Part shown: positions 1 through 64,000 of the stretch, piece after piece | Layout: each line of letters begins with the position of its first letter | How positions within the stretch are numbered: the first letter of the stretch is position 1 | NCBI RefSeq assembly: GCF_000336675.1 | Contig: NZ_AOMB01000005.1 | Coordinates: 157,920-221,919, forward strand | DNA length: 64,000 nucleotides | Direction of reading: 5' to 3' | Source of the DNA: Halococcus hamelinensis 100A6 | Lineage (GTDB): Archaea; Halobacteriota; Halobacteria; Halobacteriales; Halococcaceae | The notes under the pieces: generated by a model | Database searches by the model: none | Told to the model about the DNA's origin: nothing | What the model saw: only the letters and a program-made list of their open reading frames with translations | Made by a program: the position numbers and the translations under genes

Positions 1-290
1 GGCAAAATGTGGATCAAAAGCCTCCTCCTTCCCACCGGAAGAGCTTCGCTCTTCCGTGCCCTCGCTCGCCTCCGGCTCGCGAGAACGATGGTCAGTCGTC
101 GGCCCGCTCGCTCCCGCTGGTCGCTCGCGGTGCAATTACTGACTTCTCCGCCACCGCAACCGCCCCCGCCGAAGCCCTCGGCACGCTTCGCGTGCCTCGC
201 CCTTCATCCACCAGGCCCGCACCGCAACCGCCACCGCGCCGCCGCGCGGCGGCCGCACCGCCGCACCCGCCGCACCACGACACCAACCGG
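1..290 (+). repeat. Intergenic repeat family, copy A (left end cut by window)
   Basis: Copy of a 300-400 bp repeat seen six times in this window. Visible blocks in order: core GCAAAATGTGGATCAAAAGC (2-21); a perfect 9-bp hairpin CGGAAGAGC/GCTCTTCCG (36-56); two CGCTCGC-type direct repeats ending in GCGGTGCAA (about 107-136); GAAGCCCTC (171-179); a 7-bp hairpin GGCACGC/GCGTGCC (180-196); CGCCCTTCATCCACCAGG; then a run of ACCGC-like units. The T-rich head that opens the complete copies lies off the left edge. An open frame running through it from position 7 is not a credible gene. Confidence 0.85.
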
Positions 291-324
291 GGAATTTAGG
301 CGGTGGGCGGGCGAGGATTCGCCA

Positions 325-1152
325 ATGGTACACTCAGACTGGGGCGACTGGCTCCCGAAGGCGATCGAGAACGCCGACCCCGAGGGTGTCGCGGCCTGGT
401 ATCTCGGCTGCAACGGCCTCGTGCTCACCGACGGCGACACGACGCTCTTCGTCGACCCCTATCTGGGTACTGGCGACCCACCGCGAACGGTGCGGATGGT
501 CCCGATACCCTTCGACCCCGAGGACGTCGAATCCGCCGACGCGGTCTTCGCCACCCACGAACACTCGGACCACGTCGACGGGCCCTCCCAGGCCCCGATC
601 CTCGCGGGCACCGGGGCGACCTACTACGCGCCCGACGACAGCCTCGCCGTGGCGCGCGAGAACGACTGGACCGACGAGTGGGACCTCGCGGACGACCAAC
701 TCGTCGAGGTCTCGGAGGGCGACACCAACGAGTTCGGCGAGTTCACCGTGACGGTCACCGACGCGAACGACCCCGACGCGACCCACCCCGTCGGCTACCT
801 CATCGACCACCCCGCGGGCACCTTCTTCCACGGCGGCGACACCAAACCCGGCGACGAACTCGAACCGATCGGCGAGGAGTACGACATCGACTACGCGGTC
901 TGTGCGTTCGGCGCGGTCGGGATGATCCTCGACAAGGAGACACGAGAACCGAAACGAACCCGGTGGTACGCCGACGAGAACCAGGCCATCGAGGTCGCGA
1001 ACCAGCTCCAGGTCGACACCCTCGTCCCCACCCACTGGGACATGTGGAAGGGCCTCACCGCCGACCCCGCCGCCCTCCACCCCCACGCCCGAACCTACGA
1101 CTACCCCGCACACCTCGAGATCGTCGAGATCGGCGACCGGATCGACTACTGA
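325..1152 (+). CDS. UlaG-like metallo-beta-lactamase fold hydrolase (putative sugar lactonase)
   Basis: A 275-residue metallo-beta-lactamase fold protein. The Zn-binding motif THEHSDH (H78, H80, D82, H83) is present, with a later GGD (near residue 172) and a C-terminal THWDMWKG segment. The N terminus MVHSDWGDW closely matches the paralogue at 15888-16769, which sits among sugar-oxidation genes. UlaG-type enzymes open sugar lactones such as L-ascorbate-6-phosphate; lactonase activity here is inference. I chose the ATG at 325 because the paralogue starts at the same residue and everything upstream is repeat DNA. It is followed 62 bp later by a gene with its own TATA-like box, so it is probably monocistronic. 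The substrate is unknown. Confidence 0.85.
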   Translation: MVHSDWGDWLPKAIENADPEGVAAWYLGCNGLVLTDGDTTLFVDPYLGTGDPPRTVRMVPIPFDPEDVESADAVFATHEHSDHVDGPSQAPILAGTGATYYAPDDSLAVARENDWTDEWDLADDQLVEVSEGDTNEFGEFTVTVTDANDPDATHPVGYLIDHPAGTFFHGGDTKPGDELEPIGEEYDIDYAVCAFGAVGMILDKETREPKRTRWYADENQAIEVANQLQVDTLVPTHWDMWKGLTADPAALHPHARTYDYPAHLEIVEIGDRIDY

Positions 1153-1180
1153 CCTGGTATCGCCCGGCTCGACCCCGCTG

Positions 1181-1192
1181 AAAGCTTAAGGG
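1181..1192 (+). promoter_or_regulatory. TATA-like box, coiled-coil gene
   Basis: AAAGCTTAAG is centred about 28 nt upstream of the ATG at 1215, the spacing expected of a haloarchaeal leaderless promoter. Confidence 0.5.
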
Positions 1193-1214
1193 CGTCGTAC
1201 CCGATCGAACGACG

Positions 1215-2327
1215 ATGAGCAACGCTGATACGACGCCACTGGACCGCGCGGCGGACGGGGTCTCGGTCAGGAAATCGTACGAACCCGACGAGTTCCCCGT
1301 GCAGGTCGTCTCGTTCGAGGTCGACTCGGAACGCGAGGACGCCGCGAGGTTCAGGCTGGTCGACCCAGTTCCCGACGCGGTGGCCGCCACGGACCTCGGT
1401 TTCAACCCCAACTACGGCGGCGACCACTGGTCGGCCGGGGACGGCACCGCCGTCTTCGAGCGCCGGATCGAACCCAACGAGACCTTCAGAACCGTCTACG
1501 GGGTCCGCGACACCGACATCGACCCGGCGGCGTTCATGACCGAACCGACCCTCACCGTCGACGGGATCGACGAGAACGGGTCGACGCCCGAGGACGGACC
1601 CACGGCGGGTACCGAAACCGGATCGAACGCCGGGACACCGGGCCGGGACACCAGCCAGGCCGCCCGCGACGTCATCTCGGGCGAGGGATCGGTCTCCGGC
1701 CTCGAAGACGACCGCGACGGCGTCGAGGCGGTCGACCTCTCGGGCGACGGCGACTCCGGGAGGGCGACCGAAACCACCGCCGCGGACCCGGCGGGTTCGG
1801 CGGGCGACGGAACGGGGGCGAGGCTTCCCGAGGGCGGTGTCGGCGCGGCGCTCGCGGCCGAACTCCGGGATGGGAACCTCGGCGAGTCCGACCGGAAGCT
1901 CCTCGCGAACGAACTCGGCGAGGACGACGCCGGGCACGAGGTTCGGGTCTCACACCTCCAGTCGCGGATCAGCGACCTCGAAGCCTACACCGACGCCCTA
2001 GAGGACTTCATCGACGAGAACGGCCCGGCGCGCCAGCTGATCGAGGACATGACCGGCCGGCTCGAAACCATCGAGGCCGACGTCGAGGCGCTCGACGAGC
2101 GCACCACCGAGAACGAGACCGCGATCGAACGTCTCGACGACCACACCGAATCGAACGCCGACGACATCGGCGCGCTCGATGAGGGCGTCGCCGACACCAA
2201 CGCCGAGGTCGCCGAGGCCCAGGAGTCGGTCGCCGAACTCCGCGAGGACGTCGAGGCGATCGAGGACTGGCGCGAGCAGATCTCGAACGTGCTCGGCGGG
2301 GTCTCGACGGGTCGAGACGAGGACTGA
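1215..2327 (+). CDS. Conserved-looking protein with N-terminal beta domain and C-terminal coiled coil
   Basis: 370 residues, highly acidic, no signal peptide or membrane segment. Residues 1 to about 110 look like a compact beta domain (FEVDSERE, RFRLVDPVP, FERRIEPNETFRTVYGVRDTD). Residues 115-205 are low-complexity linker rich in G, T, D and E. From about residue 235 to 355 the protein forms long heptad-like helices with repeated LETIEADVEAL, IERLDDH and VAELREDVEAI segments, i.e. a coiled coil with laminin- or tropomyosin-like spacing. Proteins of this design in haloarchaea are uncharacterised. A structural or partner-binding cytoplasmic role is plausible but not shown. The start is supported by the TATA-like box just upstream. 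Confidence 0.75.
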   Translation: MSNADTTPLDRAADGVSVRKSYEPDEFPVQVVSFEVDSEREDAARFRLVDPVPDAVAATDLGFNPNYGGDHWSAGDGTAVFERRIEPNETFRTVYGVRDTDIDPAAFMTEPTLTVDGIDENGSTPEDGPTAGTETGSNAGTPGRDTSQAARDVISGEGSVSGLEDDRDGVEAVDLSGDGDSGRATETTAADPAGSAGDGTGARLPEGGVGAALAAELRDGNLGESDRKLLANELGEDDAGHEVRVSHLQSRISDLEAYTDALEDFIDENGPARQLIEDMTGRLETIEADVEALDERTTENETAIERLDDHTESNADDIGALDEGVADTNAEVAEAQESVAELREDVEAIEDWREQISNVLGGVSTGRDED

Positions 2328-2402
2328 CCGAACCGCACCCCCTTCCAGGTAGCTGGAGTCGTCGTCCGTGCCCGTGCCACCGCCTACCGCGTGATCGATC
2401 GT

Positions 2403-2470
2403 CATATATACTCGTTAGTCACGACCCGAGACACGAAACCTTCTAAAGAATATTATCATGATAATTCATA
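2403..2470 (+). promoter_or_regulatory. AT-rich promoter region with 14-bp palindrome upstream of aceA
   Basis: Between 2403 and 2475 the GC content drops sharply. It holds a TATA-like ATATATA (2404-2410), TTCTAAAGAATATTA, and a perfect palindrome ATTATCATGATAAT at 2452-2465. The start codon of aceA is 96 bp further on. A perfect dyad next to a promoter suggests an operator for acetate or glyoxylate control, but no regulator is known from this sequence. Confidence 0.5.
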
Positions 2471-2560
2471 ATAGTTTTGTAGACCTCGGTCGTCGGTGGC
2501 GATGCGAACGGCGAACGCGCCCCAGTGCCCGCAGGTCCGTTCGCCCCGAACACACGACCC

Positions 2561-3616
2561 ATGAAAACCCCAGCAGAACTCATCGGAGACACGGACGTCT
2601 TCACGAAAGATGTCGACAACCCCGCAGCCCGCGAGCTGCGCGAGATGCTGAACACCCAGGACTACGTCTTCGCGCCCGGGATGTACCACGCGCTCGACGC
2701 CCGGCTCGCGGAGATGGCCGGCCACGACGCCGCCTACATGAGCGGCTACTCCACGGTTCTGGGCCAGTTCGGTTTTCCCGATCTAGAGATGGTCACGATG
2801 ACCGAGATGGTCGAGAACGCCAAACGAATGGTCGAGGCCACCCACCTCCCCGTGATCGCCGACTGTGATACGGGCTACGGTGGGATCCACAACGTCCAGC
2901 GCGCGGTCCGGGAGTACGAGAAGGTCGGCGTCGCCGCGATCCACATCGAGGACCAGGTCACCCCCAAGCGGTGTGGCCACATCGCGGGCAAGCAGATCAT
3001 CCCGCGCGAGGACGCCCAGGCGCGCTTCGAGGCCGCCGTCGACGCCAAACAGTCCGAGGACACAGTCATTATCGCCCGGACGGACGCCTACGGCTCCGCG
3101 AACGGCGACTGGGAGGAACACCTCGAACGTGGGCGGATCTACGCCGACGCCGGCGTGGACATCGTCTGGCCCGAGATGCCCGACCCGAGCCGCGAGGACG
3201 CGGTGAACTACGCCGAGACGATCCACGAGACCCACCCCGACCTGAAGCTCGCGTTCAACTACTCGTCGAGCTTCGCGTGGTCAGAGGAGGACGATCCCCT
3301 CACCTTCCAGGAGCTCGGGGACCTGGGCTATAAGTACCAGTTCATCACGCTGTTCGCGCTCCACTCGGGTGCCCACGCCGCCTACGAGGACATGAAGAAC
3401 CTGGCGGAGAACGCCGAACAGGGCCAGTTCGACCTGGAGGAGAAGTACATGGATCACGAGACCGAGTCCCACCACGAACTCTCGTTCGTGGACAAGTTCC
3501 AGGACATCGAGATGCGCTTCGACCCCGAGGCCCGCTCGCGGATCGAGGGCTCCGAGGGCTTCTCGGAGGACGAACGCGACCCGCTGACCGCGGAGGCCGA
3601 CGGCGGCGACGACTGA
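2561..3616 (+). CDS. aceA: Isocitrate lyase (haloarchaeal type)
   Basis: Cleaves isocitrate to succinate and glyoxylate, the first step of the glyoxylate shunt used for growth on acetate or other C2 sources. The 351-residue protein has the ICL/PEP-mutase TIM-barrel features: [11 protein letters not shown], Asp pair ADCDTGYGG (D101, D103) for metal, HIEDQ, and the catalytic signature KRCGH (136-140), then ARTDAY. I take the ATG at 2561 ([10 protein letters not shown]); a GTG at 2525 is in frame but would add an unlikely Pro/Gly-rich tail. The haloarchaeal malate synthase follows 117 bp downstream on the same strand, the arrangement known in Haloferax volcanii. Confidence 0.95.
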
Positions 3617-3733
3617 CCGGGCGCTCCCGTCGCCCGATCTTGCCGGTGTCCCGAACCCTAAAGTAGTCGATCGACCAAGAAGGTAGTCGAACCGCGCCGA
3701 GACAGCAGCTACACCACTCCCACCACCAAAACA

Positions 3734-5035
3734 ATGACAGAACGAAGACACGACAGGAAGTTCGTCCGGACGTTCTTCACCTCGCCGACCGCGCTCGAAG
3801 GCGAGGACGACTCCGCGAAGATGATCCGGAGCGCGAGCGGGCTCCGGGGAATGCAGGCCCCCGACGTCTGGGTGCCCGACAACGAGGACGCCACCGCGCC
3901 CTCGATGCGCGACGAGGGCGTCGAGAACATCATCGAGGTCGTCTCGGAGAACGGGGCCGACTTCCCCGGCGAGATCCACCCCCGGGTGGTCTGGCACCGC
4001 GACAGCCCCGAGACGAGGTATCAGTGCCTCCAGCACCTCCTCGAACTCGCCGACCCCGCGAACGGCGCGATCGAACACCTCGACGGCTTCGTGATCCCCG
4101 AGGTCGGCGACATCGACGACTGGAAGAAGGCCGACGAGTTCCTCACCATCGTCGAGAACGAGTACGGCTTCGAGGAGGGAAGCATCGCGATGTCGGTGAT
4201 CATCGAAGCGGGTGAATCCGAACTCGCGATGGGGAAGCTCCGCGACGAGATGGGCAAGGCCACCAACAACCTCGAACGGCTGTTCCTGTTCGTCGACGGC
4301 GAGGTCGACTACACCAAGGACATGCGCGCCATCACGCCCGCGGGCGACCTCCCGCCGTGGCCCGAACTCCGCCACAACACCTCCCGAGGGGCGAGCGCCA
4401 ACGGCTGTATCGCGGTCGACGGCCCCTACGACGACATCCGCGACGTCGAGGGCTACCGCGAGCGCATGACCGAGAACCAGGCCAAGGGGATGCTCGGCAT
4501 CTGGTCGCTCACCCCCGGTCAGGTGGTCGAGGCGAACACGTCCCCGCTCCCGCCCGAGGAGGGGAGCTGGCTGCTCGACGACGGGGGCGACCAGGTCGAG
4601 CTCACCGACGAGGGCGACACCCAAGTCTACGAGGGCGACCGCGTCTCGCTCGAAGAGAGCGGCGGGGAGTACGTCCTCCGTGTGGGCGGCGACGAACAAC
4701 ACCTCGACGAGGACGACCTCCGCGAGGAGCTCCTCGGGATGGCCCAGTACGTCCCGAGCATGGACGACATCGTGGACTCGATGGAGGAGTTCGAGGAAGC
4801 GCGGGACGCCGGCACCGGCGCGATCGCGATGGAGCGCGCCACCACACTGAGGATCGACGGCGTCGAGGTCGACCTGAGTACGGATAGAATGTGGGACGAG
4901 GCGACCTACCAGGCCGCGATGACGCCGGTCACGCTGTTCCAGGACGTCTACGAGCACCGCCCGGACCAGCACGACGACCTCGCGGAGATGTACGGCGAGG
5001 ACGTCGTCGATCGCGCGATGGACGTCGGGGCGTAG
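3734..5035 (+). CDS. aceB: Malate synthase, haloarchaeal type
   Basis: Condenses glyoxylate with acetyl-CoA to malate, completing the shunt begun by the isocitrate lyase immediately upstream. The 433-residue length and sequence (MTERRHDRKFVRTFFTSPTA, KMIRSASGLRGMQAPDVWVP, FVIPEVGDIDDW) fit the compact haloarchaeal form described in Haloferax volcanii, which is distantly related to the CitE/citramalyl-CoA lyase-like barrel rather than to classical AceB or GlcB. An ATG at 3734 opens the frame. Co-transcription with aceA is likely. A strong hairpin lies 12 bp after the stop. Confidence 0.93.
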   Translation: MTERRHDRKFVRTFFTSPTALEGEDDSAKMIRSASGLRGMQAPDVWVPDNEDATAPSMRDEGVENIIEVVSENGADFPGEIHPRVVWHRDSPETRYQCLQHLLELADPANGAIEHLDGFVIPEVGDIDDWKKADEFLTIVENEYGFEEGSIAMSVIIEAGESELAMGKLRDEMGKATNNLERLFLFVDGEVDYTKDMRAITPAGDLPPWPELRHNTSRGASANGCIAVDGPYDDIRDVEGYRERMTENQAKGMLGIWSLTPGQVVEANTSPLPPEEGSWLLDDGGDQVELTDEGDTQVYEGDRVSLEESGGEYVLRVGGDEQHLDEDDLREELLGMAQYVPSMDDIVDSMEEFEEARDAGTGAIAMERATTLRIDGVEVDLSTDRMWDEATYQAAMTPVTLFQDVYEHRPDQHDDLAEMYGEDVVDRAMDVGA

Positions 5036-5047
5036 ACCCCCGCCTCC

Positions 5048-5070
5048 CCGCTTCGCCGACGGCGAAGCGG
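5048..5070 (+). terminator. Hairpin downstream of aceB
   Basis: A perfect 10-bp stem with a 3-nt loop (CCGCTTCGCC-GAC-GGCGAAGCGG) begins 12 bp after the aceB stop. No clear T tract follows, so it may act in 3' end stability rather than as a classic terminator. Confidence 0.45.
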
Positions 5071-5155
5071 CTCCTCGGTCGTGCGGCGGATCCCCGGCAC
5101 CCGCCGATAGACGTACAACGACCGACCGGATACGAGGGTCGAGAGGGGTACTTCC

Positions 5156-5398
5156 ATGGATTCGAACGAGAAGCCCGACCTGCCGCCCGGCCTCGACGAC
5201 CTCGCGGTCGGGGACGTGCTCCGCGACCGCCAGCACGATTCGTACTTCGAGGTCTCCAGCATCGACGACCACGGGGTGGGGCTGTACGACGGCGAGACCG
5301 ACTTCTACGTGCCGCACGCGCTGTTCGCGACGAAGTACGGCGCGCGCCTCCACCCGATCGACGAAGCCGAGAGCCTCGACGCGCCGGACTGGGTGTGA
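5156..5398 (+). CDS. Small acidic protein of unknown function
   Basis: 80 residues with a plausible compact beta-barrel pattern (LAVGDVLRDRQHDSYFEVSSIDDHGVGLYDGETDFYVPHALFATKYG). This resembles small SH3-like haloarchaeal proteins of unknown role. No cysteines, signal peptide or membrane segment. An ATG at 5156 starts the frame. It lies between aceB and the beta-helix gene on the same strand, 76 bp before the latter. Codon use matches its neighbours (strong G/C third position), which supports real coding. Function not assigned. Confidence 0.65.
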   Translation: MDSNEKPDLPPGLDDLAVGDVLRDRQHDSYFEVSSIDDHGVGLYDGETDFYVPHALFATKYGARLHPIDEAESLDAPDWV

Positions 5399-5474
5399 CC
5401 GGGGCGCGAAAGCGACAAGTCACGATGGGACCTCGGTCGTAAGATGGGACTTCGAGGGGGTCGGTGGTGAACCG

Positions 5475-7274
5475 ATGGACGACGAGGAGGACATCTTCGA
5501 GAGCCTGACGGCCGAGCGGGTGCGCACCACGCGCCACCCGACCTACGACGTCACCGCTCACGGCGCGACCGGCGACGGAACGACCGACGACACCGCCGCG
5601 ATCCAGACCGCGCTCGACGCCGCGGCGGAGGGGGGTGGCGGCGTCGTCTACCTCCCTGCCGGCACCTACTACACCACCTACAGCCTGCTCTACGGCTCCG
5701 ACCTCGTGGTTTACGGTCCGGCGGCCACGGTCGCGTTCGAACCGAGCCACGAGGACGCCACGGCGCTGGTCTCGAAGAGCTTCGACGGCTCCGTCGAGAC
5801 CTCGCGCGTCACGATCCAGGGGCTCACGGTCGAGTCGGTCGACCCGGCGAAGGGCAACGGGATCGGGATGGCGAAGGCCGCGGACATGGCGGTCAAGGCG
5901 TGTCAGACCCACGGTCTCCACTGGCATCTCGTCGATATCGCGGGCGCGACGGACGTGCTGGTCGCCGACTGCTACGCCGCGAACCTCGACACCGCCGCCT
6001 ATCAGGCCGACAACCTCACCTCCGACGGCGGCCTCGTCGTGGAGTACGAGGACGGCACCACCGAGGGCGCGGTGGTCGACGACACCAACAACCGGAACGT
6101 GGACATCGCCGGCAACGTCGCCGAGGACTGCGGGCGCGGGGTCCACCTCCACCGCGACGGCGGCCACGACCTCACCGTTCGCGACAACAGGATCCGAGGC
6201 TGTACCGAGGTCGGGATCCTCGGCGACCCGGAGATGACGTGGCACGACGTCGTCGTCGCCGGCAACGTCGTCGAGGGGGACGGCGATTCGAGCGGGATCC
6301 GTCTCGACGGCGAGTACACGAACCTCTCGGTCGCGAACAACACCGTTCGCGACCACGACGAGTGGGGGATCGCGGTCCACCCCGGCGAGGACGAACCCGA
6401 CTCGATCCCGCGGGGGGTCACGGTCCGGGACAACACGGTCGAACGGGTCGCGGGAACCGCGATCGCGCTCGACGGCGCGGCGGGCGAGGTCAGCGACAAC
6501 TACGTCTACGACGTCGCCCGTGGAGGCGGAACGGACGGCGCGGACGAACGCGACGGTACCGGCTCCCCCGATTCGACCCACGCCGGGGTCACGGTCGAGG
6601 GCTGCGACGGCGTGAGCGTCAGGGGAAACGTCCTCCGGGACCTCGGCGGAACCGGCGTGGTCTGTCGCGCCGGCTCGACGGACGTCGTGATATCGGGCAA
6701 CGACATCGCCGACGCGCCGTGGGGGATCGGCTGCTTCGCCGACGCCGGACCGCTCGAAGGGGTGGCGATCGACCGCAACACGGTCGTCGGCGGGCCGGAG
6801 GCTCGCGGCGGGGTGTGGGCCGAAGCCGGGGTTCGATATCGGATCGACGACAACGCGGCCACCGGTGTAGCGCTCGGTGTCGCGGTGGCGGACGCGACGG
6901 ACCTTCATCTCACCGGCAACGACGTCGTCGGGGATCGGGACGAACCGGGAGCCATCGGCTATCGGGTTCGCGACTGTACGGACACGGTAGTGCGCGACAA
7001 CGACGCGACGAGGGTCGACGAGTCGACGGTGGTCGACGGAGCCTCCGGAAACGTTCGAGCCGAGGTGCCCGATGCCGGACTCGTCGTCGGCGGGGACTGT
7101 GAGGGGGTTCGCGCGACGTTCGAGGGCGACCGACCGCCCGAGGACGGCGCGTTCGCGGTCGGGAGCCGGGTTCGCAACACCGCACCCGCCGCGGGCGGCC
7201 ATCTCGGATGGGTCTGCGTCGCGGCCGGGTCGCCGGGTAGCTGGAAGCCGTACGGCCGTATCGGCGAGGAGTAA
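5475..7274 (+). CDS. Right-handed parallel beta-helix protein (pectate-lyase-3 superfamily)
   Basis: 599 residues. The N terminus YDVTAHGATGDGTTDDTAAIQTALDAA is the classic opening of pectate-lyase-3/GH28-like beta-helix proteins, followed by YLPAGTYY. Residues about 100-510 carry many short beta-helix rungs of the form V-x-DN-x-V or I-x-GN-x-I (VVAGNVVEGDG, LSVANNTVRDHD, VVISGNDIAD). A C-terminal module about 545-599 (AVGSRVRNTAP ... GGHLGWVCVAAGSPGSWKPYG) matches the tail domain seen at the end of phage tailspike and surface beta-helix proteins. No signal peptide is visible, so export is uncertain. A carbohydrate-binding or -cleaving role is likely by fold; the substrate is unknown. Confidence 0.85.
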   Translation: MDDEEDIFESLTAERVRTTRHPTYDVTAHGATGDGTTDDTAAIQTALDAAAEGGGGVVYLPAGTYYTTYSLLYGSDLVVYGPAATVAFEPSHEDATALVSKSFDGSVETSRVTIQGLTVESVDPAKGNGIGMAKAADMAVKACQTHGLHWHLVDIAGATDVLVADCYAANLDTAAYQADNLTSDGGLVVEYEDGTTEGAVVDDTNNRNVDIAGNVAEDCGRGVHLHRDGGHDLTVRDNRIRGCTEVGILGDPEMTWHDVVVAGNVVEGDGDSSGIRLDGEYTNLSVANNTVRDHDEWGIAVHPGEDEPDSIPRGVTVRDNTVERVAGTAIALDGAAGEVSDNYVYDVARGGGTDGADERDGTGSPDSTHAGVTVEGCDGVSVRGNVLRDLGGTGVVCRAGSTDVVISGNDIADAPWGIGCFADAGPLEGVAIDRNTVVGGPEARGGVWAEAGVRYRIDDNAATGVALGVAVADATDLHLTGNDVVGDRDEPGAIGYRVRDCTDTVVRDNDATRVDESTVVDGASGNVRAEVPDAGLVVGGDCEGVRATFEGDRPPEDGAFAVGSRVRNTAPAAGGHLGWVCVAAGSPGSWKPYGRIGEE

Positions 7275-7326
7275 GTCATCCGGTTCGTGGCGGTGCTGTC
7301 CCTGAGCGCTGTACCACCGGCCCCGA

Positions 7327-7587
7327 TCAGTCGCCGCCGGCGATCCGGTCGGCGACCGGCGGCGTGAGTTTGTACCGGTTCTGACGGGCGTCCTCGATAC
7401 AGATCCCCTTCTCGACCGTTCCGGCACGTTGGAGCTGTTCGAGCGCGTTTCGCACCGTTCGTCCCGAGAGCCGCGACTGTTCGATGATCTCCTTTTGAGT
7501 GAGCGACCCCCGGTATTCGAGGACCTTCACGACGAGTTTCGCGCTCGGCGAGAGACCGTCCGTCCATCCCGATTCGGATCCACTCAT
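7327..7587 (-). CDS. Small winged-helix transcription regulator
   Basis: 86 residues consisting almost entirely of one wHTH domain: LSPSAKLVVKVLEYRGSLTQKEIIEQSRLSGRTVRNALEQLQRAG (recognition helix SGRTVRNALEQL), then a wing ending EDARQNRYKL. It is a paralogue of the regulator at 33044-33313, sharing SAKLV-KVLEY, LTQK and DARQN. A TATTC/TTTATT box (7611-7617, minus strand) lies 27 nt upstream, indicating a leaderless transcript. It is divergent from the PurM-fold gene at 7716, so either that gene or the shared promoter region is a natural target candidate. DNA ligand unknown. Confidence 0.85.
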   Translation of the reverse strand: MSGSESGWTDGLSPSAKLVVKVLEYRGSLTQKEIIEQSRLSGRTVRNALEQLQRAGTVEKGICIEDARQNRYKLTPPVADRIAGGD

Positions 7588-7609
7588 CGCAAGACGTAGG
7601 GCTGGAGCG

Positions 7610-7694
7610 CGAATAAACGTATCGGAGATCCAATAACTTGAAAGCTGGATTATAAACTCGTCTGACTAGTTCCGGGGATCGGATCGGGTTTTGC
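7610..7694. promoter_or_regulatory. Divergent promoter region with inverted repeat
   Basis: Holds the TTTATT box of the wHTH gene (7611-7617, minus strand) and a GGTTTTGCG box (7688-7693, plus strand) about 25 nt before the ATG at 7716. Between them lie AT-rich sequence and an interrupted dyad ATCCA/TGGAT (about 7628-7652). This is a reasonable autoregulatory operator for the adjacent wHTH protein. Confidence 0.4.
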
Positions 7695-7715
7695 GGCCGG
7701 GTTCGTAGGCGGGCC

Positions 7716-8729
7716 ATGCCCGACTCCGGCAAGGTCGACGGGAGGTTCTTCGACCGGCGGATCTATCCCCATCTCGGCGCGGAGCGAGAGGAGGTCCGAC
7801 TGGGACCACGACACGGCGTCGACTTCGGGGTCGTCGACGTCGGCGAGCGCTCGCTGGTGGTGGCCACGGACCCGATATCGATCGTCCCGGACCTCGGTTT
7901 CGAGCGCGCCGCCCGGTTCGCTTTCGACGTGGTCTGTGCCGACGTCGCGGTCTCGGGACTGTCGCCGGCATACCTCTCGATGAACTTCACCCTCCCACCC
8001 GGGATGACCGACGCGGAGTTCGCGGCGGTCTGGGAGGCCATCGACGAGGAAGCCCGTGACCTCGGGGCCAGTGTGGTCGCGGGCCACACCGCTCGTTACG
8101 CGGGCTGTTCGTACCCGTGGGTCGGCGGGGCTACCGTGATGGCGGTCGGCGACCCCGCGGACCTGGTTCGGCCCGACGGCGCACGGCCCGGCGACGACCT
8201 CCTGCTCACTACGGGACCGGGGGTCGAGGCCGTCGGGCTGTTGACGACGCTGTTCGGGGAGAAAATGGACCTCCCCGAGTCCGTTCTCGACGCCGCCCGC
8301 GACCGGTTCGACGAGGCGCGCGGCGTGCGCGACGCGCTCACCGCCGCGGCCGCCGGCCCGGTGACGGCGATGCACGACGTCACCGAAGGCGGCCTCGACG
8401 CCGCGCTCTGCGAGTTCGCCGGGAGCGCGGGTGTCCGACTCGACATCGAGCGCGAGGCCGTCCCGGTGCGCCCCGGCGTCGAACCCGTCTGTGCGTACCA
8501 CGACCTCGACCCGTGGCGCGTGACGAGTTCCGGGAGCCTCCTGGTCGCGGTCGAGCCCGAGGGGACGGACCGGGTGCTCGACGCGCTCGCCGACCGCGGG
8601 ACGACGGCCGCGGTCATCGGCCACGTCGACGAGGGTGAGGGAGCCGTCGTCGACGGGAACCGCCTCGACCACCCGCAGGTCGACCGCTCGTGGGACGTCT
8701 ACGCCGACTACGCCGACGAAGCGAACTGA
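7716..8729 (+). CDS. AIR synthase-related (PurM/HypE/SelD-fold) protein
   Basis: 337 residues with the two-domain PurM fold. The N-terminal half carries GVDFGVVDVGERSLVVATDPISIVPDLGFERAARFAFDVVCADVAVSG, as in HypE/ThiL-like proteins where conserved Asp residues bind MgATP. The C-terminal half has MHDVTEGGLDAALCEFA, the glycine-rich signature of the second domain. HypE, ThiL, SelD and PurL share this fold. No hydrogenase-maturation or selenium gene is nearby, so I leave the reaction open: an ATP-dependent phosphoryl-transfer or cyclo-ligase type activity. Length and intact motifs suggest a working enzyme. gnd follows after 131 bp. Confidence 0.8.
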   Translation: MPDSGKVDGRFFDRRIYPHLGAEREEVRLGPRHGVDFGVVDVGERSLVVATDPISIVPDLGFERAARFAFDVVCADVAVSGLSPAYLSMNFTLPPGMTDAEFAAVWEAIDEEARDLGASVVAGHTARYAGCSYPWVGGATVMAVGDPADLVRPDGARPGDDLLLTTGPGVEAVGLLTTLFGEKMDLPESVLDAARDRFDEARGVRDALTAAAAGPVTAMHDVTEGGLDAALCEFAGSAGVRLDIEREAVPVRPGVEPVCAYHDLDPWRVTSSGSLLVAVEPEGTDRVLDALADRGTTAAVIGHVDEGEGAVVDGNRLDHPQVDRSWDVYADYADEAN

Positions 8730-8789
8730 CGGCACGCTCGGGTTCGCCAACGAATGCAGGCGACACTTCTATACTCCAGTGCTCCGACG

Positions 8790-8846
8790 GATGACTCAGC
8801 GCCCGTGCTGGGCGACCGTCACCACCTCGGACGGTGACGAGTCATC
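8790..8846 (+). promoter_or_regulatory. Structured leader or operator before gnd
   Basis: An outer inverted repeat GATGACTC (8790-8797)/GAGTCATC (8839-8846) encloses two further perfect hairpins: CGCCC/GGGCG (8800-8814, 5-nt loop) and CGTCACC/GGTGACG (8817-8839). The fold resembles a three-way junction. It ends 14 nt before the gnd ATG, next to an AGGA Shine-Dalgarno-like motif (8849-8852). A TATA-like TTCTATACT lies at 8767-8775. Confidence 0.4.
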
Positions 8847-8860
8847 GCAGGAATTCAACT

Positions 8861-9901
8861 ATGTCAGAACACAATCAAGAGTTGGGGATCGTCGGACTCG
8901 GGAAGATCGGCGGCAACCTCGCGAAACAGGCCGTCGAGAAGGACATTCGGGTGGTCGGCTTCGACACGGAGGACCGCTCGGACCTAGCGGACGAAGGCGT
9001 CGAGGTCCACGACGCCGGCGAGTACGACACGCTCGTCGAGGAACTCGACACGCCGCGGGTGGTCTACCTCTCGCTGCCCGCCGGCGACCTGATCGACAGC
9101 GAACTCGACAGCCTCCTCGAAGTGCTCGACGAGGGCGACGTCGTGATGGACGGCGGCAACTCCTTCTGGCGCGACTCGATGCGCCGCGAGGAGCGCGCCT
9201 GGGACGAGGGCGTCTACTACCTCGATACCGGGACCAGCGGCGGCCCGCCCCGCGCGAGCGAGGGGGCCTGCTTCATGGTCGGGGGTCGGGAGGAGGGCTT
9301 CGAGATCGCCGAACCCTACCTCGATACGCTCTCGGTGGATGGGGGACTCCTCCACGTCGGCCCGCCGGGCAGCGGCCACTTCGTGAAACTCGTCCACAAC
9401 GGCATCGAGTTCGGGATGCTCCAGTCGATCGCCGAGGGGGTCGAGCTCCTCAAATCCGGCCAGTTCGACGTCGACATGGCCGACGTCTTCCACAACTGGT
9501 CGAACGGCGCGGTGATCGAGAGCTGGCTCGTCAAGCTGATGGAGCTGGGCCTGCGCAAAGAGGACCAGCAGTCGGACGCCCCCGACTTCGAGGACATCCC
9601 GAACTACATCGAGGACACCGGCGAGGTCAACTGGCTGGTGAGCGAGGCCTACAAGGGCGAGACGCCCATCCCGGTGATCTCCCAGTCGGTGACCGAACTC
9701 TTCAAATCGCGGGGCCAACAACGCCACGCCTATCGTGCGATCGCGCTGATGCGACACGGCTTCGGGACCCACCCGTTCGGCGAGGACGACGCCATCCGGC
9801 AGGAGCGGTTCTCGGGCCGGGTCGACAACGAGGCGCGCCACGACCTCCGCGACGCCGACGACATGGACCCGGTCGGCCCGCTGGCCGACGAAGACGCCTG
9901 A
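8861..9901 (+). CDS. gnd: 6-phosphogluconate dehydrogenase (decarboxylating), short form
   Basis: Oxidises 6-phosphogluconate to ribulose 5-phosphate and CO2 in the oxidative pentose phosphate pathway. The 346-residue protein starts MSEHNQELGIVGLGKIGGNLAKQ (Rossmann GLGKIGGN), then shows VVMDGGNSFWRDSMRR, the substrate-binding DTGTSGGPPRASEGACFMVGG and catalytic GSGHFVKLVHNGIEFGM (Lys and His-Asn). Its short length is typical of the GntZ/YqeC-like class, not the 470-residue enteric form. The ATG at 8861 fits the family start. rpiA follows after 7 bp, so the two are co-transcribed and act consecutively on ribulose 5-phosphate. The leader contains a strong inverted-repeat structure. Confidence 0.95.
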   Translation: MSEHNQELGIVGLGKIGGNLAKQAVEKDIRVVGFDTEDRSDLADEGVEVHDAGEYDTLVEELDTPRVVYLSLPAGDLIDSELDSLLEVLDEGDVVMDGGNSFWRDSMRREERAWDEGVYYLDTGTSGGPPRASEGACFMVGGREEGFEIAEPYLDTLSVDGGLLHVGPPGSGHFVKLVHNGIEFGMLQSIAEGVELLKSGQFDVDMADVFHNWSNGAVIESWLVKLMELGLRKEDQQSDAPDFEDIPNYIEDTGEVNWLVSEAYKGETPIPVISQSVTELFKSRGQQRHAYRAIALMRHGFGTHPFGEDDAIRQERFSGRVDNEARHDLRDADDMDPVGPLADEDA

Positions 9902-9908
9902 TCCAACC

Positions 9909-10778
9909 ATGGCAAAAGAATTCACCGACGACGACAACGACATCCAGGTGTGGGCCGAGAGCGAGGCCGACACCATCGAAACGGCACGCGAGGAACTCGA
10001 CGCGGCGGGCGTCGAGATGAGCGACGAGGAGATCAGAGACCACATCGAGGTCATCCCCTCGCCGAACCGTATCAAATCCGGCGCGGACGGCGTCTTCGAC
10101 GCCCGCCGCCGCCGCGGCGGCATCCGCACGGCCCAGGACCTGATCGAGGACGGCATGGACGTCGGCCTCGGGACCGGGAGCACGACCGCGTGGGCGGTCG
10201 CCGAGGTCGGTCGCATGATCCGCCACGGCGAACTCGAAGACGTTCGTGGGGTCGCGACCTCGCTCCAGAGCCACGAGCTCGCGAAGGAGGCCGGCATTCC
10301 CCTCGTGAACCTCGACGCCGTCACCGAACTCGACGTCACCATCGACGGCGCGGACCAGTACTCCGAGGACGAACCCACCGTCATCAAGGGCGGCGGCGGC
10401 GCACACGCCCGCGAGAAAGTGGTCGACGCGATGGCCGACCGACTGGTCATCGCCACCGACGAGGAGAAGGCCACCGACCCGCTCGACTTTCCGGTTCCCG
10501 TGGAAGTCATGCCCGACGCCCGCGAGGTCGTCTCGAAGGACATCCGCGAGGTCGGCGGCGAACCCGAACTCCGGATGGCGGTCAAGAAGGACGGCCCCGT
10601 CTTCACCGCGAACGGCAACCTCGTGCTCGACGTCGACTTCGGCGGCCTCGACGATACGGCGGGGACCGCGCGCGACCTCGAGAAGATCCCGGGTATCCTC
10701 GAACACGGCATCTTCCTCGACATGGTCGATACGGTCTACCTCGGCACCGAGGACGACGTCGACGTCCTCGAGTTCTAA
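9909..10778 (+). CDS. rpiA: Ribose-5-phosphate isomerase A with N-terminal extension
   Basis: Interconverts ribulose 5-phosphate and ribose 5-phosphate, the product of the upstream gnd reaction. Core motifs are clear: GLGTGSTTAWAV (86-97), ATSLQSHELA, DVTIDGADQYSED and KGGGGAHAREKVV (catalytic acid/base loop), VEVMPDARE, and a C-terminal GIFLDMVDTVYLG. At 289 residues it is about 60 longer than usual RpiA. The first 60 or so residues (MAKEFTDDDNDIQVWAESEADTIET ...) have no counterpart in the standard enzyme and look like a small helical acidic module. The ATG at 9909 is the only sensible start 7 bp after gnd, so the extension appears real. Confidence 0.92.
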   Translation: MAKEFTDDDNDIQVWAESEADTIETAREELDAAGVEMSDEEIRDHIEVIPSPNRIKSGADGVFDARRRRGGIRTAQDLIEDGMDVGLGTGSTTAWAVAEVGRMIRHGELEDVRGVATSLQSHELAKEAGIPLVNLDAVTELDVTIDGADQYSEDEPTVIKGGGGAHAREKVVDAMADRLVIATDEEKATDPLDFPVPVEVMPDAREVVSKDIREVGGEPELRMAVKKDGPVFTANGNLVLDVDFGGLDDTAGTARDLEKIPGILEHGIFLDMVDTVYLGTEDDVDVLEF

Positions 10779-10838
10779 GACGACCTCCCGACATTTCTTC
10801 GCGGCGACCGACTCGATAGCGCCAGGTCCGCCACTCGT

Positions 10839-11642
10839 CTACCGGATCGTCGAGACCCGCCGGAGGAACGTCCGGAGTTCGGCGGACGCGGCCTCGTACT
10901 CGTCGAGGAACACGTAGTGGCCGGCGTCGGGGACGTGAACGAGCCGCCCATCCCGGAGGCGGGTCGCGACGTCGAGGTCGGCTCGCCGCTCCTCGATGCC
11001 GAGGTCGCGTCGGAAGACGAGGGTTGGACAGGTGATGGACTCGAACGCCTCGGCCACCGGCGGGTGGTCCTCGGCGACCTTCACGGCGTTCGGGTGACAC
11101 TCGTCGATCGATTCGGCGAGCCGTCGGACGTGATCCGTGTCGTGCGCGTCGTCGTACTCGGCGACCCGTTTTTCGACCGGACGCGCCTGCCGTTCGCGGA
11201 GGTGTTCACGGGCGCGTTCGCGTGTTTCGTCGGTGTTCACGTCCGGGAGGTCGCGGAATCGAGCGGGGTCTTCGAGCACCAGCCCGCGCGGCAGGTCGGG
11301 GTGGGTCGTGGCCGCCCACGCGACCGTCGCCGCGCCCATCGAGTGCCCGAGGAGGGTCGGGTTTTCGAGACCGAGTTCCTCGACGAGCGCGACGAGGTCC
11401 GAAACGCGAGTATCGATGTCGTAGCCCGTCTCGGGTGCGTCCGAGCGGCCGTGGCCGCGGGCGTCGTAGGCGATTACCTCGAAGTCGTCGGCGAGGTCCG
11501 AGCCGAGCGGGAGCCATCGCCGACCGTTGTCGTAGAGGCCGTGGGCCATGAGTATCGGTGGGCCGCTACCCGTCCGATAACACTGGAGGCCGACGCCGTT
11601 GGCCGAGACGGTCTCGGTCGTCCAGCGCTCGGGAAGGTTCAC
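10839..11642 (-). CDS. Alpha/beta hydrolase
   Basis: 267 residues with the canonical fold: oxyanion segment MAHGLYDNGRRW, DARGHGRSD, nucleophile elbow GHSMG (Ser101), a lid-like charged helical region (about 125-190), an acid-bearing strand LVFRRDLG, and the catalytic His in VPDAGHYVFLDE near residue 245. No secretion signal. Substrate cannot be read from sequence; haloperoxidase/esterase-like enzymes are nearest in appearance. It is convergent with rpiA and followed on the same strand by none of its own pathway genes. Confidence 0.85.
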   Translation of the reverse strand: MNLPERWTTETVSANGVGLQCYRTGSGPPILMAHGLYDNGRRWLPLGSDLADDFEVIAYDARGHGRSDAPETGYDIDTRVSDLVALVEELGLENPTLLGHSMGAATVAWAATTHPDLPRGLVLEDPARFRDLPDVNTDETRERAREHLRERQARPVEKRVAEYDDAHDTDHVRRLAESIDECHPNAVKVAEDHPPVAEAFESITCPTLVFRRDLGIEERRADLDVATRLRDGRLVHVPDAGHYVFLDEYEAASAELRTFLRRVSTIR

Positions 11643-11708
11643 GGGAGCGGTTCGTCCGTCGGCGAGAAGGCGTTTTCCATCCGAGCGGTCAGGGCGTGAG
11701 CGGGTCCG

Positions 11709-12110
11709 CTATCGGTCGGGTTCGTCGGTATCCGGCCGTTCTCGCGGGACGACGGTCCCCCGGTTCGTGTCGTCGTGGTCGTGGATCCCGAAGGGGAGCG
11801 TCGCCCCCTCTTCGAGCACCCAGAGGTGATAGGAGTTGGTGTCGTCGACGAGGCGTTCGGCGGGCGGGTAGACTTCGAGCGCCGCCCGGTCCTCGCCGAA
11901 GAGCTCGTTCTTGAGTTCGAAGAGGTCGTACCAGTCGTGGGTCGGCGAGTCGTCGATCCGGTGGACCTCGATATGGGTGAATCGCCCCCACGAGGTCTCG
12001 TGGTCGCCGCGGTCGACGACGTGGTAGTCGCCGTGCGTCTCGACCCCCGGCGGGACCTTCATCCCCGTCATCGGGGAATCGTCGTTCGATCGACCCTCGT
12101 CTCGATTCAT
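11709..12110 (-). CDS. Conserved-looking acidic protein of unknown function
   Basis: 133 residues starting at the ATG on 12110; the longer open frame upstream is compositionally unlike coding sequence. A central alpha/beta core reads HIEVHRIDDSPTHDWYDLFELKNELFGEDRAALEVYPP, followed by SYHLWVLEEGATLPFGIHDH. This pattern occurs in short bacterial and haloarchaeal proteins of unknown role. No metal-binding or catalytic motif is certain. It sits 66 bp upstream of the alpha/beta hydrolase start, so the two may be co-transcribed. Confidence 0.7.
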   Translation of the reverse strand: MNRDEGRSNDDSPMTGMKVPPGVETHGDYHVVDRGDHETSWGRFTHIEVHRIDDSPTHDWYDLFELKNELFGEDRAALEVYPPAERLVDDTNSYHLWVLEEGATLPFGIHDHDDTNRGTVVPRERPDTDEPDR

Positions 12111-12214
12111 GGAGGCTTCGTGTTCGTCGACGGAATAGAGCGTTTCGGCGGGTCGGCCGATCGTACGGCGAAGCGTGGAACAGTGAGAGAAGGTCGGAGA
12201 ACGTGCTCGTCGGA

Positions 12215-13081
12215 TCAGACCTCGACGACGGGATTTTCGAGCATCCCGATGTTCTCGATGTCGATCGAGACGTGGTCGCCCTCTTCGAGCGTGAAGTCGT
12301 CGGGAACCAACGAGGTACCGGTCATGAGCACCGAGAGTTCGGGGACCGCGTTGTGGCGGGTGAGGTACGAGACGAGCTCCTCGGGGGTGCGCACCATCTG
12401 GTCGGTCGAGGTGGCCCCGTCGAACATCGTCTCGCCGTCGCGCTCGATCGTCATCGAGAACTCGAGGTCGTTGGGGTCGCCGACCGTCTCGGGCGAGGCG
12501 ATGCACGGGCCGATCGCGGCACACCGGTCGTAGATCTTGGCCTGCGGGAGGTAGAGCGGGTTCTCGCCCTCGATCGACCGGCTCGACATGTCGTTCCCGA
12601 TGGTGTAGCCCACGATCTCGCCGCCGAAGACCACGACCGCGAGTTCGGGTTCGGGGACGTCCCAGTCCGAGTCGTTTCTGATCCCGACGGCCTCGCCGGG
12701 ACCCATCGTGCGCTCGGGGGTGGCCTTGAAGAAGATCTCGGGGCGCTCGTTCTCGAAGGCACCCTGGTACATCTCGCCGCGACCGCTCTCCTCCTCGCGC
12801 GCGTCGCTGCTGATCTGGTAGGTCACGCCCGCCGCCCAGACCTCGTCGGGCATCGCGGGGATCGCCGCGCCGTCGGTCACTGCGTCGGCGTCGAGCAGCG
12901 GCGCGTCGTCGATGACCCCTTCGGCCACCTCGTCGACGGTGGTTCCCTCGACCTCGGCGACGGTGGCGAGGTCGACGAACGAGGTGAGGCCGTCGCGGGC
13001 TGCCGTCAGGTCGTAGGCCTTCTCGTCGTTGCGGACGACGAACTTGGTCTCGCCGTCGACCGCGGTTCGGTAGTATCGCAT
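12215..13081 (-). CDS. FAH-family enzyme, candidate 2-keto-3-deoxy-pentonate dehydratase
   Basis: 288 residues, fumarylacetoacetate hydrolase fold. After a small N-terminal domain, the catalytic barrel shows WAAGVTY, MYQGAFENERPEIFFKATP, the metal-binding acid cluster EPELAVVVFGGEIVGYTIGNDMSSR and YLPQAKIYDRCAAIGP. In Haloferax volcanii a protein of this kind dehydrates 2-keto-3-deoxyxylonate or -arabinonate to 2-oxoglutarate semialdehyde; other family members hydrolyse 2,4-diketo-3-deoxy-rhamnonate. Divergent from the aldehyde dehydrogenase at 13207, which would take the semialdehyde. A CTTTTGTG box (13103-13110, minus strand) 26 nt upstream supports the ATG at 13081. Confidence 0.82.
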   Translation of the reverse strand: MRYYRTAVDGETKFVVRNDEKAYDLTAARDGLTSFVDLATVAEVEGTTVDEVAEGVIDDAPLLDADAVTDGAAIPAMPDEVWAAGVTYQISSDAREEESGRGEMYQGAFENERPEIFFKATPERTMGPGEAVGIRNDSDWDVPEPELAVVVFGGEIVGYTIGNDMSSRSIEGENPLYLPQAKIYDRCAAIGPCIASPETVGDPNDLEFSMTIERDGETMFDGATSTDQMVRTPEELVSYLTRHNAVPELSVLMTGTSLVPDDFTLEEGDHVSIDIENIGMLENPVVEV

Positions 13082-13206
13082 GGCCACGGTACGGCCCCCC
13101 TGCACAAAAGTCACCCCGGTTGACCTCGCGAGTCGTTCACGATCGATCGATTCGCTTGCCAACACAACCGAAAAGAAAAGGGGTGGTCGGCTCCGAAGGG
13201 GAGGTG
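13082..13206. promoter_or_regulatory. Divergent promoter region FAH / aldehyde dehydrogenase
   Basis: Contains the minus-strand TATA-like box for the FAH gene (13103-13110), an A-rich stretch AACCGAAAAGAAAAGG (about 13164-13179) that may serve the plus-strand gene, and a Shine-Dalgarno-like GGAGGTG (13200-13206) directly abutting the ATG at 13207. A shared region would let one regulator control both steps. Confidence 0.4.
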
Positions 13207-14670
13207 ATGACACAGACTTTCGAGAACTACGTCGACGGCGAGTGGCGCGCCAGCGAGACCGGCGAGACCTTCGAGGTCGTCAACCCCTCGGACACCACCG
13301 AGGTCGTCGCCGAGTGCCAGCAGTCGAGCGAGGCCGACGCCAACGGGGCCATCGAGGCCGCCGCGGCCGCGCGAGACGCCTGGAAGAACACCCCCGGTCC
13401 CGACCGCGGGGCGTTCCTGCGGACGACCGCGAAGAAGATGGACGAGCGCCGCGACGAGCTCGCCGAGACGCTCTCACGCGAGGAGGGCAAGACCCTCTCC
13501 GAGGCCACCGGCGAGACCGGCCGTGCGGTGGACATCTTCTACTACTACGCCGAGCGCGCGATGGACTACGCCGGCGAGAGCTACAACCCGAGCGCCCAGG
13601 GCCAGAACCTCTACACGGTACGCGAGCCGATGGGCGTCGCCGGCCTGATCACGCCGTGGAACTACCCCATCGCGATCCCGGCCTGGAAGATGGCCCCCGC
13701 GCTCGCGACCGGCAACACCGTCGTCTGCAAGCTCTCGAAAGAAGCTCCGACGGTCTACCTCAAGGTCATGGAGTGCATGGCCGAGGCCGCCGAGGAACAC
13801 GACGTCCCCGACGGCGTCGTCAACGTCCTGACCGGGAGCGGCGAGGAGGTCGGCCAGCCCATCGTCACCCACGACGAGGTCGACGCCGTCTCGTTCACCG
13901 GGAGCCGCCAGGTCGGCGACATGATCTACGAGCAGGCCACGGACGCCCACAAGCGCATTCAGACCGAGCTGGGTTCGAAGAATCCCACCGTGGTCACCGA
14001 GAACGCCGACGTCGAGCAGGCCGCCGACATCGTCTCCGGTGGGGCCTTCGGCGTCACCGGCCAGGCGTGTACCGCGACCGAGCGGGTCATCGTCCACGAG
14101 TCGGTCGAGGAGGAGTTCGTCGACGCGCTCGTCGAGCGCGCCGAGAACACCGAGATCGGCCACGGCGTCGAGGACCCCGGCATGGGTCCGAAGGCCAGCG
14201 AGAGCGAACTCGAGAACACCCTCGACTACTTCCAGACCGCCGAGGACGAGGGCGCGACGATCGAGTACGGCGGCGACGAACCCGATGGCGAGGAGTACGA
14301 GGACGGCTACTTCGTCCAGCCCACGGTCGTCTCCGGGCTCGACAGTGACGCGACCGTGATGCAGGAGGAGGTCTTCGGGCCGTTCGCCGGCGTAATGACC
14401 TACTCCGAGATCGACGAGGCCATCGAACTCGCCAACGACGTCGAGTACGGCCTCGCCGCCAGTATCGTCACCGACGACCACTCCCAGGCCAACCGCTTCG
14501 TCGACGAGATCGACTTCGGTATCGTGAAGGTCAACGAGGCGACGACCGGCCTCGAACTCCACGTCCCGTTCGGCGGGATGAACGCCTCCTCCAGCGAGAC
14601 CTACCGCGAGCAGGGCGAGGAGGGGATGGACTACTTCACCATCATCAAGACGGTCTACGACTCGTACTAG
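13207..14670 (+). CDS. Aldehyde dehydrogenase, candidate 2-oxoglutarate semialdehyde dehydrogenase
   Basis: 487-residue NAD(P)+-dependent aldehyde dehydrogenase: PWNYPIAIPAWK (Asn152), GSRQVGDMIYEQA, ELGSKNP with general base Glu255, catalytic Cys288 in GQACTATERVIV, and EEVFGPFAGV. In the Haloferax volcanii pentose pathway an enzyme of this class oxidises 2-oxoglutarate semialdehyde to 2-oxoglutarate. Pairing with the FAH-family dehydratase across a divergent promoter supports this, though succinate-semialdehyde or other substrates remain possible. The ATG at 13207 is preceded by GGAGGTG with almost no spacer. The gene is convergent with the SDR gene, with repeat copy B between. Confidence 0.88.
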   Translation: MTQTFENYVDGEWRASETGETFEVVNPSDTTEVVAECQQSSEADANGAIEAAAAARDAWKNTPGPDRGAFLRTTAKKMDERRDELAETLSREEGKTLSEATGETGRAVDIFYYYAERAMDYAGESYNPSAQGQNLYTVREPMGVAGLITPWNYPIAIPAWKMAPALATGNTVVCKLSKEAPTVYLKVMECMAEAAEEHDVPDGVVNVLTGSGEEVGQPIVTHDEVDAVSFTGSRQVGDMIYEQATDAHKRIQTELGSKNPTVVTENADVEQAADIVSGGAFGVTGQACTATERVIVHESVEEEFVDALVERAENTEIGHGVEDPGMGPKASESELENTLDYFQTAEDEGATIEYGGDEPDGEEYEDGYFVQPTVVSGLDSDATVMQEEVFGPFAGVMTYSEIDEAIELANDVEYGLAASIVTDDHSQANRFVDEIDFGIVKVNEATTGLELHVPFGGMNASSSETYREQGEEGMDYFTIIKTVYDSY

Positions 14671-15067
14671 ATAGCGCGTTCTCTCGCCGTTTTCCGGCGC
14701 TTCGTGCGCCGCTTTTTCTCACGGTCAGTAGCAGAGGCCCCGTCCCATCGAATCCCATCGCTCGCGCGGCGGGCGGCCCGCCGCGGTCGCGGTGCGGGAG
14801 CGGCGGTGGCGGCGGTGGTGGCGGTGCGGTCCTGGCGGGTGAAGGGCGAGACCGCGAGCGGAGCGAGCGGTCGAGGGCTTCGGCGGAGGCGGTGTTGGGT
14901 GGTTGTGGAGCGGTTGCGGAAGGTGAGTAGTTGTACCGCGAGCGAACGGAGGGAGCGAGCGGGCCGAGGAACCCCCGAGCGGAGCGAGTGGGGTGACGAC
15001 GGCTTTTGATCCACATTTTGCCAGCGGAGCGAGCGCTAGCGAGCGAAGCGCAGCAAAAGGTGGGGGG
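14671..15067 (-). repeat. Intergenic repeat family, copy B (complete)
   Basis: Fills the whole gap between the convergent aldehyde dehydrogenase and SDR genes, oriented with the SDR gene and starting at its TAA stop (15068-15070). Blocks on the minus strand: CCCACCTTTTGCTGCG head, GCGCT/AGCGC inner stem, core GCAAAATGTGGATCAAAAGC (15002-15021), ACCCC/GGGGGT hairpin, CGCTCGC direct repeats ending GCGGTACAA, GAAGCCCTC, GACCGC/GCGGTC hairpin (14850-14872), then the CCAGGACCGCACCGCC tail. About 68 nt spanning the core are nearly identical to copy E, 39 kb away. Confidence 0.9.
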
Positions 15068-15862
15068 TTAGATAGCGGTCCAGCCGCCGTCGACGAAGAG
15101 GAGCTGGCCGGTGATGTAGGAGGCGTCCTCGCTCGCGAGGAAGAGCACCGCGCCCGCGTTGTCGTCGGGGTGGCCCTCGCGGCCGAGCGGGACGGGTTTG
15201 ATGAATCCCTCACCGCCCTCGCTCGCGGCCTCCTGGGCCTCCTGGGACCAGCCCTCGGTGAACTCGGTGGCGATCTGGCCCGGGCCGATGGCGTTCACAC
15301 GGATGTCGTGCTCGGCGAGTTCGAGCGCCGCGCCCCGCGTGACCATCTTGATCGCGCCCTTGGTCGAGTCGTACTGGACCTGACCGAACTGAGCGACTTC
15401 CGAGGATATCGAGGCGGTGTTGACGATGCTCCCCGGCTCGTCGCGGTCGATCATGTCCCGGGCGGCGGCCTGGGTGCCGAAGAACGCTCCCCGAACGTTG
15501 GTGTGATGGAGCAGGTCGAAGTCCTCCTGCTCGACGTCGAGGAAGGGTTCCGAGTGCTGGACGCCGGCGTTGTTCACCATCACGTCGACGCCGCCGTAGT
15601 CGCGGGCGGCCTCGACCACGGACTCGATCGCCGCGGGGTCCGAGACGTCGGTCTCGACGTACTCGCTGGTGCCGCCGGATTCGGCGATGAGCTCGTGGGT
15701 CGGGACGTCCTCGCCCTCGATCTTCGGGTCCTCGCGGACGTCGGCGGTGAGCACCGTGGCCCCGGCCGCGCCGAATTCGAGCGCGATGGCCCGGCCGATC
15801 CCCGCACTGCCGCCGGTGACGATAACGGTCTCGTCGCTGAAATCGAAGTTCGCGGTTCCCAT
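15068..15862 (-). CDS. Short-chain dehydrogenase/reductase, candidate sugar 1-dehydrogenase
   Basis: 264-residue classical SDR. The cofactor motif TGGSAGIG is at 16-23, with an acidic residue after strand 2 (ADVRED), NNAG at 97-100, catalytic Ser near 151 and YDSTK (Tyr164, Lys168), and the C-terminal FLASEDASYITGQLLFVDGGW. It lies 25 bp after the lactonase-like gene and third in the order dehydratase, lactonase, dehydrogenase, suggesting oxidation of a sugar to its lactone; this is inference. A CTTAAGCC box (15885-15892) overlapping the preceding gene's stop lies about 27 nt before the ATG, so it may also be transcribed alone. The stop is the TAA that begins repeat copy B. Confidence 0.85.
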   Translation of the reverse strand: MGTANFDFSDETVIVTGGSAGIGRAIALEFGAAGATVLTADVREDPKIEGEDVPTHELIAESGGTSEYVETDVSDPAAIESVVEAARDYGGVDVMVNNAGVQHSEPFLDVEQEDFDLLHHTNVRGAFFGTQAAARDMIDRDEPGSIVNTASISSEVAQFGQVQYDSTKGAIKMVTRGAALELAEHDIRVNAIGPGQIATEFTEGWSQEAQEAASEGGEGFIKPVPLGREGHPDDNAGAVLFLASEDASYITGQLLFVDGGWTAI

Positions 15863-15887
15863 GTCACCCCCTGCGACCGTCGCCGGC

Positions 15888-25400: not shown

Positions 25401-25747
25401 TGCCGCGTGAAGTCCAGCACGACCGCCTCGTTGACGGCCTGGCCCGCGAGGCTCGTCCCGCCGCCGCGCGGGAGCACCGGGATCCCCTCGTCGGCGCAGT
25501 AGGCCATCACCGCCGAAACGTCGGCGGTCGACTCCGGGAAGACCACCCCGACCGGGGTCACCTCGTAGGCGCTCGCGTCGGTCGCGTAGAGCTGTCGTGA
25601 GTAGGTGTCGAAGCGGACGTCGCCCGCGGTCCGGGAGTCGAGGGCCGCGAGGAGGTCGGGTCGTTCGACCTCGTTCCCCTGGTAGTCGTAGCTCGCATCG
25701 TGCTCGGCGGGGTCGTCGTGCGGAAGCGCGGCGAACTCGGTTGTCAC
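22490..25747 (-). CDS. Fused FAD/Fe-S D-lactate (or glycolate) dehydrogenase with palindromic insert
   Basis: 1085 residues, colinear paralogue of the protein at 19314-22304: FAD domain PRGGGTSLAGQAVNEAVVLDFTRHM, HAGPGVLHIRP, GEHGDGRART, Fe-S motifs CHGCGGC and CIGCKGCANDCPSEVDM, CCG motif DSGCCGMAGSFGYEAEH. It is longer mainly because of an Arg/Ser/Glu-rich insert of about 60 residues (near 910-970) absent from the paralogue and encoded by palindromic repeat-like DNA. Starts with GTG. Lies 100 bp downstream of the lactate permease on the same strand, so lactate oxidation is the likely job. The two copies may differ in substrate or expression. Confidence 0.9.
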   Translation of the reverse strand: MTTEFAALPHDDPAEHDASYDYQGNEVERPDLLAALDSRTAGDVRFDTYSRQLYATDASAYEVTPVGVVFPESTADVSAVMAYCADEGIPVLPRGGGTSLAGQAVNEAVVLDFTRHMDGMVDIDPEGRTARAQSGIYLGDIDEALGEWDLKFAPDPAWGDKSSLGGAIGNNSTGSHSLKYGKTDAYIESSEVVLADGSVTEFGEITLDELRERADPEGDLEARIHAAVARIVDEEADAVEETYPDLKRNVSGYDLDMLVADAADGTVNLARLLAGSEGTLGIVTEATVSLESVPETKAVALLTYDSLVDAMEDVVAILDHDPAAVEVMDSVLLDLARDTSEFADVVGMLPEGTDSVLLVEFYADSDDDGRRKTADLIADRVGGESEIEPSDGAAETTEKKRYANAAMEAHDAGTRTQFWKMRKSGLPILLSRTTDAKHISFIEDCAVPAEHLPEYVSGFQEILDEQDTFASFYAHAGPGVLHIRPLIDTKTVEGLDRMEAIAEGATDLVVEHGGSVSGEHGDGRARTQWNEKLYGEHLWGVFRDLKTAFDPDWLLNPGQVCGLPPAAESDDADGQRELPDLTENLRFDPDYEFEAGFETELRWENENGFQGMAELCHGCGGCRGHQSTTGGVMCPTYRASEEEVTSTRGRANLLRQAMSGDLDDEAVDVEFMHEVMDLCIGCKGCANDCPSEVDMAKLKAEVTNAYHERHGASLRDRLFANIDALSALGSALAPLSNRGTDLPGARTLLEKTVGIARDRTLPTFHHESFEEWFERRGGAQVPASEAERRVLLFPDTYTNYNHPEAGKAAVRVLEAAGVHVRLPLGVTDSGRPAFSKGFIGQARAAAEQNVSALAPLVRRDWDVVVVEPSDAVMFQYDYPDLLPAADRSVPSGTVPAGEGGDQAVADGGERIDGSRASSVERSEARPEGVPRNSERRSRERSESDGGSRDVELVAGNSYGVLEYLDRFRLDEAVDFDEPTESLVYHGHCHQKATKKDHHAVSVLRRAGYTVDALDSGCCGMAGSFGYEAEHLSMSRAIADVLYDQVEESDAERVVAPGASCRSQLGEHEAEEPPHPVESLADALAE
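22900..23090 (-). repeat. In-frame palindromic insert within the FAD/Fe-S dehydrogenase gene
   Basis: Encodes the insert (GERIDGSRASSVERSEARPE, then SERRSRERSESDGG) that interrupts an otherwise colinear alignment with the 19314-22304 paralogue just before YGVLEY. The DNA has the GAGCGAAGCGAG signature of the intergenic repeats, CCTCG/CGAGG and CGGC/GCCG stems, and keeps the frame open. Confidence 0.7.
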
Positions 25748-25847
25748 GGTACCACACGTTCACCGTGGAGGCATAAACTCGCGTCGGCTATCCGACCCCT
25801 GGGGGTCGTGGCCGGGTTCGGGAGAACGGAGGGAGAACGGGCAGCGG

Positions 25848-27563
25848 TCAGAACGTCCCGGGGAAGAGGACGTAGCTGAACAGCAGGGAGAGGAGGCCGG
25901 CGAAGGCCGCGTAGTACGCGAGCGGGATGAGTTCGAGCCGGATGACCCGGCCCTCCTCGCCGACGAGGCCGACGACCGCGAGCGCGGCGACGACGTTGTG
26001 GACCGCGATGAGGTTGCCGATCGCCCCACCGACCGCCTGTGCACCCAGCATGATGGTCCGCGAGGTCTCGATGTCGGTCGCGACGCCGTACTGGAAGGTG
26101 CCGAACAGGATGTCGCTCACGGTGTTCGACCCCGCGAGAAACGCCCCGAGCGCGCCGACCAGCGGCGCGAAGAACGGGTAGATCCCGCCGGCGAGGTCGG
26201 CGGTGGCCTGCGAGAGCACGATCAACATGCTGTCCGACCCCGTCGCCGCCCCCGACTGGAGCATCACCTGGACCGTCGCGACCGCGAACAGCAGCGCGAC
26301 CACCGGCGGGGCGATCTTCTCACCCGTCTCGCGCCACGCGCCCCGGACCTCGTCGCCGCTCATCCGGTGGAAGCCGACCGTGAGCAACGAGACGAGGACG
26401 AACGCCGCGCCGGGGAGGTAGAGCACCGCGACGTCGTTCGTGAGGCCGGTTCCGAGGATGTCCGACCAGACGAGGACGCCGTTGGCCTGGAGGAACGAGG
26501 CGATCGGGTCGATCGTTCGGGTGGCGACGAGCACGACCACGAGCAGCGCGTAGGGTGCCCACGCCTTCCAGAGCGGCATCGCCTGGGCGGTGCCGCCGTC
26601 GGCCGCGATGGCCCCGCTTCGGTTCGAGGATTCGCCGGGTTCGATCTCGCCGACCCAGTGGTCGGGCCACGCCGAGCGGTCGTCGAACTCCCACTCCTCG
26701 TCGGGGTGGAGGTAGCCGAGCCTGAGCACGCCAACGGTGAGCGCGAGCCCGACCATCGCGCCGACGAGGCCGGGGAAGACCGGCCCGAGGAACATCGCGG
26801 TGAGCCAGTACGGCACCGCGAACGAGGCCCACGAGAACAGACAGAGGGGCAACACTTCGAGCGCCGGGCGCACGGAGCGCTCCGCGCCGAAAAAGCGCGT
26901 CATCATCGCGACCCCGATGAACGGTACCGCGATACCCACGATGACGTGGTAGGTCGCCGCCCACGCCCCGATCTCGGCGACCCAGCTCGCGATGGTGTAC
27001 GGCGTCTCGGCCGTGACCGTCGTGCGGATCGCCTCACTCGACGCGAAGGTGTCCTGGAGCCCGATGATCAGCGGCGTGCCGACCGCGCCGAAGGTGATCG
27101 CCATCAGGTTCCCCGTGAGCGCCACCACCACCGCGGCGAGCGGCGGGAACCCCAGCCCGACGAGGAGGGGGCCGACGACCGCCGCCGGCGTCCCGAAGCC
27201 CGCCGCGCCCTCGATGAACGACCCCATCAGGAACACGAGCAACACCACCTGGACGCGGCGGTCGTCGCTGACCGCGGCGAACCCCCCGCTGATGGCGTCG
27301 AACGCCCCGGTCTGTTTCAGGGTGTACAACAACAGGATCGCGCCGAAGACGATCCAGAGGATCTGGGTGGCGGTGATGAAGCCGTTGATGGTCGCCGCCG
27401 CGACCCAGCGGGGACTCATCCCCCAGCCGACGACCCCGGCGGCGACGGCGACCAGCCACGCCACCGGCATCGCGCGCGTCGCCGGCCAGAAGAGGCCGAC
27501 CATCAACACCGCGATGGCCACCAGCGGCAACACCGCGACCAGAACACCGGCGATACCGTTCAT
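25848..27563 (-). CDS. lctP: L-lactate permease family transporter
   Basis: 571 residues with about 13-14 membrane segments. Signature stretches are [60 protein letters not shown] and [28 protein letters not shown], all typical of LctP (lactate:H+ symport; some members carry glycolate). The ATG at 27563 begins [17 protein letters not shown]; the frame upstream is not coding-like. An AT-rich TTTATTATCG lies near 27690 (minus strand), implying a leader of about 100 nt. Heads a run permease, dehydrogenase, dehydrogenase that makes a lactate uptake and oxidation unit. Confidence 0.92.
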
Positions 27564-27811
27564 CGATGGGCCCCGTTCGGTTCCGGCGGACTGATCGGTC
27601 GGCGGCGGCGACGTGCACGAACTGGCTCCCCGATCCGACGGTCGGTCCGGTGTCCGGTCATCACCCGCAGCTATTGATAAGGAACGATAATAAAGTTTGG
27701 TGCCGGCCGGGTCCCGCGGTCGTCGGCGAACCCGTTCGAGCGCCGAGAGAGGGGCCAGGACAACTGGAAACGACGGAGTCGAACTCGAACGACGGTGAGC
27801 GGACCAGCAGC

Positions 27812-28120
27812 TCAGTACGTCGGCGGCGCGTAGACGTTGACCGTCCGGAGGGGGTCGTCGCCCTCGCCGGTGATCTCGTGGGTCTCGCCCGCCTCGATGC
27901 AGACCAGCGAACCGGGTTCGAGGGCGGCGGACTCGCCGTCGACGACCGCCGATCCCTCGCCCGAGACGACGTAGAGCCACTGGTCGGCGTTCCCGTGGCG
28001 GTTCTCGGGGCCGCCGGTCGACTGGCCGGGGTCGAGGCTCATCGTCGCGGCCTGCGAGCGCTCGGTTCCGCCCACCACGTCGAAGGACTCGCCCGTCTCG
28101 CGGGTGTCGACGTGCTTCAC
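27812..28120 (-). CDS. Small cupin-domain protein
   Basis: 102 residues, single cupin barrel: [28 protein letters not shown] (motif 1 region with His and Glu-like positions) and [36 protein letters not shown] (motif 2). The expected metal ligands are partly conserved (H in RHGNADQW, H in GETHEI). GTG start at 28120 overlaps the stop of the upstream oxidoreductase by 4 nt (GTGA), so translation is coupled. Reaction unknown. Confidence 0.8.
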
Positions 28121-29139
28121 GAGTCCGGCTCCGCGACCTTCACGACCTGCTTGCCGATGTTGTCGCCCGAGAAGAGCCCGAGGAAGGCGTCGGGCGCGTT
28201 CTCGAACCCCTCGACGACGGTCTCGCGGTGCTCGATGTCGCCGGCTTCCACCCACTCGCGGAGGTGCTCGGTGGCCTGCGGGAAGCGGGGTTCGTAGTCG
28301 AACACCAGGAAGCCCTGGACGGTCGCACGCGGCGCGATGACCATCGGGAGCTTTCGGGGCCCGGTCGGGGCTTCGGTCGCGTTGTAGGTGTCTATCTGGC
28401 CGCAGACCGCGACCGTCGCGTCGACGTTGAGCCGCGTGAAGACCGCATCCGAGATCGGCCCGCCGACGTTGTCGAAGTACCTGTCCACGCCATCGGGTGC
28501 GGCCTCGTCGAGCGCCTCCCGATAATCGTCGGTCTCCGTGTAGTTGATCCCGACGTCGAAGCCGAGGTCCTCTTCGAGATATCGGACCTTCTCCTCGGAG
28601 CCGGCGAAGCCGACGACGCGCGTTCCGGCGAGCTTCGCGATCTGGCCCACCGTCGAGCCGACCGCACCCGCCGCGCCCGAGACGACCACCGTATCGCCCG
28701 GATAGGGGTCGAGCACGTCGCGCGTCCCGAAGTACGCCGTTCGGCCCGGCATCCCGAGCACGCCGAGGTGGGCTTCGAGCCCGAGGTTCTCGCCGGGTTC
28801 CACGGGTGAGAGCCGGTCGCCGTGGGCGGTCGCGTACTCGCTCCAGGTGAGGTTACCGGTGACGAACGCGCCCGCGCTCCACGCCTCGTGTTCGGACTCG
28901 ACGACCTCGCCGACGACCGCACCCTCCATCGGCTCGCCGACCTGCCACGACTCGGCGTAGGACTCGGCCTCGTCCATCCGGCCGCGCATGTAGGGGTCGA
29001 CCGAGAGGGAGAGCGTTCGAACCAGCACCTCGCCGTACTCGGGCTCCGGTACTTCGATCTCTTCGAGCTCGAAGGTGTCGCGGTCGGGGGTTCCCTCCGG
29101 TCGCTTGCCCAGCACGAACTGGCGGTTGGTGGTTGCCAT
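28117..29139 (-). CDS. NADP-dependent oxidoreductase (MDR superfamily, curcumin/leukotriene reductase type)
   Basis: 340 residues, zinc-independent medium-chain reductase: [36 protein letters not shown], the nucleotide-binding [38 protein letters not shown] and [15 protein letters not shown]. Members reduce alpha,beta-unsaturated ketones with NADPH. The ATG at 29139 gives [16 protein letters not shown], the usual start of this family. Translationally coupled to the small cupin gene downstream. Located away from obvious pathway partners; a detoxification role is a guess. Confidence 0.88.
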
Positions 29140-29221
29140 ACCGATCGGAGGGGACGGAGCTTTCAGAACCTTCGGGTTTCGAGGACCGTCGGCCTCCCAC
29201 CGTCCCGGCGGTCGAACCCCG

Positions 29222-30322
29222 TTACTCGACCCCCACCGCGTCGTAGACGTCCGCGAGCGCGTCGACCGCGTGGTCGACCCCCATCCCCTCGCGGCGCGAA
29301 CGACAGGTCTCGGCGAGCCGGTCGCGGTCGTCGAGCGCCCGCCCGAGCGCGTCGCGAAAGCCCGCGATGTCGCCCGGGCGGTAGTGATAGCCCGTCTCCC
29401 CCTCGTCGATCGTCTCGGTGAGCGCCCCGGCGTCGACCCCCACGACGGGGGTGCCACACGCCATGGCTTCGAGCGCGACGAGCCCCTGGGTCTCGACCGG
29501 GCTCGGGAAGCCGAAGACGTCGAGCGCGTTGTAGAACCCGGGGAGCTCCGCACGTTCGAGGAAGCCGAGGAACCGGACGTCGGCGTCGAGCTCCGCCGCC
29601 TCGGCTTCGAGGGTCGTGCGCGCCGGGCCGTCGCCGCCGAGCACGACCGTCGCGTCGGTCCCCGCCGCGGCCGCGAGGAGGTCGGAGAGGTTCTTCTCGA
29701 AGCCGTGGCGGCCGGTGTAGCCGATCAGCGGGCGGTCCTCGGGGAGATCGTGGCGGGCGCGGAAGTCCGTCGTCGTCGGCGCGAACCGCTCGATATCGAC
29801 CCCGTTCGAGACCACCGAGACCGGCCCGATGCCGCGCGATTCGAGTTCGGCCCGGGCGACTTCGCTCGGGGCGATGACGTGGTCGGCGCGGCCGAGGAAC
29901 CACCGCTCGTAGGCGTTGCCGGCGCGCGCGACGGCGTCCATCAGCCAGCCCTCCGCGAGATAGCCCGCGTACTCCGCCGCCGGGGTGTGATAGGAGGCCA
30001 CCAGCGGCGCGTCGATCCGCCGGGCCAGTCGGAGCCCGCCGAGCCCGACCCCGAACGGGGTGTGGGCGTGGACGACGTCGGCCGCCTCGACCGCCTCGGG
30101 AACCGACGGCGCGCCGACACGGAAGTCCGCGTAGAACGGGAACGGCAGGCTCCGAACGGGGTGTTCGTCGGGGTCCGGCTCGTAGCCGTCGGCCGCGGGA
30201 TAGACGACGTCCATCCGGCCGTCCCGCGCCAGCCAGCGGTCGCGCCACGCCCGGATGGTGTAGGTGACGCCGTTCACCGTCGGCAGATAGGTGTCGGTGA
30301 AGGCGACGACGTGGGGCGGCAT
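29222..30322 (-). CDS. GT4-family glycosyltransferase
   Basis: 366 residues with GT-B fold. N-terminal acceptor domain VVAFTDTYLPTVNGVTYTIRAW and VVHAHTPFGVGLGGLRLAR; C-terminal donor domain with GRHGFEKNLSDLL, FLGFLERAELPGFYNALDVFGFPSPVETQGLVALEAMACGTPVVG (the E-x7-E motif). Similar to mannosyl- or glucosyl-transferases that act on lipids (PimB-like). It lies 25 bp downstream of a second GT4 gene on the same strand, suggesting a joint role in a glycolipid or surface glycan. Confidence 0.88.
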   Translation of the reverse strand: MPPHVVAFTDTYLPTVNGVTYTIRAWRDRWLARDGRMDVVYPAADGYEPDPDEHPVRSLPFPFYADFRVGAPSVPEAVEAADVVHAHTPFGVGLGGLRLARRIDAPLVASYHTPAAEYAGYLAEGWLMDAVARAGNAYERWFLGRADHVIAPSEVARAELESRGIGPVSVVSNGVDIERFAPTTTDFRARHDLPEDRPLIGYTGRHGFEKNLSDLLAAAAGTDATVVLGGDGPARTTLEAEAAELDADVRFLGFLERAELPGFYNALDVFGFPSPVETQGLVALEAMACGTPVVGVDAGALTETIDEGETGYHYRPGDIAGFRDALGRALDDRDRLAETCRSRREGMGVDHAVDALADVYDAVGVE

Positions 30323-30347
30323 TTCCCGTCGATTCTGGGAGCGCGAA

Positions 30348-31400
30348 CTAAGCCGTTGTGACTTCCCGGTAGACCCGCGAAAGCTCACGACCGACCCGTT
30401 CGAGACTGTGGTCGGCGGCGGTCTCGCGCGCACCCTCGCCCAGTCGTTCCCTGAGGTCGGGGTCCTCGGCCAACCGGTCGAGCGCCGCCTGGAACTCCGC
30501 TCGACTCTCACACTTGAGACAGTCCTCGCCGTGGGTGAAGAACTCCTCGAACACCGGAATGTCCCGCAGCACGACCGCCTTCCCGCAGGCCATGGCTTCG
30601 AGCACCGCGATGCCCTGGTTCTCGTTCTTCGTCGGGAAGAGGTAGACGTCGCCCGCGCCGAACGCGCCGCGTTTGTCCTCGACCCAGCCCGTAAATCGGA
30701 CGTTCTCGGGTGGGTGCTGGGTCCAGCGCCGCACCGTCTCCGAGGCCTGTGGACCCGTATCGTAGGGGCCGAACCAGACGAAATCGTACTCCGTGGTCTC
30801 GGCGAGCCGGCAGAAGTCCGTGAGCCCCTTGCGCTCGAAGACGTTGCCGAGCGCGAACACCACCATGCCGTCGAGGTCGAAGCGCGCGCGGTACTCCTCG
30901 CGGCGGTCCTCGTGACCCGCGAGCGACGCCACGTCGACGCCGTTCGTGATCGTCCTGATGGGAGCCTCGACCGGATACTCCTCCAGGATCCCCTTCGTGT
31001 AGTCGCTGGGGCAGAGCACGAGGTCGGCCTGGGAGTAAAACCACCGGAGGTAGCGTTTCAGCAGGGGCGCTATCTCCGAGGAGAGGCGAAACGACTCCCC
31101 GAAGTCCTCGGCGGTCATGTGGGCGTGGAGCACCAGGGGAATCCCGTTGCGTTTCGCGTGACGGGCCACCGCGAGGCTCGCCGGCCCCGGCGCGTTGCAG
31201 TGAGCGAGGTCGTAGTCGGCGACGAGACCCTCGCCCGCGAGGAGCGAGCGGACCGTTCCGTCGAGCGTATCGCCGCGCAACGGCGACGTGAGCACCTCGA
31301 CGTCCGTCGTCGCGAGCGCTTTGCGTTGCTGGGCGGCGGCGGTCCCCCACCCGCTGCGCTGGAGCGGGCCTTCGAGTTCGAGGTAGTTGAGCGCGCGCAC
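30348..31400 (-). CDS. GT4-family glycosyltransferase
   Basis: 350 residues. Starts at GTG 31400 (MRALNYLELEGPLQRSGWGTAAAQQRKAL); upstream sequence in frame is not coding-like. Typical GT4 elements: VVFALGNVFERKGLTDFCRLAE, VRFTGWVEDKRGAFGAGDVYLFPTKNENQGIAVLEAMACGKAVVLRD (E-x7-E). The acceptor region differs clearly from the downstream GT4, so the two probably add sugars in sequence rather than being redundant. Acceptor unknown. Divergent from rnp4. Confidence 0.87.
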   Translation of the reverse strand: MRALNYLELEGPLQRSGWGTAAAQQRKALATTDVEVLTSPLRGDTLDGTVRSLLAGEGLVADYDLAHCNAPGPASLAVARHAKRNGIPLVLHAHMTAEDFGESFRLSSEIAPLLKRYLRWFYSQADLVLCPSDYTKGILEEYPVEAPIRTITNGVDVASLAGHEDRREEYRARFDLDGMVVFALGNVFERKGLTDFCRLAETTEYDFVWFGPYDTGPQASETVRRWTQHPPENVRFTGWVEDKRGAFGAGDVYLFPTKNENQGIAVLEAMACGKAVVLRDIPVFEEFFTHGEDCLKCESRAEFQAALDRLAEDPDLRERLGEGARETAADHSLERVGRELSRVYREVTTA

Positions 31401-31482
31401 AGCGGGAGCGCGCCGGCGGGCCGAATAACTCCACCGGAACGCGAAGCCGACATATGTCCGCCCCCCGGATCCCCGACCCTCG

Positions 31483-31758
31483 ATGACGCTCGCCGACGAA
31501 CGCATCGACCGGCTCGCCGACCTCGCCCGCGAGGCCGCCAGCGAGGGCCACGACGATCGGGCGCGCGAGTACGTTCGGCGGGCGCGCCGGATCGGCGAGC
31601 GAAACCGACTCTCGCTCCCACGACAGTTCAAGCGGTTCACCTGCGACGCCTGCGACCGGTACCTCCTGCCGGGCCGAAACTGTCGGGTCCGCACGCGGAG
31701 CGGGCACGTCGTGATCACGTGTGAGTGTGGCTCACAGGCCCGCTACCCGTATGAATAG
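31483..31758 (+). CDS. rnp4: RNase P protein component 4 (Rpp21/Rpr2 homologue)
   Basis: 91 residues. N-terminal helices (DERIDRLADLAREAASEGHDDRAREYVRRARRIGERNRLSLPRQFKRF) followed by a zinc ribbon with CDAC at 54-57 region and a second pair CRV ... CECG near the C terminus, the fold of archaeal Rpp21. It is a subunit of the ribonucleoprotein that trims the 5' leader of pre-tRNA. Followed by a CRM-domain protein and MscS, an operon seen in haloarchaea. ATG at 31483. Confidence 0.92.
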   Translation: MTLADERIDRLADLAREAASEGHDDRAREYVRRARRIGERNRLSLPRQFKRFTCDACDRYLLPGRNCRVRTRSGHVVITCECGSQARYPYE

Positions 31759-31789
31759 GCTTACCTCCGCCGAGCGACGACGCCGTGAC

Positions 31790-32041
31790 ATGACGAGCGA
31801 CGAGCAGACGCTCAGGGAGCGTGCCCACGGCGTCGACGCCACCCTCCGGGTCGGGAAGGCCGGGATCGAGAGCGTCGCGGACGAACTCGACAGCCAGTTG
31901 AAAGAGCGCGACCTCGTGAAGGTGAAGTTCCTGCGGTCGGCGCGCGGCGGTACGACCACCGAGGAACTCGCGGCCGACCTCGGTGACCGGGTGGGGGCCG
32001 AGGTGATCGAGACGCGCGGCAACACCGCCACCTATCACTGA
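31790..32041 (+). CDS. YhbY/CRM-domain RNA-binding protein
   Basis: 83 residues: LRERAHGVDATLRVGKAGIESVADELDSQLKERDLVKVKFLRSARGG (GKAG loop in place of the usual GxxG) and VIETRGNTATYH, the CRM domain of YhbY, which associates with pre-ribosomal particles. I take ATG 31790 because MTSDEQTLRERAHG matches the family; an alternative ATG at 31751 would overlap rnp4. Its stop overlaps the mscS start (TGATG), so the genes are translationally coupled. Confidence 0.88.
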   Translation: MTSDEQTLRERAHGVDATLRVGKAGIESVADELDSQLKERDLVKVKFLRSARGGTTTEELAADLGDRVGAEVIETRGNTATYH

Positions 32042-32997
32042 TGGCCGGTCTTTCGTCGGTGGTACTCCAGTCGGGAACAGCGACCGGCAACAACAGCTCG
32101 GTGCCCGAGGTCAACATCGAGGGGATGGGCGTGGTCGGACGGACCCTCCGGGACGTCGGCGTCGAGGCGGCGTACGCGAAACCGCTCGGGGCGGCGATCT
32201 CGTTCGTGGTCGCGCTGGTCGCGGTCTACCTGGTCGGACGGGCCGTCGCGGTCCCGCTGTTCGGCCGCGCGCTCGGCCGCCAGGGGCTCGACGCCCACGA
32301 GCAGCGCCCGCTCCAGCGGCTGTTCCGGATCCTCATCGGCTTCGTCGCGCTCGCGGTCGCGTTCAAGGCCGGACGGCTCACCGGCTTCTTCACCTCGATC
32401 GCCGCCATCGCGGCCGCCGCGACCCTCGCGATCGGGCTGGCGCTCCAGGACACCCTCTCGAACTTCGTCGCCGGGGTGTTCATCTACACCGACCGCCCCT
32501 TCCGGATCGGCGACTGGATCGAGTGGGGCGGCCCGAGCGACGGCTACTCCGGCGTCGTCGAGGACATCTCCTTCCGAGTGACCCGCGTGAGGACCTTCGA
32601 CAACGAACTCCTCACGGTGCCGAACGCGGTGCTCACGGGCGACGTGATCAAGAATCCGGTCGCGAAGGACGAACTCCGGATCAGCTTCACCTTCGGGATC
32701 GGTTACGAGGACGACATCGAGCAGGCCACGGAGATCATCCTCGACGAGGCCGAACGCCACCCCGATATCCTCGGCGACCCGGCACCCACGGTGCGGATGA
32801 GCGAGAACCCGCTCGCCGACTCCTACGTCGGACTGGTCTCGCGCTTTTGGATCGCCGACCCGAACCGGGCGGACTTCCTCAAGACCCGTGGCGAGTACGT
32901 CACCAACGTCAAGGACCGCTTCGACGCCGCCGGGATCGACATCCCCTACCCGCAGGTCGACCTCTCGGGACGCGTCGACATCGAGAACCCGCGGTAG
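32041..32997 (+). CDS. Small-conductance mechanosensitive channel (MscS family)
   Basis: 318 residues. Three membrane helices in the first 135 residues (about 50-75, 95-115, 118-140), the last being the pore helix TSIAAIAAAATLAIGLALQDTLSNFVAGVFIYTDRPFRIGDWIEW. This runs into the beta domain with VEDISFRVTRVRTFDNELLTVPNAVL and a cytoplasmic alpha/beta domain. It releases solutes upon hypo-osmotic shock, a clear need in a halophile. ATG shares its A with the stop of the CRM gene upstream. Confidence 0.9.
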   Translation: MAGLSSVVLQSGTATGNNSSVPEVNIEGMGVVGRTLRDVGVEAAYAKPLGAAISFVVALVAVYLVGRAVAVPLFGRALGRQGLDAHEQRPLQRLFRILIGFVALAVAFKAGRLTGFFTSIAAIAAAATLAIGLALQDTLSNFVAGVFIYTDRPFRIGDWIEWGGPSDGYSGVVEDISFRVTRVRTFDNELLTVPNAVLTGDVIKNPVAKDELRISFTFGIGYEDDIEQATEIILDEAERHPDILGDPAPTVRMSENPLADSYVGLVSRFWIADPNRADFLKTRGEYVTNVKDRFDAAGIDIPYPQVDLSGRVDIENPR

Positions 32998-33043
32998 ACG
33001 GACGGGGCTCGGCTCGGCGGCGCGACGGTCGCTGGCAGGAATA

Positions 33044-33313
33044 TCAGTCGTCGGAGACGGCGGTGTCGGCTTCGGGGCAGGTCTCGGGTGCGATCTCATA
33101 GAGGTTCTGTCGGGCGTCGGCGAAGTAGACGTCCTCGTCGATCGCCCCGACGTTTTCGAGGCGTTCGAGCGCGTATCGGACCGTGCGCGCCGACAGCATC
33201 GACTCCTCGACGATCCCCTTCTGAGTCAGGGTGCCGTTGTACTCGAGGACCTTGAACACCAGTTTCGCGCTCGGCGGAAGGTCCACGAGCGCCTCCGAAT
33301 CGGCTTCACTCAT
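33044..33313 (-). CDS. Small winged-helix transcription regulator
   Basis: 89 residues from ATG 33313 (MSEADSEALVDLPPSAKL). One wHTH: SAKLVFKVLEYNGTLTQKGIVEESMLSARTVRYALERLENVGAIDED, wing FADARQNLYEI. Paralogue of the regulator at 7327-7587. TTTTATA box at 33339-33345 is 29 nt upstream. The gene is divergent from the EMC6-like/ABCE1 genes in what was probably a 120-bp shared promoter region before the toxin-antitoxin segment entered. Confidence 0.83.
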   Translation of the reverse strand: MSEADSEALVDLPPSAKLVFKVLEYNGTLTQKGIVEESMLSARTVRYALERLENVGAIDEDVYFADARQNLYEIAPETCPEADTAVSDD

Positions 33314-33338
33314 CGATCGTGGCCACGAGCGCAACGTG

Positions 33339-33345
33339 TATAAAA
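33339..33345 (-). promoter_or_regulatory. TATA-like box, wHTH gene
   Basis: TTTTATA on the minus strand, 29 nt before the ATG at 33313 and 12 bp from the left 41-bp direct repeat. Confidence 0.55.
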
Positions 33346-33357
33346 CCGTGGTCCACG

Positions 33358-33398
33358 CGCGCCGAGCCCGTCGATCCGGGCCGTGGCCGACGAGAGCG
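33358..33398 (+). repeat. 41-bp direct repeat, left copy flanking the TA module
   Basis: CGCGCCGAGCCCGTCGATCC, one variable base, GGCCGTGGCCGACGAGAGCG. Repeated at 34529-34569 with a single mismatch, 1171 bp apart and in the same orientation. It is positioned just upstream of the wHTH promoter. Confidence 0.9.
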
Positions 33399-33678
33399 CG
33401 AGCCAGGGGCTAGCAGACCACCGGACTACTGAGAGTCGAGAAGGCCGACACGACGAACACGAGCCAGCCGGGTGCGACAGCGCGAGCACGACGCCAGCCC
33501 GTGAGAAATCCTCGCGTGGTTTCAGCAACAGTGCAACACCGAGTGTTCCAGAAATGCTCTTATTCGTCGGTTAGTGCTCCGTGAGTTCATGACGCGGATT
33601 CGTATGCTTCCGCGATTGGCCTTCTGTAATCCAGTAGAATAGGTTTTAATATTCTCTAATACATTGTAGTACACGACC
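33399..33678. other. Non-coding left arm of the TA segment
   Basis: Lower GC than the surroundings, falling steadily toward 33600-33670. Holds a small dyad AACAC-CGA-GTGTT (33535-33547) and the TTTTAATA box of the antitoxin (33644-33651). No frame here has haloarchaeal codon use; no transposase remnant could be recognised. Confidence 0.5.
33644..33651 (+). promoter_or_regulatory. TATA-like box, toxin-antitoxin operon
   Basis: TTTTAATA, centred about 31 nt before the antitoxin ATG at 33679. Confidence 0.55.
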
Positions 33679-34050
33679 ATGCCGATCGCCGCTGACGACT
33701 TCGACCGGCTTCCCGAGAAAGCGCTCGACCTCACAGAAGGGTCGAACGCCCAGATCGTCCTCACGTTCCTCTCCGAACACCCCGACGCAGCGTTTCGGCA
33801 AAACGAGATCATCGAGGGGACCGAGGTGAAAGCAGGAAGTATCGGACCGGTGCTGTCGCGGCTCGAAGAGCGGGGACTCGTGAGGCACAAGGGGAAGTAT
33901 TGGACGATCGGGGAAGACGACCGACTGGCATCGTATGCAGCGATGGCACAGACGTTCGCAACCGCCGACGAACGATTTCCGGACGAGGATATGGGGGAGT
34001 GGCTACAGCACGCGGAAAACCCCTACGACGAACACAGTGAGGACGAATGA
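33679..34050 (+). CDS. MarR-like winged-helix protein, candidate antitoxin
   Basis: 123 residues. LTEGSNAQIVLTFLSEHPDAAFRQNEIIEGTEVKAGSIGPVLSRLEERGLVRHKGKYWTI is a wHTH of the MarR type; the acidic C terminus (ERFPDEDMGEWLQHAENPYDEHSEDE) could be the toxin-binding arm. Stop overlaps the PemK-like toxin start by 4 nt (ATGA), the usual antitoxin-toxin coupling. As a DNA-binding antitoxin it would be expected to repress its own promoter at 33644. Codon use is less GC-biased than in neighbouring genes, consistent with transfer. Confidence 0.8.
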   Translation: MPIAADDFDRLPEKALDLTEGSNAQIVLTFLSEHPDAAFRQNEIIEGTEVKAGSIGPVLSRLEERGLVRHKGKYWTIGEDDRLASYAAMAQTFATADERFPDEDMGEWLQHAENPYDEHSEDE

Positions 34051-34388
34051 CGTACCAGCGTGGGGATGTGATATGGGCGGTCGACCCGTATCGAAGCGGA
34101 TCGAATTCCCGTCCATGGGTACTCATCAGCAACGACTCGCTCCCGTACGCCGACTCCGAGTACATAGCGATGATTCTGACGACGAAATCCCACCCGGGGA
34201 ATCGTCGGCTCACAGCGAGTGACTGGGAGTACGGGGGATCGCCACGGACGAGCTACATCTCACCGTGGACGGTCGGAACGATCAAGCACGACCAAACGAG
34301 AACCGTTCAGGGACGGCTTGGGGTAGGCGTGGTTGAGGAAGTAGTCGGAGAGCTCGAGTCGTATATCGAGGCAGAAGAGAGCGCGTGA
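34047..34388 (+). CDS. PemK/MazF-family toxin (endoribonuclease)
   Basis: 113 residues: YQRGDVIWAVDPYRSGSNSRPWVLISNDSLPYADSEYIAMILTTKSH is the PemK/MazF SH3-like barrel opening (GDVIW, RPWVLIS), and SYISPWTVGTIKHDQTRTVQGRLG the second conserved block. Such proteins cleave mRNA; here activity is inferred. Paired with the overlapping MarR-like gene. Composition is lower in GC than the host average, and both genes sit between 41-bp direct repeats, pointing to acquisition as a unit. Confidence 0.83.
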   Translation: MTYQRGDVIWAVDPYRSGSNSRPWVLISNDSLPYADSEYIAMILTTKSHPGNRRLTASDWEYGGSPRTSYISPWTVGTIKHDQTRTVQGRLGVGVVEEVVGELESYIEAEESA

Positions 34389-34528
34389 TGTGGTGCACGG
34401 CTCTCTGGGTCGATTAGTAGCGGGTAGGATATCTCGGTCTCCATATCACGCTGCTCTAACGTTCCCACGAAACACGGAAGCATCCGATCTGATTGGTTCT
34501 CGACAACGGTCGGTTCGGTCGCCGGAGT
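34389..34528. other. Non-coding right arm of the TA segment
   Basis: 140 bp of lower-GC sequence between the toxin stop and the right direct repeat. No gene, hairpin or terminal inverted repeat matching the left arm was found. Confidence 0.5.
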
Positions 34529-34569
34529 CGCGCCGAGCCCGTCGATCCAGGCCGTGGCCGACGAGAGCG
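34529..34569 (+). repeat. 41-bp direct repeat, right copy flanking the TA module
   Basis: Same 41 bp as 33358-33398 with one substitution (A for G at the central position). It ends 34 bp before the ATG of the EMC6-like gene, just upstream of that gene's CTTTTGA box (34575-34581). Confidence 0.9.
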
Positions 34570-34603
34570 AACGGCTTTTGAGCGCGCGTGGCCGAGTCGA
34601 AGT

Positions 34604-34912
34604 ATGTCGACCGAGACGGTCCATGGACGGCCCGACGACCATATGCGGAGCCTCACGGTGGTGGCGCTCACCTCGCTGTCGGGCATCGCCGCCGCGCTGG
34701 TCTCCTCGACGCTGGCTGGCGACGCCGCCCAGGCCACCGTCGGTCTCTATCCGCTCGCGGCCGCCATCCTGGTCCAGCTACCGGCCCTCCGGCTGCTGGG
34801 CATCGACGTCGAGGAGTTCGGGCTGAAGGACAACCTCTACGTTGCGTTCATGACCTTCGCCTTCTGGTTCGTGACCTGGACGATCCTGCTGACCGCCGGC
34901 ACCGCCGTCTAA
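34604..34912 (+). CDS. EMC6-like small membrane protein
   Basis: 102 residues with three predicted hydrophobic segments: LTVVALTSLSGIAAALVSSTL, TVGLYPLAAAILVQLPALRLL and VAFMTFAFWFVTWTILLTAG. Resembles the archaeal EMC6/Rab5-interacting-like family found beside ABCE1. A role in membrane protein insertion is suggested by the family only. ATG 34604 is 26 nt after a CTTTTGA box. Stop and ABCE1 start overlap (TAATG). Confidence 0.7.
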   Translation: MSTETVHGRPDDHMRSLTVVALTSLSGIAAALVSSTLAGDAAQATVGLYPLAAAILVQLPALRLLGIDVEEFGLKDNLYVAFMTFAFWFVTWTILLTAGTAV

Positions 34913-36747
34913 TGGCGGACGATTCGATCGCGGTCGTCGACCTCGACCGGTGTCAACCCGACCGCTGTAACTACGAGTGTGCCAACTTCTGCCCACCGAA
35001 CCGCACGGGTTCGGAGTGTATCGTCACCCGCGAGGAGCGCTACGGCGAGGACGAATCCGAGGGTGGCTACGACGGCGGTCCGAAGCAGATCTCGATCTCC
35101 GAGGAGATCTGTCTCGGCGAGACCTGCGGGATCTGCGTCGAGAAGTGCCCGTTCGACGCCATCGAGATCATCAATCTCCCCCAGGAGCTCGACGATACGC
35201 CCGTCCACCGCTACGGCGAGAACGCCTTCGCGCTCTACGGCCTGCCTGCGCCGCGCGAGGGACGAGTGACCGGAATTTTGGGCCCGAACGGCATCGGAAA
35301 GACCACCGCCGTCCGCATTCTGGCGGGTGAGATCGCCCCGAACCTCGGCGAGTGGGGCGATCCTGCCGGCTGGGAGGCGGTGATGGACGAGTATCGCGGC
35401 ACGGAGATCCAGAGCTACCTCGAAGCCCTCCAGGACGACGCCGTGACGGTGGCCCGAAAGCCCCAGTACGTCGACCGTATCCCCGATAGATTCGACGGTA
35501 ACACCAGGGAGTTACTCGAAAACACCGACGAGCGTGGCGTGCTCGACGAGCTCGTCGAGCGGCTTTCCATCGGACCCGTGATGGACCAGCCGATCGACTC
35601 GATCTCCGGGGGCGAACTCCAGCGCGTGGCGCTCGCGGCGACGCTCGCCCGCGACGCCGACTTCTACTTCCTCGACGAGGTCACGCCCTACCTCGACATC
35701 GGCCAGCGGATGACCGCGGCGCGGCTGATCGGCGAACTCGTCGGCGACGACCGCTCGATGCTGGTGGTCGAACACGACCTCGCGATCCTCGACCTGCTCG
35801 CCGACTCCCTCCACGTCGCCTACGGCGAACCCGGGGCCTACGGCGTGATCACCGACCCGAAGTCGGTGAAGAACGGGATCAATGAGTACCTCTCGGGCTA
35901 TCTCGACAACGAGAACATGCGGATCCGCCCGAACGCCATCGAGTTCGAGGAGCACGCCCCGCGGAGCACGAAGGGAGGCGATACCCTCGTCGAGTACCCC
36001 GACCTCGCGAAGTCCTACGGCGACGGCGAGTTCTCCTTGACGGTGGAGGGCGGCACGATCTACGAAAACGAGGTCCTCGGTGTCGTCGGCCCGAACGGTA
36101 TCGGGAAGTCCACCTTCGCGGAACTCCTGACTGGCGAGCTCGCGCCCGACGAGGGCGAACTCGACGCCCGGCTCTCGGTGGCCTACAAGCCCCAGTACAT
36201 CCAGCTCGACCAGCCGATGCGCGTCGATTCGTACCTCTCGTCCATTACGACCGACTTCGGCACCTCCTACTGGAACACCGAGATCGCCCAGCCGCTCCAG
36301 CTCGGTCGCGTGATGGAGCAGAACCTCACCGACCTCTCGGGCGGCGAACGCCAGCGCGTCGCGATCGCGGCGTGTCTCTCGGAGGACGCCGACCTCTACG
36401 TGCTCGACGAGCCCTCGGCCCACATCGACGTCGAACAGCGCGTCCAGGCCATCTCGGCCATCCGGCGCTACACCGAGAACCACGACGCCACGGCGCTCGT
36501 CATCGACCACGACACCTACATGATCGACCTGCTCGCCGACCGCCTCCTCGTGTTCGACGGCGAGCCCGCCGAGTCGGGACACGCCAGCCCGCCCGTGGGA
36601 ATGCGTGAGGGGATGAATCGCTTCCTCTCGGACCTCGACGTGACCTTCCGGCGCGACGAGCGCGTCGGTCGCCCCCGGATCAACAAACCCGGGAGCCAGC
36701 TCGACCGCGAGCAGAAACGCGAGGGCGAGTACTACTACACGGCCTGA
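34912..36747 (+). CDS. Ribosome-recycling ATPase ABCE1 (RLI)
   Basis: 611 residues. N-terminal Fe-S domain with two 4Fe-4S sets (CQPDRCNYECANFCP; CLGETCGICVEKCPFDAI), then two ABC ATPase domains: Walker A GPNGIGKTT and GPNGIGKST, signatures SGGELQRVALA and SGGERQRVAIA, Walker B FYFLDEV and LYVLDEPSAHID. Splits the post-termination ribosome into subunits. Coupled by overlapping stop/start codons to EMC6-like upstream (TAATG) and to the arylsulfotransferase-like gene downstream (TGATG). Confidence 0.96.
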   Translation: MADDSIAVVDLDRCQPDRCNYECANFCPPNRTGSECIVTREERYGEDESEGGYDGGPKQISISEEICLGETCGICVEKCPFDAIEIINLPQELDDTPVHRYGENAFALYGLPAPREGRVTGILGPNGIGKTTAVRILAGEIAPNLGEWGDPAGWEAVMDEYRGTEIQSYLEALQDDAVTVARKPQYVDRIPDRFDGNTRELLENTDERGVLDELVERLSIGPVMDQPIDSISGGELQRVALAATLARDADFYFLDEVTPYLDIGQRMTAARLIGELVGDDRSMLVVEHDLAILDLLADSLHVAYGEPGAYGVITDPKSVKNGINEYLSGYLDNENMRIRPNAIEFEEHAPRSTKGGDTLVEYPDLAKSYGDGEFSLTVEGGTIYENEVLGVVGPNGIGKSTFAELLTGELAPDEGELDARLSVAYKPQYIQLDQPMRVDSYLSSITTDFGTSYWNTEIAQPLQLGRVMEQNLTDLSGGERQRVAIAACLSEDADLYVLDEPSAHIDVEQRVQAISAIRRYTENHDATALVIDHDTYMIDLLADRLLVFDGEPAESGHASPPVGMREGMNRFLSDLDVTFRRDERVGRPRINKPGSQLDREQKREGEYYYTA

Positions 36748-38048
36748 TGGGCTGGCGTTCGAGAGTGCGACGCCGGGTTCGCCAGCCCTCGAAACGCCGC
36801 GCGCTGCTTCTCGCCGCCTGTTCGACCTTCCTGGTCGCGTTCGCACTCGTTGGCTTCGTGAGCGCCGCGACCCCGCACCTCGCCGTCGACGGGGACCGAC
36901 CGGCGACGAACACCCTCGTCGGCCTCCAGGGCTACCAGGACGAGGGTGGCGCGATGATGGTCGCGCCGAACGGCACGGTGGTCTGGGAGTACACCGCGGT
37001 CGGCAACGTCTTCGACGTCGAGGCGCTCGGGCCGAACCGTATCCAGATCGCCGGGTCGGACGAACGCCCCGACAGCCAGTGCCCCGCGCGGTACGCGACC
37101 GACAACGTCTCCGGGTGTGCACACAACACCGTGCGGATCGTCGACCCGCGAACCGACGAGACGCGCTGGCGGTACGGCTGGTACGACGTCGAGCGCCACG
37201 AACACGAACTCCACGACGTCGACCACTACACCGTCGACGGCGCGGACCGCTGGGTGCTCGCCGACATGGGCAACGACCGGGTGTTCGCCATCGACCGGAA
37301 CGGCTCGATCCGGTGGCAGTGGAACGCCAACGCGACCTACGACCGGCCCGCGAACGTCGGCCCCGAGGGCGACTGGACCCACATGAACGACGTCGACAGA
37401 CTCGGGGACGGGCGCTTCCAGGTCAGCCTCCGGAACTTCGATACCGTGATCGAGCTTCGCGTCGCCCCGAACGGTTCGGTATCGGTGACACCCGTGCTCG
37501 GCCCGAACCGCTACACGTCGGCGGGCTACGTCGGCCCGCTCGCCGCCCAGCACAACCCCGACCGCCTCGCGAACGGCCACGTGCTCGTCGCCGACTCCGA
37601 AGGCGACCGCGTCGTGGAGTTCGACCGGGAGGGCGAGCGGGTCTGGGCCGCCGGCGGGAGCGCCCGCTTCGACTGGCCGCGCGACGCCGACCGCCTCTCC
37701 AACGGAAATACCCTCGTCACGGACTCGTACAACGACCGAGTAGTGGAGGTCGACGCGAACGGCGAGACCGTCTGGGCGGTGAAAACGGGACGACTGCCCT
37801 ACGACGCCGACCGGGTCCCCGCGGAGGGGGCGGGCGAGGGGAGTTCCGACCACCCGACCGCCGACGAGCCGCGATTCGACTCCCGGCTCAACGAGACGGG
37901 TCGAACGGTCCGGGCCGCGACCTTCGGGGTGACGCTCGCGAAGTACGGCCTCCCGATGTGGCTGGTCGGCGGGCCGGGACTGCTCGTCGCCGGCCTGGGC
38001 TTCGGGTTCGCCGCGCTCGTCGAAGCCCAGCGATGGCGGCGATCGTAG
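36747..38048 (+). CDS. Membrane-anchored arylsulfotransferase-like beta-propeller protein
   Basis: 433 residues. Basic N terminus followed by one membrane helix (RALLLAACSTFLVAFALVGFVSAA), a large extracellular beta-propeller with blade motifs such as GTVVWEYTA, NGSIRWQWNANATYD, DGRFQVSLRNFDTVI and NGETVWAVK, and a C-terminal membrane segment (LPMWLVGGPGLLVAGLGFGFAALVEA). It has several N-glycosylation sequons (NGT, NVS, NGS, NAT). The pattern matches aryl-sulfate sulfotransferase-like/PQQ-type proteins. Enzymatic activity not evident; a catalytic His cannot be assigned with certainty. Confidence 0.8.
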   Translation: MGWRSRVRRRVRQPSKRRALLLAACSTFLVAFALVGFVSAATPHLAVDGDRPATNTLVGLQGYQDEGGAMMVAPNGTVVWEYTAVGNVFDVEALGPNRIQIAGSDERPDSQCPARYATDNVSGCAHNTVRIVDPRTDETRWRYGWYDVERHEHELHDVDHYTVDGADRWVLADMGNDRVFAIDRNGSIRWQWNANATYDRPANVGPEGDWTHMNDVDRLGDGRFQVSLRNFDTVIELRVAPNGSVSVTPVLGPNRYTSAGYVGPLAAQHNPDRLANGHVLVADSEGDRVVEFDREGERVWAAGGSARFDWPRDADRLSNGNTLVTDSYNDRVVEVDANGETVWAVKTGRLPYDADRVPAEGAGEGSSDHPTADEPRFDSRLNETGRTVRAATFGVTLAKYGLPMWLVGGPGLLVAGLGFGFAALVEAQRWRRS

Positions 38049-38095
38049 GACGGTTCCCGTTCGAACCGACGACGTCGGGGAGACGGGATCGCGGG

Positions 38096-38614
38096 TCAGA
38101 CCAGACGCGTGCAGTCGCCACAGAGGTGCTGGCGTTTGACGTCGACCTCGCGGACGGTGGGCGAGAAGTTCATCACGCAGTGCTCGTCGCTGCAGTGTTC
38201 GAGGCCGAGGGTGTGGCCGATCTCGTGGACGACCTCCTTGCGGACGCGGTCGGTGAAGACGTCGCGCTCGGAGCGGTCGAGGCTCCCGCCGTCGGCGGCG
38301 GTCTGGAGGCGGTAGGTCGAGACCACGCTGCCGTTGCCCGAGAGGTAGGCGAGACCGAAGACGTAGTTACGACGGCGATAGAAGAGGTCCTGCGTGGTGA
38401 GCGCGATGTTCTTCTCGGCGCTGCCGACCCGGCCCGCAAGCTCGATGAACGATTCGGCGCGGTACTGCCCGCGGTTCTCGTCGTAGGCGTCGTCGGGGAG
38501 CGCGTAGGCGTCGTGGAGCGTGACGTCGCAGTCATACACCGACCGCAATCCGGCCGAGGCCGCCCGCTTGATGCGGACGGGGACGTCACCGACCGGCACG
38601 ATGTCGACGTGCAT
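38096..38614 (-). CDS. amzA: Archaemetzincin (zinc metalloprotease)
   Basis: 172 residues. The metzincin signature HEIGHTLGLEHC (HExxHxxGxxH) is followed by the archaemetzincin zinc-site cysteines (CSDEHCVMNFS and CGDC). Upstream core MHVDIVPVGDVPVRIKRAASAGLRSVYDCDV is typical of the family. Small intracellular protease with unclear substrate. ATG 38614; convergent with the beta-propeller gene and divergent from the UPF0146 gene with a 39-bp gap. Confidence 0.93.
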   Translation of the reverse strand: MHVDIVPVGDVPVRIKRAASAGLRSVYDCDVTLHDAYALPDDAYDENRGQYRAESFIELAGRVGSAEKNIALTTQDLFYRRRNYVFGLAYLSGNGSVVSTYRLQTAADGGSLDRSERDVFTDRVRKEVVHEIGHTLGLEHCSDEHCVMNFSPTVREVDVKRQHLCGDCTRLV

Positions 38615-38653
38615 ACGAAGGGATTAGGTCGCGGCAATCATAAATGACCCGAC

Positions 38654-39076
38654 GTGAACCCCACCATCGCGGCGCTCGCCGACCGACTCGCGGGATTCGA
38701 CGCCCTCGTCGAGGTCGGCGTCGGTCGCCGAACCGACCTGGCTCGCGCGCTCGCCGACGCCGGCGCGCGGGTCACCGCGACCGACGTCCACCCGCGAGCG
38801 GTGCCCGCGAACGTCTCGTTCGAGCGGGACGACCTCACCGATCCCGACCACCGTCTCTACGCCGGAGCCGACGCGGTCTACGCCCGCAACCTCCCGCGCG
38901 AACTCCACCGCCCGGCGCGTGCCGTCGCCCGCGAGGCCGGCGCGACGTTCCTCTTTACGACCCTCGGAAGCGAGTTCCCGGCCGTCGACGCGACCCCCGA
39001 GACCCTGCCGGGCGAGACGCTCTACGCGGTGACGACGGACCACCCGACACCGGCCGGCGAACGGAGGCGAGCATGA
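38654..39076 (+). CDS. UPF0146 family protein
   Basis: 140 residues with a methyltransferase-like Rossmann core: [70 protein letters not shown]. The UPF0146 family is archaeal, with no proven function. Starts with GTG at 38654. Its stop overlaps the HAD gene start (ATGA), so the two are translated together. Confidence 0.85.
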
Positions 39077-39960
39077 AGGCCGACGCGGTGGTGCTCGACA
39101 TCGACGGCGTGGTGGTCGACGTCGCCGACTCCTACCGGCGGGCGATACGCGAGTCGCTCGACGTCGTGCTCGGCGAATCGATCGACGATAGTGCTGTGCA
39201 GGCGTTCAAGAACGCCGGCGGGTTCAACAACGACTGGGAGCTCACCGACGCCGCGGCGCTCTACCTCCTCGCGAGCCGTGAGGGGCTCGACGACGACGTC
39301 GGTGCGTTCACCAGTCGGATCGCGGCTACCGGTGGCGGGCTCGATGCCGCCGAAGTGGTGGTCGCCGACGCGCTCGGTCCTGCCGAACGTGAGCGCGTCC
39401 TCGCGACGTGGGACCCCGAGCGCCTCCGCGAAGTCTTCCAGACCCTCTATCTCGGTCCCGAGCGCTACGCCGATATCGAGGGCGGCGAGCCCGACCCCGA
39501 CCTCGCGGACTCGGCCGATACCGGGTTCATCGACGACGAATCGGTGCTGCTCGACGCGGACACGCTCGCGTGGCTCACCGAAAACTTCGCGGTCGGGGTC
39601 GTCACGGGTCGACCCGCCGCCGAGGCGGAGATCGCGCTCTCGCGAGTGGGGCTCGACCTCCCCGACGACCACCGCTTCACGATGGACAGTTCGCTTCCCG
39701 GAAAGCCCGACCCAGCGGCGCTCGTCGAACTCGCCGAACGCTTCGAGGCGGAGCGCGTCGTGTTCGTCGGCGACACGCTCGACGACGTTCGCACGGCGAA
39801 CAACGCCGCCGAGGCCGACCCGGAGTGCGAGTATCGGGGGGTCGGCGTGCTCACCGGCGGGCTCTCGGGCGAGGCCGGGCGCGAGGCGTTCGAGCAGATC
39901 GGGGCCGATACGGTGCTCGACTCGGTCGCTGGCGTGGTCGACCTGCTCGATCCCGCGTAG
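39073..39960 (+). CDS. HAD-superfamily hydrolase (haloarchaeal TIGR01548-like)
   Basis: 295 residues. HAD motif [18 protein letters not shown] (nucleophile D within VLDIDG), motif II VTGRP, motif III Lys in GKPDP, and motif [18 protein letters not shown] helical cap with [23 protein letters not shown] sits between I and II. Likely a phosphatase on a small phosphorylated metabolite; substrate unknown. Overlaps UPF0146 by 4 nt. Confidence 0.88.
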
Positions 39961-40007
39961 CCGCGTGCGGAAACGGGGGTCCCCAGCGGTCGCTATCGAC
40001 CGATCCG

Positions 40008-40433
40008 TCACACCACCAGAACCGGGACATCGGCGGTCCCGACGACCCGTTCGGTCACGCTGCCGAGGAAGACGCGGTCGAGGCCGGTCACGCCGCGCGT
40101 GCTCATCACGATGAGGTCGATCCCGGTGTCGTCGGCGTACCGAACGATCTCCTCGGCGGCGACGCCACGACGGACCGCGGTCTCGACGTCGAGGCCACGG
40201 TCCCGAGCCACCTCGGCGAAGACCGCGATCGCGGTCTCGGCGGCCTCGTAGCGGTCGAGGTCCACCTCGTCGACCGTCGAAGGCCTGCTGTCGTAGAACA
40301 CGGTGCTAGTCGGTTCGGCGACGTGGAGCAGGTGGACCGTCGCGTTCCAGCCCGTCGCGAGGTCGAACCCGTCGTTGATCGCGTCGGTCGCGGTGTCGCT
40401 CCCGTCCGTCGGAAAGAGGAGGTCGGTGTACAT
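40008..40433 (-). CDS. Universal stress protein (UspA family)
   Basis: 141 residues: MYTDLLFPTDGSDTATDAINDGFDLA with the ATP-binding-type strand, then VHLLHVAEP, DLIVMSTRGVTGLDRVFLGSVTERVVGTADVPVLVV (G-2x-G-9x-G(S/T) nucleotide site). Cytoplasmic; function in stress response by family. Divergent from the F420 reductase, sharing a 208-bp region that holds a 24-25 bp tandem repeat. Confidence 0.92.
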   Translation of the reverse strand: MYTDLLFPTDGSDTATDAINDGFDLATGWNATVHLLHVAEPTSTVFYDSRPSTVDEVDLDRYEAAETAIAVFAEVARDRGLDVETAVRRGVAAEEIVRYADDTGIDLIVMSTRGVTGLDRVFLGSVTERVVGTADVPVLVV

Positions 40434-40548
40434 TGGCGCTCCGTGTTTCGAGTGGCCGACGTCGCTATCCGGTCGGACCGACGCGACCGACGAGCATAGC
40501 GCTCCGCCCGGCGAGCGCCGGTCGATCGACCACCCGAACTCGCCGTCC

Positions 40549-40597
40549 CACGGTCCACGACGAGCGCCACCTCACGGTGCACGACGAGGTGCCACAT
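40549..40597. repeat. Two 24-25 bp tandem direct repeats in the uspA/npdG promoter region
   Basis: Adjacent imperfect copies opening CACGGTCCACGACGAG and CACGGTGCACGACGAG, each followed by a GCCAC-containing half. They end 15 bp before the TTTATT box (40613-40618) of the F420 reductase gene, where a repressor or activator would bind. Confidence 0.5.
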
Positions 40598-40612
40598 CGG
40601 CGTCACACAACG

Positions 40613-40618
40613 TTTATT
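40613..40618 (+). promoter_or_regulatory. TATA-like box, npdG
   Basis: TTTATT centred 26 nt before the ATG at 40642, indicating a leaderless transcript. Confidence 0.55.
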
Positions 40619-40641
40619 CGGCGTTCGGTCGAGGGATCGGT

Positions 40642-41304
40642 ATGCGAATCGCGCTCTGTGGCGGCACCGGCGACATCGGCACGGGCCTCGCGCTCCGGTG
40701 GACCCGCGACACCCCCCACGAGGTGGTCATCGGCTCGCGCGACCCCGAAAAAGCCCGCGAGCACGCCGAGAACTACGAGGACGAACTCGACGATCGAGGC
40801 ATCGAGGGCGAGATCAACGGGTTCGACAACGCGATGGCCGCCGACCGCGCCGACGTGGTCGTGCTCTGTGTCCCCGCCTACCACCTCGCGGACACCATCG
40901 AGTCGATAGCGGACGGCCTCGACGATACAGTCCTCGTGAGCCCCGCGGTCGGGATGAAAAACCAGGACGGGGCCATGACCTACAACCCCCCGAGCGCGGG
41001 CAGCGTGACCGCGCTCGCCGCCGGGGCGGCCCCCGACGGGGTGCCCGTGGTCGGCGCGTTCCACAACCTCGCCGCCGGTCGGCTCGCGGACCTCGACGCC
41101 GACCTCGACTGGGACGTGCTCGTCGTCGGCGACGATGCCGACGCCAAATCGACGGTCGAGGACCTCACGAACGAGATCGAGGGGATCCGCGCACTCGACG
41201 CTGGCCCGCTCGCCGCCGCCCCCGAGGTCGAGGGACTGACGCCGCTCCTGATCAACCTCGCGAGCAACAACGACCTCCACGACCTCGGCGTGCAGTTTCA
41301 CTAA
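40642..41304 (+). CDS. npdG: F420H2:NADP oxidoreductase
   Basis: 220 residues: MRIALCGGTGDIGTGLALRW (NADP-binding GGTGDIG), VVIGSRDPEKA, VVVLCVPAYHLADTIES, VVGAFHNLAA and APEVEGLTPLLINLA. These match the archaeal NADPH-dependent F420 reductase, which passes hydride between coenzyme F420 and NADP. Start ATG 40642 follows a TTTATT box by 26 nt. Its TAA stop is the first base triplet of repeat copy C. Confidence 0.9.
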   Translation: MRIALCGGTGDIGTGLALRWTRDTPHEVVIGSRDPEKAREHAENYEDELDDRGIEGEINGFDNAMAADRADVVVLCVPAYHLADTIESIADGLDDTVLVSPAVGMKNQDGAMTYNPPSAGSVTALAAGAAPDGVPVVGAFHNLAAGRLADLDADLDWDVLVVGDDADAKSTVEDLTNEIEGIRALDAGPLAAAPEVEGLTPLLINLASNNDLHDLGVQFH

Positions 41305-41640
41305 ACCCCCACTTTTTTGCTGCAGGGGGTTCCGCTCGCTGCGCTCGCTTCACCCCCGCTTGCAAAAACCTGGACTAAAAACCGCCGCTCGCTCCCGCCG
41401 GTCGCTCGCGGTACAACCACTAACCGCTCCCGCACCGTTCCCGCACTGAAACCGCTCCCGCACCGCGACCGCTGAAGCCCTCGGCACGCTCCGCGTGCCT
41501 CGCCCTTCGTCCTCCAGGACCGCACCGCCACCACCCCGCGGCCGCTGACCGCACCGCAGCGGCCACCGACCCGCTGCCCGAGAGGGGTTTCTCCACTGCC
41601 GGTTCACTACGGCGAGAAAATTCGACCTATCCTACAAATA
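41305..41640 (+). repeat. Intergenic repeat family, copy C (type II core)
   Basis: Begins at the npdG stop (TAA at 41302-41304), same strand. Head ACCCCCACTTTTTTGCTGC; long hairpin with arms TTTTTGC/GCAAAAA and GGGGGT/ACCCCC; type II core GCAAAAACCTGGACTAAAAA (from 41362); direct CGCTCGC units ending GCGGTACAA; GAAGCCCTC; 7-bp hairpin GGCACGC/GCGTGCC (41483-41499); CGCCCTTCGTCCTCCAGG; ACCGC-rich tail. Between the tail and the Rieske gene lie 45 bp with an inverted GGAAC/GTTCC (41651-41670). Confidence 0.87.
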
Positions 41641-41686
41641 CGGATTTCAGGGAACGGTTTTGTCGGTTCCACACGGATCTGTATCC

Positions 41687-43549
41687 ATGGTAGTCGAAAA
41701 CACGGAGTACGTGCGGGTCGCCTCGCTGCCCGACCTCGAAGCCGAGGGCCAGCAGGTCGTGAACGCCGGCGGGCGGCCGGTCGCGCTGTTCCACCACGAG
41801 GGCGAGGTCCACGCCGTCGACAACCGCTGTCCCCACATGGGCTTCCCGCTCAGCCGCGGCACCATCGACGAAGGTATCCTGACCTGCCACTGGCATCACG
41901 CCCGCTTCGAGCTTGAAGCGGGCGACACCTTCGACCTCTTCGCCGACGACCTCCAGACCTTCCCGACCGAGATCCGAGACGACGAGATCTACCTCGACCC
42001 CGAGCCCGAACCCGACGTCCCGCCCGCGACCCGCTGGCGCAACCGCCTCGCCGACGGCCTCCAGGAGAACCTCTCGCTCGTGATGGCGAAATCGGTTATC
42101 GGTTTGGACGACGTGGCGCAGAGCGTGGTTCGAGACGGCGAAGCCGTCTCGTCATCACGAGAGACGCAGAGCGCCTCTCGAACGACCACGGAACGGTCGA
42201 GCGGCGAGCGGAGCGAGCCGCGAGACGAAGAAAAGGAGGGGTTCTACACCCCGCTCGAAACCGCGGTGAACTTCGGGACGAAGTATCGCGCGATGGGCTG
42301 GGGGCGCGGGCTGACGACGCTTGGCTGCATGGCGAACCTCTACGACGCCGTCGGCGGGCGCGACAAGCGCCGGGCGATGTTTCTGGGGGTGCACGAGGTC
42401 GCGAGCGAGTCCGCGGGCGAGCCGCCCCGCTTCCAGCAGTACGCCTTCGACAACCGGGATCTCTCGAAGGAACGGCTCAAATCGTGGTTCCGGAACACCT
42501 GCGAGGTCCGCGACGGCGACGGGGCCGAACGGTGTCTCCTCACCGCCATCGCGTGCCTCTCGCCCGAGGACGTCGCGGAGGTCGTCTTCGCCGCCGCCAC
42601 CGACCACCGCTACATGAACGCGGGTCACACCCTGGACTTCATCAACACCGCCTTCGAGACGGTCGAACACTTAGGATGGGACGAACATGCGGACACGGCA
42701 CTCGCCTCGACGGTGGGGCAGATCACCGACGCCACCCGCTCGGAGGAGCTCTCCTCGTGGCGACAGCCCGTCGACATCGCGGGGCTGTGCGCCGACGCCA
42801 ACGAGTCGCTGCCGGACCTCGTGGCGGCGGGCGACGGGAAGGAGTGGGACGAACCCGAAGATTTCGTCGAGACGTTGCTCTCGGACGACGCCGAGGCGAT
42901 CATCGACGCGCTCACGGGAGCGATCCGGGATGGGGCGACGACGACCCAGCTCGCCGACGTAGTCGCGCGGGCCGCGACGAGGCGCGTCGCGTGGTTCGCG
43001 ACCAACAACGAGTTCCGCGACTGGAATACGGTCCATCACACCCTCACCTACGCCGACGCGGTCCGGCGCGCGAGCGAGAAAACCGACGCGACCGAGCTCT
43101 ACCGGGCCTGCTTCGACGGCGCGATGAGCGTCTATCTCGACCGCTTCCTCAACTCGCCGCGTGCGCCGGTCCCGGAACCCGGCGAAACCGACCATGCACC
43201 CGAGGCGATTCGGGAGCGATTGCTGGAGGCGTTCGACGAGCAGGGCCAGGTCAACCGCGCGGCGAGCCTCGTGAGCGAGCACTTCGACGCGGGTGGGGAT
43301 CCCGAGGACCTGAAGCGCAGCCTCGGCCGGGGGTTGCTCCGCGAGGACGCGAACTTCCACACCCTCCAGAACGTCGAGACCGCCTTCCGTCGGTTCGAGA
43401 CGGTCGACGAGGAGGACGAGAAACGGCTGGCGCTGGTGGCGTGTGCGCGCTACATGGCGGCGCACTTCCCGACCCGGCGCTCGGCCGAACAGACGTTCTC
43501 GATCGCGACCCGGCTCCACCGTGGCGAGCGCCTCCACGAGGTGGAGTAA
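41687..43549 (+). CDS. Rieske [2Fe-2S] protein fused to a large uncharacterised domain
   Basis: 620 residues. Residues about 5-105 are a Rieske-type ferredoxin domain with ligands Cys48, His50, Cys67 and His70 (CPHMGFPL, CHWHHARFE). A linker near 145-185 (SSSRETQSASRTTTERSSGE) is encoded by palindromic repeat-like DNA. Residues 190-620 form a helical region of unknown family containing GWGRGLTTLGCMANLYDAVGG, FAAATDHRYMNAGHTLDFINTAFE and ARAATRRVAWFATNNEFRDWNTVHHTL, with several His residues that could bind a metal. Likely an electron-transfer-linked oxidase or ring-acting enzyme; not assigned. Convergent with a small membrane protein, 3 bp apart. Confidence 0.85.
   Translation: MVVENTEYVRVASLPDLEAEGQQVVNAGGRPVALFHHEGEVHAVDNRCPHMGFPLSRGTIDEGILTCHWHHARFELEAGDTFDLFADDLQTFPTEIRDDEIYLDPEPEPDVPPATRWRNRLADGLQENLSLVMAKSVIGLDDVAQSVVRDGEAVSSSRETQSASRTTTERSSGERSEPRDEEKEGFYTPLETAVNFGTKYRAMGWGRGLTTLGCMANLYDAVGGRDKRRAMFLGVHEVASESAGEPPRFQQYAFDNRDLSKERLKSWFRNTCEVRDGDGAERCLLTAIACLSPEDVAEVVFAAATDHRYMNAGHTLDFINTAFETVEHLGWDEHADTALASTVGQITDATRSEELSSWRQPVDIAGLCADANESLPDLVAAGDGKEWDEPEDFVETLLSDDAEAIIDALTGAIRDGATTTQLADVVARAATRRVAWFATNNEFRDWNTVHHTLTYADAVRRASEKTDATELYRACFDGAMSVYLDRFLNSPRAPVPEPGETDHAPEAIRERLLEAFDEQGQVNRAASLVSEHFDAGGDPEDLKRSLGRGLLREDANFHTLQNVETAFRRFETVDEEDEKRLALVACARYMAAHFPTRRSAEQTFSIATRLHRGERLHEVE
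42123..42238 (+). repeat. In-frame palindromic insert within the Rieske fusion gene
   Basis: Three successive hairpins inside the coding frame: CGAGACGGC-GAA-GCCGTCTCG (42131-42151, 9-bp stem), CGAGAG/CTCTCG (42158-42180), and GCGGC/GCCGC (about 42201-42221) enclosing GAGCGGAGCGA. It separates the Rieske domain from the C-terminal region and shares the GAGCGGAGCGAG idiom of the intergenic repeats. Confidence 0.7.
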
Positions 43550-43552
43550 CGC

Positions 43553-43969
43553 TCAGAGAATCCCGGCCTGCATGAGAACCAGACAGAAAACGAGCGCGAA
43601 AGCCACGATTACCACCACAGCGAGGCCGAACCAATACCACCTGGACCGATAGAGTCGCCGTTTCGCGTCGGTGTCGAGTGCGTCCGGCGACCGCGGCAGC
43701 CATCGCCAGACGGCGTATCCGGGAAACACGAGAAACGAGCCCGACATCGTAGTCGTCGAGAGACCGACCCAGTCGGGCGTCGATATCGTGACCAGTCCCC
43801 ACGTCCCGTCGATGACGATGCTGTCGACGAGCTGCACGGACAGCCCTGCCATGAACGAGATCCGTACGACCAGCGGCACGTTCGGCTGACTGCGCCACTC
43901 GTAGTAACCACCCAAAGCAAGGAGGGTCGCGAGGCCGACCAGCAATCCGACGATGCTTGCATCGACCAT
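43553..43969 (-). CDS. Four-helix membrane protein of unknown function
   Basis: 138 residues with four predicted membrane segments: VGLLVGLATLLALGGY, VRISFMAGLSVQLVDSIVI, STTTMSGSFLVFPGYAVW and WYWFGLAVVVIVAFALVFCLVLM. Codon use is slightly less GC-rich than neighbours. No family recognised and no partner gene in the same orientation. ATG at 43969. Convergent with the Rieske gene. Confidence 0.65.
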   Translation of the reverse strand: MVDASIVGLLVGLATLLALGGYYEWRSQPNVPLVVRISFMAGLSVQLVDSIVIDGTWGLVTISTPDWVGLSTTTMSGSFLVFPGYAVWRWLPRSPDALDTDAKRRLYRSRWYWFGLAVVVIVAFALVFCLVLMQAGIL

Positions 43970-43989
43970 GCGCTACTGTGTTGATCCGC

Positions 43990-44322
43990 GCTCATAAGTT
44001 CGGTCGGATCTCCCGGCGAAAGTTACGTGGATGCTGTGGCGCGCACTCGCGGTCGTGTGCGAACGAAGTGAGCACCGACCGCGAACACTGTGCGAGGGAT
44101 GAGCACCGGAGAGAGCGAGTGGAACGAGCGAACGAGGAGCGCAGTCGGCTGGGGAGGCGTGTGGCCGGTGCGGGGCGGTAGCAGTGCTGTGCGGGCTTGA
44201 TCAGTGGTTGTACCGTGAGCGAACTCAGAAGGAGTGAGCGAACGGCAGTTTTTAGTCCAGGTTTTTGCGACGAGTGGTTAGCGAGCGCAGCGAACTAACC
44301 CGAGTCGGAAAAAAGTGGGTGT
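43990..44322 (-). repeat. Intergenic repeat family, copy D (type II core, diverged)
   Basis: Begins at the TAA of the VIT1-like gene (44323-44325), same strand. Head ACACCCACTTTTTTCC, arms TTTTT/AAAAA with inner stem GGTTAG/CTAACC, type II core GCAAAAACCTGGACTAAAAA (ending near 44248), direct units CGTTCGCTC ... CGCTCACGGTACAACCACT. The distal half is diverged but keeps GAGCGAACGAG-like units (44100-44135). Fills the gap to the small membrane protein gene. Confidence 0.8.
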
Positions 44323-44916
44323 TTAGCCCGGCAGGAAGACGTTGATAACAGCAACCACGATCCCCGCGAGTCCCATTCGCGCGCCCGCGACGTACCACCG
44401 CTGGCGCGAGATCGAGGCCATGTAGGCCCCGAAGGTGAACAGTACGCCGACCGCGACCGCGACGGAGGCGAGCGTGGCTTCGAACAGCGTGAAGACCGTT
44501 CCTTCGAAGAGGAAGGGTGTGAGCGGCAGCACGAGCCCGAGCAACGGTCCCAGACCGCTCATCAGGGCGTTCACGACCTGGTTGCTCATCTTGTCGCGCT
44601 CGACCTGGGTGTCGCTGAGGTCCGCGAGCATCGCCTCCTCGGTCTCTTGGATCTCGGCGCGCATCTCCGCACGTTCGATCTCCCAGACGCTCCAGACCCC
44701 GGAGGTACAGAGCCCGACGGCGGCGGCGAGGCCGAGGCTCACGACCGTGAGTCCCTCGTCGATCCCCGAGAGGTACGCGCCGACGGTCACCCCGACGCCG
44801 GTGAGCGCGCCGTCGAAGCCGTTCGAGACGAAGTACCGCCGGGCGATCGGCCCCACCATGTCGGTGCCTATCCGCGCGCGTATCGAGCCCTCGTCCGAGT
44901 CCGAGTCGGCCGCCAT
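44323..44916 (-). CDS. VIT1/CCC1-family (Fe2+/Mn2+-type) membrane transporter
   Basis: 197 residues: IARRYFVSNGFDGALTGVGVTVGAYLSG (VIT family N-terminal helix with the FDGxxT motif), VGLCTSGVWSVWEIERAEMRAEIQETEEAML cytoplasmic acidic helices, and three further membrane segments toward the C terminus. VIT1/CCC1 proteins move Fe(II) or Mn(II) out of the cytoplasm. The gene starts on the last base of the DUF211 stop (TGATG), implying coupling and possibly a shared metal response. Confidence 0.82.
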   Translation of the reverse strand: MAADSDSDEGSIRARIGTDMVGPIARRYFVSNGFDGALTGVGVTVGAYLSGIDEGLTVVSLGLAAAVGLCTSGVWSVWEIERAEMRAEIQETEEAMLADLSDTQVERDKMSNQVVNALMSGLGPLLGLVLPLTPFLFEGTVFTLFEATLASVAVAVGVLFTFGAYMASISRQRWYVAGARMGLAGIVVAVINVFLPG

Positions 44917-45203
44917 CAGTCCTGCGGGGTCGGCATCTCGTCGACGATGTACTCGCCGCAGGCGACCTGGTCGACCGAGTGGACCTGCGCGCCCGTGTCC
45001 TCGATCGTCTCGGTGACGGCCTCGAAGTCGATGTCCTCGCCCTCGATGGTGAACTTGATGTTCCGGACCTCCTCGTCCATCTCGACGAGGATGGCGTTCA
45101 CGCCGCCGATGCCGTCGAGCTCGGCGACTCGCTGGGCGACCGAGAGCATCGTCGGCTGGTGGGGTTTGAGGACGTCGATAACGAGCTGGCGGATAGTGGC
45201 CAT
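44916..45203 (-). CDS. DUF211 family protein
   Basis: 95 residues, ferredoxin-like alpha/beta pattern: IRQLVIDVLKPHQPTMLSVAQRVAELDGIGGVNAILVEMDEEVRNIKFTIEGEDIDFEAVTETIEDTGAQVHSVDQVACG. DUF211 proteins are archaeal, oligomeric and of unknown function; the single Cys and acidic loops may bind metal. Translationally coupled to the VIT1-like transporter, which suggests metal sensing or delivery, as inference. Confidence 0.85.
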   Translation of the reverse strand: MATIRQLVIDVLKPHQPTMLSVAQRVAELDGIGGVNAILVEMDEEVRNIKFTIEGEDIDFEAVTETIEDTGAQVHSVDQVACGEYIVDEMPTPQD

Positions 45204-45301
45204 GACATCGAATAGGGGGTCAGCGAACTAAGGATGTGTTGATCCGCCAGCGAAGATCCGGGTCTCGTTGGGGATTCGAGAACGCGGGGAGGGGCTCCGG
45301 C

Positions 45302-47203
45302 TTAGCTGTCGTCGTCTTCGTCGTCCGCTACATCCTCGAAGTCGGCGTCGACGTACTCGTCGTCGTCCGCGTCACTCTCGCCGCCCATGTCGCCCATGCC
45401 GCCGGGACCCGCACCGGCCGCACCCGCACCGCCGGCACCGCCAGCGGCCTGCTGGGCGGCCTCTTGCTGTTGGTACATCTGCTTGCCGATCTCCTGGAGC
45501 TCGGTCGAGAGGTTCTCGGTCGCGTCTTCGAGCTCCTCGGTGCTCGCGTCCTCGTCCTCGAGGACTTCCTCGACCTCGCCGATGGCGTCCTCGATATCCT
45601 CACGAAGATCGTCGTCGACCTGCTCTTCGTTCTCCTCGAGGAGCGTGTTCGCGCGCTGGACGGAGCTCTCGGCGTTGTTGCGCGCCTCGATGCGCTCGCG
45701 GCGCTGTTCGTCCTCCTCCGCGTACTGTTCGGCCTCGTCCTGCATCCGGTCGATCTCGTCGTCCGAGAGACCCGCACCGCCCTCGATGGTGATGTCCTCG
45801 GCGTTGCCCGAGCCCTGGTCCTCGGCCGCGACGTTCACGATGCCGTTCTCGTCGATGTTGAACGTGACCTCGATCTGCGGGGTGCCCGCGGGCGACGGCG
45901 GGATCCCTGCGAGTCGGAACTCACCCAGGAGTTCGTTCTCGTTGGCGATCTCGCGCTCGCCCTGGAACACTCGGACCTGGACCTCGGTCTGGTTCGCGGC
46001 GGCCGTGGTGAAGATCTTCGACTCCTCGGTCGGGATGGTCGTGTTCTTGTCGATGAGCCGCTCGAAGAGGCCGCCCTTGACCTCGATACCGAGCGAGAGC
46101 GGGGTGACGTCGAGCAGCACGATGTCGTCGACGTCGCCCGAGAGCACGCCGCCCTGGATCGCCGCGCCCAGCGCGACGGCCTCGTCGGGGTTGACGTTCT
46201 TCTGGGGCTCCTGGTCGACGAGCTCCGAGACCTGCTCTTGGACCTGAGGCATCCGGGTCGAACCGCCGACGAGGATGACCTCGTCGATGTCGCCGGCGTC
46301 GTAGCCCGCGTCCGAGAGCGCCTGCTGGGTCGGTTCGACGGTTCGCTCGATCAGGTCCGAGGTGAGCGACTCGAACTTCGCACGCGAGAGCTTCTCTTCG
46401 AGGTGGACCGGGCCCGAATCCGTCGCCGTGATGAACGGGAGGTTGATCGTGGTCTCCTTCCGGTTGGAGAGTTCGATCTTGGCCTCCTCGGCGGCGTCCT
46501 TCAGGCGCTGGAGGGCCTGTCGGTCCTCCCGGAGGTCGAAGCCGTGGTCGGATTCGAACTGCTCGGCGAGCCAGTCGATGACCGCCTGGTCCCAGTCGTC
46601 GCCACCGAGGTCGTTGTCGCCGTTGGTCGCGACGACCTCGTAGACGCCGCCGCCCAGATCGAGAACCGAGACGTCGAACGTCCCCCCACCGAGGTCGTAG
46701 ACCATCACCGTCTGGTCGGACTCGTCGTCGAGGCCGTAGGCCATCGAGGCCGCCGTCGGCTCGTTGATGATCCGCTCGACGTCGAAGCCCGCGATCTCGC
46801 CGGCGTCCTTCGTGGCTTGGCGCTGGCTATCGGAGAAGTACGCGGGAACCGTGATGACCGCCTTCTCGATCTCGTCGCCGAGGTACTCCTCGGCGTCGCG
46901 TTTGATCTTGCCGAGGATCAGCGCCGAGACCTCCTGGGGCGTGTAGCTCTCGCCGTCGATGTCGACCTCGTAGTCCTCGCCCATGTGGCGCTTGATCGAG
47001 TTGATCGTGCGGTCCGGGTTCTGGATCGCCTGGTTCTTCGCCGGTTTGCCGACCAGCCGCTCGTCGTCGGTGAAGGCCACTACCGACGGCGTGGTGCGGT
47101 CGCCCTCGCCGTTGACGATTATCTCGGGGTCGCCACCCTCCATCACCGCGAACGCGCTGTTCGTCGTTCCCAGATCGATACCGAGGATCTTGTTGCTCGC
47201 CAT
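45302..47203 (-). CDS. dnaK: Chaperone DnaK (Hsp70)
   Basis: 633 residues. ATPase domain with [17 protein letters not shown], the phosphate-binding [20 protein letters not shown] and [16 protein letters not shown]; substrate-binding domain with [16 protein letters not shown] and [19 protein letters not shown]; helical lid and a Gly/Ala/Met-rich tail ending in acidic residues ([21 protein letters not shown]). CTTTTAACC box at 47231-47239, about 33 nt upstream. dnaJ is not adjacent; grpE is 900 bp away beyond an inverted DUF2071 gene. Confidence 0.97.
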
Positions 47204-47230
47204 TGTTGGGAACCCCTATCGGTTTCCGCC

Positions 47231-47239
47231 GGTTAAAAG
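47231..47239 (-). promoter_or_regulatory. TATA-like box, dnaK
   Basis: CTTTTAACC on the minus strand, about 33 nt before the dnaK ATG, giving a very short leader. Confidence 0.5.
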
Positions 47240-47401
47240 TTGCTACATCAACTGCCAGAGGCACGAGGCCGACACCGCTCCCCTGTTGCGGTTTTCCGGT
47301 CGGGTGCGGGTGTGACACACGACGTATACCCCCGACCACAATGCCATCGGTCCGTGGCTCGCGGGTGAAAGCCAAAAGCGCCCCGAGCCCCGCTTCGAAC
47401 C

Positions 47402-48091
47402 ATGGTCGTCCCTCTCGAAATGCACTGGCGGGAGCTCCTCTTCGCCAACTGGCCCCTTCCACCCGAAACCGTCGCCGCCCACCTCCCCGACGCGCTCGAC
47501 CTCGACACCTACGACGGCGACGCGTGGCTCTCGGTCGTCCCCTTCACCAACGCCGCCGTCCGCCCGCGCGGGGTGCCGGAGCGGTTCGGGGTCGACCTCC
47601 CCGAGCTCAATCTCCGAACCTACGTCGACGTCGATGGGACGCCCAGCGTCTACTTCTTCAGCCTCGACGCCGAAGGGATCGCGGGTGTGCTCGGCGCGCG
47701 GCTGTTCCACCATCTCCCCTACTACTACGCCAGGATAACCCACGAGTCGAGGGGGCATCGAAACCGGTTCGTGAACCATCGTCGTCATCCAGGTGCCCGT
47801 CCCGCCGACTTCCGCGCGAGCTACGAACCGGCGGATGGCGAGGTCGAGACCGGCCCCGGCACGCTCGCCGATTTCGTCACGGAGCGCTATCGGTTCTACA
47901 CCGAAGCCCCCGACGGCTCGGTGAGGTACTCGAACGTGAGCCACGACCGTTGGCCGCTCTCGCCGGCCGACGTGACGATCGAGGAGAACTCGCTCTTTCG
48001 CGCCAACGGCTTCGCCGACCCCGAGAGCGAGCCGGTTCACTTCTACAGTCCGGGAGTCAGGATCGCGGCCTCGGCGAGCCGGCAGCGGTAG
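47402..48091 (+). CDS. YqjF-like DUF2071 family protein
   Basis: 229 residues: MHWRELLFANWPLPPETVAAHLPDALDLDTYDGDAWLSVVPF, LPELNLRTYVDVDGTPSVYFFSLDAEG, and LPYYYARITHE. These blocks define DUF2071 (YqjF), a family of unknown function with an acetoacetate-decarboxylase-like fold. ATG at 47402. It lies inverted between dnaK and grpE and ends 5 bp from the grpE stop. Confidence 0.88.
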   Translation: MVVPLEMHWRELLFANWPLPPETVAAHLPDALDLDTYDGDAWLSVVPFTNAAVRPRGVPERFGVDLPELNLRTYVDVDGTPSVYFFSLDAEGIAGVLGARLFHHLPYYYARITHESRGHRNRFVNHRRHPGARPADFRASYEPADGEVETGPGTLADFVTERYRFYTEAPDGSVRYSNVSHDRWPLSPADVTIEENSLFRANGFADPESEPVHFYSPGVRIAASASRQR

Positions 48092-48096
48092 CCGGA

Positions 48097-48717
48097 CTAC
48101 TCGCTGACGGTGACCTGCGCCGGGCGGAGTACCTTCTCGCCCATCTCGTAGCCCGGGCGGTAGACCTCCGCGACGGTGTCGCTGGGCTCGTCGCTGTCGA
48201 CGCGGAGCATGACCTCGTGGCGCTGGGGGTCGACGGCGTCGCCGGGCGTGGGCTCGATCTGGTCCACGTTCTCGTCGTCGAACACTCGGTCGAGCTCCTC
48301 TAAGGTGCTCTCGACGCCCGGTCGGATGTCGACCTCCTCGTCCTGTTCGAGCGCCCGCGAGAGGTTGTCGCGGACCTCGAGGAGTCGGGTGACGAGGTCC
48401 TCGGTCGCACGGGCCTCCTGCTCCTCTTGGCGCTGCTTCGCGCGTTTCTTGTAGTTCTGGAAGTCGGCCTGCTTGCGTTTCAACTGGGCTTCGAGCTCCT
48501 CGACCTCGGCCGCTCGCTCCTCGGCCGTCGCGGCGCGCTCGCGGAGGTCGTCCACCTCGCTTGCCAGCTCCCCGTCCGCGTGTTCCTCGACGCGTTCGAC
48601 GAGGTCCGCGGCCGTCGAGTCGCCGGTCGCCGCCTCCTCGACCGGCACCTCCTCCGTCGGTGTCCCCTCGGCCGAATCGTCCGGGTCCACCGGTGTCTCG
48701 CCGTCGTTCTCGTTCAT
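48097..48717 (-). CDS. grpE: Nucleotide exchange factor GrpE
   Basis: 206 residues. Acidic N terminus (DSAEGTPTEEVPVEEAATGD), long coiled coil (EVDDLRERAATAEERAAEVEELEAQLKRKQADFQNYKKRAKQRQEEQ), and the GrpE beta domain ending GYEMGEKVLRPAQVTVSE. Promotes ADP release from DnaK. ATG 48717 (MNENDGETP) is chosen over an upstream in-frame codon. Same strand as dnaK but separated by the inverted DUF2071 gene, so probably independently transcribed. Confidence 0.94.
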   Translation of the reverse strand: MNENDGETPVDPDDSAEGTPTEEVPVEEAATGDSTAADLVERVEEHADGELASEVDDLRERAATAEERAAEVEELEAQLKRKQADFQNYKKRAKQRQEEQEARATEDLVTRLLEVRDNLSRALEQDEEVDIRPGVESTLEELDRVFDDENVDQIEPTPGDAVDPQRHEVMLRVDSDEPSDTVAEVYRPGYEMGEKVLRPAQVTVSE

Positions 48718-48928
48718 GAACGGTGAAAGCCGACACACGAACAAAAGGATTCAGGAATCCCGCGCCGGCCGCTCGATCGAGGACGTCGACGTACTGTTCG
48801 AACACCCGACGGTCGGAGACGAGCTGGATGTGTTCCTGGGAGCCCGAGTGCCGGTTGAGCGCGGTCGCCACCGAACCGACTTCGGGACCGGGAAGCTTCG
48901 CGAACTCATCTTTGGGGCTCGCGGGAGG

Positions 48929-48934
48929 TATAAA
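48929..48934 (+). promoter_or_regulatory. TATA box, XPB helicase
   Basis: TATAAA centred 27 nt before the GTG at 48959. This fixes the start: frames further upstream are not coding. Confidence 0.65.
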
Positions 48935-48958
48935 GCGCCCGCGGTCCAGGGGACCGAT

Positions 48959-50293
48959 GTGGCCGCCACGCTGACCTACGAGAACGGCACCGTCCGGGTC
49001 GAGGGTGTCGACCTCGACCTGCCGTCCGTCGAGGCCGACCCGCGTTCGAAGACCGCGCGGGCACCCGCGTTCCGCTACGCCGAACTCCTCGACGTCCTCG
49101 ACGATCGCGGGGTCGCGGTCGACGACCGGGTGCTCGACGCGCCGGGGCTCGACGTGGCCTCGACCTACGAGCTCCGGGGCTACCAGCGCGAGGCGCTCGA
49201 CGCGTGGCGGGCGAACGGGGACCGTGGCGTGCTCGAACTCCCGACCGGGAGCGGGAAGACCGTGATCGGCATCGAGGCCATCGAGCGCCTCGGGGTCGCG
49301 GCGCTCGTGGTCGTGCCGACGATCGACCTCCTCTCACAGTGGCGGCGCGAACTCGAAACCGAGTTTTCGATATCGGTTGGCCAGCTCGGCGGCGGCGAAC
49401 AGCGCGTCGAACCCCTCACCGTGGCGACCTACGACTCGGCCTACCTCCGGGCCGACGACATCGGCGACCGGTTCGGGCTGGTGGTCTTCGACGAGGTCCA
49501 CCACCTCGGGGGCGAGGGCTACCGCGAGATCGCCCGCCTGCTCGCCGCGCCCGCGCGGCTGGGGCTGACCGCGACGTTCGAGCGGCCCGACGGGGCCCAC
49601 GACGTGATTTCCGAGCTCTGTGGACCGCTGGTTCACCGTATCGCGGCCGACGACCTCGCCGGGGGTCACCTCGCGGCCTACGACGTGAAACGCATCGCGG
49701 TCTCGCTCACGGACGCCGAACGCACCACATACGACGAACACCGGGAAATTTTCGCGAACTACCTCGCGCGCTCGAACCTCGACATGCGGAGCGGGAGCGA
49801 CTATCGGAAGCTCGTGATGCGCTCGGGCAACGACCCGAAGGCGCGCGAGGCGCTGCTCGCCAACCAGCGCGCTCGCGAGGTGATGATGAACGCCACGGCC
49901 AAGGTCGAGACCCTCGCCGACCTCCTCGACCGCCACCGCGAGGACCGGGTCATCGTCTTCACCGCACACAACGACCTCGTCTACCGACTCTCCGAACGGT
50001 TCCTGCTCCCGGCGATCACCCACCAGACGGGCGCGACGGAGCGCCGCCGGGTCCTCGAGAATTTTCGGGACGGGACCTATTCGCGGGTCGTCACCGCGAA
50101 CGTCCTCGACGAGGGGGTCGACGTGCCGGACGCCAACGTCGCGGTAGTGCTCTCGGGCAGCGGCTCCGAACGGGAGTTCACCCAGCGCCTCGGCCGGGTG
50201 CTTCGCCCGAAGGCCGACGGGGGTCGGGCGCTGCTCTACGAGGTCGTCACGGAGGAGACGGCCGAGGAACGCGTCGCCGAACGGCGGCGGTAG
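48959..50293 (+). CDS. XPB/Rad25-family DNA helicase
   Basis: 444 residues. N-terminal damage-recognition-like domain (ATLTYENGTVRVEGVDLDLP), then SF2 motifs: Q/I LRGYQREALDAW, Walker A LPTGSGKT, motif II FDEVHH, motif III LTATFERPDG, motif V TANVLDEGVDVPDANV, motif VI QRLGRVLRPKADG. XPB unwinds or translocates on damaged DNA in nucleotide excision repair. GTG start at 48959 is set by a TATA box 27 nt upstream. The DUF790 nuclease partner follows after 41 bp; together they form the archaeal XPB-Bax1 pair. Confidence 0.92.
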   Translation: MAATLTYENGTVRVEGVDLDLPSVEADPRSKTARAPAFRYAELLDVLDDRGVAVDDRVLDAPGLDVASTYELRGYQREALDAWRANGDRGVLELPTGSGKTVIGIEAIERLGVAALVVVPTIDLLSQWRRELETEFSISVGQLGGGEQRVEPLTVATYDSAYLRADDIGDRFGLVVFDEVHHLGGEGYREIARLLAAPARLGLTATFERPDGAHDVISELCGPLVHRIAADDLAGGHLAAYDVKRIAVSLTDAERTTYDEHREIFANYLARSNLDMRSGSDYRKLVMRSGNDPKAREALLANQRAREVMMNATAKVETLADLLDRHREDRVIVFTAHNDLVYRLSERFLLPAITHQTGATERRRVLENFRDGTYSRVVTANVLDEGVDVPDANVAVVLSGSGSEREFTQRLGRVLRPKADGGRALLYEVVTEETAEERVAERRR

Positions 50294-50334
50294 CGGCGAG
50301 TGGAGTTTTTATGCCGTGATCCCTCAGCTTCGGT

Positions 50335-51855
50335 GTGCTCACGAAGGACCTCCTCCGCGTGTCGCGCGCCGGCGGGGGCTACCGCCCGCGGTTCTCGACC
50401 CCGGACGACCGGCGGCTCGCGGCGCGGGTCATCGGGGTCTATCAGGGCCACACCGGCGAGACGCGGGCGGACCTCGACGAGGCGCTCGCCGACCTCGAAG
50501 GCGAGGCCGACGATTTCAAACTCGTCCGCGGGTTCGCGAAGCTCGTCGACCGGGCGGCGACCTTCGAGACGCGCGCCGTCATCGACCCCGAACGAACCCG
50601 AAGCACCGCCTTCGCCGCCGCGGAGTCGGTCGGGGTCGTCACCGAGGCCGAGCGCGAGACGGCGCTGTCGCGGGCCGCCGACGCGCTCGATGCGTCGCCG
50701 GCGGACGTCGGGCGGTCGCTCTACGCCGACCTCGACGAACGGCAGGTGCTCGTGGCGGTCGACGTCCCGTGGGACCCCGACGGACTGCTCACACAGTACG
50801 ACCTCTCGTTGGCCCAGACCGCGCTGTTCGACGCTACCGAGGTCCGGATCCGGAGTTCGGACCCGCGGGCGGTCGTCACGGTGGTGAAACGCCTCCGGCT
50901 GATGTACGAGATCCGAAAGGCCGGTGACACGGGTGAAGCCCTCTCGGAGCGCGAGGTCGTCGTGACGGGCCCCGACAGCGTCTTTCGACGGACGAGGCGC
51001 TACGGTACCCGATTCGCCCGACTCCTCAGAAGCGTCGCCGGGACGGGACGCTGGACGTTCGCGGCGACCATCGACGACCACGGCACCGAACGCGAACTCC
51101 GGCTCACGGACGAGGACCTCCGGGTTCCCGGAACCGAGCCCGTGGTCGAGGTGAGCTACGACAGCGCGGTGGAGGCCGACTTCGCGACCCGGTTCGCCTC
51201 GCTCGACCTCGACTGGGACCTCGTGCGCGAACCCGAACCCCTCGAAACGGGCGCGCGGGTGATGATCCCGGACTTCGCGTTCGAGTGGAAGTACGGGGAG
51301 TTCCGGGTCTACTTCGAGATCATGGGCTTTTGGACCCCGGAGTACGTCGAGAAGAAGCTCACCCAGATCGAGGAACTCGAAACCGTCGAACTCCTCGTCG
51401 CGGTCGACGACTCGCTCGGGGTGGGCGAGGAGCTCGACGCCCGCGACGCCCGCGCGATCCCCTACTCGAAGCGGGTCCGGCTCAAGGACGTCCGGGACGC
51501 CCTCCGAGGGTACGAGGAGCGACTCAACGACGAGCGCGCGGCGGCGCTGCCCGACGAACTCGTTCCCGAGGCCGACGTCGTCCCGCTCGCCGACCTCGCC
51601 GCCGATTACGGCGTCTCGGAGGCCGTCGTCGAGGGGAAACGATTTCCCGAGCACAAGCGCGTCGGGCGCACGCTCGTCCGGCCGGCGGTGCTCGCGGACC
51701 TCGACGAGGTTATCGAAGCCGGAATGGCGCTTTCGGCGGCCGAAGCCCGCCTCGACGAGGTCGGGGTCGACGACGCGAGCGCCCTCCTCTCGAAACTCGG
51801 CTATCGGGTGGAGTGGGAGGGGCTGAGCGGCGGCACGGTGCGAGAGAAGAGATAA
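50335..51855 (+). CDS. DUF790 family nuclease (Bax1-like partner of XPB)
   Basis: 506 residues: MLTKDLLRVSRAGGGYRPRF, a helical N-terminal part, and the nuclease-like core DFAFEWKYGEFRVYFEIMGFWTPEYVEKKLTQIEELETVELLVAVDDSLG (acidic and Lys residues of a PD-(D/E)XK-type site). The family is the Bax1 endonuclease that binds archaeal XPB and cuts near DNA junctions. GTG start at 50335; co-directional with the helicase. Confidence 0.9.
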   Translation: MLTKDLLRVSRAGGGYRPRFSTPDDRRLAARVIGVYQGHTGETRADLDEALADLEGEADDFKLVRGFAKLVDRAATFETRAVIDPERTRSTAFAAAESVGVVTEAERETALSRAADALDASPADVGRSLYADLDERQVLVAVDVPWDPDGLLTQYDLSLAQTALFDATEVRIRSSDPRAVVTVVKRLRLMYEIRKAGDTGEALSEREVVVTGPDSVFRRTRRYGTRFARLLRSVAGTGRWTFAATIDDHGTERELRLTDEDLRVPGTEPVVEVSYDSAVEADFATRFASLDLDWDLVREPEPLETGARVMIPDFAFEWKYGEFRVYFEIMGFWTPEYVEKKLTQIEELETVELLVAVDDSLGVGEELDARDARAIPYSKRVRLKDVRDALRGYEERLNDERAAALPDELVPEADVVPLADLAADYGVSEAVVEGKRFPEHKRVGRTLVRPAVLADLDEVIEAGMALSAAEARLDEVGVDDASALLSKLGYRVEWEGLSGGTVREKR

Positions 51856-51957
51856 CGTCTTAGAGTTATATCACCCAACATAAGCCGTATGCGTTATGAG
51901 GATCGCAGGCAACGCAATGACAGTAGTGAACGTTTACACGCAAAGGAACGGCAATAA

Positions 51958-52470
51958 CTAAAGGTCTCGTTGGCGACCCTTCGGGATCTGTGACCGGAGT
52001 TCGTCGTGGAGGTAGAGCCCAACACCGAGGGGTTCGGGCTCGCCGGCGACGTCGTGGGCGACGACGAGATAGCCCCAGTCGCCCTCCCACTCGATGTCTT
52101 GGTCCTCGCCCGCCACGAACCGCCGGGCCTCCTCGCGGGTGAGTTCGATCACGTTCCGGGTCGCGTGCTCGCCGAAGCGCTGTGCCGCGTCGGTGGTGGG
52201 TTTCCAGTGCTCCTGACGGGTTCGGAGGAAGGTCATCCCGAGCGCCTCGATCTCGACTGGCCCCTCCATCTCGCCCGCGAAGGCCCAGACCTTCCCGGCA
52301 CCCTTCTCCCAGAAGGAGTACTCGTCGAAGACGGCGGGGGAGACGCCGTAGCGGTCGGTCCAGAACCCCACGACTGCCTCGCGGGTGGCCCGGCCGTCGA
52401 CCGCACGATCGGCGGCGGTGGCGGGCAGGCGGTCGAACCGCGAGCCGTCGTTCTCGTTTGGACCACTCAT
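51958..52470 (-). CDS. PUA-like RNA-binding partner of the NSUN methyltransferase
   Basis: 170 residues from ATG 52470. The C-terminal half (HATRNVIELTREEARRFVAGEDQDIEWEGDWGYLVVAHDVAGEPEPLGVGLYLHDELRSQIPKGRQRDL) follows the pattern of the PUA-like domain that ends bacterial RsmF-type rRNA m5C methyltransferases. Here it is a separate protein whose start overlaps the stop of the methyltransferase gene by 4 nt (ATGA). I infer a split two-subunit enzyme. The convergent gap to the DUF790 gene (51856-51957) is lower in GC and otherwise featureless. Confidence 0.75.
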   Translation of the reverse strand: MSGPNENDGSRFDRLPATAADRAVDGRATREAVVGFWTDRYGVSPAVFDEYSFWEKGAGKVWAFAGEMEGPVEIEALGMTFLRTRQEHWKPTTDAAQRFGEHATRNVIELTREEARRFVAGEDQDIEWEGDWGYLVVAHDVAGEPEPLGVGLYLHDELRSQIPKGRQRDL

Positions 52471-53375
52471 CCCGCGACCTCCAGTTTCGCACAGAAGAAG
52501 CCGCCCGTATCGTTGAGGTGGGGGTAGACCCGCTTCGCGTGCTCGACACCGGGGTCGAAGCGGTCGTCCTCCCACTCGGTGATCCCGGGCCTCGTTTCGA
52601 GCCCGCACTCGAACTCGACGAGCCGGCAGTCCTCGCTTTCGAGGACCGCGTCCAGCACCGCCTCGTTCTCCTCCGGCGCGAAGGTACACGTCGAGTAAAC
52701 CACTGTCCCCCCTGTTTTGGTCGCCTGGACCGCCCGCCGGAGGATAGACTTCTGGGTGCCGGCGATCGATTCGATCCGTTGGCGGGACCACTCGTCGAGC
52801 GCGTCGGGGTTCTTCCGGATGGTGCCCTCACACGAGCACGGCACGTCGACGAGCGCGCGGTCGAACGCCTCGAAATCGAACGGCGCGAGCGAGTAGTTGC
52901 CGGCGTCCCGGTTCGTGACGGCCATCGAGGTCACCCCCAGGCGTTCGGCGTTGAACCGGAGCGCCGAGAGCCGTCCCAGGTTGCGGTCGTTCGCGACCAC
53001 GAGCCCGCGGTCGTCGGCGAGCGCCGCGAGCTGGGTGGCCTTCCCGCCGGGGGCGGCACACGCCGCGAACACCCGTTCGCCCGGTTTCGGGTCACACACC
53101 GTCGCGGGCAGCGCCGAGACCTCCTCCTGGCCGTGGAGCCAGCCGTGGAACGCGCCCCACGTCCGACCGGTGGTGGTCCCGTCGAGCTTCACGAGCCCCG
53201 GCTGCCACTCGCACGACTCGAACTCGACACCCTCCTCGTCGAGTGCCTCCTTCGCGCGCTCGACGCTCGTCTTGATGGTGTTGACCCGGGCGACGTGGCC
53301 GAGCGGGCGCTCACAGGCCGCACGGAACGCCGCGAAGTCGTCGATGATGGGTTCGTATCGGTCGAGGGGGTCCAT
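52467..53375 (-). CDS. RsmB/NOP (NSUN) family RNA m5C methyltransferase
   Basis: 302 residues. SAM site VFAACAAPGGKATQLAAL, then VANDRN, DVPCSCEG with the product-release/catalytic Cys, and YSTCTFAPEENEAVLDAVL with the nucleophilic Cys; ends RVYPHLNDTGGFFCAKLEVAG. Methylates cytosine C5 in tRNA or rRNA. It lacks the C-terminal PUA-like domain of RsmF, which appears as the overlapping downstream gene. Short N-terminal extension (MDPLDRYEPIIDDF). Confidence 0.92.
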   Translation of the reverse strand: MDPLDRYEPIIDDFAAFRAACERPLGHVARVNTIKTSVERAKEALDEEGVEFESCEWQPGLVKLDGTTTGRTWGAFHGWLHGQEEVSALPATVCDPKPGERVFAACAAPGGKATQLAALADDRGLVVANDRNLGRLSALRFNAERLGVTSMAVTNRDAGNYSLAPFDFEAFDRALVDVPCSCEGTIRKNPDALDEWSRQRIESIAGTQKSILRRAVQATKTGGTVVYSTCTFAPEENEAVLDAVLESEDCRLVEFECGLETRPGITEWEDDRFDPGVEHAKRVYPHLNDTGGFFCAKLEVAG

Positions 53376-53456
53376 TGGTCGTCGTGGTCGGCGTGGTCGC
53401 TTGTCGATTTCGGACTCCGGGGAAGAGCTATGTCGGCGCGGCGAGTGGTTCTAGCT

Positions 53457-54191
53457 ATGGCTCGCATCGACGTCGTGGCCGACCTCGAACTCGACTCGCC
53501 GACGCTCGTCGAGGGGCTCCCCGGGGTCGGCCTCGTCGGGAAGACCGTCGCCGACCACCTCGTGAACGCCTTCGGGATGGAGTACTACGCGGGCGTCCAC
53601 TGCGACGGGGTCCCGCAGGTCGGGGTCTACCGCGGCGAGCGCTCCGCGCTCCGCCCGCCGGTCCGCCTCCACGCCGACCCCGACCGGAACCTCGTGGTGC
53701 TCCAGAGCGACGTCCCCGTCTCGCCCTCCGAGGCGACCGCCTTCGCCGCCTGCGTGACCGGCTGGCTCGACGACCACGACGTCACGCCGATCTACCTCTC
53801 CGGTCTGCCCGAACAGTCCGACGACCCGCGCGAACTCTACGGCGTCTCGACCGGCGACGGCGACCGCCTGCTCGACGATGCGGGGGTCGTCCCGCCCGCC
53901 GAGGGCGGCCTCGTCAGCGGCCCGACCGGCGCGCTGCTCTATCAGGCCGAGCGGACGGGGCTCGACAGCGTCGGCCTCATCGTCGAGACCGACCCGCGAT
54001 TCCCCGACCCCGAGGCCGCTCGGGTCGTCCTCGAACACGGGGTCGCACCGATCGCGGGTATCGAGGTCGAGACCCAGGACCTGACCGAGCGTGCCGAGGA
54101 GATCCGCGAGGCCCGCGAACGCCTCGCCGAACGGATGGCCGAGGCCGAGGACGAGAGTTCCCAGGCCGAGCCGCTCCGGATGTTCCAATAA
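53457..54191 (+). CDS. PAC2-family proteasome assembly chaperone-like protein
   Basis: 244 residues: DVVADLELDSPTLVEGLPGVGLVGKTVADHLVNAFGMEYYAG, LVVLQSDVPVSPSEATAFAACVTGWL, PIYLSGLPEQ, and GLVSGPTGALLYQAER. This is the archaeal PAC2/PbaB type; chaperones of proteasome assembly are the characterised members. A long charged helix ends the protein (LTERAEEIREARERLAERMAEAE). ATG 53457. Its TAA (54189-54191) opens repeat copy E. Confidence 0.88.
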   Translation: MARIDVVADLELDSPTLVEGLPGVGLVGKTVADHLVNAFGMEYYAGVHCDGVPQVGVYRGERSALRPPVRLHADPDRNLVVLQSDVPVSPSEATAFAACVTGWLDDHDVTPIYLSGLPEQSDDPRELYGVSTGDGDRLLDDAGVVPPAEGGLVSGPTGALLYQAERTGLDSVGLIVETDPRFPDPEAARVVLEHGVAPIAGIEVETQDLTERAEEIREARERLAERMAEAEDESSQAEPLRMFQ

Positions 54192-54471
54192 ACCCACCTT
54201 TTGCTGCGGTCGCTCGCTAGCGCTCGCTCCCTGGCAAAATGTGGATCAAAAGCCCACGTCACCCCACTCGCTCCGCTCGGGGGTTCCTCGGCCCGCTCAC
54301 TCGGCCTGCGGCCTCGTTCGCGGTACAATAACTTCCGCCACCGCACAGCACCGCTGAAGCCCTCGACCGCTCGCTTCGCTCGCGGCCTCGCCCTTCATCC
54401 ACCAGGACCGCACCGCGACCGCGACCGCGCTGCAACCGCAGCCGCGACCGCACCGCCGCCGCGATGGCGGC
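54192..54471 (+). repeat. Intergenic repeat family, copy E (complete)
   Basis: Fills the gap between convergent PAC2 and gyrA. Starts at the PAC2 stop, same strand: ACCCACCTTTTGCTGC head, CGCTAGCG palindrome, core GCAAAATGTGGATCAAAAGC (54234-54253), ACCCC/GGGGGT hairpin, CGCTCAC ... GTTCGCGGTACAATAACTT, GAAGCCCTCG, imperfect CCGC/GCGG hairpin (54367-54385), CGCCCTTCATCCACCAGG, ACCGC tail. Nearly identical to copy B around the core. On the gyrA strand the core reads as two T runs, so it may also serve gyrA's 3' end. Confidence 0.9.
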
Positions 54472-56913
54472 CTACTGGACTTCGGAGAGGACGTCGAGAC
54501 AGGCGACGTGGTCACCGTCGGCGAGTTGCATCACCCGGACGCCCTTCGTGTTCCGGCCGACCGCCGAGATGTCCTCGACGCGGGTTCGGATGATCTGGCC
54601 GCCCTGGCTCATCACCACGAGGTCGTCGTCGGCGGTGACGGCTTCGATCGCCGTCACGTCGCCGTTGCGGCCGCCGGTCTTGATGTCCTTCAATCCCTTG
54701 CCGTAGCGCGATTGGGTCCGGTACTTCTCCACCGGGGTGCGCTTGCCGTAGCCGTTCTCGGTGAGCGTGAGGAGGTCGTGACCCTCCCGCGCGACCACCA
54801 GCCCGGCCACTGCGTCGCCGTCGGTGAGTCTGATCGCGTTCACGCCGCGGGCGCTCCGGCCCATCTCGCGGGCCTCCTCCTTCGGGAATCGGATCGCCAT
54901 GCCCTGCTCGGTGGCGACCAGCAGGTCGCCCTCGTCGTCGGTGACGGTCACGTCCACGAGCTCGTCGCCGTCTTCGAGCCGGGTGGCGATCAGGCCGTTC
55001 GAGTGGATGTTCTCGAAGTCGGTGGCGCAGGTCCGCTTGATGTACCCCTCGCGCGTGACCATCGTGAGACACTGGTCCTCGTCGTCGAGGTCGTCGGTCG
55101 CCACCACGGCCGTGATGTCCTCGCCGTCGTCGAGGTCGACGAGGTTCACCGCGGACTTCCCGCGCGCCGTGCGACCCATCTCCGGCACCTCGTAGACCTT
55201 GAGCCGGTAGACGTAGCCCTGGTTCGTAAAGCACAGGAGATAATCGTGGGTGTTCGCCCGGAAGACCGCCGACACCCGGTCGCCCTCCTTGAGTTTCGTG
55301 CCGATGATCCCCTTGCCGCCGCGACCCTGGGCCTCGAAGTTCGCCGCCGGCATCCGCTTGATGTAGTCGTTCTGGGTCACCACTACGACGACCTCCTCCT
55401 CGGGGATGAGGTCCTCGCGGGTCACGGTGCCGTAGTCCTCGACGATACGCGTCCGGCGGTCGTCGGCGTACTCGGCTTTGACCTCCCGGAGCTCGTCGGT
55501 GATCACCCGGTCGAGCTCGGCGTCGCTCCCGAGGATGGTTTCGAGCCGGTCGATCTCCGTCTGGACGTCCTCGTACTCCGCCTCGATCTCCTCGACCTCG
55601 ATCGAGGTCAGGCTCCCGAGCTGCATCCGGACGATGTGGTCGGCCTGGCGCCCCGAGAGGTCGTAGGACTCCTGGAGGGCGGCCTTCGCCGCGCTTCGGT
55701 CCTCGGCGTCCCGGATTCGTTCGATGACGTCTTCTGCGTTTTCGAGCGCGGTCAGCCGGCCGTCGAGGATGTGGGCGCGGTCCTCGGACTCGGCGAGGTC
55801 GTGTTCGGTCCGCCGGCGGACCACCTCGCGGCGGTGGTCGAGGTAGTGGCCGAGGAGCTGTTTCAGGTCGAGGACCTGTGGCTCGCCGTCGACCAGCGCG
55901 AGGTTGATCACCCCGAAGGTCTTCTCGAAGCAGTGTTCGAGGAGCTGGTTCTCGACGACGTCCGTCAGGGCACCGCGTTTGAGGTCGATGACGATCCGGA
56001 TGCCGTCCCTGTCGGACTCGTCACGGAGGTCCGAAACCCCTTCGAGGGTGCCGTCGTTGACGAGGTCCGCGATGTGCTCGACGAGTTTGGCCTTGTTCTG
56101 CTGGTAGGGAAGTTCGGTGACGACGATCCGATCCCCGCTGGGGTTCTCCTCGATCTCGTAGCTCGCGCGCATCCGGACCCGGCCGCGGCCCGTGGTGTAC
56201 GCCGAGTGGATCGCCTCGCGGCCCACGATCTCCGCGCCGGTCGGGAAGTCGGGGCCCTTCACGTGCTCCATCAGGTCCTCGACGACACAGTTCGGGTTCT
56301 CGATGAGGTGGATCGTGGCGTCGATCACCTCCCCGAGGTTGTGCGGCGGGACGTTGGTGCTCATCCCGACCGCGATACCGGACGAACCGTTCACCAGAAG
56401 GTTCGGATAGGCCGCCGGGAGCACGTCCGGCTCTTCGAGGCGGTCGTCGTAGTTCGGGGCGAAGTCGATCGTGTCCTTCCCGATGTCCGAGAGGAGTTCC
56501 TCCGCGATCGGGCTCATCCGGGCTTCGGTGTAGCGCATCGCCGCGGGCGGGTCGCCGTCGACGGAGCCGAAGTTACCCTGGCCGTCGACGAGCGGCGCGC
56601 GCATCGAGAAGTCCTGGGCCATCCGCGCGAGCGCGTCGTAGATCGCCGAGTCGCCGTGGGGGTGGTAGTCGCCCATCGTGTCGCCCACGACGGAGGAGGA
56701 CTTCCGGTGGCCCGCACGGGAGGTGACGCCCTCCTCGTGCATCGCGAAGAGGATCCGACGGTGGACGGGTTTGAGGCCGTCGCGAACGTCGGGGAGCGCC
56801 CGACCCGCGATGACCGACATCGCGTAGTCGATGTAGGACTGCTCCATCTCGTCCTCGATACGGACCGAGTCCATCGACGCGTCGGGACCGCTTGGGGGAA
56901 TGTCAGAACTCAT
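54472..56913 (-). CDS. gyrA: DNA gyrase subunit A
   Basis: 813 residues. Breakage-reunion domain with [43 protein letters not shown] (quinolone region) and catalytic Tyr128 in [10 protein letters not shown]; long coiled-coil tower; six-bladed C-terminal wrapping domain with GyrA-box-like QGRGGKG (first Arg of canonical QRRGGKG replaced by Gly) and repeats such as [12 protein letters not shown]. Introduces negative supercoils with GyrB. ATG 56913. gyrB lies upstream on the same strand but a repeat copy of about 300 bp separates them. Confidence 0.97.
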
Positions 56914-56929
56914 GGATCAGGGGTGATGT

Positions 56930-57231
56930 CGTGGTGTCGATTGCCGGTCGGCCGCCGTGCGGTGCGGTCGCGGTACGGTCGCGGTACGGTTGCGGTGCGG
57001 TGCCTGGCGGATGAAGGGCGACGGCGCGAGTGAAACGAGCGCCGGAGGGCTTCTGCGGTGCTGTGCGGAGCGGTCGCGGTGTCGCCAGTGGTCCCACCGC
57101 GAGCGAACGGAGTGAGCGAGCGGGCGCGAGGGTGACCGAACGGGAACCCGACGCGCTTTTGATCCACATTTTGCCAGGGAGGCCGCGAAGCGGCCGACTG
57201 CAGCAAAAGGTGGGGCTGAAAGGTGGGTGCA
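56930..57231 (-). repeat. Intergenic repeat family, copy F, between gyrB and gyrA
   Basis: Begins at the gyrB TAA (57232-57234), same strand. Head CACCCACCTTT repeated as CCCCACCTTTTGCTGC; perfect GGCCGC-TTC-GCGGCC hairpin; core GCAAAATGTGGATCAAAAGC (57155-57174); CGCTCGCTCACTCCGTTCGC direct units; GAAGCCCTC-like block; 6-bp CGGCGC/GCGCCG hairpin (57022-57044); CGCCCTTCATCCGCCAGG; tail of ACCGTACCGCG units ending 16 bp before gyrA. Confidence 0.88.
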
Positions 57232-59358
<2,127 letters not shown>

Positions 59359-61731
59359 ATGCCATCCCTCCAATCCACGCTCGACGATGGGGGGGTCGCC
59401 GCGGAGCTCGCGGAGGGCCAGCGCGCGATCTCCATCGCCGAGTTCTTCGAGAAGAACAAGCACATGCTCGGGTTCGACAGCGGTGCCCGGGGCCTCGTCA
59501 CCGCCGTGAAGGAGGCGGTCGACAACGCGCTCGACGCCGCCGAGGAGGCCGGCCACCTCCCCGACATCTACGTCGAGATCGAGGAGGTCGGCGACTACTA
59601 TCGATTGGTGGTCGAGGACAACGGTCCGGGGATCACCGCCGAACAGCTCCCGAAGGTCTTCGGAAAGCTCCTCTACGGCTCGCGGTTCCACAAACGCGAA
59701 CAGGCCCGGGGCCAGCAGGGGATCGGTATCTCGGCGGCGGTTCTCTACAGCCAACTGACGAGCGGGAAACCCGCGAAGATCACGAGTCGCACGGGGGGCG
59801 GCGAGGCGAAGTACTTCGAGCTCATCATCGATACCGATACCAACGAACCCGAGGTCTCGGTCGAGGAGACGACGACCTGGGACCGGCCTCACGGGACGCG
59901 GATCGAGCTCGAGATGGACGCGAACATGCGCGCCCGCGGCCAGCTCCGGGACTACATCAAACACACCGCGGTGGTGAACCCCCACGCCCGGATCGAGCTC
60001 CGCGAACCCGGCGGCGAGTTCAAGGCCGAACGCGCCACCGACGACCTCCCCGCCGAGACCGAGGAGATCCGCCCGCATCCGCACGGGGTCGAGCTCGGAA
60101 CGCTGTTGAAGATGCTCGACGACACCGACTCCTACAGCCTCTCGGGCTTCCTCCAGGAGGAGTTCACCAGGGTCGGGAAGAAGACCGCCGCGAACGTCAT
60201 CGCGGCGTTCAACGACCGCCACTACGGTCGCGAGATGGCGTGGCGAACGCCCCACGACGGCGCGGCGGTCGAGGCCGCGGTCACCGACGTGGTGGCGAAC
60301 AAAAGCGCCGAGGACGTCGACGCGTTCGCCACCCACATAGCCGAGGCCGTCGGGGAGCGCGACCGACTCGCACATCACGAACTCGACGCCCTCGTGCGGA
60401 CGGCGGCGGGCGAGACCAACGCCGAAACTGGCACGACGTTCGGCGAGACGGTGTGTGAGAAGGCCGTCGCGGCGACGTGGGACGTGATTCGGGAGAACCG
60501 CGAGAGCGACCTCTACGAGCTCGCCGACGACGCGACGAGCACCCGAAAGGACGGTTCGACCATCGAACCGTTCGCCGACCGGCTGGCCGCGAAGTTCGAG
60601 GGCGGGCGCGACCGCCTCCGGCGCGACGAGCTCGCCGAGTACGTCGACCGCGCGGCGGCGATGACCGAGGAGCGCGACGACGTCTCGTTCGGCGAGACCG
60701 CCCGCGAGAACGTCGTCGAGGCCGTCTGGGAGGTCTGTCGGGCGGTGCCCGACGACCCGCCGACGGTCACGGAAGTGGCCGGCGACCGCGACACCGCGAG
60801 CGCGCTGTTGGACGCGATGAGCGCGACGGACATCATCGCGCCGCCGACCGACTGCCTCTCGCCGATCACCGCCGAGCTCGTGCGCTCGGGTCTCGAAAAG
60901 GAGTTCGACGCGGACTTCTACGCCTCGGCGACGCGGGACGCGGGCGTTCACGGCGGCGACCCGTTCATCGTCGAGGCGGGCATCGCCTACGGCGGCGAGC
61001 TCGGAGCCGAGGGGAACGTCCAGCTCATGCGCTTCGCCAACCGCGTTCCCCTGGTCTACCAGCGCGGCGCGTGTGCGACGACCGACGTGATCAAGTCGAT
61101 CGGCTGGCGGAACTACGGTCTCGACCAGCCCGGCGGGTCGGGGATGCCGAACGGGCCGTGCGTCATCATGGTCCACGTCGCCTCGACCAACGTGCCCTTC
61201 ACCAGCGAATCGAAGGACGCCATAGCGAACGTCCCCGGGATCGAAGACGAGATCGAACTCGCGGTCCGTGAGGCCGCCCGCGAACTCAAGAGCTACCTGA
61301 AAAAGCGCCAGTCGATGCAACAGCGCCGCCAAAAGCAGGACGTGCTCGGGGCGATCCTCCCCGAGATGGCGACGAAGCTCGCCGACGTCACCGAGCGCGA
61401 GGAGCTGGACATCGACGACTCGCTCGCGCGGATCATGAACAACGTGCTGGTCGAGCGGCGCGTCGAGGACGACCACGTCGAACTCGTCGTCGAGAACCAC
61501 TCCTCGACGGGCGAGAGCCCGGAGCTCACCGAGATCGTCTCGGCCGAACCGACGGCGGTCTCGGACGGCGCGCGCGTCGTCGAGATGGACGGCGAGTGGT
61601 TCATCAAGTGGTCGCCCGAAGTGAGCGGCAACGACGAGGCCACGCTCGAATACGACCTCGCCGACGCCGACGCCGCCTTCGACCTCGACGTGACCGGTAT
61701 CGAAGCCGAGAAACTCACCGTCAACGCCTAA
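59359..61731 (+). CDS. top6B: DNA topoisomerase VI subunit B
   Basis: 790 residues. GHKL ATPase with [64 protein letters not shown]2TH-like region, transducer with [23 protein letters not shown], and an Ig-like tail. It is longer than Sulfolobus Top6B (about 530) mainly because of an acidic helical insert near residues 300-500 that contains two similar segments of about 50 residues (331-380 and 414-462). Relaxes supercoils and decatenates with Top6A. Leaderless promoter just upstream. Confidence 0.96.
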
Positions 61732-61755
61732 CTCGTTCCACAAACAGAACCACCC

Positions 61756-62856
61756 ATGAGCACCGACACACCCGACATCGACGCCTCGGCGCGCGAGCGG
61801 CTCATCGACCTCGCCGCCGAGTTCTACGACCAGTTCGCCGCGGGGGAGGTCCCCGAGATGCGGCTCCCGACGCGGACGAAATCCAACATCGAGTACGACG
61901 AGGACTCGAACGTCTGGGTCTACGGCGACCGCGAGAGCACGCGAAGCGCGAACTCCGTTCGCGGCGCGCGCAAGCTCCTCAAGGCCATCTACACGATCGA
62001 CTTCCTCGCCGAGCAGCTCGACGAGGACCGTTCGTCCACCCTGCGTGAACTCTACTACCTCTCGGAGAGCTGGGGCGAGAAGGAGGCCCAGTTTTCCGAC
62101 CAGGACGAGTCGAACCAGCTGATCGAGGACCTCGAGATCGTCTCCCACGTCACCCGCGAGGACTTCCACATGCGTCCGGAGGAGTCCGGCGCGAAGCTCA
62201 TGGGCCCGCTCCGCATCCGCGAGCAGACGAACCGCGGCGACCGCGAGATCCACTGCCAGGACGACGTCGGCCAGGGCGGCTATCAGATCCCGAACAACCC
62301 CGACACGATCGAGTTCCTCGACCACGACACCGACTTCGTCCTCTGTGTCGAGACCGGCGGGATGCGCGACCGACTGGTCGAGAACGGCTTCGACGAGGAC
62401 TTCAGCACCCTCGTGGTCCACCTCGGCGGCCAGCCCGCGCGTGCGACCCGGCGGATCATCAAACGGCTCCACGACGAACTCGATCTCCCAGTAGTAGTCT
62501 TCACCGACGGCGACCCGTGGTCCTACCGGATCTACGGCTCGGTGGCCTACGGCTCCATCAAGTCCGCCCACCTCTCCGAGTACCTCGCCACGCCCGAGGC
62601 GCGCTTCATCGGGATCCAGCCCGCGGACATCGTGGAGTACGACCTGCCGACCGACCCCCTCAGCGACTCGGACATCAACGCGCTCGAGAGCGAACTCACC
62701 GACCCGCGATTCCAGACCGACTACTGGCGCGAACAGATCGAACTCCAGCTCGACATCGGCAAGAAGGCCGAACAGCAGTCGCTGGCCGCGCGTGGCCTCG
62801 ATTTCGTCACGGACACCTATCTCCCCGAACGGCTGACCGCGATGGGCGTCCTGTAG
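61756..62856 (+). CDS. top6A: DNA topoisomerase VI subunit A (Spo11 homologue)
   Basis: 366 residues. Winged-helix CAP domain with the catalytic Tyr in [11 protein letters not shown] (near residue 101), TOPRIM domain with [10 protein letters not shown] and [21 protein letters not shown]. Cuts both DNA strands; partner of Top6B, whose stop lies 25 bp upstream. ATG 61756. Downstream sequence changes character abruptly (viral fragment, DUF4145). Confidence 0.97.
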
Positions 62857-62864
62857 TTCGGGCG

Positions 62865-63097
62865 TCTCGACCGCGGTTCGAACGGGCTCCGAGACCGACT
62901 TCGAGGAATGGCTCAACACCCAGATCCGCAACGACATCAACAGGGTCCGAATCCAGAACACGAGCCCGTGCAAGAAGATTTGCGCCCCACTCGTGGCCGA
63001 CAACCCCTACGACCGCGACGAGGCGCTCGGAATACTGCCCGCACATCCGAACTGCATGGGTTCGTGGGCGTCGGAGGTTCCGGGGGCTAGGTCGTAG
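62865..63097 (+). pseudogene. C-terminal fragment of a viral MuF-like minor head protein
   Basis: An open frame without start codon begins right after top6A and ends at TAG 63095-63097. It translates to FEEWLNTQIRNDINRVRIQN, then PCKKICAPLVADNPYD and LPAHPNCMGSWASEV. The C-x3-C followed by HPNC is the metal-binding-like end of phage Mu F/head-morphogenesis proteins found in haloviruses and proviruses. No other viral gene is in the window, so I read this as a leftover of a provirus that integrated or recombined beside top6A. Confidence 0.6.
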
Positions 63098-63100
63098 CGA

Positions 63101-63778
63101 TCACTTGTCGCTGCTATCATCCGTGTACTCATTGGGGTGGTCTTCCCGGGTGGCTTCCAATTGCTGGTCAGCGATTACAGTCGCTGATAGCACCGAATCG
63201 ATCATTCCTTTCAACCTGACTGCCTGCTCCATATCTGGCTCGTTCTCGTTGATGTGAGCACCGTCGTTCCCCAGATCTTTCACACCGTTGAGCGACTTAC
63301 GGAGTTTCTCGTTGATCTCGCCTTCGTCCTTCAACTTTTGGAGCATCTTGTAGATACTCATGTTATCATCGACTTCAGCGATGTCGTAGTGGATTGCGAT
63401 TGCGTGAATAGTTTTCCTGAAAAGAGTCGCGGCTCCACTCGGTGCTTCGGCGGAGATGCACCGTAGTGCTTCTTGATAGTATCTGTTCACGAAGTCAGGC
63501 ACGTCATCGACGCCTTGTACTGAGGGACTAGGATACAACTTTGCTGTATGTGAGCCTGTACTATATGCTAGTGCCAGAACTGCATGGCAATTGTCGCATC
63601 TGACTGGCGCCGAGTACCCGATAGTACTACTGCTCTCCCCCGCCGACATCTGACGCAATCCGACTGTAGTGCTGCAGTGAGGACACTTTCCTCTACCCAC
63701 GACAGAGCCGACAAGCCGCTCTGCTCCAAAATTCCCCCCACGCCCAAGTTCAGTGGTTCGTACTGTGATCTTAGCCAT
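63101..63778 (-). CDS. DUF4145-domain protein with zinc ribbon
   Basis: 225 residues. N-terminal zinc ribbon (CPHC ... CDNC, residues 32-65), then the DUF4145 helical domain: RYYQEALRCISAEAPSGAATLFRKTIHAIAIHYDI, MLQKLKDEGEINEKLRKSLNGVKDLGNDGAH. DUF4145 occurs in mobile and defence-associated contexts (sometimes fused to restriction or nuclease modules). DNA is clearly AT-richer than the chromosome around it, and it abuts a viral fragment, so it was probably acquired. ATG 63778. Function unknown. Confidence 0.82.
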   Translation of the reverse strand: MAKITVRTTELGRGGNFGAERLVGSVVGRGKCPHCSTTVGLRQMSAGESSSTIGYSAPVRCDNCHAVLALAYSTGSHTAKLYPSPSVQGVDDVPDFVNRYYQEALRCISAEAPSGAATLFRKTIHAIAIHYDIAEVDDNMSIYKMLQKLKDEGEINEKLRKSLNGVKDLGNDGAHINENEPDMEQAVRLKGMIDSVLSATVIADQQLEATREDHPNEYTDDSSDK

Positions 63779-64000
63779 ATTTTCACATATTGTCTTTAGC
63801 CTATAGCCTTTTGCTCAAAAACCACTAAGCGTCCGCCCGCGCGCTTGCATCATTCGTACCGCTCTCGACTGCCCAGCGACGGGTATACCAGACCTCACAG
63901 TCGAGCAGAACTCTGGGTTCGTGGCGCACGCGAGCCCCGACTAAGACGACGACGGCCCGTTACAGGTGCGCGGCATCGCTCTCAGAAAGGGCGTTGCCCA
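63779..64000. other. Intergenic end of window
   Basis: AT-rich to about 63830 (probable promoter of the DUF4145 gene), then high GC again. No gene, tRNA or repeat recognised; the window ends here. Confidence 0.5.

Follow-up and report, generated by a model that had tools for sequence, protein, structure and literature searches.

The window analysed here, a stretch of 64,000 nucleotides from Halococcus hamelinensis 100A6, contains six copies (A to F) of an intergenic element, each of which we read directly from the sequence. The copies, and the parts of copy B, lie as follows:

1..290, + strand: copy A, core I at 2-21, tail A; incomplete, with its head before the window start
14671..15067, − strand: copy B, core I, tail A; occupies the whole gap from the sense stop codon to the convergent gene
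15055..15063, − strand: head of copy B, clamp and T tract, CCACCTTTT
15002..15021, − strand: core I of copy B, GCAAAATGTGGATCAAAAGC
14814..14881, − strand: tail A of copy B, GAAGCCCTC, hairpin, CGCCCTTCACCC
41305..41640, + strand: copy C, core II, tail A; head 41309-41318, core 41363-41382
43990..44322, − strand: copy D, core II, alternative tail B; head 44318-44309, core 44267-44248
54192..54471, + strand: copy E, core I, tail A; head 54194-54202, core 54234-54253; occupies the gap between convergent genes
56930..57231, − strand: copy F, core I, tail A; head 57213-57205, core 57174-57155

Core I is GCAAAATGTGGATCAAAAGC in copies A, B, E, and F, and core II is CAAAAACCTGGACTAAAAAC in copies C and D. 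The six places, the split into four core I and two core II copies, and the start of each of the five complete copies at a sense stop codon agree with an earlier note made from this DNA alone. That note also described a single shared set of ordered blocks; an ordered, multicopy element is indeed present, but copy D departs from the set in its tail, which lacks GAAGCCCTC...CGCCCTTCATCC and carries CACACGCCTCCCC...GCTCATCCCTCGCAC instead. This tail B follows both core types, core II in copy D and core I at another locus (L018). Copy A is severed by an assembly join, where a single N precedes window position 1 and ∼85 bp of flank are duplicated (locus L009, join at ∼2920). Other single-N contig joins with duplicated element sequence (L071, L293, and L062) likewise inflate the copy counts. 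In copy F, a partial second head, CCCACCTTTCAGC, separates the stop codon from the full head (57205-57231), and the same or a similar partial head directly precedes the full head at L004, L010, L020, L040, and L043.

The element is ∼250 to 400 bp long and follows a common plan of clamp, T4-6, hairpin, A4-6, clamp', A4-6, and hairpins. The clamp is the triplet before the T tract, which in nearly all parsed copies is complementary to a triplet in the spacer between the A tracts. Across copies this pair reads CCA/TGG, GTA/TAC, GAA/TTC, GCA/TGC, GGA/TCC, or CGA/TCG, showing that the clamp covaries across core types; given that a few registers were scanned to find these pairs, single cases are weak and the whole set is strong. 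The spacer is nearly constant at 8 nt, and the arrangement of two T tracts with a 7- to 8-nt spacer persists even though the spacer letters differ by core type, as they do at one orthologous locus. Read on the strand opposite the head-side reading direction (referred to as the folding strand here), the order is U4-6, N3, clamp, N2, U4-6, hairpin, A4-6, N, and clamp'.

The hairpins covary as well. In 40 distinct 27-nt hairpins behind the core, 97.5% of the cells are paired and 46 cells carry double changes, a covariation that 0 of 500 shuffles reach and that collapses in slid controls; the selection of this set by length and motif favors pairing, but not double changes. Together with the covarying clamp, this bears out the suggestion of the earlier note that the element is structured. 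Over 135 elements, the tandem mismatches on the folding strand are GA/GA in 456 cases and TC/TC in 2 (total, 571), while the triloops on this strand are GNA in 282 cases versus TNC in 40; these counts include related copies and are not independent events. Elements from other genera show GA/GA in 29 of 33 cases. The strand rule is present in all four gene contexts, whatever the direction of the neighboring genes, and loses none of its strength in contexts lacking an annotated gene transcribed from the folding strand (++ and −+), while control intergenic DNA has no such asymmetry (GA/GA 30, TC/TC 25). The presence of the asymmetry in every context suggests that one strand is selected to fold single-stranded, as RNA or DNA. 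A generic terminator and sigma-70 scan was uninformative; it reported no terminator at the copies, because stems interrupted by GA/GA fall outside its criteria.

Covariation and strand asymmetry also rule out a microsatellite origin of the CGCTCGC arms. The broader idea that the blocks are GC-rich background or a low-complexity (CGCTCGCT)n sequence without function, is prompted by the resemblance of the arms to direct CGCTCGC repeats. This idea is already refuted, given that, besides the hairpin covariation and the asymmetry that control DNA lacks, the relaxed core pattern CAAAAN{2,3}TGGNNNAAAA matches the genome 76 times and its reversed version 0 times, and several complete haloarchaeal genomes have zero matches to the covariance model described below.

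A folding strand acting as RNA could make the element a structured RNA or a 3′-stability element, with a U.A-U triple helix protecting the 3′ end, or else an antisense RNA. The single-strand folding signature in every context fits such a role, as does the finding that, outside Halococcus, the two A tracts are associated in length (Fisher p = 0.006, 31 copies, which are related and not independent), as base triples would need. However, this length association is small, and drift of tract lengths could produce it. Moreover, by eye we saw no promoter-like AT-rich box on the folding strand of the GC-rich tail, and Rfam 15 gave no match to the window at the gathering threshold and none up to an E value of 1 in 54150-57300. 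The loops, too, resemble those of DNA more than those of RNA, with many GNA triloops but few GNRA tetraloops (7 of 60 tetraloops); both GNA loops and Py-GA-Pu tandem mismatches form stable structures in DNA. A role as RNA thus appears unlikely to us.

The source genome holds ∼70 loci with the element, ∼4 of the 76 core matches being doublets around single Ns, i.e., assembly duplicates. BLAST searches of the source genome returned 59 matches for copy B and 49 for copy C, and the fetched loci yielded 67 unique core-bearing copies (core I, 40; core II, 27). Core matches are found in all 10 Halococcus genomes (19 to 76 each), while other members of the family have 1 to 10. The tail A pattern is limited to Halococcus and one other family member (11 of 293 genomes of the order), and of 155 Halobacteriales genomes, 20 contain a pattern of head plus core II, for which the control gave zero matches. 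Core II is letter-identical across families, while the hairpins are variable. The earlier note had proposed a covariance-model scan as a check; our model R1 is based on 28 type II copies taken from several genera and, at E values up to 1e-4 (which are rough), matches 100 of the 117 Halobacteriales genomes scanned, representing 41 of 48 genera. The other 17 genomes, several complete GC-rich haloarchaea among them, gave no match. Six distant genera have loci with the same plan in different letters. Beyond these genomes, phage records contained no match to the element, plasmids contained three weak matches, all to the head part, and viral contigs contained a single exact core match in an unrelated, AT-richer context, which looks like a chance match. 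With no match in Rfam and no published description in the open-access literature, we found no named family for the element, in line with the earlier note, which gave none. In one distant genus, three related copies stand in tandem with a period of ∼151 bp (L345, L350, and L358; G065:C1:919886-920286).

To describe the position of the element relative to genes, we used 124 heads from two species (G000 and the sister species G006) and genes called by a simple codon-usage script, so that some starts are approximate. The majority of the heads (89/124) face the 3′ end of a gene, at a median of 4 nt after the stop codon. The remaining 35 (∼28%) are turned toward the 5′ side of a gene that has the opposite orientation, at a median of 41 nt and mostly 38 to 47 nt before the start; these heads lie just outside the BRE/TATA region, with intervening TATA-like boxes at the spacing of leaderless promoters. 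At least four heads follow tRNA genes (tRNA-Leu, -Met, -Ala, and -Pro), with the same 3- to 4-nt distance as behind stop codons. The expectation in the earlier note that the copies would always lie 3′ of genes thus does not extend to the whole genome, and its description as a 3′-UTR or terminator element is right in tying the element to gene ends with terminator-like features, but not in making it purely a 3′ UTR. Gaps with an element are convergent in 47 cases, tandem in 59, and divergent in 18, compared with 30, 74, and 95 among gaps without one. This enrichment of convergent and depletion of divergent gaps is significant in each species alone (p = 5e-4 in G000 and p = 3e-7 in G006), although the two are not independent samples. 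Between tandem genes, the head points toward the 3′ end in 42 of 59 cases. A T4-6 tract lies within ∼12 nt of most sense stops and provides the coding-strand T tract of an archaeal T-stretch terminator, while among other gene 3′ ends only 8% have T5 or more within 80 nt. In the same two species, TAA and TAG account for 76 of the 89 stop codons that precede heads but for 53 of 134 elsewhere, with TGA making up the rest (13 of 89 versus 81 of 134).

To follow the loci over time, we mapped them to the sister species. Both flanks were found for 50 of 70 core loci, most of them 89 to 97% identical, and 45 of these 50 loci carry a core in the same orientation, three having switched from type I to type II. 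At the other five the exact core is absent, which does not imply an empty site; two of them (copies B and F) hold altered versions of the element, and none of the 50 mapped loci showed a clean empty site. Given the 45 retained cores, recent transposition is rejected, and recent mobility, one reading of the earlier note's mobile or copied element, is not supported. At the locus of copy F, tail-A-like sequence lies behind the same gene in its own and all eight other Halococcus species read (among G000-G009), while the head differs between species. The hairpins, by contrast, are hardly more similar between orthologous copies than between random pairs (head hairpins, 0.66 and 0.71 versus 0.63 and 0.65; tail hairpins, 0.51 and 0.50 versus 0.48 and 0.45). 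Several head alleles are common to different species at different loci, and long cassettes turn up repeatedly, in either orientation and in more than one hairpin slot. The family is therefore not recently mobile but internally restless, with hairpins being replaced on a frozen scaffold; we infer that exchange of hairpins is the process behind this turnover. At L290 and L055, hairpin tips look inverted relative to the orthologous copies in G006 (GAA versus TTC loop), suggesting inversion through the palindrome.

For deeper comparisons, we matched the head-side genes of 29 copies in other families to those of Halococcus. A zinc-ribbon gene resembling transcription factor S is a shared host in the same orientation in two further families, and other same-orientation hosts include one gene with 82% identity over 210 residues and one with 44% over 196. 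tRNA-Ala(CGC) and a tRNA-Pro also recur as neighbors of the element across families. Five or more shared hosts among 29 have a p value of about 7e-4 at a chance of 2.5% each, this rate being an estimate. Vertical inheritance is the simplest reading of these shared hosts, although repeated acquisition at the same genes may also have produced them.

These results bear on the idea of a REP- or PATE-like element that spreads, or formerly spread, as folded single-stranded DNA and has no present host function. High copy number, palindromes, modularity, DNA-stable loops and mismatches, and the recurrence of cassettes in different slots and both orientations all suit it. REPs are 20 to 40 bp long, have a GTAG or CGTC tag, and often come with a RAYT transposase (PMC2817692, PMC3733652). 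Like the present element, REPs and BIMEs are high-copy, palindromic, modular, and extragenic, often near 3′ ends, and termination is one of their proposed roles (PMC2817692, PMC3733652); the element differs in its length of ∼250 to 400 bp and in positions kept between species. In the alignment and listings we inspected, the hairpin feet, with TTGTACC or GGTTCAC as conserved letters on the folding strand, have no GTAG or CGTC tag, and the insertion differences expected of REPs between close relatives are replaced by cores kept at 45 of 50 mapped loci. In PATEs of Haloquadratum walsbyi, the palindromes lie near the termini and resemble IS605 ends, and insertions are specific to strains (PMC3119063). 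PATEs and other small repeats of that species share with our element the presence of palindromes and the lack of a transposase and of terminal inverted repeats, and some are inserted inside the palindromes of others (PMC3119063). Here, loci are common to species and the internal hairpins turn over instead, with no PATE-type species-specific insertion opposite a clean empty site among the 50 loci. The missing tag and insertion differences set the element apart from REPs, and the missing empty sites set it apart from PATEs. The spreading idea, already weakened by the shared loci, also sits badly with host genes common to different families and with the precise stop codon and promoter junctions, which random insertion fails to explain; we consider it quite unlikely.

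We favor, at a probability of about one-half, a cis-acting polar transcription boundary, i.e., a terminator and insulator that probably stops stray transcription, judging from anatomy and position. The edge position, T tracts on both strands, and a hairpin before a double T tract point this way, as does termination in Haloferax volcanii, where termination reaches 95% with T stretches and 59% with one hairpin (PMC7237163). The head would point at a gene, from behind its stop codon or tRNA 3′ end or from just outside its promoter. On the gene-sense strand, its T tract would end either the transcript of the gene or antisense transcription leaving the promoter. An RNA polymerase arriving from the tail side would meet the GC-rich hairpins, then T4-6, the 8-nt spacer, and a second T4-6, and would be stopped before running antisense into the gene or through the promoter, stray antisense transcription being the assumed target. 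Clamp and T/A tracts would close a stem around the head hairpin. Selection would keep the scaffold at fixed loci, while hairpins, which need only stay foldable, may swap between dispersed copies by ectopic conversion or hairpin-primed template switching. A simple terminator serving the gene on the tail side is insufficient, given that the strand rule is as strong without annotated transcription on the folding strand; this independence of context suggests that the target is tail-side transcription in general, not one neighboring gene. Archaeal T-stretch terminators also have T tracts at intergenic gene 3′ ends and hairpins near some termination sites (PMC7237163). Our element, in contrast, has a long modular scaffold with a covarying clamp and several strand-polar hairpins, bears T tracts on both strands, has dozens of near-identical cores per genome, and is used at promoters too.

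One point against the polar boundary is that the core spacer is exactly conserved among copies of each type, which exceeds what T tracts need. The element could instead be a DNA site bound by a protein (a nucleoid organizer, topoisomerase, or replication factor) that lies at gene edges through exclusion from coding DNA. A core II that is identical across families while hairpins vary freely, the conserved spacing, and the asymmetry of the element are in line with this. A single protein would hardly tolerate, however, the spacer differing by type at one orthologous locus, and exclusion from genes predicts neither the 3- to 4-nt precision nor the convergent enrichment, making such a site improbable in our view. 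A more elaborate form of the polar boundary, in which a class-wide element insulates genes in a polar manner through a folding strand that forms a U.A-U or T.A-T triple helix, clamped by the covarying stem and flanked by tandem sheared G.A hairpins, and exchanges hairpin cassettes between loci by a dedicated process, is a tentative and rather unlikely proposal.

Class-wide spread, the covarying clamp, the strand-polar GA/GNA hairpins, and wholesale hairpin replacement are new relative to the earlier note. What is known of archaeal termination mainly concerns short T stretches; if the polar boundary is correct, the element would be a first candidate archaeal transcription insulator, present in most Halobacteriales genomes tested. 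A frozen scaffold with shuffled hairpins at 92 to 96% flank identity offers a system for watching hairpin exchange, and the contrast between the two separates the parts of a terminator-like element whose sequence matters from those where shape alone counts.

The DNA left of copy E (window 53300-54480) is located elsewhere in most other Halococcus genomes, so that copy E marks a synteny break. In addition, the window contains diverged direct repeats at 19378-20259 and 22551-23618, which are 71 to 78% identical at an offset of ∼3.2 to 3.4 kb and are probably duplicated genes.
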